Part shown: positions 1 to 64,000 of the stretch, in pieces
Numbering within the stretch: position 1 is the first letter of the stretch
Layout: every line of letters begins with the position of its first letter
NCBI RefSeq assembly: GCF_965638725.1
Contig: NC_134958.1
Span: 22,413,964-22,477,963 of the forward strand
DNA length: 64,000 nt
Origin: Aptenodytes patagonicus
Taxonomy: Eukaryota; Chordata; Aves; Sphenisciformes; Spheniscidae
Direction: 5' to 3'
Program-made: the position numbers and the translations under genes
The notes under the pieces: generated by a model
Seen by the model: the letters and a program-made list of their open reading frames with translations, nothing else
What the model was told of the DNA's origin: nothing
Databases searched by the model: none

Positions 1-270
1 GAGGAAGAAGGGGGTTTGGAAGGTGGAGATCTTGAGGATGGCGCTGATGTGACTGGAAAAGAAACCTGCTCTGCTCTGAAATACTTTCATGCTCCCAAAG
101 TTGCCCATCACAACCAAAGAGTGGCCTCTACCTCTAATCCTCTCCCAGCTTCGGGGCACCAGCGGGGACAGCAGGGCAAAGAAGAACAGGGTAAAGACAC
201 TACTAAGCAACCGTATTCCGGTTCCCCGTCTGGACGCCAGAACTGGCGGTTGGACGAGCAGCTCAAACAG
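1..270 (+). CDS. ARID3B: ARID3B exon a (partial, N-terminal region)
   Basis: The frame is open from base 1 with no start inside, so the exon begins left of the window. It encodes 90 residues: an acidic Gly-rich start (EEEGGLEGGDLEDGAD), a basic/Gln-rich middle, and NWRLDEQLKQ just before the donor CAG|gtcagt. The exon ends in phase 0. The final motif matches the sequence immediately N-terminal to the extended ARID in human ARID3B. Confidence 0.88.
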
Positions 271-3200
271 GTCAGTGTTAACGTTACTTCCTTCTGAATA
301 AGAATGACCATATTCGGGCGGACCGAGGATTTCTTTAGCCCAGCGTCCTGTTACGAGCGCTGGCTGCTTGCAAGTGCGTTGAAAAGCGTGCAAGAACCGG
401 GCACGTACAGAGCGATGCTTCCCTGGGGTACTCTTCCGGGTTTATTCTTTTATAAAGAGATTTCGCAAGACCTCGATTTGCTTTACAGATACCGATTTCC
501 AGCTGATGGTATAGAAACCCCAATCTGTAAGAACCTTTATGGAGAGGCAGAGGTTTGATCTTTGGCTCATTTATCTTCTCTCTCACTGCTGCTGTGCCAT
601 TCAGAATGGAACAGGCTGGCGTTATGTTTATTTTTGGTGCAGACACTTGCCTGCTAATGTCTCACTCGAGTTACTTCACGTACGACGTCTATAACCCCTT
701 TGTGTAAGACCTCCGGGATGCAGCCACTTTGGCTGGATTTCTGGTTGGTGCTGAGGGCAGGCAGGGAAGAGTGCGTGTCCTGCCACTGGTCCTGCGAGTA
801 AGCAGAGCCGCTTTCATTTCACGTGTGGGAAGGAAGGAGCTAACTTGCTAGTGCTTGGCTTTGGTAGGAGGTTAATTCTGTGTTTGAATGAAGAATTACT
901 ACTCCTGGTAGATAAATGCTAGAGGATCAAGAATTCTTTTCTTTGTTGTAAGTGGGTATTTCAGTTAACGTAGCACTTGTGTGCTGTTTTGTTACAGAGC
1001 TAACTTGAGCAGACTTTGGGAGACGCTCACAGCATTTATGTGTATTGAAGTGGAGTCGAAGGACTGCATGGTTCAAATAAAGAAGAAAAGCTGGACTTCA
1101 TTGTCTTTTTGTACAGATGTTAGCCTGAGTGTGAAGAGGGTTAGGTTTTCCTTCAGGTAGAGTTCTTTGAGCTAAGAAACCTTGTATGGACAAACACAGA
1201 GCTGTTTTTTCCTTCCCTCCTGCAAAAACCCTACGAAGTAAAAAAAGCTGGAGCTCCTTTGTGGTGGCTGGTGAACCACAGGTGTTTGCAAGTTTGCTGT
1301 GGGCACTCAGGGCAGTCTCTCCCCTTAGCTGTTGGTCGCACGCACGAGACGATTTGTTTTACGCTGCCACGGGCAGCAGTTTGAGGAGGAACTGCTGAAG
1401 CTCAGCAAGCTTTATTTCTTCTCCCATTCCATTTAGCGTGGCCTGTAGGCTCCGATCCACCTGCTCCTGCAAAACTGTACCGGTTTGGTGTTTCTACACC
1501 AATGCGTGTGGCAGGAACCGCTCTAAGTTGCCAGGTGAATGGCGTTTGTGACTATTGGCGCTATCAGGCACGCTGGCGAAGCAGCCCTGGTGCATGGGAT
1601 GCAGCAGGCAACCAGTTGCTCCCGTGTTTTCTCGGGGCTTGCTTCTCAAGAGGGGTTGGGTTGGGGGAAAAAAGGTTACTCAAGCTGTTGTAGGGAAATG
1701 AGGTGGGTATGTCGGTCAGGGGACGGTCGCTGGAGAAATTGCTTCAGAGTTTACTGGATTGGAGTGACTGGCGAAAACTTCCTCTTTCGGGTCTCTGGGT
1801 GGAGAATAGTAGGCAGGGCTCTGGTGGTGTTAGGGGGATGGCTTTCTAAAAAAAAAAAACCAACAAACCAACAAACTTAGCATTAGCCTTTGGCTGTTTT
1901 TATTTCTAGCTCGGCCGGTGCTAACAAGTATGTCATTGTGCTTCTTTCCAATACTTGCTTATCTTGTGAGAGTCCTGTGAATCTTACTGAATTAATAGGC
2001 TTGATTCTTAGGTCATTCGCCCTGTTCTGGGAAGACAAATGACCATAAGCATGCCAGATCTGGTCTTAGCTGATGTGGAAGAGCAAAAAAGTAGAAAATA
2101 AAATACTGTTTTACAATTGGCATACTGTGCACGAATACTGATCCAGTTACTTTGGCCCATGTCAGCAGTAATCAAGTATTTTGGTAGTAGGTTGCAGCTT
2201 AGTCTGATGGCTGGCCAACTTATTCTGGAAGCCAAAGTGCGCAAAGCTTCACCAGGAAGCAAAACTAAAAGAAAAACCCTCTCGCTGCTGTGTTGAAGTA
2301 ATCTGTTTCACTGCAAGGGAGGCAGGCAGTACCGCAGTAAAGAACGGAATTAGAGAAATTCACGGGCATTCAGTTAAGGAATGGATTATAAAGGCATATC
2401 AGGGATGTGCTGTGCTACACCACTTCTGGATGGTGGGAAAGCGTGGCAGAAAGTGGGCAGGTTCACATGTTGTCCTGAAATACTGTCTCCTGGTGCTGTC
2501 ACTGAAGGTGGAGTACTGGGCTAGATGGTCTGCCCCAGCGAGGCACGGCTTACATTCGTAATCACGCCGGTGAGCGATGTTGTTACGGTGCTATGGCGTG
2601 CTCAGCAGGCCATATTGAAGTGCCCAACGTTAGCCATGCTGGTGCAGTATATTCACCTTGAGTAGGGTAAATATTGCAGATCAACTTGTTTGCGTTCACC
2701 AGTGGAGTCTGCATACCAGGGAGTAAAAATTTAACTGCAGTATACCAGGTCAGAGCTGGTGAGCGGGGGGCTGCGTGGAGGTAGGAATAACCTGGGGGGG
2801 GGGGAGACAGACAGACTAGAACTGTTAGCTGGCATGACAGCAAGGGGGGAGAAATGTGTGCGTAGCTGTGGACTGTCCGCATAATTCTGTTTGCTAAATG
2901 GTAGCACGCTGCCCTTGCTTGAATTTTTTCATTTCAAATGCATGCTTTAAAGATACTGGGCTTTTTCTTTTGTCTTCGTGTAAAACGGTTTCGAGGCAGA
3001 AAAATCAGGATCGAATGCAGAAGTGCCTGTGTTCTCCAGTTTGTTTTCAAAACGATTCCCAAACTTATCTTTTTTTTTTTAGCTTCTGTTGAGATGGAGG
3101 CTAATAACCAGTCAGCATACGCTGCTTCCAGCTAGCTCTGCTCTGGGAGTATTTGTGGTATGCATAATGGCTGTTGCTTGCGGAAGAGGGGGAAAAAGTC

Positions 3201-6200
3201 ACTTCTATTTCTTCTTTCAAGTGTGGATTGTTCTTCTGAAAGTGACGCCCTTGGAGAAAAATGTATCTTGAAAGTGTAAGGCTAAGATTGCCTGGAAGGC
3301 ATGTGGCATGAAGATGGCAGAAAGATGGAAACTACCGGCAAGATGAAGCCCCGTTCTGTTCGGTCCCGGACAGCCAAGTAAATAATTGTAGAACAAGCTG
3401 GCAGACAAAAGAGCTGGCTCAGCTTATGACACAGGGGCGGTGGGAATCCTGTCAGCACAAAACAACAAGGGAGTGGAGTTGCTTGTCGGGGAGTTGCAGT
3501 CCCGAAAGAAGAGCCGGGGGGCGGGGGAGCCTGTGCTCAGCTCGCTCGCTCCTCGGACTTGCTTGAATCCCATGCAAATCCATCATGGCTCCGACAGCCG
3601 AAGGCTCCCGCAGCCGTCCTCGAAAAGGGCGTTGTGGGCTGCCTGTCTGTGAAGAAAAATGAGCTTTTAATTCCGCGGGTGAAAACGTTGCTTTTAGCAG
3701 ATGGTTGGGTGTGGGTCCTCGTCCCGTGGGTTCTTGCATTGCTTGGCGATGTCTCTGGTTACCAGGGAGAGCCGTGTAGGAAAGGCAGGACCACAGCCGC
3801 CGTCTTGCTGGTGCTGCTTGCTCCTTTTCCACTCGAGGCTGGTGTGCAGCACCAGCGTGAGCAATTTTGTCAGGCTGTTACTACAGCACGCACATTAGTA
3901 CGTGCATTCCTTCACGGAATGTAAAAATACAGCCAAGGTTTTCAGGCATCAGCTGATACTTAATGCCTTCTTAAATGCAGCAAGGTAAGTCGCCATAAAG
4001 CAGCTGTCTGACTTCCAGAGAGTGGTTTGTGGTCTGGTTTTTGGGGATGTCTCATGTTAGATTCTCAGAAATCACCAGTCACTCCTGAAAATCCTGACCC
4101 AAACTTTTACAAAGGTCATGGTGTTTATTAAGATAAGTCAGCTTAAAATAATTACTTTGCTTTTGCTCTAGGGTCTAGGAATGAGTGGCTGAGATTCCAT
4201 AACCTTAAGTATGTGCCTCAAGTGTTGTGCGTATTGAGGTATTGCTCAGGAGATACTCATTAATCCAGAGGGGGTGAAGGTCCCAGGAATAGAAAAGTTG
4301 CATTTCACACGGTGCATTTTTTTGCCTCCTAGTTATTGCAGATATCCAGGGCCCAATTCAGGGGTTGGATTTTTAATTCCTTACGCGGGTCACTGGGTAT
4401 TTTTCTTTTTCTGATGTAGTGGGAGGAGAATTCTTCATTAATAGCCGACATTAGGTATTCGGTTTCTCTTTTACTGAAAGCTGTTTTCCGTAGGAACAGA
4501 TTGTAATTCTTAAATTGCCAATTGCTGCTTCTCCTGCATTCCTGCTTTAGGTTTGTTTTGATGAAGTCTTCATCCCTGCGGCAGTCTGCTTCTGCTGTAG
4601 CACCTAGCTTGGAGTTCGTGCTGATATGTAACTTGAAGTACAGCATTAGTGGCGGGAGCAGAGCAGGATCTTGGTTATAAAGTCTCCTTTTTGTTTAATA
4701 TAACAAATAATGTGTGGGAGAAGAGAACCAAGAAACCGTCTCCGCTAATGACTGTAGGCAGCAAGCTCACAAACAGCTTGTATTAGACATCAGAGAATTC
4801 CCCCAGATCTTCATCTCCAGGAGCCATTCCATAGGCTTCATCAAGGTTATGCTATATTGCAGGGACTGTGCTATATCTGGAGGCAGAGCAAAGGAGCAGA
4901 GCGAGGAGCTCGTTTATATCCCGGGGAAGATACGGCTCATTTTAGGATTTGTTTGGGCGCTAAATTTATCTTTAGGAATAGTTGCGGCTTGTCTCCTTTG
5001 GTGCCAATTCATAGGAATTCTAGCTAACACTGGAGAACAGTAGGTGGAAAGAGCTCGAATGTGTTGTCTTCTTACACTTCTGTTTTTCTCACTTCACGGT
5101 AAATCTGAGACTCTCTCATGTGGCAGTGAGAATTTCTCTTCCCACAGCCATGTAGCACTGAGCAAATCTACTTGTCACTTAGGTTTTAGTTAATTCCTCT
5201 GAGTATTTGTGAATAGGAGTCATTCACAAAGAGTCCAACTTTTCCTTAAGGATAAGGAAGCAGATTCCTGTTTTGCAAAGAATTGTGTTGGTGCTGCCGT
5301 CACTAGGTCATGGGAGCACATAAAAGAAACTTAATAAAAAAAGGAATTAATCTGTTAACTTCAGTCCATTCTTTTTCTTTCCTTCCCCATCCTCCCTGCC
5401 GTTCCTGAAATCACTAAAATGTTTTCAAAACCCATCTTTGAAGCTTGTAGACTTTGAATTGAGCTCTGTTATTAGTAAGACGGGGAAGAGTTTGTTCCAA
5501 TTTCAGCCGAGCTTTACCAGGCAGCTTGTGCGGGCAGTAATTATAACTTGGTTCTCCATGCTTGAGAACTTGCAGCTCAGGGCAGTAGTCCTGATCTTAT
5601 CAGCGTTTTGTAGTACAACAGTTTTCTTTATAATAGCATCTGTTTCACTTCCTAAGGCTTAACTCTACCCACAAAAGGAATTTCTGTGGATTCTCTGATA
5701 ATCCTGAAATTGCTGCCCCTGTACCTTTTCATTGACTCGGTGCTTTCAGTTAACCCATGGGGTAGGGGAGGGGCTTTCTTTTTCCCTGCAACATTTAGCC
5801 TTGTCCCTAAGTGGACATTTCAGCAGATTCTGGCCTAAAACCTCTGTCAAAACTGCAGGTCTGCAGTAAGCAGGTGCAGAATGATTTTGAGTTTCATGCC
5901 AGAAGTTTTCTCCTCTTTTCTTTTACATAGTAAAGCTTTAGTGGGTTCTCTCCGGTTCAGAGTTTGCCATTTGGATACAACTTTGTAGTCTGGTAAAACC
6001 TCATCGGGCTTTAGCTGAGCCCCCAGCCTGAAACTGGGGTGCGGGAGAAGGGAATGACCTGGAAAAGGAGCATTTCCCACTTCTCATTCATGTCGCTGTT
6101 TGCACCCTAACTGCAATTTGTGCAGGCAAAACCGGAGAAGGAGACAATGAGCTGCTGTTCCGTTCGCCTTAATACTTCACTTTTTTTAATTGAGCACAGA

Positions 6201-9200
6201 GTTTTGATTAGTTCTCTAGTCTCTGGGAGGGACAGGCGTGTGAGATGGTAATATTTGAGAGGTAGGTGTCCTGCAGGGGAGGGGTTGAGGTTGCTTGCTT
6301 GTAAGGTTTTTGTCCTCAAAAGAATGGGCTGGACGAAGCAGGAAAGCGTTTGTCATCTCCTTTTCTGTCTGCTTGGCAACTCAGGGTTAACTCTGGCTTG
6401 TGAACGTGGGATTGGAAACCAAAATTGCTCTGGACATCTGAGCTTCCCTCTAATAAGATATTCCAGGTGGTTAGGGAGTAATCCTAAAATAGCTCCAGAT
6501 ATAATTGCTTCTGAAGCCAGGCCAGCAGCCTCTCGGGGAGAGGGCGGTCCCGGGGGGGGGGCTCTGATGGCCTCCGAGGTGTGTCTGCAGCGCGGGGAAG
6601 GCTCTCCGGCTCTGCCAGCAGCCCGTGAAGGTGGCCAGCCTTTCCCAACACCGCTGCCTTCCCACCAATGCTCGCATCAGGGGGTAAAGCGCAACCAGTG
6701 CTGCTTTTCTGCAAGAAACCAGATAAATTCTTGCCCATGGTAACGCAAGGGCTGTTCGTCAAGCGTCAGCAAATTCCCTTGATACAAACGGGTGGAGGGA
6801 GAGGCAGGACTCTCCCCAGAGAACGACCTGCCTCTCTGAACAGTGTTTTTTCCTTCCTGCTACTATTGCCTGACTTATACAAAGGTCTTTTAACGACTTG
6901 TGAGGATATATTGATTTCTCAGGTTCCTGCTGTTTATACGGAGGAGGGCTTCTCAGCATAGGGTAACTTTGTTTTCCTAGGAGGAATAGAAAGGAAGCTT
7001 GATACCAGAGCTCCTGCTGAGCTCTCTTGCTGTGCAAAATGTAGTTTATTCTACATATGGAGCACCTCTTGCTTCAGTAGCTTTGTGGGGCTCTTTACTG
7101 ATTTACCTGGTCCGGTTGTGCTCAGGTCGCTGCTCTGACCGCTGCCAATATTTGGTATCTTCGGTTGTAGCCTTGGCACGGGCCCAGAGGTTTTGGTGAG
7201 CAGAATAGTCCCTCAAGATCAAAGCCGAGGCCTGGGAAAGTGCCTGTCGGTGCTTGTACTCTGTTCTCTGAATAAATAAGGCTTTATTCCCTGGCTGCTG
7301 AGCTGACATTTCATGCTAGCCCGAGACTTTGCTAACTCCGCCACCCAAAACAAACCTGTGCTCTGTCCTCATGTCTCCGCAGCCCATGTGTCGTTTCACT
7401 GCACCCTTGCTGATTTGCACCGCGGCGGCTGCTGCTTGCACCGAGGTGGCTGAGAAGCACTCTCCTTATCTCTTCTGATAGCTTAACGTGGGGAGCGGTA
7501 ACTGGCTTTAAACCTTTCCAGCTATTGCAGGAGGAAATGCTAATGCTGTCCACCGTCTCTCACCTCGTATCACTCCGTGTCACGCCAGGTGATCTCCATC
7601 TCTGCCAATTTTCTGGACATATGGCAAAACACTGACGGCTTCAGCTAGCTTTAAGCTCCTTTTCACTAGCGAGGTGTGGGGGGCATTACTTCTGTGCTCT
7701 CGAGCATCTCGGGATGTAGGTGCGCGGAAAGTAGGGCGCATATATCCCGCTTATTCTCTGTATCAAACCTTAATCCTGCCATTCTTCTCTAGTTACCCTT
7801 TTTCTTCAAATAGAACAAGTAAAATAACTTCTAAAGAGTCTTTAACTCCATGTAAAGTTTTGTTCCTGGAAATTTTACCAAGTTCAAACCCACTGGCAGT
7901 AGAGAATTGTCTCCTTTAAGCCCTCTTCTCTTTCCTCTCCCTGTCCTCAAATGTAGTGGAATAAGCTCTCAGCACGACCAAAGTTCCCTATGAAAAGCAA
8001 GTGGTTTGCTGCTTGGAGCACCCAGTTTAATACCACAAGCAGTTTTGCTCTCTGGATTTATAACCGAGTACAAACATGGGAAGAAAGCAGCCCAGCCCTC
8101 CACAGATCATTTTGCCTTGGAGCGTGTGAAGTTGAGGATGGGAAATAGCTGCTGTCTTCTGAAGAGACTGTCTCTTATTCTGACTGTTCACATAGGTTTG
8201 TTGATCTGAGTTAACAATCAGCGGGGGTTTAGGAGCAGCTGGATGTTACCGTAATTAGCAAAAAACCTCTGTTTTTAATCTCTGCTAGGAAAGGACACCC
8301 AGATGAATCCTCCTGTGAGCAAAACCGTTCTTCAGATCTCTTCCTAGAGAGGGCTGGGAATTGATCTGCTGTAATAAACAGCTGACATAACAGAAGTGGC
8401 AATAATCCCCCATTAAATATCTTTCAGTTGATGGGACTCACTGGATAATTGACTTTCCAGCAGGAATTAGTGGCTCAAACTAAATCAGCAGGCATTAGGG
8501 CAGCTCACTGCAGTGTTTTTTAAGGGGGGAAATGTAGCTTTGCCTGGCCTTGACAAGAGCTATTCATCTTTCTAATTCAATGTATGTGTCACAACCAGAT
8601 GACTCCAAGATTTCAGATATTGGACCGCCTCTCTAATTCGCATGCTTTTTTTTTGTGCTGAAACCTCTTGCTATCTCCAGTGCTTTTCTATCTGCCTTAG
8701 GATGCTGTGTGTTTATCGGGACAGGGTAGTCCAAGCTACCTTGCCGGGTGGATTTGGCTGTTCTCTTTCCTTGAGTGGCTCAGGAGCACTTGCTATACCG
8801 GAGCTTTATGAAGTTTATGGTTTAAAGATGCTCGAACAGTTTTTCAGGATCATTCTTCTGGTCTTGGTCCTGCCGTACAGCCAGAGGCTGCCTCTGCTGG
8901 TTTCCAGCCCCGGTGATCGTTTCAGGATGATGATTTACCAAGTAGAATAGGCCTAACTAGAGTAATCCTTTTAGTGCCTAAGAAGAATGAACCTTAATCC
9001 AGCAAAGCTGAGCTTTCCATTTCTGTGGGGAAGATCCAGATCCGGGCGCTTCCAGGAGTGAGGGTCCTGGGTTGGCGAGAAGCTTTCCAGTGGGATTATT
9101 TCCCTCTTTCTTCAGCGTACTCTGGTTTTGGTTTCGTAGGCAAGCGGGGGGAGGACAGAAGGGCGTTTCCAAGTGTGTTCGGTGTCACCTGGCGAACAGA

Positions 9201-12200
9201 AAGGAAGGATGGCCTGGGTAACCCCTGCACCTTTCACTAGGGGCTCTAGGATGTGCACGTGGTAAAAAGATAGGGACATGGAGAGCAAAAGCAGCACCTC
9301 TCTATTTAGGTGTTGGACCGCGTTACGGCAAAGCACCTGCTACAGGGGGGTTAGCGTACTTCTGCTTAGCAGATGAAGGCAGGCGGCTCTTGAAGGCGTT
9401 GAGGACTTTCCTCTAGAATGGTTTTCCCTGGCATCAAGACAACTTCTTTGAAATATATTTCTGCGGGGAAAAATCTTAGAGCTGAAAAACTTCCCCTACC
9501 TTCAGTAGTTGCCTGGAAGGTGAAATGCCACTTCCCATTTTGGGCTGAGTGTCAGAGATTCCGGGAAAGTGTGCTGTGACAAATGCACAAATGTCCCCCG
9601 TCTTTCCTAGTCGTCTTGGTCTAAGCCAGCAGCTGCTTTTGCACGTGTTTGTGCCCCAAAATGCACATTTGCAAGCTTTCCGGAATTGTCCGCAAAGCCT
9701 TTCCCCGGCGATCCTTTCACCCTTTCATTCCTCTCTCCCTAGAACGGCAACGTGACCTGGAGCGATGAAGGTGATGGGTGCCGAGGAAGAGAAATTTCAC
9801 GAGACTTTGCCAAGGTCAGTCTGATCATGGGGATTTTGGGGAAGGGGTAACTTTGGGGAATTCTTCCCCTGATCTGTGACACGAGAGTGACTACTGAGCC
9901 CTCGCTATTCCTCTGTAGTGAATTTGTAAGAAAACTGCTTTGTCCCGCAGCCTTCTGCCTACAAACCTGCTATTTGGTTGGGCTATTTTGGGCTATTTTG
10001 TTGCCTTTGATAACTGGAATGGTTTGAACTGAGACTTCATAACCAGACTTCTGACATGTAAAATCTTAGTCAATACTTTCTCCAGCTGGGAGGAGAAGAG
10101 TATTTCATTTCTTGAACCTGATTAGCACTGTGGTCGTGGATTTGAATGTGGCAGCTGTGTGTCACGTCAGCCGGAGGAATTCATTTTAAACTAAGCTGGC
10201 TCTTTCTGAAAGGGTGCAGCTAATTGCTCTGCAAATACACTGGTGCATTTTCTTCCCAGAGCTCGGTGTGTGAGAAAGCACAGAGCTTCACAGGAAATGA
10301 ACCCAAAAAGCCCCTCTTCTTTCGGACTAGATGAATACCAAGTAGCTAGCAGCACCTACGGAGAGGCTGAAATACATATTTCCCAGTGAATCTTTGCTTT
10401 TCTGTGGAGCTGCTCCACAAGAGTAGCTACAACCAGCAAAAAAGTCCCTGGAGTTATGCAGGATTCTTTCTCAGTGCAAACGAGAGAAGGAATTAAATTC
10501 TGTTTCATGTGCAGCATTGTCTTCTGTCTTGTTCTATATCCTCCTGTATCTCAGCGAGAGACTGACTTCAGCCCTTTCAGCCTGTCACTTTGTGGCCTCG
10601 CAGGATTCTGGATAGGTGAAAATTGGATTTTTTTTTTTTTTTTTGGTTCAGGAGGTAGTTGTAAGGTGGCACTCGTGCCTGTCTCTTCTGAAAAATCAGC
10701 GGATAATGCTAGCATGCAGTGCCTCTCCTTTGGAATAAGCTGCCTGCGGAACTTTGTTTTAAATGCTTGGGTCTTTAAGCCTTTTGGTAAAATGATTTCT
10801 GCAGCAAACCCGTTCCAGGCTGGTTTCTGATATCTTTCAAGGCTTTTTGGCTTATTTTAGAGGAGCCTTTCCTGCCAGGCCTTAGTAGTTACAAGAAAGC
10901 TCTATCCTTTCATCTCCCCCTTCAAGGGACTTGGAGTTTGTCACTTACATGACAATCCCTGAAGGGAGGGAGTCACGAGGCTAGGAGAAGCTGCAGAGAA
11001 GTTTACGTCCCTGGTGTCTCAAAGGTACAGACCACTAATCCGCCCTGGACCACTGTCACCTTCCTTTTGGTTGTCTCATCTTTCTTTCCAACTTGTCTTA
11101 ATCGTTTCTCTCCCCTTTGCTTTCAGGTGGTTTCAAACCCTGCGCTGTAGCAGTGCTGTTAACTGAGTGGAATCCTGTTCCCCTCAGGGTGCCAGTCTGT
11201 ACTGTGCCTGGTATCCTTCCTCATTTTGCCTCTCTGCCTGTGGCTGCCTTTCATTCCCCCAGTACAAACACCAGATCACCCGCTGGAAGAAGCTAATATT
11301 ATTCTTTTAATTTTATCTGTCTCAATGTGCCTTCATTTTTATTTTTTCCCCCAGCTCTACGAACTGGATAGTGACCCTGAACGGAAGGAGTTCCTGGATG
11401 ACCTCTTCATCTTCATGCAGAAGAGGGGTGAGCATTTATTTGAACTTGATACGGTAAAATGGGGCGGAGGGGTGCTGCTGCAGTTTGAATTCTTCCCTCC
11501 TGAGCTTGAAAGAACAAATCCGGCCCTTGAACCTGCAGATCTGGTGGAAGAGCAGCGGTAAGACTTGAGATATTTACCTTGGGAGGTAAGGAGCTCGGTA
11601 GGAAAGAACTCTTCTGCCCTGTAACTTAATTTCCCAGACACTATTTTTCTACCCTCACTCCTACCTAATACTCAAGTTGTCCACGCACTGAAGAGCCCAA
11701 GAAGCCTGGCTCCCCAAGGATTTTTGAAACAAGGCCGAGTACCGCTGCGGATTCTCTGGTCTGCCCTTCAGGTGGCACGATCACACATCTTCTCATGTTT
11801 GATTTCAGTGGCATGTGGAAGCTGACTGTGAATGTCTTCACAGTCTGCGTAGAGTAGTGGCGCGCAATCTGGGGACTGGGAAAACAGACACCGAGCCACA
11901 CTTTCCTGTAGATTCACAATGTGTCAGCTTTCCGTTGAGTAATTTTGTGTAACTGAGTGCAGAAGCGCACAGTTCAGAAATGTTCTCGCATTCCTCCCTG
12001 GGGTGTCAGCAACTTGCATCTCTCCTTGCTACAGGAGTGGTGATGCATGTGTGAAGTAGCTCAGCTGGGATGTCACAAAAGTCTCTTTCTGTCCCCTAGT
12101 TATCAAAGTTCAGTTCCCTCATTGCAAACTATCCGTAATAAAAATGTACATGTACGTAGTAGCGTATGAAGCGTACGTCTCTGAACACTTGTGGGAAATG

Positions 12201-15200
12201 CTTTGTGGTTCTCTTTTCCTTTACCTCTCCAAGCATGCCAGGCCAGACTCTTCCAACAAAGGTGCTTCTGACAAAGTGTTAAATTGTGCTATAGAGCTTT
12301 TCATTGTTTCCAAAAAGTCTGCTGAAGGTAGGTGTGAAGAACGGACATAAAAAGGACCCGGTTGCTCCCTCCTGGCGTAATGCTCTCTGAGAGTGTGCTG
12401 GACCAAACGAGCCCGGTTGTGCTTATTTGGAAGGGGGTCCGCCGTAGTGTCACCAGCAGTACTGTGCCCTGAGAGTCTAATAAAGTATAAATATGCAACA
12501 TCTCGGTCTCATCTATTTGAAAGTTATCTGATTGCTGGGTTGGAGCTGGAGTCTCATTTCCAGTCGTCTTTTGAACCCTGCGTCTTCAGATGCATCCCCC
12601 TCTGTGGATGACTAGACGACAAGCAGAGGAAAGGCTATCCAAAATGCAGCTATTGCAATTGCTCTTCGTATCCGTGCCTGTCTTTCCTGGCATGGCTGGG
12701 GCTGACAGCTGACCTGTGTGAGTTTTCACTCTCCGGCGGTTTGAGGGTATGCTTCCTAGTCGGTTAAAAATTAGAGCCGGGTTTTGCTGATATTTTTGGC
12801 TTTTGTGTGCAGAGGCATAACCGGGCTTAATTAGTTTACTTGCAAATGTTAACCTGAGCTCACATGTTAATGTAAGGGCTGGGATGACTGACAGACAAGA
12901 CAATAATCTGAAGGGTGTGATTGGCAGCAATAGAAACCTCCAGATACCTAGAGAGAAATCTGCTTAATACTTCAGTGTCTCCTTCCTGTTACCTTTTAAT
13001 TATTTATAATTGACACGTTCCCAGTGCAGGGGCTGAGCTGGTCACCAGCTGGTTGCTGTAGGAGTTTAGCTTTTAATCATCTGGGCATTTCCAATTGTAT
13101 TTGTTTTCTGGAGACTCCCTCGTTTTCTTGCTTGCTAGAAGGCTGAAAGTGAAATCTAAGAGCCCAGCACCCATGGGGGAGAGATGCCGGGAACTGACAG
13201 CCCTCTGCCAGAGGGGCTGGAAATGTTCGGCCCTGCTCTGGGGAACTGGCTAGATTGGAAGGTACGAGGCAGTTGTGGGCTTGCTTTCTATTTTGGCAGC
13301 CCCAGAAGAAATAGGCAGAAGGACTCTGGGGAGCTAAGTTTCTTCGTGTTGATAGGAGAACTGAACGGCGTATGTTGAGCTATAGGAGGCAGCTTCTCTT
13401 CTGTTGTTAATCTGAGCTGCTGTGCCGTACTGCAGAGGAAATCTTCTGCCTTGGCATGTTTTTTCAGAAGCTCTACTGTCCACTTTTCCCATGCCTGCTC
13501 TCCCCACAGCTATCTACAGCAGGGCTTTGGTTTTCTAGTGAGCAGATGGACTCGCCCACTGTGTCCTATTCCGGGATCTTCAAAAATCTGCGAGCTTCTA
13601 CAGCGAAGTTATCATAGGATACCGTTCAGGCTTTCATTTCTCCTCCCCTTGCTTTATGTGCCAAAATGAGCATCCTAAACCAAACAAGGCTGAACAGCTG
13701 CCTTGTTCTGAAAGAGTCCCCCAAAGATGGATACAACCCAGGGCTCATTGCACCTGAGAGCAAAGTGCTGTGTTTCTTAGCTAGTATGTGTGAAGAGCTG
13801 GTTAATTTGCACCTCGTGTCTGAAGGGAGTGGAAAGCAGCTCTGCTAATAAACATTTGCTGGTGTAAAGATGGGGATTTTGCTGTTGTCCAGGAGGAGCC
13901 GGAGAAGTGCTGGCCCTTGTTTGGGGCTGATGGATTTGGGGCACGGATTGCTAACTCATGCTGAACCAAAAAAAGCCTGATGTGAAAGATAAATGACAGA
14001 TTTCACAGGATCTACTGAGTAGTTGGAGGGATGAAAAGATTTGGTTGTTGGTGCTGCTGTTAGGAATGTACCTAGAAATGTGAAGCCATGAAACAGGCTT
14101 AATGCAGATCAAATGTGCAGGTCTCATCTGCCTCTGAGCACAGCAGGTTGTCGCTGAATGACCACAGCTGCAAGTGATAAAATGGCCCTTCAGTGGCAAT
14201 AATGATGGAAGAGGGAGATGAGAGGAAAGCTGTAACTCTTCCTTTGTTGGATGTTTTATTCCTTGTATGTGTTTAGGTGAGTGGGTCCCACCGTGGCTGT
14301 GATTGAAGGGGCAGATGGGGAGAGGACGGAGACCAGCCGATGAGAGCAATTAGTGTGCAGGACTAGCTTCGAACCAGGCTTACAACAGGACCGGCCTGAT
14401 GCTAGCTTGGCAGGGATGATGCTAGCTTGCTGTATTACCGCTTCCACCTTCCCCTTTCGCAGCTCTTCTGCAGTCTCAAACCAAAGGTTGTCTTTCCTCG
14501 GACTGAGCAGGGATAAGCAGCTTCGGCAGTGGCTTCCCTCCATCTCCATTGCTGATCTGGTGTCTTGTGACAAGCTGAGCCCTGATGTCTCGAGGTCTGG
14601 TTTCTCAGAAGCTGTATTTTTAACCTCCTGCTGCATGGGGAGCCACTCTATGGGCAGGTTTGTGGTTCAGGGTATTTTTTTAAGGGCACGGGCTGAGGCT
14701 AGCGTGCTGCGGAGTGGGCTGCGTTGGAGGCATGGAGGCTGGATTTGTTCTGCCTGCCACCGAGGGCACTGCAGGCGGGAGCAGTTTGCTAAGCGCTCAG
14801 GGTAGAGCTGCATCCATTGCAATAACTCAGGGTAATCTTGCGTTCCCCCGTCTTTTGTATCACTGAAAAGAATTTTATTACAGAAATGTATGTAGCCAGG
14901 TGGGCAAGTTCATTTACTCAGATCAGCGTTAGAGATGATGGCATCTTCCACTTCTTTTCGGGTCCTTCTCACCCTGTGAACATACCCTGAAGCTAAATTT
15001 TGTCTCCATCCTTTTTTTGTGTGCGATAGAAGGCAGAGGTATGATGAGTAGTAGAAAAATGTAGCTGTTAGCCCTGTAGCATGTACTAGGTAGCACAGCT
15101 AGGCTGCTTTTTGTCCCCAGATGGCGAAGGGCTGTTAGTGGCATGACTCCTACAGCCACTAAGGCAGCCACCAGTAATTGAGCTGATCGTATTCCGGCAG

Positions 15201-18200
15201 CGCTGGTCAGGAGAGAGTTGGAGTAGCGGGACTGTTTCATCCCCTGGAAGGATCAGCAGTGTTCGTGCAAGACAATTCCTCTTGAGAAAAGGTTTGACGG
15301 GGAAGAGATCTAACTGCGTGCTATGGTGTCTTAGGAAAGGCTCCCTTTCAAGGGAAGCTGTTTTGTTCACTTTAAGTACTGCCTTTGTGAAGACCTCATA
15401 AAACGTCTCCAATTGTACAGCTCTACTAATTTTGTTCAAGGTTTCTGCGTGACCTTGGTTTTCCCAGATGGCTTGACCATTCTGTTTTTTTATGTGTATA
15501 TACATAGAAGGGGCTTTGTAAGTCTGACCGTGTGGTTTTAATGTTTTCCTGCTGTTGTATGCTCTGCCTGCACATTTTAGATGTGGAAATACAACAAATC
15601 CAGGGTATTGACAAAAGCATTTACTGATGGATTCGTTTATCTATAGGCCAAGTGGTGTTTATGAAATGTTTGTCTGGGGAATACGCTTCATTCTTCTACT
15701 GATTCAATTTTGCAGGTTTCTTCTTTTGATCCTCTGGAGATATTTCTGAATCTGAATTAAGCAATGTAGTTCTCTAAATGAGACGTCAATAGACATGAAT
15801 TCTCAGCATCCTATGCTCATGCTACCTGCTTAATGCTGAGCCGCAGCAAATGCTTCCCTAAATAGCAGATGACGTTCTGCAGTGGCAAATTCTCACTCGA
15901 GGCACTGCAGAGGTCTCTTCTGGATGGTCCAAACCAACCAGGCAAAGTCCTCTTCCCTGTTAGACCCTTGGATTTGTACACAGCTGAATCTCTGCCTCCA
16001 GTACCTCCTTCAAAGAACCTCTGTGGTCAGCTGTTCCGACTTAGACTGAGGAAGAATGGTGATTAGTGTCTTGTGCAGATGGTAAGCAGTGGGGATCAGT
16101 GAAATATTTTAGGTTTTTACCTTTATATTGTTAGAAAGAATGGAAAGAATGGCTTTTCCTTAAGTTGTAGGGGGAGCTGGCATTCTGGTTTACATTCCTC
16201 TGTATTCTTTAAGTGGTTTGAGCCTTTCGGAACAGGGAACGGAGAATGCACTACTCCATCTACTTAAACACTTCTAAGAGATGCTAGGATAAAAACAGGT
16301 GCAAAGCGAGGTGCTCGGGATCTCCGAACAACTTGAATCCAGCTCCTCTGGGGATGCATAGTCCTGTACCTGAGGTAGGCTTCTCTGTAGCATCCAGAAA
16401 ACTCTTGCAGGCAGTGTCTTGCCCATCAACCTTAGGTGCCGGGTGACTGAAAGTCTCCACCAGATTCATAAGTTGATATTTTGGGGGATTGTACCTGGGC
16501 CAATTTGCAAAATTTGCAAAGTGCAATAACTTAGAAGCAGTTATCAGCCGGTCCTTCCCACAAAAACCAAACTTTCTCCCCCTTCTGTTTTTCATACATC
16601 AAAACATTCACTGCAGACATCGAGACATGAGAATTTTTTCTCTAATTTGGAAAAAGCCTGGAAGTTTCCCTTTGGAAAGACCTAAAAAAAAAAAATCTTT
16701 CCTGGGAAAGTACTCAGTACAGTTCAAATAATTAATATCCCTTGGCTTTAAGCAGCTGAAAAATGGTATTTTAGAGTGAGTATTGCTTTAGCTCCAAAGG
16801 AAAATCACATTGGAAGCTGCAGTTGTAATCAATGGGAAAATAGTATTGGGAGTTTACTTGGTTCTGGCTTACAGGAGATTTGTTTTAAATTTAGCCAGCG
16901 TGAAGAGCGTTTGAGCAGCTTAAATGTTTTGTTACGAACTGAGTTAGCACTGGACAGGGTACAAAAGAAATTAATTTGAAGTGATTGGCTGTTGTTGCTT
17001 TGCATGAACCTTTCTGTAGCTCATTCATCGGATTTCCATCACCAGTCTGCTCTAGCGATTGCCAGCTGAGGATCTCTGAATCCCAGGTGCTCCTTCCTGG
17101 GTATACAGAATTGAGTGATGGAGTCAAAGGGGTTTCTTCCTCGCTTCCCCTGAAGATTGAGATGTTAAATTGTCAGGTGTTTCTCCAGCATCTCAAAGGC
17201 TGGATGTTTGTGTCTCGAATCCTGGTCTTCTCGAGCTCTTCCTTATATTGGTACTTCCTCTTTGTGATGGGTGTTCTTGGCCTTCCCCCCCCCCTAAATT
17301 TTAACAGCATGTTTTTCAAATGATTAATGAACTGCTGCACTCGAGCAGCGGAGGTGGCTCAGCACCGAAGAGATGATGCTGTAGATATCCGGGTGGATGG
17401 AAGAAGGTGGAACTGTTCGGCATGAAGATGCTCCAGTTCTTGACTTCGTGCAGCCTGTCCGACCAACCTTTATTTTTCCCAGCTGCCCCCATTTCTCTGC
17501 ATTGCCTTCTGTATTTGTGCCCCTCTCTGCCTAGAGAAGAAGTTTGCCCATTCGGTTCAAAGGTCGTATGTATGGAAACCCACCACCAGTTGCATGGCGG
17601 TTCAACATCTGGCGAAGAAATTTGTAATGGCAAATATATTGGACCCAGCTGCGTCAGTAGCAGCCAAACAGTTGGACTGTAGTTGAGCTGGGTACAAGAG
17701 AGCAAATCTCCATGGGATCTCCGTTTCGGGGATGGAGGAGCACCCTGTGCGGGCAAGGTTAATGTGGCTGGAGCCTTGGCTAATAGAAGCGGGGCGCTGG
17801 ATGCCAGTTAGGCTGCCTCCGGTTCAGCAGCCGAAATCTGATAAGGGGCTGCTGTCAGCCTCGCTTATTGGGGAGGGAAGCAGAAACTGATGGTGTTTCG
17901 AGGGAGGGGTGCAGATAAGAAGTGGGCCTCCTGTCAAATAGAGCATGATTAATTACCCTCTGTCCTGGCTCTTGCTTTGATAGGAGTGTCTAATGGTCTG
18001 CAGGCTCGTGGATCAGGTGGTGACATTCCCGTTGGGAGGTGCGAATGCCCGCTGTGGAAATGCCATGCGTAGGGAGAGATTAGATCAGCTGTCGTGGCAA
18101 GGGCAGGGAGGAAGAGGGGAGACGTCGTTTCCCTTCTGTACGCCTTCGCTTTTTATTTTAACGCTGAGTGCTTGGGACAGACTCGAACCAAATCAACAAA

Positions 18201-21200
18201 TACAACCTTCATGCCAAGAGCTGGGGCAGCTTCATGTGAAGCCAGCCGGGGTTTGTCCTGGGAGAGGGGAATTCAAGCAAGCCCTGAAATGAGACGGTGC
18301 AGGGCTCAAGTTGATTTGCTCCTTTCCTACACTGCTGGTCTGCTGTTGAACTGATTTTTACCTCTGTTTAGCCTGGGAGAGCGGGGATCATTCATACCAA
18401 GTAATTTCCCCGTCTCCCTTCAAAGAAACATGAAGATCTCTTCAAGACTTAGTTCAAAATTATTTTAAATCACTGTGGACTTCCCCAGGCTCCTGGGAAA
18501 AGCCTCTTCCTTTTGGCCGTCTGATATTGTTTCTCTTCCGAACGTATTTAGAGTGGAAGCTGGAAAGAGCAGCTCTTTCCTTACCTGTGCAGGTTGTGGC
18601 TTAAAAATGCCCCCTCTGTGCCTATTTTTCGCTCCAGAGCGTGCTTTATTGCACTTTGAATGTTGCTCTGCAGAATAAATATTTGGGATTCTCACCCCCT
18701 TTGTTCCTTACTTAAAAAATGGGCACTTGTGAAAGTAAATTGGATAGGGGAAAAAATGGGAGGTGATTGAAAAAGTAGTGCTCCAGGCTGGGTATAATTA
18801 ACTGCTCTTTGTCTCTTGCACGCAGGACAAGTCATGGCTTAGACTGCTTGATGGTGGGGAACTCCCGTGCAGCTCAGCGTGAGGAGAGGAGAGAGTGGCT
18901 CTTGGCAGGGGATCCCTGTCGTGGAGGACTCGCAAAGCCAAGCGAATCCCTGCAAAATGAGAGGGGACTTACTTTCTATGATTCGGTTAAGAACAGTCTT
19001 AGGGGCAGTTTTCTTTGCTTAACATCAGTCTGCGCCTTCAGAATTAGGTGTAAATCTGAAGTCTGGCTAAGGCAGGATGAAGAGCAGGAAAAAGCCCACC
19101 TTGGGCAGCATGCTTGGGTGGGTGAAGATGAAGATGATGATGACGGTCCAAAGCTTAGGTCCCTTTCGACAAGCAGGAAGGCTGAGCCTCAGCACTGAGC
19201 GAGTGCCGATGGCTCAGCCAGCACCCCCAGATGCTGGTTCATTGCCAATAGATGTAAAAACAGTCATTCAAAGATTATCCGGGGTTTACAGCTTCCTCAG
19301 ACCCTTCTTAAAGAGCTCTTGAAGGACGAAAATCAAACAGTTGCTCCTTCTGCCTCTCCAGCGTAGGGGACATAGGGGACATTCAAGCCTATCCTTATAA
19401 GCCCTTTAGGCTTCTGTTACGTCTGCCTGAAACAGAAGAGGCTTTTGAACGGGGTGAAGCAGCTTGGCAAAGGGGGCTGCTTATTCCCCTTGAAGGACAG
19501 AGACGTTTATAGCTACAGTGAGGCTTCCTCCAGGGAAACTCTTTATTCCAGAAATCTGAATTACAGTTAATCTTAGTTACAGCTGTCTTTCCCTTCAAAA
19601 AACCAGGAGCCCGTGGCTATGGGATGATTCCTCCTTCTCCTTCCAGTGTCGTTCTTGGGCTTTTTGTCCTCTTCACAGGCCTTCTAGTTAGCAAAGGGGG
19701 AAGTAGGTTGTCTGGAGTCTTACAGCCTCTTACCCTTAGGCTATACTCCCACCCTTGGGTCTTCGGTAGCAGGAGTTTGCCTGCCCTAGAGTTTGTCTTC
19801 CTGAGGTCTCCCATGCTCGTCAGCTACACAACATCCCTTTTCCAGTGGAAACAGACTCCTCGTCGTCTCCCCCCCTTTGGCTGATGCCTTGCAGGAATGC
19901 CCCGTACTTGTGTAGCTAGGGTTATGCTAAAAGGAAAAAAAAAAAAGTAATGTACCAAGAGAACTAGGAGAGGAGCGAGTCATCTTCCTTGCCCTCTTCT
20001 TGAGTCGGGCAAGGCTTCTGCCTCTTCGCAAGCACAGTGCATACAGCATTTCTGAGAGCCGGCAGAATAGAGAGGCTCGAAAGTACAGTAAAATGAGTTT
20101 GCCATCAAAAGGCAACAAGTCTTATGCTGTGCCCCCGGCTGCTGACCTTTCCCTCTGGAATTCTCCCCTCTGACCTCCGGATCATTAATCCTGATGCTGC
20201 CAGATGACAGTAATCCATCATGGCCCCTGACAAGGCTTGCAGCCGCCTGTGAAAGGATCCGCTCGGCTTCAGCATCCAATCGTCCCATGATACTCGTTTT
20301 TCAGCCTTTCCTGTTCGAGCGCTGGGGGTTTCCAATAAAGACTTTATCGCTTTGCCTTTCCTCGGAGCGGGGCTGGGGGAGGAGAGGGCTGCGAGAGCTT
20401 CTCAGCTCTTTCGCAGTCGGATCCTATGAAACTGGCAGAGCCCTAGCTCGCTCGGTGAAGAGTACAGTTAATTTCCCAGGTCCAAAACCCAAATCACTCT
20501 TTGCTAGCTCTGGGAGATACTACTTCGAGCGGTACTGTGAGAAGGCGTGGGAGGGAAATGATCGCATCTCCGTGCTTAAGTGGTAGAAGGATGGAAGTAG
20601 TTTTGTCCCTGCTGTAGAATTTCTCAGCCTGCATAAAGAAACTTCACGGGGCGAAAAAAACAGCTAGAGGTTTTAGCTTAGTTTACAAAGCTACTAATTA
20701 AATTTCAGGGCACTTTGGTCGGTGGATCTTGTTTAAAAGCAAACTTCAGGAAGGGAGGGTGTCAAAGGGGTAGTAACATGAGGTGGGGAGGTCAGATCCG
20801 ATTGCTGTTTCTTCTCCAGCTATGAGCCAGCTCTCTGGAAATATATTTAAGCCTTTATTTCCTACTGATGTAGATAATGTTTGTCCCTTTCACAGAAGCA
20901 TTTGGATAAATATACTTGTGTACCTTTTCAAATGCTGAGATGGGAGAATCTAGAGAAGAACAAAACTGCGTTTAGGATAAATGCAGTATATTAAACAGTA
21001 GATATTTCCTTATACTTCTGTATTAGCGGTTTGTTTGCCTGAGGAGCCTTACCCATGACCCTTCCCTTTCACTCCCCATCTGGTCACTGTCCAAGGAGAG
21101 CTGGATGAAAGTCCCTTCTGGACAAGTTAATGCCATTTCCTAAATTGGATTGGGGAAAAGTGGGTGGCTTTGAGCGGCGCGGGGTTGCTGGATGAGCGGG

Positions 21201-24200
21201 TCTTGATCCTGCCCCGGTGGAGCGAAAGCTTTGCTGGCAGCGCGGTGCCACTTAGGACACCCCAGCTGGGGCAGAAATGCTGAACTGTTAATGAAGGGGC
21301 ATTTTGGGGTGGGAAAAAACCAGCCCTGGCTCTTCCTGGAGTCCTCGGAGATAAATATTTCCCTGCTTTTCATTTGGAGCGGGCTGGGTGTGACTGTGGT
21401 TACTGTGGCTCAGCTGATGAATGATAACTTAAGGCTGGTAACATGATCACTCCCAGCCCTCCGTGTGTCTGAAATGATGCTGCTAGTGTGCTCTTAATCT
21501 TTGCAATAACACACCGAGACAAAATGGTGGCTGAGGAAAAAACGAAGCAGGCTGAGGACTGCGTTTACACAGGCTGGCCTTTTGGGAGGGACCAGCTCCT
21601 GGCTTGGGGCGGCTGGCTGGGATGGACGGATGGAGCCGCAGTGCGTCTGAACAGTTTGGAAACGTCTGTCTCTCTCTGCTCCCTGAAGGAACTGTCATCT
21701 CTGAAATGCAGGAAGAGGATCTGATGCAGTTTGTGAAATTACTGCTTTGTGGACTTTTCTGTCGTGGACAGGGAAGGGGTTGTTTAGACAAGGCAAGGAA
21801 AAGAGGATATGGTAGATATAAAATGACGGAGCACGTAGACCAAGCCTGATCAGGTTGCTCTTTATGTTTTCTTACATTTTCAGAGTTAGTAACTTGGTGA
21901 AATTGAAGGCAGCCCTTTTAAAGCTGAAAAAGTTTACTTTTTCTATCCAACATCTCATTAACCTGTGGGAATTGGTACCGTGAGCTAATGCATAACAGGC
22001 TTCAAAAAGAAAAGAGAGGGAGGGGGAAAAAAAAAATTACACTTACATGTATAATGAGGACATCTGCAGAGCTGAGCTGAACTCCTTTTCACTAAACAGA
22101 ATAAAACCCATTTATAAGGGCCATAAACTGCTCTGCTTCGGGGCATTAACCGAATCGCTGGCTGATGAGCAGTGGCAGAAGTCTCCCCTGTGGGTTGGGT
22201 ATTCCATAATTGTCCATTACGGCGCTTCGCAGGCTTTCCTGTAAAGGCTGGTGCTGACCATTGTGGTAGACAGGATACTGACCTCAGATGGACGGCTCTT
22301 TGATCCAGGACAGTATTTCCTATGCGAAATAAAAGCTTTGCTACGTCAGCGTTTTTCCCCCCTCTTCCTCTCCTTGCCTAAATCTCATTAGTTTGACCTT
22401 TTCAAACCCTGCGTGCTTTATCACTTTAAGGTGCTGCTAAAAGGGCACTATCAGGTTAAAAATCAGATTTTTCTTACCTCTGTTAACCCACAAGATGACA
22501 AAACTGAACAGGAAGGATAGAGCTGCTTCCCTGCCTGCCCCGTCTATCCTCGCAAGGGTGGAGCAGGACCTTGTTTTGGGCTCCAAGAGGTGCTTGGATG
22601 CCTGGTGCTTCTCCCAGCAGCCGCGAGGGTGCCTGGCTTTGCGGTGTCTGCAGTCGGGCACGCTGATGCCGCGTCGCACCGCTCGTTTGTTCGCCTCCAC
22701 CATCAACGCGATTTTCTCTGGCTTTCTCGCAGCGAGTTACCGCTCCAGCAGCTGGGTTGCAGTTGCTACCAAGGTACACGCGTGGCCTCGTCGGTGTGTC
22801 ATTTGGGAGCGTGTTCAGGGGAAAGGAGTGGGAGGGTGAAAATGCTTTGTGAGAGCAGGAGCTGTGGCAAAACGTTACGCACGTGCTTGTGAGGGAGGAC
22901 AGAGGTAAATGTACGTGGGGGAGGGAGATGCTCTCAAGTGTCACGTACCCTTTTCTGTCGCGGTTCCCAAGCGATACAGGATAGCAAATCCTGGGGAGTG
23001 AGGGAGCCGAATCCCGATGTACGAGTAGCTCGAGTTGCCTGGCTGCTCAGCCCCTTCCTGAGCACAAGCGATGCAGATTTTTATCTGCGATTGCCCTGGG
23101 AGCTCATAAAAAAAATGATTCCTCTGTGCTGCTCCCTCACCCCTAGGATTGAATAGTCCCTACTTCCCCTCTTTCTATTTTAGAAGTTGCTCTTAGCTGC
23201 AGGTTATTATTTGTCTGATAATTGCTTTTGCCCACAGGAAAGGATTTTTCATGAAAAGGACGTGCCATGTAGCTACACTTCTCTGGCTCGTTTACTCACC
23301 TATCGAGAGGCCTCAAGTCAGGCTACAAATAGAGTTGCCTGAATTTCCTATTAGAAGGAAGATCGATAGCCCCAACCCGCCGGTTTTCTTGGCCTCATTT
23401 TCTCTCTGACTCCATGTTTCCTTCCCCGCTGTTTCCCTGCAGGAACTCCCATCAATCGGATCCCCATCATGGCAAAGCAGATCCTGGATCTCTACATGCT
23501 CTACAAGCTGGTGACCGAGAAAGGAGGGCTGGTGGAAATCATCAACAAGAAGATCTGGCGAGAGATCACCAAAGGCCTTAATCTGCCCACCTCCATCACC
23601 AGTGCCGCATTCACGCTTCGAACCCAGTGAGTCCGGGAGGTCTAACAGCGTGGGTGTGAACGCAGAGTGGGGATCGGGGAGTGCAAAGCAGGGACTGGGG
23701 TGAAAAAAAACTAAGAGACTTCTACTCTGTGGCCAGGGAGGAGCTGATAAATTGCTTTATTTATCCCTCTCGCCCAAGACGTGCAGTTTTTCCTTTCTGT
23801 TCTTTCTGCTCTCGTTTTTCTTAGCAGCGATTCTTCCTGAACTCGTTCCCCTTCCACCCCTACGATCCCAGCGCTAATACGCCATCGCCTTGTTCGCTGG
23901 GCTCTGCGCCTCCCTCCGTCCTCTGCCTTTCTCGCCTCTTCAGAGCTTAAACTCCTCGGGGCAAGGAGGGTCTTGCTCTGTCTCTGAAGAGCGCTTGGCA
24001 CAGCGAGGAGGGAGGGAGGCCTCCTGATTTGTGGGCATCGAGTATGAACTTGATCATTTAATGTCTGTTATGGCTACTAAGTTGTGGAAACTTGCATTCA
24101 GCACCTACTTACTGTGAGGATGGCCTTTCTGACCTGCAGTACCTCACGTGGGTTAGGCAAGCAAAAAAAAAAAAGGGAAGCAAAAGTAGAATAAGCGGAG

Positions 24201-27200
24201 GAAAAAGAATAGTGAAAGTAAACCTACTGTAAAATTTAAGCAACGGGGCGAAGCTGTGCTTTAGTGAGTGGAGCATGGAAGGCTGGGCTCTGGGAATCCG
24301 CACCCAGCTCTTAGGCAGACTCGGTTTTCCTGGAAGTTATTGGAGCCCCTGAGTCCCAGCGAGGGGAGCTCCTTGCCAGTTCTACAGCCTTTGGTACAAA
24401 GAGTCTCCTGCAAACGTGTGTACCAGTATTCGGCAAAAGCGGTATGGTTTGGTGCTGCCCGGTACAATTGACTTGGACAAGGGTAATTCCTCAAACTTCC
24501 TTCCTTGCATTAAGTGTTACAGTCCAAGATCTTAATTCTTATCGTTTTAGACGGTGTCTCGGTTGTAAAGGAATTCTGGATGATTCTTTGCTGCCCTTGT
24601 GGGTGTAGTAGTATGTAACTATGTGCTTCCCTGTAAACACTGAGTAAACTCAACGTTTCTTTGAGAGCTGTGCCTCACGCCCAAACTGCTCAATGCTTAT
24701 CAAACCAAGCGCGGCGGTGGTCACGATACGCAAAGACTCCGGGTCTGCAGAGGACCTCAGTCTGAAAGTCTTCCCGAATGCAATGCTTGTTGCTGTAGCC
24801 TAGAATTTCACGTTCTATTGAGAAACCTACTTGAGTTTCCCTGTGCTCGCCTCCCTCCCAGGTATATGAAGTACCTATATGCCTACGAATGCGAGAAGAA
24901 ATCCCTCAGTTCTCCTGCTGAGCTCCAGGCTGCAATCGATGGCAACAGGCGGGAAGGCAGGCGGCCCAGCTACAGCTCCTCTTTGTTCAGCTACTCGCCC
25001 ACCACCACGGGGCCTCCTTCCCTCCTGTCTCCCCCAAAGATCCGCTTCCCCATCATCGGTGTCGCGCCAGGCAGTGGGACCAGCAATCCTCGGGTGTCTC
25101 CAGCAGCAGCTGTCAGAAAAGGTCAGCTACTTTTTACTCGCGGCAAAGAGGGTGGCCGGGTTAAGAGGCGCAGGCACTGAAACACAGTTATTTTCCATTT
25201 TGTCCGCCCAGACTGCTTTGGACTCGAGAGCAGTGGGACTCGGGTGGCTCGGGGTTTGCAGAACGTTCTGCCTGCGGTTTAAACCTTTGCGTGCTCGCTT
25301 TAGGAAGGGCCGTGGGAGGGACTAAGTGACTCTTTCCTTTTCTAGGTGACGGCGTGCCCTTGACTGTGTCTATGCCAAATCGTATTGCCGTGCCAGTGAC
25401 CTTGGCTAGCCAGCAGGCAACTGTGGCAGCAAGAACAGCCACCCTAGAGCAGCTGAGGGAGAGACTGGAGTCGGGAGAGCCTCCGGAGAAGAAGGTCTCA
25501 CGGATGACAGAGGAGGAGCAGCGGCTCGTCCAGCAGGCTCTTCAGCGCAACCTGTTCAGCATGGCGCGGCAGATCCCCATGAAGATCAAAATCAATGGCA
25601 AGGGTAAGCAGCACCTCTAGATACACAAAAGGCCTGTGCAGACTGCAGCAGGGAGGGAACTGCTCCCAGTTTAGGATGTCAAACACCTCTTTACACACAG
25701 GCTTGATTTTTCTCTCTGGGTACCAGGCAGAGGTCACTGTCAAGAAGCTGTTAAAATGGAGCTCAGTAACTGCAAAGCTAAACTGTAGCAATATTTTATT
25801 AGGTTTCACTTACTGCTGCTGGTTTTATTCTGTTCTTGTCGCTGCATAATCCGGCATCATCCGAATCCAGCCTGGATTCGGAAGCACCCTAGCTGTGTTC
25901 AGAAAGCTCTGCGTCTAAGCTGACAAAACCCCCTTGACCCATACAACAGGACCCTTACTCTGAGCTTATGACCTCCTGTGTTGATCACGGCGAGATTGCT
26001 TCAGGACTCAAGCTGTTGTGTCTCCCCGGACCTTGCGCTGTGGGGAATTGCCGGTTTCAGGTGATGCTAGCTCAGTTGTCCTTGCGGCAGCGCTCTGTTG
26101 CGTGCTGTAAGCATGCTCCTTCCTTCACGGGAAGCACGTGGGTTGGCTGCAATTGCTTTGGGCCACGTACCTGACCCCCTCGTGTTTAATACCTGGCGCG
26201 TACTTCAGATCCGAGAGCAGGGTTTAGCCTGGCCAAAGGCAGTCCTGTGATTCTGCAGTCAATAAGACGACTTTTGGAGGGGAAAGCCCCCCGTGTGCCA
26301 GACGCTCGGCTTTCCCCGGCCCTGCTCTCACCTGAGCCTCATGCCAGCATTGTGCTGCAGGGAATGATTTTTTTTTCCTGTCCTTTCCCGGTCAGGAACC
26401 CTTTTAATTGATCGTGGAGGTAACAGCTTCTTCCGTACGGGCAGCAGGCTGCAGGAGACGCGGGAGAGAGATGCCCAGCTTTTAGGGCATCTAAATCTAA
26501 ATTTTAGGGCACAATCCTTTGTCAGGTGTGATGAGGAGGCCACAAAGACCTGTGTATCTGCAGGGGGGCCCTGCCCGTCCCAGGGCTTTTAGCAAGTCAG
26601 GTGACTCCTACCAACATCTGCTGCAACCCTACGCACAGCCTCCAGGCAAAGAACTCCTGGCAAGGCTGGGTTAGGAGGTCACGTATAAGCAGCATTCACA
26701 GCCTGGGAAATGCACTCCTGAAATGCTTTGTAAAAGGGGAGTCACCCTGCAAAGGTCACGTTGTCAGAATCAATACTGTTATATAGTGGCTTCAAAAGCT
26801 GATTAAGTGCCGTGGCTCCCTTACCTGTCCTGGGGGCTGCACTTCGCTGGACAGCAGAGCCTCAGAAAATTTCAGTCCCGACAGCTGCTTCCTCCAAACC
26901 TTTTGATCCGTTAAAATTAAAAGTCTCAGACCCCCTATTAATTGTACATTGGGATGTAGGCACAAGGCCAGGCAAGTTTGGCACGGCTTAGAAGAAAGGG
27001 AAGAGTTGTTCTTGAGGCCTTTGCTAGCGATGCTGGTAAATGCTTTATTGAGACGCTTTGCCAGACGTATGTATGGCCAAGGGTCGAAGCGGGTTCCCCT
27101 TCGAAGCAGTAGCAGCTGGCTGCGGAGTTAAATGGGGTTGGGACTTCACATCACAGTTCCTGACAGCTATGCATCCACCTAAATGTCACGGTTACGTAAA

Positions 27201-29522
27201 ACCAAAACGAAAATAGTGAGTAAAAGGCAAGACAAATTTATTAAGTCATGTTCATTCCCTCTCATCTCACTTGATTTTTATTTTTTTTTTTTTCTTTCCA
27301 CCCTGAACTTCCTAAATCAAACCGCTGGGAACAATTTTAGTCTCTACAAATAGTAACGGGCCGAGGGCTGAGCCCTAAGGATTCAGCGATACTATTTCCA
27401 CCTTTGTTAGGTGACTGTGGACGAGTCTGTCCTGTCTTTCGTGCCCTAATTTTCCCAACTGCAAAATAAAAATAATATTGTGCTTTGTGGAGCGCTTTGA
27501 GAGGCGCTTTTGAAAAGCACCACGTGAGCTTATTATAGCTCGATAGCAACGTTTAGGTTAAACGTTAACAGCGTCCTTAGCGTTCTTTACAGGGACGGTG
27601 GACTTGCTGTCCCGGCAGACTTGAAAGGAGTTAAAAACATGCATTTTACATGCAATGTCAGAGCCTGAGCAGACTGTCTGCATCATCTCTCTCTGTTTTA
27701 ATAGCCCAGTGCCCCAAAACCAACATGGGGTGGGCCGGTAACCATGATACGGCTGTGCAAACTGTAAGCGCGCATTCACGAGCGCGGAGAAGCAATCCCG
27801 CAACCCAGGCTCACGGTTACGGGTCGCTTAAGTTGGAGGTTCAGAAACGGCCGGGAGCGTTTGACGTTCAGCTCCCCTTAAACGTCAGTGCGAATTCAAC
27901 CCCTGCTCTGCATTGGCACGTTCGGAGCTTGCCGACACGGCTTAGGAAGGACCCTCCAGGCTGAGGGGACAGCCAAAACCAGCTTTGACGCGGGCCGTAG
28001 GGGCAGCCCAGCGTCGTGTCCCTGGGCTTGAGTCCTTGGCGCTGCGGGTAGTCCCCCTCCCTCCAGCGGCCGCTGGAGATGCTGCAGTCTGAGCCCCTCA
28101 CCAGCTCCTCCAGAAACCGCCGCCTCTCAGCGACGGGGGAGAGGGGCTGTGCAGGCGCTCCCCGCCCGCCGCAAACGCAGCCGCCATCCAGCCGATTCAA
28201 AAGATGGTCTCGTCTCGCGTGCTGGCAGCTTTTTCCTTGGAGGGGATGTTAATTTGGCCCTCCAGCGTGCGAGTCGGGGAGGGATTTGCGAACGCCGCTG
28301 GGATCCCAGCCCATACTCAGTTCACACTGAAGCATTTAAACACCTGCGTAGACTTACCTTATCGGGGGGCCAGAAGCAGAGGTCGCGTGGGGATCTCCTC
28401 ACCAAAGAAGAGGCAAAAGGAGGGCTGTGTACACCTTTGATCACCTCTGGATATTGCGGGAAACAGGATAGTTACTCTCTAACCCTGCATCTCTTCTTTC
28501 TTGAAAGAAGATAAACCGGACTCGGCGGCGGCGGCGGCGGCACTGAATTTGTCACCTAACGGCATTGGGAGCATTAACATGTCGGTGGAGATTAACGGCA
28601 CAATTTATGCTGGTGAGAAAGAACCGCTCCCGGGGATGGGTAGAGAGCCAGGCTGGCGGTGCAGAGCAGGACGGGGAGAGGGTGGCGTGCTCCCAGGGGC
28701 TGGCCTTTGCCAAAGCGCAACACACACAACCTCTCCGGCTTAGAAAGTTCAGCAGGAGATGATTTCTTTTCTCTCTCCCTTTTCTTTTTTCAGCCCTAGG
28801 CAGTCAAGATTAATGCCCTTTCCTTCCGGTGGTGGTTGTTAGTGTTTTTAAAACCTGAGGGAAGGGACCTCTGTGGAAGTGTTGGCAGGAAGGAGCATTA
28901 TCCCTCTCCTCCTGCTGAGGAGTGGCTTTACTCAGCTTCTCCTCGCGCGTCTCTGGGCAGCACGAATTGTTGTCCCCTGTACTCTGCTCGAGCCGTTTCG
29001 CTTCTGCAGGTCACACACACGCATCCTTGGACAAAGCCCGAGCGGGAGGCCTGGCACTGCAGTGCAGTGAAAGGTGCTTCTCTCCTCCGAAGGCGTTGAA
29101 GCCATTTGGGATCTCTGTCTTCTGTAAGCACAACATCCCTGTGACAGAGGCTGCCGGAACAAGTCCTGGGGGATCCCTTCGTATATCCCGGTCACCGTTG
29201 ACCCTCTGATCTGTCTCCAAGCCTGCTTGTCTTGCACCGAGCCTCTTTCTGTTGGGATGAGATCTTTGGGGTTGGATAGACTGCCCTTTGCTCTGTACCC
29301 TATCCCTCTCAGCCGTGCCACCCCAGAGTCCCAGTAACCCTTCTCTTTCCCTCTCTCTGCCTTCCAGGAGTGCTCTTTGCCCAGAAGCCAGTCGTCCATC
29401 TCATTGCAGGCTCCAGCACCCAAAGTTCCTGCAGCAGCAGCAGCAGCTCCCACTGCTCTCCCAGCCCTACCTCATCCCGGGGAACCCCCAGTGCAGAGCC
29501 CTCCACCAGCTGGTCTCTCTGA
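1..29522 (+). CDS. ARID3B: ARID3B, AT-rich interaction domain 3B (3' eight coding exons; 5' end outside window)
   Basis: Nuclear transcription factor that binds AT-rich DNA through an extended ARID domain; family of ARID3A/Bright. Exons read as 1-270 (partial), 9743-9814, 11355-11427, 23443-23626, 24862-25121, 25346-25603, 28508-28612 and 29368-29522. They total 1377 nt, exactly 458 codons plus TGA, and all junction phases agree. In window numbering an acidic/Gln-Gly-rich N-terminal part (1-90) leads to the ARID core (about 114-205, with KEFLDDLF, INRIPIMAKQ, KGLNLPTSITSAAFTLRTQ and YMKYLYAYECEKK). A Ser/Pro linker follows, then the REKLES oligomerisation region (about 315-405, with LEQLRERLESGEPPEKK) and a Ser-rich tail ending PSTSWSL. 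The human protein is about 560 aa, so roughly 100 N-terminal residues are missing to the left. The tail and the RK-GDG junction fit ARID3B better than ARID3A or ARID3C, and the CLK3/EDC3 neighbourhood agrees. Confidence 0.95.
271..9742 (+). other. ARID3B intron (9.5 kb)
   Basis: Ordinary A/T-leaning intron sequence with scattered poly(T)/poly(A) runs and an old CR1 relic near 2513. Open frames up to about 160 codons occur on both strands, but none carries a recognisable domain or a coherent exon structure. I see no RNA gene or other structured element in it. Confidence 0.85.
2513..2556 (+). repeat. Old CR1 LINE 3'-tail relic
   Basis: The string around TACTGGGCTAGATGGTCTG followed by CCCAG and GGCACGGCTTAC resembles the common avian CR1 3'-end motif (GGGCTAGATGG...GGTCTGACCCAG...GGC), with several substitutions and a small deletion. 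It is read by eye and is too short to name a subfamily. Confidence 0.5.
9743..9814 (+). CDS. ARID3B: ARID3B exon b (pre-ARID segment)
   Basis: This 72-nt phase 0-0 exon lies between acceptor ctctccctag and donor CAAG|gtcagt. It encodes 24 residues including NGNVTWSDEGDG and GREISRDFAK, the conserved lead-in to the extended ARID domain. Because it is a multiple of three, skipping it would keep the frame. Confidence 0.92.
9815..11354 (+). other. ARID3B intron (1.5 kb)
   Basis: It contains a 15-20 nt T run near 10629 and otherwise unremarkable sequence, and ends in a good polypyrimidine tract (attttttcccccag). No gene or recognisable repeat is seen. Confidence 0.85.
11355..11427 (+). CDS. ARID3B: ARID3B exon c (start of ARID domain)
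   Basis: This 73-nt exon encodes LYELDSDPERKEFLDDLFIF and MQKR, helix 1 of the ARID fold. It ends in phase 1 (AGG G|gtgagc), and the split Gly codon is completed by GA of the next exon. Confidence 0.95.
11428..23442 (+). other. ARID3B intron (12.0 kb, largest in window)
   Basis: This large intron splits the ARID domain. It is mostly unique-looking sequence with short homopolymers and an old CR1 relic near 22264. Many short open frames exist on both strands (up to 153 codons), but none resembles a known protein. Regulatory elements are possible but cannot be called from one sequence. Confidence 0.85.
22264..22328 (+). repeat. Old CR1 LINE 3'-tail relic
   Basis: ACAGGATACTGACCTCAGATGG, then a diverged GATCCAGGACAGTATTTCC and TATG, follows the order of the CR1 3'-UTR motif (GATACTGGGCTAGATGGACC...GACCCAGTATGGCATTTCTTATG). 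Heavy divergence indicates an old copy. Confidence 0.55.
23443..23626 (+). CDS. ARID3B: ARID3B exon d (ARID core helices)
   Basis: This 184-nt exon encodes the most conserved ARID segment: INRIPIMAKQILDLYMLYKL, VTEKGGLVEIINKKIWREIT, KGLNLPTSITSAAFTLRT. The donor is read as CCCA|gtgagt, leaving CA to be completed by G of the next exon (Gln). Acceptor tttccctgcag is strong. Confidence 0.97.
23627..24861 (+). other. ARID3B intron (1.2 kb)
   Basis: Unique-looking intron containing one probable ancient repeat tail (23941-24010) and an A run near 24170. It ends in a pyrimidine-rich acceptor (cgcctccctcccag). Confidence 0.85.
23941..24010 (+). repeat. Ancient interspersed-repeat relic (L2/CR1/MIR-like tail)
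   Basis: AGCTTAAACTCCTCGGGGCA followed by AGGGTCTTGCTCTG and AGAGCGCTTGGCACAG has the order of the widespread amniote motif 'AGCTCCT-GGGGCAGGG-...-GTCTGT-...-AGCGCCTAGCACA'. Family assignment by eye is not possible. Confidence 0.4.
24862..25121 (+). CDS. ARID3B: ARID3B exon e (end of ARID and Ser/Pro linker)
   Basis: This 260-nt exon starts by completing Gln, then YMKYLYAYECEKK and LQAAIDGNRREGRRPSYSSS (C-terminal end of the extended ARID). A linker with SYSPTTTGPPSLLSPPKIRF follows. It ends phase 1 at AAA G|gtcagc. Confidence 0.96.
25346..25603 (+). CDS. ARID3B: ARID3B exon f (REKLES alpha region)
   Basis: This 258-nt exon encodes MPNRIAVPVTLASQQATVAA, then LEQLRERLESGEPPEKK, the REKLES signature that mediates self-association in ARID3 proteins, and EEEQRLVQQALQRNLFSMAR with MKIKINGK. 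Donor AAG G|gtaagc. The preceding intron (25122-25345, 224 nt) is short and empty. Confidence 0.96.
25604..28507 (+). other. ARID3B intron (2.9 kb)
   Basis: Mixed-GC intron with a T run near 27285 and a probable old SINE-type relic at 27421-27540. No coding or RNA feature is recognised. The 3' splice region (tctcttctttcttgaaag) is pyrimidine-rich. Confidence 0.85.
27421..27540 (+). repeat. Ancient MIR/CORE-SINE-like relic
   Basis: CCTAATTTTCCCAACTGCAA followed by AATAAAAATAATATTGTGC and GAGCGCTTTGAGAGGCGC resembles the amniote SINE tail 'CCTCAGTTTCCCCATCTGTAAAATGGGAATAATA...GCGCTTTGAGA'. Similarity is recognised by eye only and family choice is uncertain. Confidence 0.45.
28508..28612 (+). 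CDS. ARID3B: ARID3B exon g (REKLES beta region with Ala tract)
   Basis: This 105-nt exon encodes DKPDSAAAAAALNLSPNG then GSINMSVEINGTIYAG, the REKLES beta segment. The Ala run is coded by a GGC/GCG-type trinucleotide repeat (about 28523-28541). It is phase 1 at both ends, so it could be skipped without a frameshift, as described for ARID3 paralogues. The following intron (28613-29367) is unremarkable. Confidence 0.95.
29368..29522 (+). CDS. ARID3B: ARID3B terminal coding exon
   Basis: It encodes VLFAQKPVVHLIAGSSTQSS, a Ser tract coded by AGC repeats (about 29427-29447), then HCSPSPTSSRGTPSAEPST and SWSL before TGA at 29520-29522. The PSTSWSL end is what I recall for human ARID3B, which fixes the paralogue and the stop. 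Confidence 0.96.
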
Positions 29523-32500
29523 TGGACGGCCGAGCCTGCTGTCTCTCACACTGGCCTCCGGCAGCTCTTCCTCTCTGCTCTCGGCAGGGAGCGAGCCGGG
29601 AAGGAGTCGCACAGATTACCTCATCTCAAGGAACCTGCTTTTGCGGTTGGCCAACGGCAAGATGATGCTGAAACCTTTCCATGCCAGCGAGTTTTTCTTC
29701 ATCGTCTGTTTGTCCAGCCTTTTTCTTTGTTCTCCCCTTTCTTCCTCCCTTTTGCTTTTTGTTTTCTTCCTCCTCCTCCCAGGGTTTGCTGTGTTCCTGT
29801 CGGGGGGTGGGACATGGAGGCGGGGGGGGGGGGGGGGCATGCCTGGCGTTTTTCAATCAGGGATCGTCTCTAGGAGCTGCGGGTTGAGAGATGGCCGAGA
29901 CGTCACCAAGGCAGGTGGAAAGAGCTGTGGAGTTGGGGCGGGGAAACTTGGTTCTCCTCGAACCAGTAGCCAGAAGGACTCTTCCCACAAAACAACTCCG
30001 TGTATTGACAATCCTAAGAGCCGGCGGGATGCCTCGCCCCTGTCCTCCCGTGGCTTGTGGCGCAGAGGGCCGTGCGGCTGCAGAGCAGGCAAGCTTCCTC
30101 GCTTTTCTTCTTCGGGCTCTGTCGTGGTCCGGTGTTCGTATGTCCTCCCCTAGAACACGTGCTCTCGGCTCGTGAGCCTCCTTCCCCCTCTCCGAGCTCT
30201 TGGCAAGAGGGGAAGGACTTTCTCACCGCTACGTTTGACCCGCAGACACATTAGAAACCCCTCGCTCGGCTGCTTCGTTCTCCTGGCTGGTGCTGGCCTC
30301 TTCCCTACCGTTGCCTTCTGCAGGCTTTCAGCCAAGTTTTAAATGCCCTTGACCCTGTCTCTCTCTCCCCTTGAGGAACTCATCCCGGTGACGTTTACCC
30401 TGAGAGCCTGAACTTATTTTGGCTTGCTGTTTCGATCCTCTGCCCCCTTGACGCGAAAGGGCTGTCGTTTAGGTTGAGCTAGGCTTCCTGGAGCGACCTC
30501 CTTCTCGTAAGGTGTCTTTCGATAGCCCCTGGAAGCTCTCCACGTCCGTGCGCCGAGAAAACAGCAGGCGATATTTGAAATCCGATTCGGCGGGGCTGCG
30601 GGGGGGGGGGCGTAGGTATTGCGGTTAACGTGACAGGCGTATCTCCGTTGGTCTCTGAACAAGCCTCCAGACGCCCAGTCCCCTTCAAATTGTACGTGAG
30701 GAAAAAGAAAGCGGCTCTCAGTTGAGTAAGACCTTTCGCTCTCCTGGGTGGACGCAGAGGAAAGGAAATCAAGCCCGCCCTCGCCCTTTCCCCTCGAACC
30801 CCCAGGTGAAAGCAAACAAAGGCTGGCCCTGGCTCTCCTGCGTCTGGAGCCGACCGAGCTGACTTAGTGACTCCACGAACTCGGCTCCTGCTCGGGTGGC
30901 CTGATTCTGTCCTCTCTCCTCCTGCCGGCCTTTCCCACCTGTGCTTTCCCCAGCCTGGAGATCAGGTCCGAGCACCATCCTTCCTGCCCTGGTGACGTCC
31001 TTCCCATCCTCCAGGCCCAAGTCAGGTTTTTTTGAGCAGAAGAAATACCTCAGATATGTACTTGTTGTTGGGTTTTTTGTTTGTTTGGGGTTGGTTGGTT
31101 GTTTTTTTTTTTTTAACCTCTTCAGGAAGTATTGGCATATCTTATCGCTTGTTTTTTTATATGTGGTTTTGCTGACATTGTGGGTTGTTTGGGCTTGGTT
31201 TTTTTATTTTTAATTGTATCACCAAAGACAGAGAGAAAGCTGAGCAAAGGAGCAGTGGCTTCCCCGTCCTTTAGGCCAGCAGGAGACAAGCTGAACAGCA
31301 TTGTCCCAGGACATGTGCATGACACAGGAGGACAGGTAGAGGTAGGAAAAGAGGGCAAGAGCGACTGCTGACTTAGGTGATCTGTCTTTCCTGTTGGACA
31401 CAAAAGGTGTCTCCGAAGTCCCCGTTATTGCTCCGGGATCTGTGCTTACCTGGAGGAAAGCTGCTTAGCGCAGCTGGGAGGTGACGGCACTGCTTACGCC
31501 GCGGGTTGGCCAGGCCTCTCACAGGAACGTGGTTCCTGGCACCTTGAAAGCACAGCTCGGTCTGGCGGTGCTGCACCCCACCACCCTCCTCAGCCGCGCT
31601 GGGACTTCGCGTTATCCCAGACGCGGCTAATTCCGTCTGCGCTACAAGACTGAGCAGTCTTGGGTAGCCTTTGCGAGAGGCGCCAAAATAAGAAGTTATT
31701 CCCGTTTTTCACCCGTACGTAGGCGCCTGTGTGCCAGCCACCCGAGCTAGTAGCTACATTGCGATCCAAGCGAAAACCACGTTATAACTCCAGAGGTTCA
31801 GCCTGCTAAAAACCAGTTTCCTGGAGGGTGGTGGGTGAGTTGCCGTGTGTCATACCAGTGTGAGAGGAGCAGGTCGCCTTCTGTCTGCTCCCGCAGGTGA
31901 GCAGAGCCCTTGGGAGCATTTGGCTCCCCGCAGGATGGGAGGCTTGAGGCGCCGTTGCCGTTACAGGCTGTGCCTGCCCGCGCCGCTGAGCCCGAGCTCG
32001 GCCCAGAAGTGTCTGTCCCTTCCCTGCCCGGTCAGTTCTGCAACGCGCCGTGAGCAACTTAAGCCTGTCTTAGTGCTCTGTGAGGCTTCACGGGTCCGGG
32101 GGAGACGCCCTCCCGTAACACCTCTGGTTAGCCGTGGCGTGGTCCCTGTGCTCCCAGGACGTCCCTGCTCCCAGAAGCTGTTTATTTGACACTACTGAAA
32201 AGAGCGCGGCTTCTAAAAACACCGGGCCAGATACTGCCACAGGAAAAGCCCCCTCAGCAGCCCGGGGATCGGGCTTAAAAACGTACCGTCGAAAACGAAT
32301 AAGCCTTCCTTTAAATTCTCAAATGCCAGGTTCGCCTTTTTAATCCCGCAGCACTACTCGGCCGGGCTGCTGCTCTGTCCTTGAGAGCCCCGAGGTCTCG
32401 TGCTAAGGCTCGTGTAAAGGCACCTCCTCGTTTGCAAGAGGCTCTGGTGCTCTCTGTACGTTAGCTTACACACTGTGGCTTGAGTTATCCCGCTGCCCGA

Positions 32501-33161
32501 CATCGTGAGGGCTCGGTGGGAGGAAGAGGGAAGGTGGCCGAGCGTGCACATGTCCCGAGACAGACGCTGCTCCGAGACGTTCCCGCTCCGGCTGCTTTTA
32601 GCTGGAGTTGACGACCACCCGCCGGGCACGGGGAAGCCGAGCTGCTCTTTGGCCGCTGGGTGTTGGCGTGGCAGATCCTGCAGGCCTCCGCGGCGTTTCA
32701 CCCTCGCAGGCTCGGAGAGGGTTTTCCAGACTCCGGGGCTCATTCAGATTGGGCTTTTCTTCCCTTTTTTTTGTTTTCTTTTGGTTGGTTGTGGTTTGTT
32801 TTTGGTTGTTTTTTTTTTTCCCCTTTTATTTGGGGGTGGGTTTGGGGGCTGTTTCCTACGAGTGGGACTGGGGGACTTTTTGCTTTTCCTTATGCTTTCT
32901 TCTCTGGTCCTGGGGAGCAGAGGTTAGTAATGGGTGGGTTTGCTTATGTATCACATGCTAACATCGTGTTTTCTTGCACAGAAAGGCACTCGAATCACTG
33001 AACTGCTAAACAGCTTTGACACTACTAGAGTATTAATGTTTATAAGCTTTACACAACTAGACTGGAAATAGACAGGGACTAACAGATTGTTTTGTATCCA
33101 ATTCAGGGAAAGAATCAAGTCGGGATGTGTAACAGATACCTCAGTAAAAATAAGCTGCAAC

Positions 33162-33167
33162 AATAAA
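33162..33167 (+). terminator. Possible proximal poly(A) signal of ARID3B
   Basis: An AATAAA hexamer lies 3.6 kb beyond the ARID3B stop, followed by a modestly T-rich stretch. It could give a shorter ARID3B mRNA. Confidence 0.35.
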
Positions 33168-34130
33168 ACTGGTCCTTTCTCAGTACACGATGACAAGGAC
33201 CAGCCATTCAGACTGTGAAGAGTAACCCTTTCCCTGAGCCTGGCTTCCACGCTGGCAGCTGGCTTAACGCGCGTTTCGCCGAGCTCCGGATCTCCTACTG
33301 AGCTGCCGGGCTTTGGGGACAGGGTTATGGAAACCAGCAGCAGAGACGGGGCGGAGGAGCCGGGAGCCGGGGAAGGCTGAGCAGCGGTGGTGGATTTCCC
33401 CCCCCCCCCCCCTCCCCGGCTCCGCTTCATTTCACTCGACCGTGTTCGATTGTATAGTACTCAGGGGTTTTGATACTGCGGGTAGGACTGTTCCTCGTGT
33501 GAAGTGCTCCGCTTTGCAGTGTGGCTAATTCTTTTTCAACTCCAGACCAGCGAAGGTTTCGCAGCGAGCAGCCAAAAAAAAAAAACCACAAAGAAAAAGA
33601 AAAGCAAGCCCCCAGCTTGCTTCCCCGCAGCCTCGACGCTCCTCTTTCAGGGGGAGATCTGCCGGCTGGGTTCGATGCCCAGCTGCAGGGGGGGGGTTGG
33701 GGGGGGGGACCCGAAACCAAACCTGCTCGTCCTCTTCCAGCGGATCCCGGTTTATGCTGGGAAGGCACAAAGATTGTGAGCTGGGGAAGGGGGGGAAGAG
33801 GGGGAGGGAGGCTGCGCGCCTGCTCGGCTCCCGAAGTGAATGTGAACGTGTCACACCAAGTCCTTTTGGCCGCTGCGTGCGTGCGTGCGTGTGCTCCAAA
33901 CGGATTCAGATCAGAAGATGTTTTCACCAAACAGCTGCAGCAGCCTTGCTACTAGTTTTCTTACCTATTTAAAAAAAAGAAAAATTTAAAAAAAAAATAC
34001 AAAAAAAAAAAAAAGAAATGTGATAGCCTAGGCGGTGGATAAATACCTCAACGTCTCCTTCCAACAAGTGTCTGTATATGTTGTTGTTGGGTTTTTTCTA
34101 TCTTACACGTTATCTGAATGTTTATATTCC

Positions 34131-34136
34131 AATAAA
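34131..34136 (+). terminator. Likely distal poly(A) signal of ARID3B
   Basis: This AATAAA sits in a T-rich, UTR-like context (TATCTGAATGTTTATATTCC just before it) with T/G-rich sequence downstream. It is the last + strand hexamer before the GC-rich region that precedes the next gene. Confidence 0.5.
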
Positions 34137-34360
34137 CTTCTACCTCTTCACACGGTGACCCCCACCAGCCTGGTTTGTGGCCGTGCTGTTCTGCTAAAGC
34201 GCGAGTTAAAGATTCCCGGGCCCTTTCTTCATCCCAGGAAGCTGTTCCGGGAGGCTGGCTCAGCCCCGGTGAGCTCCGTGTCCTTCCAGGTCTTTATGCT
34301 CCCGGTTTGTACCTTCGTGGGGAGAGCTGGGCTGTAAAGCTGGACCGGCTTCTGGGACAG

Positions 34361-34560
34361 CATCTGGGTAGGAAAGCCCAGCCCCACGGCGTGAGACACC
34401 GCTTGCTTTTCTCTTTCAAACATTAAGATCCCTTTATCGAACCCGGCTCAGGCTCTGGCAGAGCTTTGTCCAGCCCCTGTTTCCACAATCCCTCGCTGCA
34501 GGGCCGGAGGCGAAGCCGGCTCCAGGCACGGGGAGGCTTTGCACCGGCACAGCGACGTTT
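34361..34560 (+). repeat. Copy 1 of a 200-bp dispersed duplication
   Basis: It is nearly identical to 36459-36659. I count two A/G substitutions and one inserted base, and similarity stops abruptly at both ends (starts CATCTGGGTAGG, ends CAGCGACGTTT). It lies about 230 bp past the ARID3B distal poly(A) signal. Confidence 0.9.
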
Positions 34561-35834
34561 TGGAGCGGTGGCCAGAAATGAGCTGGGTACCTGTTGGGGT
34601 GAAACGGTCCGGCTTCCAGGTCGGATGCTGGCTGGGAAACCCCCTCCACGCACCTCTGGGGGAGAACAGGCGGTAGGCGCGAGTTACACCCGCGTCTCCT
34701 TTCCCAGGTGTTGCCCTGCGTCCCTTACCCGGCTCCGCGAGGGCCGGGGCAGGAGCCACTCTCCCAAATCCCTCCTGTGTCACCGCCTCCTCCGCGCAAA
34801 AAAAGGACGTTTAATGCTTCCCAACGGTCTTGCTATTTGCACAGCACCCGATGATGTTTTTCCAGGCATTGAACCGGTTCGGCGGTCGGAGAGGAGCTGC
34901 CTTCCAGCCCTTTTCGTACCGGCGCTTCCGAAGCCCCGGTGCCTGCATTCGTTTTGGCCGGCGGCCCGTCTGAGGCTGCTGGGCCGGGGCCCGGCGCGCG
35001 ACCTTCCCCGCCTTCACGCCAAACTCGCCCCGTCCCCGTGCCACGGGGCGGGGAAACCTTCTCCCCTCCTGCTGCCTGCACCTTGCCCCACGCCGCCCGC
35101 CGGCCCCTCCATCACTACGGGAGACCCGCCTGTGGCTGTGAAACACCCGTCCGAGGGTGATGGCTGTGCCGGGCCTGCAGCACACGTCAGCACGGCCTCC
35201 CCGCGCTCGGATCCACCCCGGGGCTTCCTCGTCTTGCCTTCCGTGGCCGGGATGCTGCAAAACAGCGAGTTGCGAGTGCTTCGAGCGTCCCCGCTGCCTC
35301 TCTGCGGAGGCTGGAGGAGCCTCTCGCTGCTAGACGGGCGCGGAGGAGCCACCCACTGGCCCCAAAGCTGACGTGAAAACGGAGACGCCGAGAACCTGCT
35401 TTTTCCTCCCCTCTTCGCAAGCCGGGCAAGTCCCCGAGCTCACACCACGGGGCCTGGCCGCTGGCTGAGCCCGCCGCAGGCAGGGGATGCGGCTGGTGCC
35501 CGTCACCAGGGCTGCAAAATTCAGCTGCCGGTCGGCGTCTCTGCTGATTTCACTCCACGCTGTGCAAGAAGGACCGTGCCTGTGTTTTACGGCCACCCCG
35601 AGGAGCCCGGTTATCAGAGGAGAGCGGGCTGGCGGAGCCGCTCGCCTCGCCTGGGCTCCGGTCCCAGCCTGTCCGGCCAGCTGGCAGGCGAAGGCAGAGC
35701 CTTTCCCCCCCGCGTTTCCTCCCCTCCTGCCCGCCGCCGGCTTCGGCTTTTCCCGGCTCCAACTTTTCCCCACGTGCGCTCAGCCGAGACGGCTCGAGGA
35801 CTCGCCTGCCCTCGCCGCTCGCCTTAAAAGCCAG
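34561..35834 (+). promoter_or_regulatory. GC/CpG-rich region, probable promoter of the synaptotagmin-like gene
   Basis: This is a dense GC- and CpG-rich stretch with no recognisable protein in any frame, ending at the candidate first coding exon at 35835. Position and composition suggest a CpG-island promoter, but no TATA box or transcription start can be placed. Confidence 0.4.
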
Positions 35835-35847
35835 ATGCCTGAAGCAG
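35835..35847 (+). CDS. Candidate first coding exon of the synaptotagmin-like gene
   Basis: ATG CCT GAA GCA G ends at a near-perfect donor (GCAG|gtaagg). The leftover G joins TG of the next exon to make Val, giving MPEAVHLQVFLGAG..., a short polar N-terminus before the anchor as in other synaptotagmins. The ATG context is weak (C at -3) and the exon codes only four residues, so this is inferred from phase and position, not homology. Confidence 0.45.
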
Positions 35848-38800
35848 GTAAGGTGGGTTCTGGCAACGGCGGGGAGCGAACGCCCTCGGTGTGCGCTGCC
35901 GGGGGGTTTATCCACCGGCAGCCCTAAAATCGGAGGTGGGACGGTGCCGGCCCCCGGTGCCGGGCCGGAGGAGGGTCTCCCCCCTGGCTGCAGGGGTGCT
36001 CGGAGACCTGAATTCGGGTGAGGCGGGGGGAGGAGGGTGCTCCGTGGTGGCCACCCCAACCTCACCGCCGCGGTCCGGGACATCCCTGCAGCCCTCCCAG
36101 CCTCCGGCCCCGTTACCTGCTTGGTGCAGCATCCTCCAGCCCGGCTGCCCCAGCACCCAAAAGCAGGCACCCAAAGGGATGCGGTACACCTTCCCCGGCC
36201 CTACAGACCCGTGTGCGTCTGTGCGCCGGGGGTGGCCACGCTCCAGCCCTCCCAACTTGCTTTCCCAGGGCCGGACGGCCACGGGCGTCGGCAGCCGTTG
36301 TTTGGGCTGGAATATAATAATCCTCCAGGCAAGTTGACATCCCAACCCCCTTCCCTCCATCCCTCCCCTAAATGCCGCCATTCACTGCTCATCCCCGCCG
36401 CAACCTGGCTTCCCTAACAAATAACAAAGGGCTAAAGAGAGCCCAGCGCGGATTAAAGCATCTGGGTAGGAAAGCCCAGCCCCACGGCGTGAGACACCGC
36501 TTGCTTTTCTCTTTCAAACATTAAGATCCCTTTATCGAACCCGGCTCAGGCTCTGGCAGAGCTTTGTCCAGCCCCTGTTCTCCACAATCCCTCGCTGCAG
36601 GGCCGGAGGCGAAGCCGGCTCCGGGCGCGGGGAGGCTTTGCACCGGCACAGCGACGTTTGCATCGGCGCTTGTTGCCCACCTCTGCAACCCAAGTTTCCC
36701 AAGAAACTCCGGCCCTGACGTCCAGGAGTTTGGTTCCCCGGTCCTTAAATGACCAATGTGCAGAGATGCCTCCCTGCTCAGCTGCCGGGCAGCCCGAAAC
36801 CCTGCGGGCATCCCCGCCGGGAGGGATAAAGCCCAACTCATCGCCCGCAGGACGCCGGTCCTCTGGGCACAGCTCGGGGAGGAGGTTCCCCCTCTTTCAG
36901 GGCCAGGCTTGGGTATGTAACGCCTTGGGGACTGCTGCCGCTTTGAATCCAGGTCGGACACCCCCAAATCCCACCCCCTTGCAGGTGCCCCCGCTCCCCT
37001 CCAGCGGCGCCGGTGCCTCCCCACGCGTTTCGTGCCCCCGGCCAAGCAAGCGGCCAATCGTCGGTCGTGCCCAACCTGCGTCAGCCCGGCAGCGGGGCTG
37101 ATAACTGCCGCTTCTTCCACAGCCCTTATCGTCCCCGGGGTGAGGCCGGGTTTGTTTTAGCCTCACCAGAGCCGGACTGATGTCAGGCTGCCGGCGCCCG
37201 CAGATGCCGAGCACGGTCCTGGCCCTGACGGCTCCTCTCCCACCTTCCCGCTTCAGGATGCTCCAGTTCAACCCCGGCTTGCAAAGATGGGGGGTGGGTC
37301 ACGGGCATGGCAGGGGAGGTGGGCACCCAGGTCTTGCTCTGCTCCGTTGCTCCATCACCCTTGGAGAGCCACGGCGGTGCAGCCCTGGCGAGATCCGCCG
37401 TGCTAACGGTGCCCGTCTCCCTCCCCAGTGCATTTGCAAGTCTTCCTCGGCGCAGGGCTGGCCCTGCTCCGCCTCAGCATCCTCCTGGGCTGCGCCGTGT
37501 GCTGGCGGCACCGCCGGCACCCGGGCCCCCGCCTCGGCTGGGAGCGGGCGACGGTGGAGCTGGGACCCGCTCTGCCCGCCGGGACAGTGCCGGTGCCCAT
37601 CCAGCGGCACTATGAGGAGGTGGCAGGAGAGGTGCTGGGTGCCTGGGCGGAGGAGGGTCCCCCGGCGTCGCCGGCATCCCACGGGGGCTTGCTCCAGGGC
37701 AGAGGCTCCTTGCCCAGCCTCCCCTTCCCCCCAAAGCCGGCGGGAGCCTGGCAGCACCGCTGCACCATCTCTGGAGCCAACCTCCTCTGCAAAGAGGAGA
37801 GCCCGCTGGTCCACCCCATCCCGGGACCCCCTGCCCCGCTGCCCCCCAGCACCGGCCCCAAGCAGTGGCCCCGGCTCCACTGCGACTTGTTCTACTCGCC
37901 AGCCGAGGCCACGCTCACCGTGATGGTCCTCGGCATCTCCCACCTGCCCGAGGGGCTGCGGGGCAGCTGGGGCTCCTACATCAAAGTGTACCTGCTGCCG
38001 GGGCTCCCGGCGTCCCGGCAGGCGGCATTGCAGCGCGGCAGCCTCCACCCTGCCCGCCGGGAGCAGTGCCGGTTCGGCCGGTACAGCCTGGAGGAGCTGA
38101 GGAGCTTCACCCTGCGCTTCGCCGTCTACGCCAGGTTTCGCAGCCTCAAAGACTCCTTCGTGGGAGAGGTCCTCTTCCCCTGCGCTCAGGCCGCCTGGGA
38201 CCCGCAGGCATCTTCTCGCTACAGCTGGGAGCTGTCGAGCACCAAAAGCACGCTCAGAAAGGTCAGGAAGGCAGCGGTCTCCAGCGGGAGGGGTTGCCCT
38301 CGTGTTTTGGCTGAGGTCCGCTTGGTCTCAGAGCCCTAAAGCTCCACGGTGAGAGCCAGAGCCTCCTCCAAGCATCACCCGGTGGGAGGCGGCGGGAGGG
38401 ACTGAAGGTGCTGTAGGCAGCAGCCCCCCCGTCCCCCGCGGTGTCCTCCCTCCCGGTGCAGGTTCATGAGCAATTAATATCCATCGATCCCTCCCGGTGC
38501 AGGTCCATGAGCCGCCCGCAGTTAATATCCATCAACCGTAGCGACTGGCGGCGTCTCTGCCTGGGGGGCGTCGCTGAAGATGGGGGTGCTGGGGGTGGAA
38601 GGGTTAAAGGCCAAGCTGGCGCCATCCTTACGGTGACGGCAAACATCGAATTCACCTTCCTGACTCGTTTTTGCCCGTTCTCGACCCACCCGCCGCACAG
38701 GTGGGAGACGAGCATCCCCGAGTTGGAGGGGATGAGGTTGGAGAAGGTTTCGCGGCGCCTCCTGCCCTCTCGTCTCGCTGCGGTGCCCCAGCGCCCACGG

Positions 38801-40070
38801 CCCGAGCCGCAGCCTCCTCTCCTGCCCCCCCCCCCCCCCCCCCCGCATCCCTCGGTCAGCTCTTCCTTCTCCTCCGGTGCCAACCTCTGGCCGGCCGCAT
38901 CAAGGTGCTGGTCCGCAAGGCAGAGCACCCGGGCCGGCCCTCGCGCATGCCGGGCACGCCAGGTAGGGCACCGGGCATGGACGGGGCGGGGGGGGGCAAG
39001 GAGATGCCCAGGTGGGCACGGGGAACGGCTTCCCCTCCTTTTGCTTGGCGGATAGCCTTATTGCCTCTTGAACTTCTCTTTTCTAAGCAAAACGAGGGCA
39101 GGTAGCACAGCTGGGATCTAGACATCTCCGATATGGCCCCAAAACGCTTAAAATATACGTATTTATGGTAAAAAAAACCAGCATGTGGCTTTCTGTCCTG
39201 CTGGCTGTTGTCACCTCTGGCTCCCCCGGCCCCTGCAAAGCCTGGGATGTGGGCAGGGACGGGAGCTGAGGACTTTGGAGGTCCTTGCTCCCAGCCAGGG
39301 AGGGGTAGGTGCAACCAAGGTGGACAGCACGTCTCCGTCCTCTCCCCACAGCTCCGCAGAGGTCTTGTAGACCCCCGGGCACCCCAGTTTGGCTGCCCAC
39401 ACCATGCAGGAACCTGGCTCGCGAACCTCCAGCCTCCCTCCCTGGTGCGTGCCCAGAGCAGGTCCCTCTCACCAAGGCTCTGTCTCCGTTTCCAGGCCAC
39501 TGCGTCATCATCCACCTTTACCACAACGGCCACGTCATCGACAGCGAGGAGACCAAGTCCATCACCGGCTACAACCCCGTCTGGAACACGCCCTTCCTCT
39601 TCAACCTCCCCGCTGGGGACATCCAGCAGCAAGAGCTGTCCTTGGAGTTCACCGTCATGCAGGTGAGCAGGACGGAGGTGACCACGGCCAAGAAGGTGGC
39701 TTGGATCACCCACGCTCAGGAGCCTCTCCTGCAACCAGGGGTCTCAGCCCCGGCTTGCGGGAGGGGTACAGGCAAGCCCGGAGGAGCTAGTTCTTGCTGC
39801 CCACAGGAGGTTGCTGGGGTGGGATCGGTCTTCTTGGGGCAAGGGGTCTTTCTAGCTCTGCTATGAAGGCCATCAACCATGTCCCACACCACTTCTGCCC
39901 CTCTCCTGCCACAGGCTCGCATCTACACCCGCAGCTCCCCGCTGGGCCACGTACAGGCGGGTCCCCGCGCCCCCGGGGCCGGGCTGCTGCACTGGAAGGA
40001 GATGTGCAGCCGGGGCCAGCTGGAGTCGGCGCGGTGGCACCGGATCCAGCCCGACCCTCTCGGACCCTGA
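35835..40070 (+). CDS. Synaptotagmin-family protein (membrane anchor plus two C2 domains)
   Basis: Exons are read as 35835-35847, 37429-38261, 38860-38962, 39496-39662 and 39915-40070: 1272 nt, 423 aa, all phases agreeing. A hydrophobic anchor (about residues 9-30, ending in Cys residues and WRHRRH) is followed by a Pro-rich linker and C2A (about 153-275, with YIKVYLLPG and VGEVLFPC). C2B follows (about 283-410, with GRIKVLVRKAEH, YNPVWNTPFLFNLP and LEFTVMQ), then a C-terminal RWHRI close to the WHxL motif of synaptotagmins. Such proteins act in membrane trafficking and exocytosis. The usual Ca2+-binding Asp residues of both C2 domains are missing, so Ca2+-independent binding is inferred. Length and anchor resemble SYT15 (421 aa in human), but I cannot assign orthology. 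Exon 1 and the acceptor of exon 3 are the least certain parts. Confidence 0.82.
35848..37428 (+). other. Synaptotagmin-like gene, intron 1
   Basis: GC-rich intron carrying copy 2 of the 200-bp duplication (36459-36659). Many long open frames occur on both strands as expected of GC-rich DNA, and none is recognisable. It ends with a pyrimidine-rich acceptor (gtctccctccccag). Confidence 0.5.
36459..36659 (+). repeat. Copy 2 of the 200-bp dispersed duplication
   Basis: Direct-orientation partner of 34361-34560, about 2.1 kb away and roughly 98% identical by hand alignment. Flanks are unrelated on both sides. It lies inside the first intron of the synaptotagmin-like gene. Confidence 0.9.
37429..38261 (+). 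CDS. Synaptotagmin-like exon 2: anchor, linker and C2A
   Basis: This 833-nt exon follows acceptor ctccctccccag and ends phase 0 at CTCAGAAAG|gtcagg. It codes for the transmembrane anchor, a Pro/Gly-rich linker and the whole C2A domain (HCDLFYSPAEATLTVMVLG through VGEVLFPCAQAAWD). An 8-strand C2 pattern is visible (LTVMVLG, SYIKVYLLP, FTLRFAVYARF), but loop 1 reads LRGSWGS and loop 3 YARFRSLKD, lacking the Asp set. Confidence 0.85.
38262..38859 (+). other. Synaptotagmin-like gene, intron 2 (with alternative acceptor at 38700)
   Basis: It contains a two-copy tandem duplication (38447-38533) and ends in a 20-C run plus gcatccctcggtcag|. A second acceptor, cgccgcacag|GTGGGA at 38700, is in the same frame and open through the poly(C), which would add 53 residues (a Pro/Ala-rich insert). 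The short form is preferred because it gives the normal C2A-C2B spacing. Confidence 0.55.
38447..38533 (+). repeat. Two-copy tandem duplication (about 40 bp unit)
   Basis: 38447-38485 and 38488-38533 share TCCCTCCCGGTGCAGGT, CATGAGC and TTAATATCCATC in the same order; copy 2 has a 7-8 base insertion. It lies wholly in the intron. Confidence 0.75.
38860..38962 (+). CDS. Synaptotagmin-like exon 3: start of C2B
   Basis: This 103-nt exon codes LFLLLRCQPLAGRIKVLVRK and AEHPGRPSRMPGTP, aligning with the 'LxxSLCYxPxAGRLTVxVxKAxxL' start of synaptotagmin C2B domains. It ends phase 1 at CCA G|gtaggg. An upstream acceptor at 38700 would lengthen it in frame. Confidence 0.75.
39496..39662 (+). CDS. Synaptotagmin-like exon 4: C2B middle
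   Basis: This 167-nt exon (acceptor ccgtttccag, donor ATGCAG|gtgagc, ends phase 0) codes HCVIIHLYHNGHVIDSEETK, then ITGYNPVWNTPFLFNLPAGD and LSLEFTVMQ. This is the typical C2B 'KxxLxxNG...KKT...NPxxNExFxFxVP' strand pattern. The preceding intron (38963-39495) and following intron (39663-39914) hold nothing recognisable. Confidence 0.85.
39915..40070 (+). CDS. Synaptotagmin-like terminal exon
   Basis: It codes ARIYTRSSPLGHVQAGP, then LLHWKEMCSRGQLESARWHR and IQPDPLGP, stopping at TGA 40068-40070. The LGHV...HWKEM...RWHRI order matches the 'IGkvxvG...HWxdMl...xWHxL' tail shared by synaptotagmin C2B domains. Confidence 0.88.
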   Translation, partial: ARIYTRSSPLGHVQAGPRAPGAGLLHWKEMCSRGQLESARWHRIQPDPLGP

Positions 40071-40697
40071 TCTCGCCCGCAGCCCACGGGCAGGGCTTGT
40101 CCGGGACTCAGCTGTCCACGGGAACGAGTGAAGGGGGATCTCCGAGCCTTGGAGAGGTGAGGTCTCAGTCCGCACGTCGTCCTGGGCTCCATCTCCAGGG
40201 CTGGAGACGGGCAGTGGTTGGCAAAACCCCCTTCTGAACGGCTCCAGAGGGGAACGATCCCATCTGAGACGGCTTCAGCCTTGGGGAGAGGAGAAGAGCA
40301 AAGCAGGAGCCTTTCTCCGCTACGTCCGCCGGACGCCCGCTCGGTGCCCGCACCCCGAGCGAGCCCCGAGCGCCTGAAACCTTGGCCACGGTGGGAGACG
40401 GGTGGGAAGGTCACCCAACTGGGAGACCAGCCCTATGCCCACCCGCCGACGGCCGCGGTGGTGGTATCTACTGCCCCTTCCAACCCACCATCACCAGCCC
40501 ACCCTTTCCACCCAGGCCCGCGGCAGCCAAGACCTTGACCAGACCCTTCCCCATCTCCTCAGGGTGGGACGCATCCTGCTCTGCTCCTCGGCGAGAAGAA
40601 CCGCAAGGACTCGCCGATATCGCCCCAACCCTCCCTGCACCAGCGCTAAAGGTGTTCATCGGCATCTTTAATTAACCGCTGGCCCAAATGAGTGGTC

Positions 40698-40703
40698 AAT
40701 AAA
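40698..40703 (+). terminator. Poly(A) signal of the synaptotagmin-like gene
   Basis: AATAAATAAATGAAGG about 630 nt after the stop, the first + strand hexamer downstream. The 3' UTR is thus about 40071-40720 and GC-rich. Confidence 0.65.
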
Positions 40704-40720
40704 TAAATGAAGGGGTCGAG

Positions 40721-41135
40721 CCTGATTGCACGCGCGGAGTAATTGAAGTTCTTCCCTATGCCGGTGCTCTTTGCTCGGCTCTGCCACAGGCCAGCAGCGT
40801 CCATGGTCCGGCTTTAGGAGCAAGAACTGTCCTCCAGAGCGGTGGCCTGGGTGGGAGGGGATGGTCACCTACTCATGGGGCAGGAGGGAGCAAAGCCCCA
40901 CTCACGTAACCCCTGCGTGCTGCTAATTAGTAAATAAATGGGACTGAGGCCCCCTCTCCACGCAGATTAACTGGACGTTGAACCTCTTCCACCAGCTCCT
41001 CACTCCCCTTGGCCGTGACCCATCTCCAGCCCCAAGGGCAGGTCCCCGTGGGGACGACGGCGGGTCTCGGCCCCGTTTGGTGGAAGGAGAGTGTCTGCAG
41101 AGCCCGTGGGGGGAGGAGGTGCACAGGCCACAGTG
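40721..41135. other. Intergenic spacer
   Basis: Unique-looking sequence between the end of the synaptotagmin-like transcript and the minisatellite. Nothing recognised. Confidence 0.6.
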
Positions 41136-42640
41136 ATGCAGACCATGGCGAGGGTCATCAAGGTGAGGATCGTCATGGCGAGGACTGTCATTGTAAGGAT
41201 CGTCATTGCGGGGATCGTCATGGCGAGGAAGGCCATGGCGAAGAAGGCTGGGGTGAGGTTGGCCACGGTGAGTATAGCTGCGATGAGGAAGGCCCAATGG
41301 TGACAAAGGTCATGGTGAGGAAGGCCATGGCAAGACAGACCACAGGGAGGAAGACCATGTTGAGGGTAAGGATGGCCGCGGTCAGGTACGCCATGGTGAG
41401 GAAGGCCATGGCGACAAAGGCCGTGGTGAGGATGGCCATGGTGAGAAAGGCCATGGAGAAGGCGGCCATGGTGAAGAAGGTCATGGCGGGGAAGGTCATG
41501 GCAAGGAAGGCCATGTTGAGGGTGAGGATGGCCACGGTGAGGTAGGCCATGGTGAGGTAGGCCATGGCGAGGAAGGCCATAGCGAGGAAGGCCATGGTGA
41601 GGAAGGCTGGGGTGAAGTTGGCCACGGTGAGGATAGCTGCAATGAGGAAGGCCCAATGGTGAGGAAGGCCATGGTGATGATGGCCATGGTGAAGATGGCC
41701 ACGGTGAGGGCGGCCATGGTGACAAAGGTCATGGTGAGGAAGGCCATGGCGAGGCAGACCACAGGGAGGAAGACCATGTTGAGGGTGAGGATGGCCGCGG
41801 TGAGGTACGCCATGGTGAGGAAGGCCATGGCGACAAAGGCCGTGGTGAGGATGGCCATGGCGAGAAAGGCCATGTTGAGGGTGAGGATGGCTGCGGTGAG
41901 GTACGCCATGGTGAGGAAGGCCATGGCGACAAAGGCTGTGGTGAGGATGGCCATGGCGAGGGTGGCCATGGAGAAGGCGGCCATGGTGAAGAAGGTGATG
42001 GCGGGGAAGGTCATGGTGAGGAAGGCCATGTTGAGGGTGAGGATGGCCACGGTGAGGTAGGCCATGGTGAGGTAGGCCATGGCGAGGAAGGCCATAGGGA
42101 GGAAGGCCATGGTGAGGAAGGCTGGGGTGAAGTTGGCCACGGTGAGGATAGCTGCAATGAGGAAGGCCCAATGGTGAGGAAGGCCATGGTGATGATGGCC
42201 ATGGTGAGGATGGCCATGGCGAGGGTGGCCATGGTGACAAAAGGCAGACCACAGGGAGGAAGACCATGTTGAGGGTGAGGATGGCCGCGGTGAGGTACGC
42301 CATGGTGAGGAAGGCCATGGCGACAAAGGCCGTGGTGAGGATGGCCATGGTGAGAAAGGCCATGGAGAAGGCGGCCATGGTGAAGAAGGTGATGGCGGGG
42401 AAGGTCATGGCAAGGAAGGCCATGTTGAGGGTGAGGATGGCCGCGGTGAGGTAGGCCATGGTGAGGAAGGCCACGGCGAGGCAGACCACGGGGAGGAAGA
42501 CCATGCTGAGGGCGAGCACGGCTGTGGTGAGGTACGCCGTGGTGAGGAAGGCCGCGGTGAGGGTGGCCACGGCGAGGAAGGCCATGGTGAAGGTCACGGC
42601 GAGGCAGCCCGCGGTGAGGCAGCCCGCGTGGAGGTGCGGA
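41136..42640. repeat. 1.5-kb minisatellite (15-bp unit, higher-order structure)
   Basis: About 95-100 tandem copies of a 15-bp unit, approximate consensus AGGAAGGCCATGGTG, with variants such as AGGTACGCCATGGTG and ACAAAGGCCGTGGTG. Longer units of 17 bp (AGGAAGGCCCAATGGTG at 41286, 41645 and 42160) and 21 bp (AGGGTGAGGATGGCCRCGGTG) recur in the same neighbour order, showing larger blocks of several hundred bp copied by unequal exchange. Because 15 is a multiple of 3 and the unit lacks stops in most frames, long open frames appear on both strands (up to 459 codons). These are repeat artefacts, not genes. Confidence 0.93.
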
Positions 42641-42928
42641 GGGCCGTGCCCAGGCAGACCCCAGCTCCCCGGCCCCCCCCCCCGGGCCGGGCCCGTTCAT
42701 ACCGGCTGAGCCCCGCGCGGCCCGGCCCGGCGCGGCAGGGGTTAACCGCGACCTCCGGGGCACCGAGAGGCGGCGGGAGCGCCCCGGGGCGGAGCCGCTC
42801 TGGCCGCGCGGGGAGGGGGCGGGCGGCGCCGGAAGCGGAAGTGGTAGCGGGAGCGGCGGCGCTGCTGGGCCGGTAGGCCGGGCCGGGCCGCACCCGCCGA
42901 GCGCGGCGCGGAGGGGCGCGGAGGGGCG
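42641..42928 (+). promoter_or_regulatory. CLK3 CpG-rich promoter and non-coding exon 1
   Basis: Extremely GC/CpG-rich, TATA-less. A GC box (GGGGGCGGG, 42815-42823) and two adjacent ETS-type sites (CCGGAAGCGGAAGTGG, 42829-42844) suggest a housekeeping-type start near 42845. A good donor (GGGGCG|gtgagc) at 42928/42929 would end a non-coding first exon. The exact transcription start is inferred. Confidence 0.6.
42828..42844 (+). promoter_or_regulatory. Tandem ETS/GABP-type sites
   Basis: GCCGGAAGCGGAAGTGG contains two GGAA cores 6 bp apart in the same direction, the arrangement typical of ETS/GABP-driven CpG-island promoters. They lie just upstream of the inferred CLK3 exon 1. Confidence 0.5.
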
Positions 42929-43540
42929 GTGAGCCAGCGGGGCCGGCCCGGGGCGGGGGGCCGGGGGAGCTCGGCGGGGCCGGCCGGCGGGGGCCTCCGG
43001 CGGGGCGAGGTTGCGGGGGGGAGGAAGGATCGGGCCGGGCCTGGGCCCAGCCGCTGCGCCCCGCTGTCGTACTTGTATCGCCGGAGGAGATCGGGTCCCG
43101 GTGCGGGCCGCCTCCGGGCGGCGGTGCCTCGGGCCCCGAGCTCTCCGGTTCCCCTGCCGAACGGTTGTCGCGGGTTACGCGGCCGCCGGCCGGGGGCGGC
43201 GGAACCGGCCCGTACCCGGGTTATTGGGGGGGGGGGGGCAGCGGGGAAACAACCGGTAACGTTCTTCTGAAGGCGCCGCGTCCCGAGGGGAGCCCTCCCG
43301 CTGAACTTGTTTGACGCTGCAGGGGCCGGCAAGAGGTCTCGTCCGCGGGGCCGGCGGTGCTCCGCGCCGTGGCCGTTGCCGCGCTTCCCCGCGCCCTTTG
43401 GGGCGGTCTCTGTCCGCAGCCTTCGGGCCGGGGGGGGGGGGGGTGTCTGGCGGGGTGGGAGGGCCCTTGCCTCCTTCGGGGAGCGGGCGAGGCGCCAAGG
43501 GGCGAGGGTTTTAAGAGTCGGAAACCTCTGGCGTCCTCAG
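42929..43540 (+). other. CLK3 intron 1 (5' UTR intron)
   Basis: CpG-rich intron with a 14-G run (43430-43443). Acceptor ctggcgtcctcag falls directly before the CLK3 ATG. Confidence 0.65.
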
Positions 43541-43689
43541 ATGCATCACTGTAAGAGATACCGGTCCCCGGAGCAGGAGAGCTACCTGGGCCACAGGTGG
43601 AAGAGGAAGAGGTCTCGCAGCAGAGACTACGAGGGGAGACTGCGCTACCCACCCCGGAGGGATCTCTCCAGGAGATCGCGATCGAGAAG
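43541..43689 (+). CDS. CLK3: CLK3 coding exon 1 (RS-rich N-terminus)
   Basis: It codes [20 protein letters not shown], then [20 protein letters not shown] and RSRSR, ending phase 2 (AG|gtagga). The Arg/Ser-rich run mediates nuclear-speckle targeting and SR-protein docking in CLKs. Confidence 0.96.
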
Positions 43690-46600
43690 GTAGGAGCGGG
43701 TTGGGGCAGAGGGAGGGAGGCCCGCCAGCAGCCGCTCTGGCGGGGGGGAGCGAGCGGGGACGGTTATCTAATAGACGCTCGTCCTCGATTCTGATCGCGT
43801 TCCAGAGCCAGCGCTGAGCGGTGGCAGCTTTCATTTCCTGACTGCGGATCAGCTTTAAACCCGCAAATCCCAGGGATGGAAGTAGAGGGCTTAATTGTGT
43901 CTGCCTTCCCTTACGTGCGTCTGTCTCTGTATCTAGCCAAAAGTTCTTCCCAAAGCGACGTCTTTAATATTAGCGAGGGCGAACAGCCTGCCCCGGGCTC
44001 GTGTTTCCCGGTTCTAATGCTGTGGAGGCGTTACGGTCTTTCTCGCCCGACAACCCGCTCCCTTCTGAAATTATTACCGATCAGATTTAAAGTAACGATG
44101 CCTTCCCCTCACCTATGCTGTCAGAAAGGATCCGAGCATCGCTAACTGATCTTTCCTGCTTCGGCTCTGGATTTTACCTTTGATCCTCTCTTTGTTCAGC
44201 GTTTCCACAGGGACAATTAGGTACGGGGAGCGGGGTGGATAAGGCCTCTGATAACAGGAGCTGCGGCGAGGGTTCTGGAACAGAGGCGGGAGCGCTGGTG
44301 GGGAGCTGCGCGCTGACACGTCGCGGTGCGCGACCGGAATGGGCTGGTGATCCTCGCTGCTCGGCGGTACCGGAGCTGCTGCGGTTCCACTGGTTGAACG
44401 GGGCAGGTGCAGCCAGAAGGGAGCCCAGTTCGGCTTTTAAATTCCTGAGATGTTCTACAGATTAAGTTCTCCGCCGAGCCTGGCTTTTGTTTACTTGAAG
44501 GAAGCGGATTGTAAAGTACAGCTGACGCACGCAATGGCCTTCTCCATTCTTTCATCTGATGGGTTACGTGGGACAGATTTGGATGAAAACAGGCTTTTGC
44601 TAGGCGAAAACCTTCTTGCCCCTTTAGTCTCGGACTGCGAGCCTCTCGCGGGTTCGCTGGTCTCTGTATTTTAGGTTGTTTTTTCTGAATCCTCTGTATC
44701 GTAGAAGTACCCACTGAAGTTTCCCAAAGGTGTGTTCGGAGCCGAGTATCGGCGTTGGAACGGAGCCCTCGGGGTCTTTTTTGTGTTTGGGATAGTTCAG
44801 CGGTGACCTAGGGCCGCTGCCGTCTTGGCAGGCAGTTTGAAATTTTAGTCTTGATCCAAGGTGAGATGAACCACCCCAGGCGTTCCTGCGTCCCGTTAAG
44901 CTGCCGGCGAGAGAGCCAATCGCTGCCAAAGCAGAGAGGCGCAAAGAACGAAAGTTCCCGTTTGCGGCCTGAAGCAGCTGCAGCGAGGTCTCGGTTGGAG
45001 AAGCCGTTGCTCTTGCTGTCGGCTGGGTACATACGACAGCGTCGACCTGGCCGGGCGCCCGCCCAAAATACCGCTGTTCGTCACTGGAAAGCCAACGCGC
45101 TGTTCCCGTCTCCGAGTTGCAACGCCTTCTGCCGAAAACGCGGCTTCTCCCCCGATGACGCGTGAAGCCAGGCTTGTAGCGGAAGCTGTTTTATTAGACC
45201 GACTGTAACGGCTGGGGTGGCGCAGACAGTCGTGCTTTCGGGGGGCGGGTACAAGCAGGCCGCTGCTACGTGATGCCGCTTTTGCTGCCCCCTTTAAAAG
45301 AGGTACCGTAACAGTGCTGCCAGGGGAAGCCCGTGGGACCCGCAGAGCAAAAGGCGGGAGCTTCAGCATCGCAGCTCTAGCTTGAGGCGCTTGCAGCTCG
45401 CAGATCCCCTCTAACTGAGCGCGGGGCAGGGAGAGCTGCTCTCGGCGTTAACGTGCACGGACGGTACCTAAAACTGCCTGTGCGACGCCAGCTTGTAAAC
45501 ACACAGGGGAGCTTTGTCTGAGGTCTCCTGGCCCTTCCCCATGCCGAGGTGAGCTTGGCTGAAAGTTTCCCTCACATACTTGCAGCCCTCGGTCGTCACT
45601 AGAGGCGCGGGAGCTTGACTATACCGCGGAGACCAGGTTTTCCTTCTGGCTCTCGGTACTGATCTGTTGAGCCGGTGTGCGTGTGTACACCGAAGGCTTG
45701 GTGCTCGGGGGACTCCGGTCCCCGCTGGGGTGGTGACTGGGGCACCGCTGGTGCCTTCAGTTCTCGGTTTGTTCAAGGACTAATGAGAGTCCTTCCTGGG
45801 GGAGGAGAAACGATGTTAGAAAAACGCTTGCGTACGGTGGCGGAGGTGGCTCGGATGAGGTGGGCAGCTCAGCTCGAGCTCTGAGTGGGTGGTTTCCCCC
45901 CGGCTCCTTGCAACGTGGGAGTGCCGCACCGTTTTCTCTTGCCAGCTTTCTCCTTCTTCTCATCTGAGAAACTCGGCTGAGGGGCGGTCAGCGTTTGAGC
46001 CGCAGCGGAGGGGTGGTTTGAAGCTAGGATGCTTGCGGTCGTTTCCCTGCCACCAGGGAGTGGGAGCACGAGCACTTCGTTTCAGTGGGACTCTGCCTTT
46101 CCTGCTTTTCCGGGCTTATAAATGCATTCTTGTTTGTGCTACAGCCATGACAGGATGCCTTATCACAGGAGATACAGACGGGACAGCGACGCCTACAGAT
46201 TTGAAGACCGAAGCCCGTCTTTTGGAGAGGACTATTACTCGACCCGCTCGCGGAACTGGCGGCGATCCAGAGGCAGAGAGCAGCACCGTCCGAAGAAACA
46301 TCAGCATCACTGCCGGAAACGCAGGACCAGGTCTTGTAGCAGTGCCTCCTCGGTGAGTAGCATCCAGAATGAGTTCAGGATTGTTCAGGGTTTTAACTGT
46401 TCTTACCTCCTTTCAGCTCTGAACACTCTGGGTGAGTACCTCTAATCCCATTTTTGTGTTTGTTTTCATTACGTGGAACGTATAGTCCAAAACCTGTGTC
46501 TTGTTAAGCGGGAAGCGTTTGTAGCTATCGGTTTTTACTAGTCCAGCCCCCGTAGCCTTAATACGTGAGGAAACCAAGCTGCGTTCTTTACGGCCGGGGA

Positions 46601-49600
46601 GGGGATCGGGGAAGGCTTCGAACGGCACACACGTGATAGGCTGACGAGGGCGAGCCCTGGCCGCAGGCCAGCCTGGCTGCTGGGGATCGGTCACTGTTCG
46701 GGTTTACACACGGCCAGGGCTTCGCTTCCGCGTACTGCTGCTGCTTTGGGTGTGGGGGGGGGGTTTTGGTCCGCAAGCGGCGGCACGGAGCGCTCCTGCG
46801 AAGGCACCCGGATTTGACTTTGTGCCAGGATCCCGTACCAGATGGGGTCGGTCAGCCTGGTTCTCCCGAGCTGTTAGCCCTGTGGTTATTAATCCCCGTC
46901 CCGCTGTACTTAGAGAAAGGCTTCCACCTTCCGAGGAGACGCACGTGTCCTCTTTGCCTGGAAATCCACACGAGGGTCCTTGGATTTCAGCTTCTTTGAA
47001 AACTTCCCCGTTTTCCACCCTGAAACGTAGTATTCCTTTCAAGGATTAACAGGGAATGTTTGGAACTGGGTAGGGAGGCTGGTCCCGGGACCCGGGAATA
47101 CCCTGGAAGTGTTGTGAGGTACCGGACCAAATGTCTCTGCTTCACTGCTTCTCTCCTGTAAGGAACGTTTCCATCTTTCACAAGTTTGTTGCTTTAAACG
47201 TTGTTACAACTAAACGACCGAGTCCTGATCCCCGCAGTCATAGCGGATACCTGCATGGCTGGGAACTTCTGACGGTCTGTTGCTTTCCTCCTTTTCTTTC
47301 TTTCCCGTTGACTTTTAGTTTGAGAAAGAGCCAGGGTTATGAGGAAAACGCTCCAGTGCGGTTTGCGTGTGTGCGTGCGGTGATAACGGTGTGCAGGTTT
47401 GGGCTGGCGTGACCTAAATCCTTTGAAGTCTCACGGCTGTCTCAACTGTCCTCTCTACCTTCTCCTCCGTTTCAGCTGACCTTCAGGGGTTCGATTGTGG
47501 CTCACTGTTTTGGACTAGCTGGGGGGGTGAGGGGCAACAGAAGAGAAGCCCGACGGAAGCTCGGGCGTGGAAATGTAGAGCTTTGTACTCGTTTCTTTGG
47601 CTGTAGAGATTGCAACTATCTTTAAGGCTAAACAGAAAAAGATCAGGAATTAGGGCAGCTTGCTTTGTGGACCCCGGGTCCTTTCGGGAAGGTTCGGCTG
47701 GTTTTCCAGTAGAAGCTAGCAGTAGCAGGGGTGAATGTGACCTCGTACCTTTAGCGGATGCCTGAAGTGGAGTGAAACGCTCCCCGGGGATTAATTTAAC
47801 CGTCCTGTTCCTAAAGTTCTCCCAGGCTTAAAATTGCATCCGAAGGCCGATGTGCAACACCAGGTCTGTTTGCAGCCAGTCGGGCGTGTGGATTTAGGAT
47901 CGGCGTGGTAGTAGGTTCTGTCAAGAAGGGAAGGGCTGGTTCGTAGCCGGGGCAGGACACGGCTCTGGGTAGCTGGCGACCTGTTAACCGAGGTACAAAA
48001 GAGCAGGCTACACAGAGGGAGAACTGCTACTCTGGCTTCTACTGGACAGCTTGTCCAAACCGACAGCTCGTATACCCTTCGTCACGTTTGCCAGCGGAGA
48101 AAATGACGTTCTTCTGGCAAAGCCCTCCTTCTTCTTGTGCCTCCGGCAGCACCCTCCGGTGCTGCGGAGGAAGCTGCTCCTCTGTGGGGAACGGTGGTGC
48201 CGTGCCAAGCCACCTTAACACTGGAGCCTCCCAGCTGCTGCTTTCCCTTCAGAGAAGAGGGGGGCATTTTCCTGCCTAAGAGGCGGCGGCGGCGGCACCA
48301 GAGGCCGTAGCTAATGAGAGAGTTTTCTTTACATACCTGTAGCTGTTGATTACTTTTCTGTTTTTGAAGTTAGTTTGTGTCTTGACGTGTCCCTTGCAAT
48401 ATCCCTATCGTTATATATGCTGTGTGCCTTATGAAATGCTGGGATCTGGAAAATCCAACCACCGACGCACCGTCATCTCCACCTTTGAATGACACCACAA
48501 TCCTGCCACTCGGAACTGCCCGCTGTGCGCGCTTGGTCGTATGCCGTTTCGGGGGGCGGTGTGTACAGAGAAGCCAACAGAGCAGTAAGCGCAGCAGGAG
48601 CGTGGAAGATGACAAGGAAGGCCACCTGGTGTGCAGGATCGGCGATTGGCTTCAAGAGCGATGTACAGCCACCTTTCGTAAAACTTTACCTCTCTACTTT
48701 CTATCCCCATGTTAGACGAGATCTCTCGTATTGTACTGGAGGGGTCTCTAGTGTTTTATTGCTTATAAATGGACTGACCAGTAAATTGCCTGAGGCAGAC
48801 AATAGACACTTGAGTTTTAAAGAGTGTAGCAGAGAGACATTTTTTGCTTTGACATTTTATTGCTGTGAAATTGCAGGACCTCAGCTCTCGCCAAGCCCCT
48901 GAAGTTCATGTCCACTCCTGTTTTCTCTCCTAGATGAAATTGTCGGCAGCCTTGGCGAAGGCACTTTTGGCAAAGTGGTGGAGTGTGTGGACCATGCCAG
49001 GTGGGCATCTTTCCCTGCCAGAGAACTTGTCCGTCCCTTCTGCATCAAGCCCAGATGCTCACAAGCGTGGCGGGATTAACGCTGCCGGTTTTGCATGGGC
49101 CTGGACTCTGCTGGACCGAACTTTTGTTGTCACCTTCCACTTGTCACTGCGGTAGAAACTATTTCTTATAGCAAGTGGAAAGTGGAACCAGTCCCCCGAG
49201 TTGGCAGACTGATGTGTTAAGGGAAGCAGGGGAGTTCGTTCAGTGGCTGAGGGCTTCGGCACAGGCTGTTCTACTGCCCTACTGCAAAAGCAACGAACTC
49301 CGGCTGAGGGATGGGCCGGGCAGCTGGGGGAAGCGACCTCTTAATCTGCTGGGGTACTTCTTTTTTTTTTTTTTCTTAACCTCTCCTGTGGTTACACTTG
49401 ACCCCTGTCTCTTCCTGACCTTCTGTCTGGCTCTGAGCTGTGGGGTCAGCTTAGCATAGGAGCCACCGGGGTCTCCTGCCTCCTCGGAAATCTCTCTGGC
49501 ACGGTTGGAGAGGGGAGGTGGCTGCTGGAGGCGCAGTGACCTTACGGACTGCTGTGTCAGGAAATGGTGTGCTTGCGGAGCTGTCTGCAGCTCTCTTTGG

Positions 49601-52600
49601 AGTGTCAGCCAGCAATAGCCTTTCGCTTCAAATTTCCATGTGGTACTTAACTACTGGTCAGGCGGCATAAATCTTTGGCAGACCTTTGAGCTCAGAGCTT
49701 TGTTGGGACCCAGCAATGACTAAGCCTCTTAACACGTGAAAACATGACGGGAGTAACTGGCACGTGCCCTCTCTCTGCGGACTGAGGACGTGCGTACGTA
49801 GGCTCTTTCTCTGACTCCATCCTTTTGTCTCTTCCCTTACAGAGGCAAATCTCAGGTGGCGCTGAAAATCATAAAAAATGTTGGAAAATACCGAGAAGCA
49901 GCCAGGCTGGAAATTAACGTCCTGAAAAAAATCAAAGAGAAGGACAAGGAGAACAAATTGTAAGTTCCTGCGAGGCTCCCGGGTCGTCGGTACCCAGGTC
50001 CTTACAGACAAGCGGTCTGCTTGGGTGACGTCCAAAGAAATACAGGGCTGAGGACTGGAATACCTGGAATGCTTGTCTCCTGTGTGGGGGAAAACCTGCC
50101 TCGTGCCTCTGCGTTTTGGAAGAAGAGAGTCTGTCTCTAGTTCTACTCAACACTTGTTTACTTAAACTTTTAACGACTGACGTGCCAGGTCATAGTGAGG
50201 AAAAAAATTAGCTAGACCTTCTTCTCTAACAGCCACCTGCTGCCTTGTCCCACTTGAATTGGAGATCTCTCTCTAAAGGTGGTTGAGCAAGGCGGGGAGG
50301 GGGTGTCTCCGGTGTACACAGAGGGATGACTGTGCTTCCGAGTCGGCTGGCTCAGAGCTTTTGCTCGCCAACCGCTTCTGAAGTAGCCAACGACTGGGAG
50401 AATGACTGTTCTGTCGAGTCCCTGGATGATGGTTAATCCTCGTGTCTCTCTCTGCGCAGCTTGTGCGTCCTGATGTCAGACTGGTTCAACTTCCACGGCC
50501 ACATGTGCATCGCCTTTGAGCTTCTGGGCAAGAACACTTTTGAGTTCCTGAAGGAGAATAACTTCCAGCCATACCCTCTCCCTCAGATCCGGCACATGGC
50601 CTACCAGCTCTGCCACGCCTTGAGATGTAAGTCACCCGGGGCCAGCCTTGCTAGGCGACGATGTCTCGCCAGAATGGGTCGGGAGGGAGCTGAGGAGGAG
50701 TTGGCTTGGCGCTTTGATGGGCAGAATTGTACGGGTGCTTCAGCGTGTCGTTCTTACATGTATTTTGTTCTCTCTCCTCTTTGCCACCTGTGCAGTTCTA
50801 CACGACAACCAGCTGACTCACACTGACCTCAAGCCAGAAAACATCTTGTTCGTCAACTCAGATTTTGACACTCTGTACAACGAGAAAAAGGTGGGTTATG
50901 TCCAAAAGAGCAGTGAATAGACCAGGAATAGCCTGCCTTTCCCTCCCTGCAGAAATTGCATCTTCCCTGTTCTGTACGTGCCCCACAGGGCCTTAGAAGT
51001 CTGTTTAGTGGGAACAAACTGGAAGTCGGGCCTCTTCTTTCTCCGGTGCCTTCTAAAAGCCTTAAGACTGCTTCAGGGGCTCCAGTCCATGAAATGGCGT
51101 GTTCGGTGGCTTTCCTGAACACTGATCTGAGATGTAGAGAGCTCAGAGCTTCACAGTTATAATCCTTTTGATTAGTAGTGCAGACGTGGCAGTTCTGGGG
51201 TCAGAGAGCTCCTCTCAAAGCCTAGCTTAATCCTGAACCAGCTATTAGAAGCACTGAGGACTTCCTGTTTGCTTGCAGAGCTGTGAGGAGAAATCCGTTC
51301 GGAACACGAGCATTCGTGTGGCAGACTTTGGAAGCGCCACCTTCGATCACGAGCACCACACCACTATCGTGGCTACCCGGCACTACCGTCCACCAGAAGT
51401 GATTCTGGGTGAGTACTGCAGGGCTTTGGGGAGTCTCAGACGGGTGGAGGAGAACAGTTGTCCCAGGAATGCCGTAGGATGCTGCTGCCTAGAGGAAAAC
51501 CGGCTTGAGAAGCACTCCAGTTCTTGGGGATAACCTGTTCCATGCATTGCTGCAACACCACCTCAGCGGTCCCAAGCTCCCGATTGTATGGAAGGTGTTC
51601 GTGGATAGTGCAGGCCCTTGACGTGGAGTGCAGAGAGCTGAGGAAAGCCTGTGAGACTCGGGAAGCGCTCAGATTGGCTCCAGGGGAATGCACAGTCAGC
51701 GTAAGCTGAAACAGAAGCAGCTGGGGGAGACAGGCTGGGGGATGAAGGGATTGAGAGCGGCCCTGCCGAGAAGGGCTTGGGGGTACTGGTGGATGAAAAG
51801 CTGGACATGAGCCAGCAATGTGCGCTCGCAGCCCAGAAGGCCAATTGTATCCTGGGCTGCATCCAAAGCAGCGTGGCCAGCAGGTCGAGGGAGGGGATTC
51901 TGCCCCTCTGCTCTGCTCTGGTGAGACCCCACCTGGAGTCCTGCGTCCAGCTCTGGAGCCCTCAGCACAAGAAAGACACGGACCTGTTGGAGCGGGTCCA
52001 GAAGAGGGCCACGAAAATGATCAGGGGGATGGAACACCTCTCCTGTGAAGAAAGGCTGAGAGAGTTGGGGTTGTTCAGCCTAGAGAAGAGAAGGCTTCGG
52101 GGAGACCTTATTGCAGCCTATCAGTACTTAAAGGGGGCTCATAAAAAAGATGGGGACAAACTTTTTAGCAGGGCCTGTTGTGACAGGACAAGGGGGAATG
52201 GCTTTAAACTAAAGGGGGGTAGATTTAGACTAGATGTAAGGAAGAAATGTTTTACGCTGAGGGTGGTGAAGCACTGGCACAGGTTGCCCAGAGAGGTGGT
52301 GGATGCCCCATCCCTGGAAACATTCCAGGTCAGGTTGGACGGGGCTCTGAGCAACCTGCTCTAGTTGAAGATGTCCCTGCCCACGGCAGGGGGGTTGGAC
52401 TAGATGACCTTTAGAGGGCCCTTCCAACCCCAACTGTTATACGATTCTGTGACTTGACGGTCCTCTTGCCAGTGTGCAGCACTGGAAAGTGCAGAGATAA
52501 CCTCTAGGTCTGTCTTTGTGTAATCCCTGCGGTTTCAAGAAGGAACTAGCAGAAATCTGGTGGGACTTGTTGGGAGCGCAAAGTTAACTTGATTCTCTTT

Positions 52601-54070
52601 GCAGAGCTGGGCTGGGCACAGCCATGCGATGTCTGGAGTACCGGCTGCATTCTGTTTGAGTATTACCGTGGCTTCACGCTCTTCCAGGTATGATTCTTGC
52701 GAGAGGCATTGTACCCTAAAAATCCTTAATGGGAAGGGAAGGGAAACGCAGATCAGGCACTAAAAATCAGAAGCTGAGTTTGAAAATAAGCCCAGGAAGA
52801 CTGACGGTTTGAGGACTCGTGCCTTGCTGGAAGGACGAGGTGCAGATCACTTCTGGTTTCTTCACTGTGCCCGTGAAGAATAGAAGAATCAAGAGAGCAA
52901 GTAGAGGTGGACAGGAGCCGCATCATTCCTGACGGAGGCTTGTCTCTTCCCCTGTACTTGTATAGGGGACAGACCTTTTGTCATCAGATCTCCACGTTCC
53001 GAACTAATGCACCATTGCTCTTTTCCTTTGCAGACCCATGAGAATCGTGAGCATCTTGTCATGATGGAAAAAATCCTCGGGCCAATTCCATCTCACATGA
53101 TCCACAAAACTCGGTAAGAACCTGTTCCTGAACTCGGACAGTCCAGTCAACTGTTTGTGGCTAATTACTCAGGATAGCAATTCTCTGTCCTCACACCGGG
53201 TCTTACCTACGTGGGTATAGCCCTGAGAGACCTGCTGGAAGTTTTGTTTGTGACCCTGATCACGGGTTCTAGGGGAAATGGCTGAGCTGCTTATGTACGG
53301 CAGAGATTATAGTGTTAATTTGTCATTGAGTTGCGCAGGCTGCTGCCTTCCCGCTGCCCCTGTGGGTGAGCTCTCCTGGGAACGCGTGCCCCCGCTCCCC
53401 GAGTAGCCTTGCTGAACGCCACCTCTCCTTTGCAGGAAGCAGAAATATTTCCACAATGGGAACCTGGTATGGGATGAGAACACGTCCGATGGGAGATACG
53501 TCCAAGAGAACTGCAAGCCCCTGCGGGTAGGTGCTGCTCGGTTGGCTGGTGGAGGGCTGGCTGCGGCGCGAGGCCGAGCCGCTGTGCCGTTCCCTTCCCC
53601 ACATCAGTGGCGTGGGGCTTAGGGATGGGGATTCTCCTTAGTAACTGGCTTTTACAGCGCCCCAAACTCTCATCTGCAGTAACAGAAGTTTATTGGTCTA
53701 ACTAACTGAAGCAGGACAGGTACTAGGGAAGTCGGGCAGTGCAAGGGCCAGCGGAATGCTGTACTTCAGGAGGGGAGACAGCCATTACCTCCCTGTACAT
53801 CACAAAGCTCGGGCCTAGGGTTCAGTCCCTGTCCTACCGGAGTGCTACACCCCTCTCTCTCTCCCCCCTGCCCTTCTCTTTCAGACGTACATGCTGCACG
53901 ACTCGCTGGAGCACGCACAGCTCTTTGACTTGATGAGGAGGATGTTAGAATTCGACCCTTCCCGGAGGATCACGTTCTCGGAAGCCCTCCTGCATCCCTT
54001 CTTCGCTGGCCTCTCTGCAGAGGAGAGGATGCTGTGCGGTCGAGGTGCCAGCCGGGACCTGAGCAGATGA
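43541..54070 (+). CDS. CLK3: CLK3, CDC-like (LAMMER) kinase 3, complete coding region
   Basis: Nuclear dual-specificity kinase that phosphorylates SR splicing factors. Twelve coding exons: 43541-43689, 46145-46352, 48569-48662, 48934-49000, 49843-49959, 50460-50626, 50796-50890, 51279-51408, 52605-52687, 53034-53113, 53436-53526 and 53885-54070. The sum is 1467 nt, 488 aa (human short isoform 490), with every phase consistent. An N-terminal Arg/Ser-rich region (1-120) precedes the kinase domain: Gly loop LGEGTFG (157-163), Lys181 in [14 protein letters not shown] (276-283, catalytic Asp278), DFG (315-317) and [12 protein letters not shown] (376-387), the LAMMER motif. The start is [11 protein letters not shown] as in human. 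An in-frame TGA at 43268 with no ATG between rules out a longer unspliced N-terminus. The gene converges with EDC3. Confidence 0.97.
43690..46144 (+). other. CLK3 intron 2 (2.5 kb)
   Basis: CpG-containing intron close to the promoter; no second gene, repeat or RNA is recognised. Confidence 0.85.
46145..46352 (+). CDS. CLK3: CLK3 coding exon 2 (RS region)
   Basis: 208 nt from acceptor tgctacag to donor TCG|gtgagt, ending phase 0. It codes [33 protein letters not shown] and [12 protein letters not shown], matching human CLK3 in order. Confidence 0.96.
46353..48568 (+). other. CLK3 intron 3 (2.2 kb) upstream of the regulated exon
   Basis: Its last ~60 nt have no polypyrimidine tract: the acceptor reads cggggggcggtgtgtacag, unusually purine-rich. 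No repeat or gene is recognised in the rest. Confidence 0.85.
48569..48662 (+). CDS. CLK3: CLK3 coding exon 3 (exon skipped in truncated CLK isoforms)
   Basis: This 94-nt exon codes [20 protein letters not shown] and [11 protein letters not shown], then T of a split Tyr codon. Both splice sites are weak (GC/purine-rich acceptor, donor CGAT|gtacag). It corresponds to the exon known as exon 4 in CLK1-4, whose skipping gives a kinase-less protein. At 94 nt, skipping shifts the frame. Confidence 0.95.
48663..48933 (+). other. CLK3 intron 4 (271 nt, candidate retained intron)
   Basis: Short intron. If retained, translation reads 17 extra codons (starting CTATFRK) to TAG at 48714-48716. Its 5' splice site is non-consensus and its 3' site (ttttctctcctag) is good. 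Confidence 0.7.
48934..49000 (+). CDS. CLK3: CLK3 coding exon 4 (glycine-rich loop)
   Basis: This 67-nt exon completes Tyr and codes [20 protein letters not shown] and A, ending phase 2 (AG|gtgggc). LGEGTFG is the ATP-binding loop. Confidence 0.96.
49001..49842 (+). other. CLK3 intron 5
   Basis: 842 nt with a T run near 49362 and a good acceptor (gtctcttcccttacag). Nothing else recognised. Confidence 0.85.
49843..49959 (+). CDS. CLK3: CLK3 coding exon 5 (catalytic Lys)
   Basis: 117 nt coding [38 protein letters not shown]. The Lys in VALK is the ATP-anchoring residue and Glu in RLEINVL the paired helix-C Glu. It ends phase 2 (TT|gtaagt). Confidence 0.97.
50460..50626 (+). CDS. CLK3: CLK3 coding exon 6 (hinge region)
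   Basis: 167 nt coding [40 protein letters not shown] and [11 protein letters not shown], the hinge and helices D/E. It ends phase 1 (AGAT|gtaagt). The preceding 500-nt intron (49960-50459) is featureless. Confidence 0.97.
50796..50890 (+). CDS. CLK3: CLK3 coding exon 7 (catalytic loop)
   Basis: 95 nt coding [39 protein letters not shown] is the CLK-type catalytic loop (Thr in place of Arg of HRD). It ends phase 0 (AAG|gtgggt). Confidence 0.97.
50891..51278 (+). other. CLK3 intron 8
   Basis: 388 nt, unremarkable, with acceptor cctgtttgcttgcag. Confidence 0.85.
51279..51408 (+). CDS. CLK3: CLK3 coding exon 8 (DFG and activation segment)
   Basis: 130 nt coding [40 protein letters not shown] and VIL. 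It carries the metal-binding DFG and the P+1 loop ATRHYRPPE typical of CLKs, and ends phase 1 (CTGG|gtgagt). Confidence 0.97.
51729..52452 (+). mobile_element. CR1 LINE, 5'-truncated, sense orientation in CLK3 intron 9
   Basis: It contains the C-terminal part of the CR1 ORF2 reverse transcriptase, open without interruption for about 195 codons (51777-52364, e.g. [40 protein letters not shown]). The CR1 3' UTR (AGATGACCTTTAGAGGGCCC, CTTCCAACCCCAACTGTTAT) and the terminal octamer ATTCTGTG (52444-52451) follow. 5' truncation and the octamer end are typical. The intact frame suggests a fairly recent insertion. The 5' border is approximate. The host intron spans 51409-52604. Confidence 0.93.
52605..52687 (+). 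CDS. CLK3: CLK3 coding exon 9
   Basis: 83 nt coding [20 protein letters not shown] and RGFTLFQ (helix F region), with acceptor gattctctttgcag and donor TTCCAG|gtatga. Human CLK3 has WSIGC where this has WSTGC. Confidence 0.97.
53034..53113 (+). CDS. CLK3: CLK3 coding exon 10 (LAMMER motif)
   Basis: 80 nt coding [37 protein letters not shown] is the LAMMER signature (EHLAMMERILG) with two conservative changes. It ends phase 2 (CG|gtaaga). The preceding intron (52688-53033) is featureless. Confidence 0.97.
53436..53526 (+). CDS. CLK3: CLK3 coding exon 11
   Basis: 91 nt coding [30 protein letters not shown], a CLK-specific insert region. It ends phase 0 (CGG|gtaggt). Introns 53114-53435 and 53527-53884 hold nothing recognised. 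Confidence 0.97.
53885..54070 (+). CDS. CLK3: CLK3 terminal coding exon
   Basis: It codes [58 protein letters not shown] and LSR before TGA (54068-54070). The last 15 residues differ from the human tail (...TSRNPSR), as expected for an unconstrained C-terminus. Confidence 0.96.
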
Positions 54071-54265
54071 CAGCTGGGGAGGGTGCGATGCCTGCTGGAT
54101 TTGTACATACGGGATCGGTCTAGCCTCTGCAGTTCAGCCCCACTCGCTCTCTTTTCTCAGAGTTCAGAGGGGCTGGGGCACTGCGACAAGGACCCTGGGT
54201 AGGGGAGGGGAAGAAAAGCTACATTGGAAAGCACAGATTTGTCTATTTATATGTTGTAAAGTTAA

Positions 54266-54271
54266 AATAAA
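54266..54271 (+). terminator. CLK3 poly(A) signal
   Basis: AATAAA about 200 nt after the CLK3 stop, followed by a TGTTTCTTATTGTTTG downstream element. A second + strand AATAAA at 54530-54535 could give a longer 3' end. Confidence 0.8.
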
Positions 54272-54561
54272 GTGTTTCTTATTGTTTGATACTTCCCTTG
54301 TAGGCAGGTGTAGGGTTCTCTTGCTCCCAGCTTTGCCTTTTCTGCAAAGGAAGACGGAGATGTTGAAAAATTAACTGGAAACTAAGCAGCAGGAATCTTT
54401 GCTTCACTGGAGGGCAAAAAAACTCTCCCTGGTCTCTGCCCTCGCTCCTCTTGAACAGTGCGGAGCAGCGGGAAGACTTGCTCCAGCTGTGGTGTCAGGC
54501 TCTAGAATGATAGCAGACAAATAAATAGCTGCACACAAATAGCACACATGAATAGTTGCAC

Positions 54562-54567
54562 TTTATT
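54562..54567 (-). terminator. Probable EDC3 distal poly(A) signal
   Basis: TTTATT on the + strand reads AATAAA on the minus strand, about 3.47 kb past the EDC3 stop. It is the last such hexamer before the CLK3 3' end. A nearer candidate is at 55116-55121 inside a T tract. Confidence 0.5.
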
Positions 54568-57500
54568 TCAGGGCATCCCCCAGTAGCGGCAGGAATTAGT
54601 CGTTACAAACATTAGGTCACAAATGGAATATCAAGCAGTGACGCGGTGCAGTGATCTTCATGTGTTAGTGACCAGAGCAGCACTCGCAGGCAGTTCCTAT
54701 GATGGTGGTTAAGGTTGTGGGTCAAAACTATCTCAAACACAGATTTAAAAAAAAAGTGTTCCATTCTTTGAATTAACTCTGGCAGCGTGGGGGAAGGGGG
54801 AGAAGAAGGGACCCAGACCCCTTTCTGGGTCTCTTGAGTGCTCCAGAAGAGCTCACACCTGCACATAAGATGCATTTCATGTGGGTGAGGCCAGTACTTC
54901 CTCAAGTAAGCCTCTGTATCCGAGGGAAAGTACAGCCAAGTACCCAAATCTGTTCTCATCTCCAGAAAGTGAGCCCCCTGTAAAGTTTAACTGTGCCAAA
55001 CGCAGCCCACAGCTGCCTGCTGTGCCCTGAACACTGCACGGGTAGGGATTGGGAATCCCTTTCCTATCGGGAGGGTTTGTACCCTCCTGTTGTGCAACAC
55101 TGCTCACTTTTTTTTTTTATTTTTTTTGCTTAAACGTGGGGAACCCTATTGCTGCAGGGCTGGCGATGCACGGGGCCTCCGTGCTTCCTGGAGCTATGCA
55201 GCAGCGAGTACAGGCCCGATCCCAGCTGCCATCCCTGCAAAAACTTCCTTACCTGGTTCAGTGCCCTTCTGGGCACGTTAACTTCAGCCAGCGTAGAGGC
55301 AGAAAAGGACCCCGTGATGAAGCCTGGAATTATTTCTACACTGTTACTGCTCGGTGCGTACAATCTAATAGCCAAACCCAGAGGAGGCGAGAAAAGCCTG
55401 CGGCCTGGTTCACAGAAAGCAGAAATTGAAACGGCAGGTTCTCTTATCGAGTGTCTTGAGCAAGGAAAGTGAAAATAAGGGGGCTAAAGCTACCACAGCA
55501 ACGACCAGGGGGACGGTCATGAACCTTTTTAACCCAGCCGCCGCTCCTCTGCCTGGCTAAAGATTAGATGAAGCTGAAACAGCCGAAGAAACAAGGCAGG
55601 CAGAGGGAAGCCTCACATTTGTGTTTTAAATAACCAGCCACATTGCTATCCCTTCCCAGTGCGGCCGAATCAGAACCACGGCTTGTTAAATGCCACTACA
55701 GTTCTAGCTGAAACGTGGTTCACCTGAGGAATAGGTGCTGGGCACCAGCCTACGGCAGAGGAACCGCTCGAGGGCAGAGCTACGCCCTGTCACAGCTCTG
55801 ACGGGCGGCCAAGCCTCCCCGTGCGAGCGCTCGGCGTAAGCCAGCGCGGACGCGGTTCAGTCGTCCAACCCTCAGCGGGGAAAGAAGCTCAGGGGAACCA
55901 GGGGTCCAGCCACGGAGAGGGGCAGAGCCCTTCGCCCTGCTGAGGTAGATACGGCAAGGTGCAGGCGGTTTGGCAGGGGAAGAGACCTCAGGCAGCTGCA
56001 GGGGCAAGCCCAGCGCTCACCAGCCTCCCGTCCTTTCGGGCTGGGTCTTCCCCCCTCACTCCACGCTTCCAGGCAATATTAATTGCTCAATTGCTTCTTT
56101 TCAACCGGGGAAGACCCTTCCCTCCTCCTTTGATACACTTGGCCTTTGTTCTAAGCGGATGAAAGACAAGTGCCCGATCTGTAAATCCCCACCACTCCGA
56201 GCACAAGTGGGTCAATAGGTTTGCTACCTGCTTAGCACAGCGGAGCGACAGGGCAGCTACAACAGCAGGTGACCCCTTCCACACGTCCCTGCGCTTCAGC
56301 CTCAGAAGGGGTCCAGCTCCCCTGGAGAAAAGGCACCGTTTGAAGCCGTGAAGCTCTCCCAGATGCCAGAACAGGGTCTGTGCAAGGTACCTGCAGGAGC
56401 TCTGGGGACAGGTAAGGTACCAGAAGAGCAGCAGAGCTTCAAGCACTGCCCACACTCACGGCATGGGGAGCAAGCGGGGAGCTGAGCGCCTCTTTGCGAG
56501 AACAGGGCCCCTGCCTTGCGTCTGCCCGGTTCCTCCGGAGGAACAAGCTCGCCCTTACAGCACCTCCTGCATCACTCTAGGTTCAGCGCTTCCCTGGGTC
56601 AGCTACCGGGTGCAAAGTCTTCAGAGAGCGCTCACAGAGCCAGCACGATGGATTCCCGAAGCCAGCTAGCTGATGGTTTCTCAGCTCGTCCCTGCTCTAG
56701 GCACCGCACCAAGGCTCCATCGGGCCAACAAAATGAACGCGGGAAAAGATAACCCGACGCTTCCCGGCAGCGCGTGGGAAGCGAGCGCAGCACAAGTGCA
56801 GTTAGCAGAGCAACCCGGGGCAGATCCCCTACAGTAATTTAGACAAGAACCTCCTGCCGTACCCCTCCAGGGCAGCAGCTCTCACCACGCCATCTCCTGC
56901 AGGCAAACAGGACCGTGTAAGCTGAGGACCCAAGTCCTTCCTCAAGCTGGTTCCCAGCACATGGGCGCACACACACGCGCGCACACGTGCCCACCCTATA
57001 TGCAGGCTTCGAGCCCAAAGGGAATGAACAGATCCATGACCTACTTCCCACACCACACGGAGTGTAGGAGGGATACTGGAAGCACCGGGGGAACTCACCC
57101 AAACATCAACTGCACCATACACCACGCAACAAACTCAGAGTGACGCTGCCCTGCTTCACTACCCTTTCCCTGATTCAGCCACTCGCTGTGCCAGAAAGAA
57201 GAAAGGAAAAAAAAAAAAAACCCAAACCAAAACAACTATCCTGGAAAAACTCTTTTCCAAAACACACCTTGCTCCCATAGACCTGGGCTTCACCCACTAA
57301 GCGAACAAACAAAAAGCCACAGAGTATATCAGCAAGTAAGGCGTAGCTGAGGACACGGGTGTTCCCAGAGCATGGGCAACCTGAGAGCTTCTGGCTCTTG
57401 ACATAAGCTTTCCCGAGGGGGAACGCTCTCCTTGAGGGGCTGGAGGGTCCAGGAGGGAGAGCGAGCTACAACTGCCTTCAGGAACATAAAACAGGGGAGA

Positions 57501-58033
57501 GGGGGAGTCAAAAAGAACAACGGAACGAAACCAAATCCTCCCTCCCGGTACGACTGCAACAGAAGGTATTTCTACACAATCAAGGGGTGCTGTTCCCAGC
57601 AGGGTGCCCTTGCTGGGTCTATCCGCCCAGAAGGACTGAGAAACACATCTCAAATCTCCAGACCACCCGTCGCTTGTACCACCTCCACGTACACCCCCTC
57701 GTTAAACAGCCTCCCGGCCGGGCCTGGGCAGCACTGGCCACCTTCGCCAGGGACAGACAGCATCTTCCTGCGTGTTCCTTCACACAATGGCACAAGAGAA
57801 TGAAAACAGCTTTGCAGGAACATTCGCTTCCTTCTTTTTTTTGTTTCATTTCATGATTATTCTTTTTTTTTTTTTTTTTAAATACACAATGTTTCTTCTG
57901 GAAGGAAAACGCTCCAGAACTTCACATCCTTAAGGCGTCACGAGTTTACTAGTCAGGATCCACTGGACAGCTTATTTGACAGACCTCCTCCTTCTCTCTT
58001 CTCTCCCTTCAGAGCCGCGTGGCTGGATGGGCT
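54568..58033 (-). other. Probable EDC3 3' UTR
   Basis: No exon of another gene is recognised between the EDC3 stop and the converging CLK3 gene. It holds T-runs on the + strand near 55105-55130 and 57864-57880, a mixed CA/CG dinucleotide run at about 56969-56988, and otherwise unique sequence. UTR length is inferred from poly(A) hexamers alone. Confidence 0.5.
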
Positions 58034-58368
58034 CTAAGTGGAGTGCAGGGGGATGACGAATTTGCAGCCGAAGGGCGAGTGGTAGTTTATTCCCACTTCT
58101 TGAAAGACCTTCTGGGGAATGCCAATGTCACAGAGGTACACCCGCCCTGCCCTCTCGCCCAGGGGCAGGGGCAGGCCCAAGGCCAGCGACCACTTGGCGT
58201 CGATGCCCTGCTCCATTTCGTTTATCGGAGGGTCTATGCTGAGGACGGGTGCCCGGTTCTGGTTGGCCCAGTCCACAACTGCTTTGTACCAGGGCTGATC
58301 TCTCAAAAAGGCATTTTCATGACAATCCAGGCAGTTGATCACTAGGTCAACAGGGGTATCTGGGAGAT
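58034..58368 (-). CDS. EDC3: EDC3 terminal coding exon
   Basis: 335 nt; acceptor on the minus strand is gtgtttctttcag. It codes LPDTPVDLVINCLDCHENAF, LRDQPWYKAVVDWANQNRAP, DAKWSLALGLPLPLGERAGR, CDIGIPQKVFQEVGINYHSP and FVIPLHST, nearly identical to human apart from a few substitutions. Stop TAG is at 58036-58034. Confidence 0.97.
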
Positions 58369-61300
58369 CTGAAAGAAACACAAACACCGTTGAGCGCTGA
58401 GGACCAACCTGAAACCACGAACTAAGGCTCAGTGCCTTCCCTCCTTGCAACTGCCAGCAGATATTTCATTTTTTTTTTTTTTCCCCCTCCAGCACCCCCA
58501 GTCTCACTGCATACAGTCTAGCCTTACCTGTTGTTATTGCTGTCCTTCTGCAAAAGACGCCGACACCGATATTTAAAAGCTCTTTAGCACTCTGGAGAAC
58601 GTTCACAGACTCTCAGGTACAAAATCTCATCAAGTGGTCAGCACTTGAGCAGCCCCAGACGCTGCCGCTGAGCTGGCTCACCAGTCCAGGCAGCCCAGGG
58701 AAGCAGTGGTGTTCTCTCTCCGTTATAAAAGGACCATTTTATATTCCACAAGCTGAAAAAGAGGCCTATTTTTCCCGGAACGCGCCGACTACCTCTGCTA
58801 TGGAAAGGCAGCTTGTGTGCTGCACTGCTGCCTGCCCCACTGAGCTCCGTCGGTCTCACTGCACTCACCTGCTCTGTACCACATCTGCTGTATTCCTCTT
58901 ACCTCATGGACCACGAAGTCCTCGGTGCAAAATCTTTTATAATCTTTTCTAACAGACAAGTAGCTCAGCCAGCACAGCGCAGTCCCCCACCCCGCCACAA
59001 CACAAAAAATTGCGCGCTGCCCTGATTACCAGGTTTGTTTCTCCCAAGAAGTTTAAATGAAACAGGTTTGAGAATACCGCTGGTGAAACGACAAACAGCA
59101 GCCAGCTCTCTCGCAGAAGACGGAGCATCAGTTTATTCTGGGGCAAACTAGGAGATGTGAATTTTGACAGCTGCTGGGACTAGTTCAGCAAAGCTGTCTG
59201 CTTGGTTTGAAGAAGCAGCAGCTGGATGCTCATTTAGTGGCAGTTTCGACATGCTGAACAAGGAAGGCCCTTATCCTAAGAGAACGGCTGGTCTGACTCA
59301 GATCCATACAGCAGCTCTTCCCTATTTGTTCATACAGGAAACATCTGTACCAGCACAACCGCTCCACTGTTGAACCTCTCGAGTCTCTGCTGTCCCGCCA
59401 GCCTCCGACCAGCCACCTGCCTATGGCGGTGCCACTAGATGGTGCCACCGGACCGGGCAGGCACTGGCGAGCTGAGCGGCACAGGTCTCGGTGAGGCGCG
59501 AGGGTGGCGGAGAGCAGGTCTGCTCCTCGCTCACTTACCTTTGACGCTGGACACCTGCTGGCCTTGCGTCTTGCTGAAAAGGTTCAGCTCGTTGGTGATG
59601 GATTCCAGCATCTTGACAAAGTTGGGTAGGAAAAGGATGACGTGGACGTCGTGGTTGGAGAGGTGCCGTCCGCAGCTGATCCCCTGGGCCCCCTTCACGT
59701 GGGGGCCGCACAGCAGGGCTACCGTGGGCCGCTGATGCACGTTCTTCGGGTTCAGCCTAAAACGCAGACAAAAGGGGACTTAATAAACCCAAGAATCTCT
59801 TACCTTCTTCCTGTAAGAGAGAGAAAAAAAAAAATTATTAAAAAAAAAAAAATCAGTAAAATGCAAATTTACAGGTGTTTTGCAAATCTTCCGTTGCCTC
59901 CGAGAAGGAACCCACATCCTTTTGTAGCGCTGACACTAGAGAGCTGCTCTGCTTGCAGGTTCCCTTCAAGGCTTCCTTGCACCCACAACAGAGAGCACAA
60001 GGTCCCAGTCTATCCTGGCTCATCACAAAGCCCACTTGTATTTTCAAAGCAGGGGGTGTTTTCACTGCTCATGTAGCAAGCCTGAATCCAGTGCCATTTG
60101 ACTTTTAGGAGGCCTTTTTTTCCTCTGACCCTCTTGATTTTAGAAGAATGCTAACTATACAATCTTAAAAATATGGGGTGATTTACTCCATCAGTAGAGC
60201 CACAGTTAAAAAAAAAAAAAAGAAGAAAAATAATTTCTACTCCCTAATTGCTACTCCTCGTCAACTGCAAAATAAAGTTGATTTATTTAAATGGCCTGCA
60301 AGCCGTCACGGGTGGCTTACAGTAGGATTTTCAGCAGATAGGGTCAGTGCTGCCTGGTGCGTCATCACTTACTGCTCTCAATCAAATGATCAGGTCCTGG
60401 TAAAGTACTACCAAATAAACAGATGGAAACTTAAGGCTTACCTTCCATTTCAAGAGCAAATAATTTGGAGCATCTATCAACAGCATAAAAATACACGTGC
60501 AATTGTCAGCCCGCATCAACAACTACGGTAAGCGCAGGCACAGAGCGGACCTCTTCAAACGAGTCAGCACGTATATTCATGCAAAGAGCAGTAAGTGCAC
60601 TCCAAACCTGCTATCAAATTGGGCAGGATATTCTCAGTTTAGGTGTAGATGCCTGAAAGCTCGTTTAGCATTGTGAAAAGCTAAGCAGCACTTTGTTTTC
60701 ATGTGCTGACTTCTGGTTTTGTTGATATCATTAAATCGTGACATGTAAAAACAACAAAGGAAGGGTTTACTTATTTGCAAAAAGGAATAGCTCGCCAGAA
60801 ATTCTGCAGTGGTTTAATCTGCCCTGGGTTACACCTGTGCAAAGCTCAATTCCCTGAAAAAAAATCCCCGTAAGCGGAGAGAAAAATCTCAGCTCTGTCT
60901 GTTTTGTCATGGACTCAGAAGACACTTCTGCTTCTGGGACACAGGAGCCAAAAAGAAGCCCTTAGGAAGTCATTCATCCAAGATGGTACGTTCAGCCAGC
61001 CCTTTTCTAGAGAGGCTAGAGAGGGGAAAAAAAAAAAGCAGCACGGGCATGGAAGCCTACTGTAAGGCTTCCTCCCACTTCAGGAGCCTGAGCCTCACAC
61101 TTGTTTTCATGATTATTTGGAAACAGGCTGATACACGAGCTACAACACAGGTCTGCACGGCATTGGGATGAGTTTTTTTTCCTTTAGAGGCAAGAAAGGC
61201 AGAGAGCTGACAGCTGCCTCCAGCTCCAGCGCAAGCGGCGGCAGGCATCCACGTCACATTTACCTCGAGAGTAACCTCTCGGCCCTCTTTTACCTCAAGC

Positions 61301-61532
61301 CCACTTAGCAGAACAAGATAAGCTGAGCTCTTCTTAGAGGGGGCAAACCCACAGCAGAGCGAAAGGCAACAGCTTTACCTGTTGGGTCCCCCAAGGAGGC
61401 TCAGGGCCATCTGACTCGCACACACTCCCGTCATCTCCAGCCTCCGCTCCAGAGTCAGCCCGTGCTTCTCAGCAACCGAGAGCAGCTTTTTGTGAAGCTC
61501 GTAAGACACGCTTGGAACAACCAGCCCGGAGT
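58034..61532 (-). CDS. EDC3: EDC3, enhancer of mRNA decapping 3 (three C-terminal exons; 5' part outside window)
   Basis: EDC3 is a cytoplasmic P-body scaffold that stimulates DCP1/DCP2 decapping and binds DDX6. On the minus strand exons run 61532-61379, 59756-59539 and 58368-58034, 707 nt giving 234 full residues plus TAG, with all phases matching. They code the C-terminal YjeF-N domain, the Rossmann-like dimerisation module: SGLVVPSVSYELHKKLLSVA, EMTGVCASQMALSLLGGPN, GPHVKGAQGISCGRHLSNHD, INCLDCHENAFLRDQPWYK, and the end INYHSPFGCKFVIPLHST. Human EDC3 is 508 aa, so the LSm domain and FDF linker (about 274 residues) lie right of 64000. Convergent with CLK3, as in human. Confidence 0.95.
58369..59538 (-). 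other. EDC3 intron (last)
   Basis: 1.17 kb, unremarkable; T run near 58470 on the + strand. Confidence 0.85.
59539..59756 (-). CDS. EDC3: EDC3 penultimate coding exon
   Basis: 218 nt coding LNPKNVHQRPTVALLCGPHV, KGAQGISCGRHLSNHDVHVI, LFLPNFVKMLESITNELNLF and SKTQGQQVSSVK, the core YjeF-N strands. It ends phase 1 (AAAG|gtaagt), and the first base completes an Arg codon. Confidence 0.97.
59757..61378 (-). other. EDC3 intron
   Basis: 1.6 kb with several A runs (59826, 59842, 60205 and 61027 on the + strand); no gene or named repeat recognised. Confidence 0.85.
61379..61532 (-). CDS. EDC3: EDC3 coding exon (start of YjeF-N domain)
   Basis: 154 nt coding SGLVVPSVSYELHKKLLSVA, EKHGLTLERRLEMTGVCASQ and MALSLLGGPN, with acceptor tttgaaccctag and donor AACAG|gtaaag on the minus strand. 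In human the preceding residues are EFCTD, so the next exon should lie upstream (higher coordinates). I do not find it before 64000. Confidence 0.96.
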
Positions 61533-64000
61533 CTAGGGTTCAAAGACAGCAGAGGGAGGAAGACAAAAGTGGGTATAATCGGAGACTTTTGCAGGATGCT
61601 GCAGTCTGGTAAGGTTTTATAGGACAACTCTTAGAAATGATGACAGTGAAAAGGCTTATTAGCTGTTAGCAAGGGGCTGCTTAACCCAGTAATCCAGGTT
61701 CCTTCCAAGACCCTCAAATGAATCCAAACTAGTGCATCAGACTCAGCTCACTCTGTTTGAGTGAAGCGCTGACAGCTAAACGCAACTGCTGGGCTTGAAA
61801 TAATACTTTTCCACGAAAATTCAGCAGGCAGCTGGCAATTTTAGCAACACGTGGACTGAGAAGGCCTTTTTGACTTAATAGATTATTAAGTTCTTTCTTA
61901 ATGGTCTCCGGGCCACCAGTGCTTTAACCCACACCCGTGCCCAGACACATACAAGTGTTCCTAATCACTGTGAAAGTCAGAAGAGAAGCTGTGAATCAGA
62001 TTTCCCACCAAAAAAGCTTGGATGCATTATGCTTCCTGACGTCGGTAGTGATCGGCCCCAAACTTAGAATCATAGAATCATTGAGGTTGGAAAAGACCTC
62101 TAAGATCATCGAGTCCAACCGTCTCCAGCCCCTAACCCACATACCACAGCAAAACAAGACGTCCCACATTTACTAGGTAGGTGTCCCCACCACCCGAGCT
62201 GTGCCGTGCCAGAAGGGCTGGCTTCAGACACAAAAGCTGAATCACGATACACTGAGGCGGCAGGGGAACGATGAGGCTGAAAGAATAAAGCCTGTAGAAA
62301 AATACTTCTCAGATGTTTTTGTCAGCCTGGTCTGCGAGCCAGGAAATGCTCCAGCTTGCAGATCAAGGGAAAACAAACAAGAGAGGTTTTGCTAAGCGCT
62401 GAGAACAGCTCCTGCAGTAGGAAGCACTACAGTCCTTCCCGCTCGCTTCTACAGCAAACTTGCCTGGAATCAGCAGGTAAGAGAAACACAAACCTGAGTA
62501 ACTGTTCTGGTCGATTCTTTATACTTCCCTTCTCCAGGCAGGCCAAGCTGGCACTGACTTCACAGAAATAAATCCTGCAGCAACATCTGTAAACTCCCCT
62601 GGAAATAAATACAGAGGATTCCTTGCCACCAAAAGGCAGCTTGCTCTGAGGGGAGCCACAGCAGTTTTTGGTGGTGTGTTGAATAGTGGAGGACAAGGAA
62701 ACTGAAAATAATTACTGATGGTATATGGAGAGAGAAGAGGAAAACGTGACAGGTGAGAAAACTGCTGCAGCAGCCAGCAGATATCGTGAGTATCTTCAAC
62801 CACAGAAATCAGCCTCTTTATTCTAACTTTTCTCCAAAATAATTCGGATACCCAAGCCCCTTCGCTCTGTGTTTGAGGATTCGCACCTATGTAGAATCAG
62901 AAACACGTGCTATTGTTCCCTTGCAACATCCTCCTGCAAGGCCTGGATGTCCTTAACTGTCTTCCAGCTAAGGAGCAGCGCAGCTTAATTCCCTCCCCAT
63001 ACGGGACGGCCACATAGCTGGAGCACAGCTGCCAGCAAGAAAAGCTCTCAGCTCCTTCTGTTCACATCATTCATAAGCACTGCTCCGAGCTAAACAAGCA
63101 ATGCCAGCAGAGTCCGGCTGAGCCAGGGCTCTGTGAATTTACTCTTAGTTCCTACTCTGGGACAGGCAGATGAGGTGCACGGGAGTCAGGCACGATGAGT
63201 CAAAAAGGTCCGGGACTCAGACCGATGGCTGCTACAGCTCGGGCACGATGCCAAAGCATGAACTTGGTCCTTCCATCAGCACACTCTGCTTCTGCGGTGT
63301 TCAACGGCCAGCAGCCCTGACTCACCTTCGCACTCCCATCAGCGGCTCCGCCGCTGAACTCGGGGGCGACGGCAGCCACCCGGGCGCTCATCGCAGCCCA
63401 GCGCCGAGGAGCACGGCAGGGCTCGGACCGCCTGCGCTAATGGGAAAGAGTCTTGGGAACATGACACGGCCCAGTGAAAATGCTCTGCAGCGATACAGGC
63501 TCAAAGGGGAACAGCCACAGCGTACACATCCGCTCAGAGAGGAAACCTAACAGTTACTCGTGGGCTCGGGCTCTTCTGCAGACAAAACCCGTAACCAGAA
63601 CCAGTTGTAACATGCAAGTGCCATATTCAAATGAGAAAAGCAGCGTGTATTTTAGTTGTGAGGAATTATTGGTACTGCCGTATTTCCCCAGGGTGCCCCA
63701 GTCACAAACCACTAAGTCAAGCTATGGCGGAAATGGCAGGTTTTGCACATCTTGAGGTTTTCGGAGCCAAATCGGAGGTATTCCTGCAAGGTAACAGTAA
63801 AATGTTGTGGAACAGATCCTGCTGAATCCTTCTAGCCTTCATTTCTGAACTCACCGGCTAGTGCTCTGCAGATACAGAGGGCCCAAACGTGTTCAAACAC
63901 TTGACCTTGCATGCTAACCGCCGATTAAGCTACCTCTGTTACTAGTCTTTCATTACATGCAGCACACATGCAAGCATGCACATTATCAAAGTCATTTCAG
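61533..64000 (-). other. EDC3 intron continuing past the window edge
   Basis: Contains a CR1 tail at 62066-62150 and otherwise no recognisable exon, RNA or repeat. Open frames here do not match EDC3 or other proteins I know. Confidence 0.8.
62066..62150 (-). mobile_element. CR1 LINE 3' end fragment (antisense)
   Basis: Two copies of the octamer AGAATCAT (62066-62073 and 62074-62081), then TGAGGTTGGAAAAGACCTCT and AAGATCATCGAGTCCAACC. This is the reverse complement of the standard CR1 3' end, so the element runs on the minus strand, truncated to about 85 bp. The right border is approximate. Confidence 0.9.

Follow-up and report, generated by a model that had tools for sequence, protein, structure and literature searches.

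A strongly diverged synaptotagmin gene beside CLK3, probably a third member of the SYT4/SYT11 group

The locus described here raises the question of where a synaptotagmin gene lying between an ARID3-type gene and CLK3 comes from, and what its product might do. To our knowledge, human has no synaptotagmin at ARID3B-CLK3, and a synaptotagmin at this location was not described in the literature searched (titles and abstract starts of open-licence papers only). The window, by which we mean the whole stretch of 64,000 nucleotides that was analysed, corresponds to C10:22413964-22477963 of a 1.35-Gb assembly in 618 contigs, apparently that of a bird. The candidate gene spans positions 35835-40070 of the window on the plus strand, with the ARID3-type gene upstream and CLK3 downstream. 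The features on which the analysis rests are as follows.

23370-23627, plus strand: frame with an ARID exon, upstream neighbour of ARID3 type (Pfam ARID, 5.9e-13; PDB ARID3A, 3.3e-33)
35835-35847, plus strand: exon 1, coding part, MPEA and the first base of codon 5, followed by a phase-1 intron (donor CAG/GTAAGG)
37429-38261, plus strand: exon 2, with the anchor, the linker and the complete C2A in one exon (C2 match in frame, 24.6 bits)
37440-37505, plus strand: predicted transmembrane anchor at approximately residues 9-30, followed by the basic RHRRH (hydropathy 2.08; topology inferred from the sequence)
37872-38225, plus strand: C2A, about residues 153-270, acidic at 0 of 5 Ca2+-ligand positions (PDB and paralogue alignments)
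38860-38962, plus strand: exon 3, opening part of C2B, between a phase-0 and a phase-1 intron (spliced frame)
39496-39662, plus strand: exon 4, middle of C2B (spliced frame)
39915-40070, plus strand: exon 5, remainder of C2B with the tail and the TGA stop (spliced frame; matched by the SYT4 C2B query, E 0.33)
40035-40046, plus strand: WHRI, residues 413-416, a WHxL-like C2B tail motif (aligned with the WHxL of the paralogues)
51258-51530, plus strand: frame with a kinase exon, downstream neighbour CLK3 (PDB CLK3, 4.3e-23, ahead of CLK2, 2e-16)

The PDB matches to ARID3A upstream and CLK3 downstream bear out the placement in the ARID3-CLK3 interval that a preliminary description of this DNA had given. 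Judging from its position, the upstream neighbour is probably ARID3B, not ARID3A or ARID3C. Between the synaptotagmin gene and CLK3, at 41144-42634, there is also a large minisatellite whose 15-base units are degenerate, with 87.5 copies in 41219-42590 at 68% matches.

When joined, the five exons gave a reading frame of 1272 nt, encoding 423 aa followed by TGA, with no internal stop. All four introns were GT-AG, with phases of 1, 0, 1, and 0. In 30001-37400, the exon 1 ATG was the sole candidate with a donor scoring >6 within about 160 nt, the required phase, and no stop between the two. On a textbook matrix, the donors of introns 1 to 4 scored 7.4, 3.2, 4.9, and 7.2, that of exon 2 being weak. 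The GC content at codon positions 1, 2, and 3 was 0.68, 0.53, and 0.88. Long frames were also present elsewhere in this GC-rich stretch (342 aa antisense), and open-frame length is therefore weak evidence; the case is carried instead by homology, together with the agreement of the splice sites. In a neutral simulation with 300 replicates per level, the open frame was kept in 5% of copies at 0.1 substitutions per site, and stop-free copies numbered 2/300 at 0.2 and 0/300 at 0.5. The gene is confirmed as a real sequence feature, and the earlier account is borne out in so far as it describes five exons in a consistent frame, two C2 domains, an anchor, and a WHxL-like tail (WHRI).

Exon 1 is flanked by the two copies of a direct repeat some 202 bases long, at 34359-34560 and 36457-36659, 2.1 kb apart; it comprises 123 identical bases and then 79 at 97%, has sharp borders, and may represent a recent duplication, gene conversion, or an assembly effect. 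A run of about 20 C at 38825-38844, in intron 2 just 5' of the exon 3 acceptor, is noncoding and may mark a spot where the assembly is weak.

The 423-aa product matched Pfam C2 over two stretches (E 8.4e-14), and the exon 2 frame by itself exceeded the cut-off of 22 bits. In a phmmer search of PDB, residues 153-418 aligned to SYT1 C2AB with an E value of 7.3e-20, the top match among the 56 distinct PDB sequences listed at E <=1. The top 19-residue hydropathy windows (mean of 2.08) began at residues 9 and 10. At the other end of the protein, the W and H of the tail motif were invariant in an 8-row alignment; WHxL is the motif that ends synaptotagmin C2B. Two introns conserved in synaptotagmins were present, one of phase 0 at the C2A/C2B junction and one of phase 1 before PYVKV. 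A SYT1-type Ca2+ trigger has ten acidic coordinating positions, and 0/10 were acidic in the window protein, all being nonacidic or gapped. The C2B lysine patch was likewise replaced, reading HVIDSEETK. The earlier view that both C2 domains are diverged was supported, and the divergence is strong, with about 23-30% identity per domain to SYT4/SYT11 and the Ca2+ ligands gone. The overall order of an N-terminal anchor and then C2A and C2B in tandem is the synaptotagmin architecture as given by Craxton (2010; PMC2823689).

Relatives of the gene were sought in its own genome by protein search. The whole-protein query returned 21 matches at E <=10 (37 candidates scored), four of which were the gene's own exons. 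The nearest nonself match was to the C2B of SYT4 on C33 and C34 (E 2.3e-7, 33%), followed by a SYT3-type C2A (8.2e-5), SYT11 C2B (8.7e-5), a SYT10-like C2A (0.0086), and SYT13 C2B (0.013). A close second copy of the gene was not found in the 1.35-Gb genome at this search sensitivity. The rest of the family was located with the SYT4 C2B query, which gave 58 matches at E <=10. The paralogue names used here are labels given by resemblance to the human proteins; the genes labelled SYT4 and SYT11 form a pair with 62% mutual identity in C2B. Single C2 matches in long open frames of 478 and 696 aa were also seen at C10:19784509-19784796 and C25:6123205-6123495, possibly representing another duplicated C2 family. 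A search for vertebrate copies carried by contamination of prokaryote genomes gave 16 pattern matches and 0 relatives.

The exon layout of the gene pointed to a particular pair among these paralogues. In SYT4 and SYT11, a phase-1 intron lies just before the anchor; the anchor, the linker, and the whole C2A share one exon; C2A and C2B are separated by an intron of phase 0; and another, of phase 1, falls at the codon that precedes PYVKV. Up to mid-C2B, intron order and phases (1, 0, 1) are the same in the window gene. Among 13 sampled paralogues, a set that leaves out SYT1, SYT5, SYT6, and SYT12, the anchor and whole C2A were in one frame only in SYT4 and SYT11. The other 11 were SYT2-type, SYT3-type, SYT7, SYT8, SYT9, SYT10, SYT13, SYT14, SYT15, SYT16, and SYT17, and in SYT2, SYT7, SYT8, and SYT15 the C2A itself was split over exons. 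Ahead of C2A, hydropathy peaked at 2.16 in SYT4 and 2.39 in SYT11, compared with <=1.64 in SYT3-type, SYT9, SYT10, SYT17, and SYT7; in the C2A frames of the remaining paralogues (SYT2-type, SYT8, and SYT13-SYT16), the absence of an anchor was judged by eye. The window gene departs from the pair further on. An extra phase-0 intron interrupts its C2B after residue 372, where SYT4, SYT11, SYT13, SYT14, and SYT16 have none, and the SYT4/SYT11 trait of a second C2B half in a single last exon is accordingly absent. In the other sampled synaptotagmin types, the C2B intron was located at different places. Each duplicated synaptotagmin group, including SYT4/SYT11, has a common and distinct gene structure, according to Craxton (2010; PMC2823689).

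The neighbourhoods of the same genes were then compared. On C26, SYT11 (267062-272254) has an HCN at 416337, a CLK at 423233-423821, and a SCAMP at 428893-429897, at distances of 144, 151, and 157 kb, respectively. This CLK is the one closest to CLK3, with 73% identity; the remaining two reach 67% and 59%. The corresponding distances from the window gene on C10 are 11 kb to the kinase exons of CLK3, 110 and 154 kb to SCAMPs at 22.56 and 22.61 Mb, and 536 kb to an HCN at 22.99 Mb. C33 and C34 each carry SYT4, HCN, and SCAMP, with an ARID match on C34 too, and C25 carries HCN, SCAMP, and an ARID match; judging from score, the ARID matches on C25 and C34 are probably ARID3A and ARID3C. All HCN matches (5/5) and all SCAMP matches (22/22) fell on C10, C25, C26, C33, and C34, and the SYT4 C2B search located 0 other synaptotagmins on these contigs and none at all on C25. 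Some of the 12 ARID matches lay on other contigs; the CLK genes on C12 and C6 fall outside the four-way set; and the linkage of SYT4 is loose, at 4.8 Mb from the ARID3-type match and 12 Mb from HCN. The chance of any of 15 other loci lying as near the C26 cluster was about 0.0035, a value obtained post hoc, the radius itself having been taken from the data. The window gene is located within the HCN-CLK-SCAMP-ARID3 four-way set, three members of which carry a synaptotagmin, and the linkage is the kind that two rounds of duplication leave. The preliminary description had left the origin between a lineage lost in mammals and gain by translocation; by linkage, an old copy kept in place is favoured and translocation is disfavoured.

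SYT4, HCN, and SCAMP were each found on both C33 and C34, and their scores on the two contigs were the same or close. This is suggestive of sex chromosomes with a long common stretch, as in ratites.

Sequence comparison was less directive than layout and linkage. A tree of 15 rows (265 columns, several rows only partly filled) placed the window gene weakly with SYT14/SYT16 (35/68). The window row had the longest branch of the 15 (2.45) and a deviant composition, carried a long-branch warning, and had no supported place. Grouping it with SYT4/SYT11 was 1.7 log units below the best tree (AU p 0.154). The AU p values for other partners were 0.132 for SYT13, 0.20 for SYT12, 0.44 for SYT15, 0.044 for SYT2/8, 0.049 for SYT3/9/10, and 0.019 for SYT7, over eight groupings with p uncorrected and SYT17 left out. 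These tests disfavour SYT7, SYT3/9/10, and SYT2/8 as partners (p 0.02-0.05, uncorrected). Residues matched by one group only numbered 11 for SYT2/8, 8 for SYT13, 7 for SYT4/SYT11, and 6 for SYT14/16, and C2A identity to the window protein was 34/120 for SYT2 and SYT3-type versus 28/121 for SYT4/SYT11. A SYT4/SYT11-like residue signature (LYH, HWKEMC, and others) was considered as support and dropped, as the private-match counts do not favour SYT4/SYT11. The sequence is neutral among the diverged synaptotagmin types. The resemblance to SYT15 in length and anchor layout suggested by the preliminary description was not supported. A separate gene, labelled SYT15-like by its resemblance to human SYT15, is present at C5:2089-2096 kb; its C2A is divided among exons, the intron in its C2B falls about 7 residues further on, and orthology to SYT15 was rejected for this reason; the tree did not join the two specifically, and the AU test did not reject them as partners.

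Because the common exon layout and the HCN-CLK-SCAMP linkage both point there, we assign the window gene to the SYT4/SYT11 group with a probability of about 0.7, as a third member, an ohnologue retained beside CLK3 from the genome duplications of early vertebrates and now far diverged. The exons, frame, C2 domains, ligand loss, layout, and linkage were computed; common descent with SYT4/SYT11 is inferred. In the proposed history, the early duplications would have left a copy of the SYT4/SYT11 group next to CLK3, and this copy would then have diverged very far, losing all ten Ca2+ ligands and the C2B lysine patch. If expressed, the gene most likely encodes a small protein of vesicle or Golgi membranes. 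Its predicted topology has a single anchor, with a very short N-terminus on the lumenal side and the linker and both C2 domains in the cytosol. With all ten ligand positions and the lysine patch changed, such a protein would be expected to act in membrane trafficking as a Ca2+-independent tether or adaptor, not as a Ca2+ trigger. Ca2+-independent trafficking steps are considered likely for synaptotagmins with degenerate Ca2+ sites in a review, which also reports an Asp-to-Ser change in the C2A of SYT4/SYT11 (PMC8164606), and SYT11 and SYT13 are termed calcium-insensitive modulators of insulin secretion in another paper (PMC9541707).

It is possible, if unlikely, that the gene is instead Syt18 or Syt19 of Craxton (2010), an independent old lineage and not an ohnologue of SYT4/SYT11. 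According to that paper, neither occurs in mouse or human, and both are uncharacterised and show poor conservation; Syt18 retains tandem C2 domains in Anolis, and Syt19 is confined to vertebrates (PMC2823689). However, Syt18 is also listed there in sea urchin, amphioxus, and limpet, unlike a vertebrate ohnologue, and the neighbours given for stickleback SYT19 are MYH3C, CALB2A, NLRC5, and HARBI1, with CLK3 not mentioned in the passages concerned (PMC12776057). Syt19 could itself be a SYT4/SYT11 ohnologue, in which case both readings would hold. C11 as a place for a Syt19 was rejected, as none of four C11 stretches compared matched the window protein below E 0.3; by eye, their C2 pieces look like other C2 proteins.

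We consider it highly improbable that the gene is a diverged copy of SYT13, SYT14/16, SYT12, or SYT15 moved in by translocation of an intron-bearing duplicate. Although the best tree joins it to SYT14/16, the AU test rejects none of the other three, and SYT13 shares 8 private residues with it, each of these genes is present elsewhere (C3, C5, and C7), those sampled differ in exon layout, and C3, C5, and C7 gave 0 HCN or SCAMP matches; a retrocopy is ruled out by the introns. SYT13, considered as the source on account of a motif, was discarded for its other exon layout and its lack of HCN/SCAMP linkage. There is only a very slight chance that the gene is a decaying pseudogene or unexpressed relic, as its long branch and weak exon 2 donor might suggest, but five exons intact across 1272 nt, a GC3 of 0.88, a retained C2B tail, and the rarity of stop-free copies under simulated neutral drift all speak against decay.

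The broader statement, on which we are evenly divided, is that vertebrates had a third SYT4/SYT11 gene beside CLK3 which survives in at least one bird-like lineage, lacks the Ca2+ ligands and the C2B lysine patch, is the fastest-changing synaptotagmin sampled in its genome, and is missing from mammals. If true, such a lineage would possess a Ca2+-independent trafficking factor of its own, the absence of which from mammals has yet to be explained, and this would raise the question of what use a bird cell has for a protein that the mammalian cell does without. The synaptotagmin count is usually put at 17, from mammals. A further ohnologue of known position would fix the origin of SYT4 and SYT11, and the gene would offer a natural case of a C2 tandem with a predicted complete loss of Ca2+ binding. 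The locus may also be the home of Syt18 or Syt19, groups listed in 2010 and little mentioned since in open-licence papers.

Compared with known synaptotagmins, the window protein shares the tandem C2 domains of SYT15, which also has a short lumenal N-terminus and a similar length. SYT13 and SYT14/SYT16, which are of a diverged, Ca2+-independent type, resemble it in this respect and are compatible with the tree, but their C2A exons lack an anchor and they are located on C7 and C3. SYT4/SYT11, which form group 2 of Craxton (2010), share with it the anchor-linker-C2A exon, phases 1, 0, and 1 to mid-C2B, the tandem C2 domains, and the WHxL-like tail, and SYT11 has a matching HCN-CLK-SCAMP neighbourhood. 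In contrast, SYT4/SYT11 retain most Ca2+ ligands (with Asp-to-Ser in C2A) where the window protein has none, lack its extra phase-0 intron in C2B, and differ in the C2B lysine patch, which reads KRISKKKT in SYT4 and HVIDSEET in the window protein. Syt18/Syt19, likened here by description only, are similarly diverged, uncharacterised, and absent from mouse and human, whereas the invertebrate members of Syt18 differ from what a vertebrate ohnologue would show (PMC2823689), and stickleback SYT19 has other neighbours (PMC12776057).
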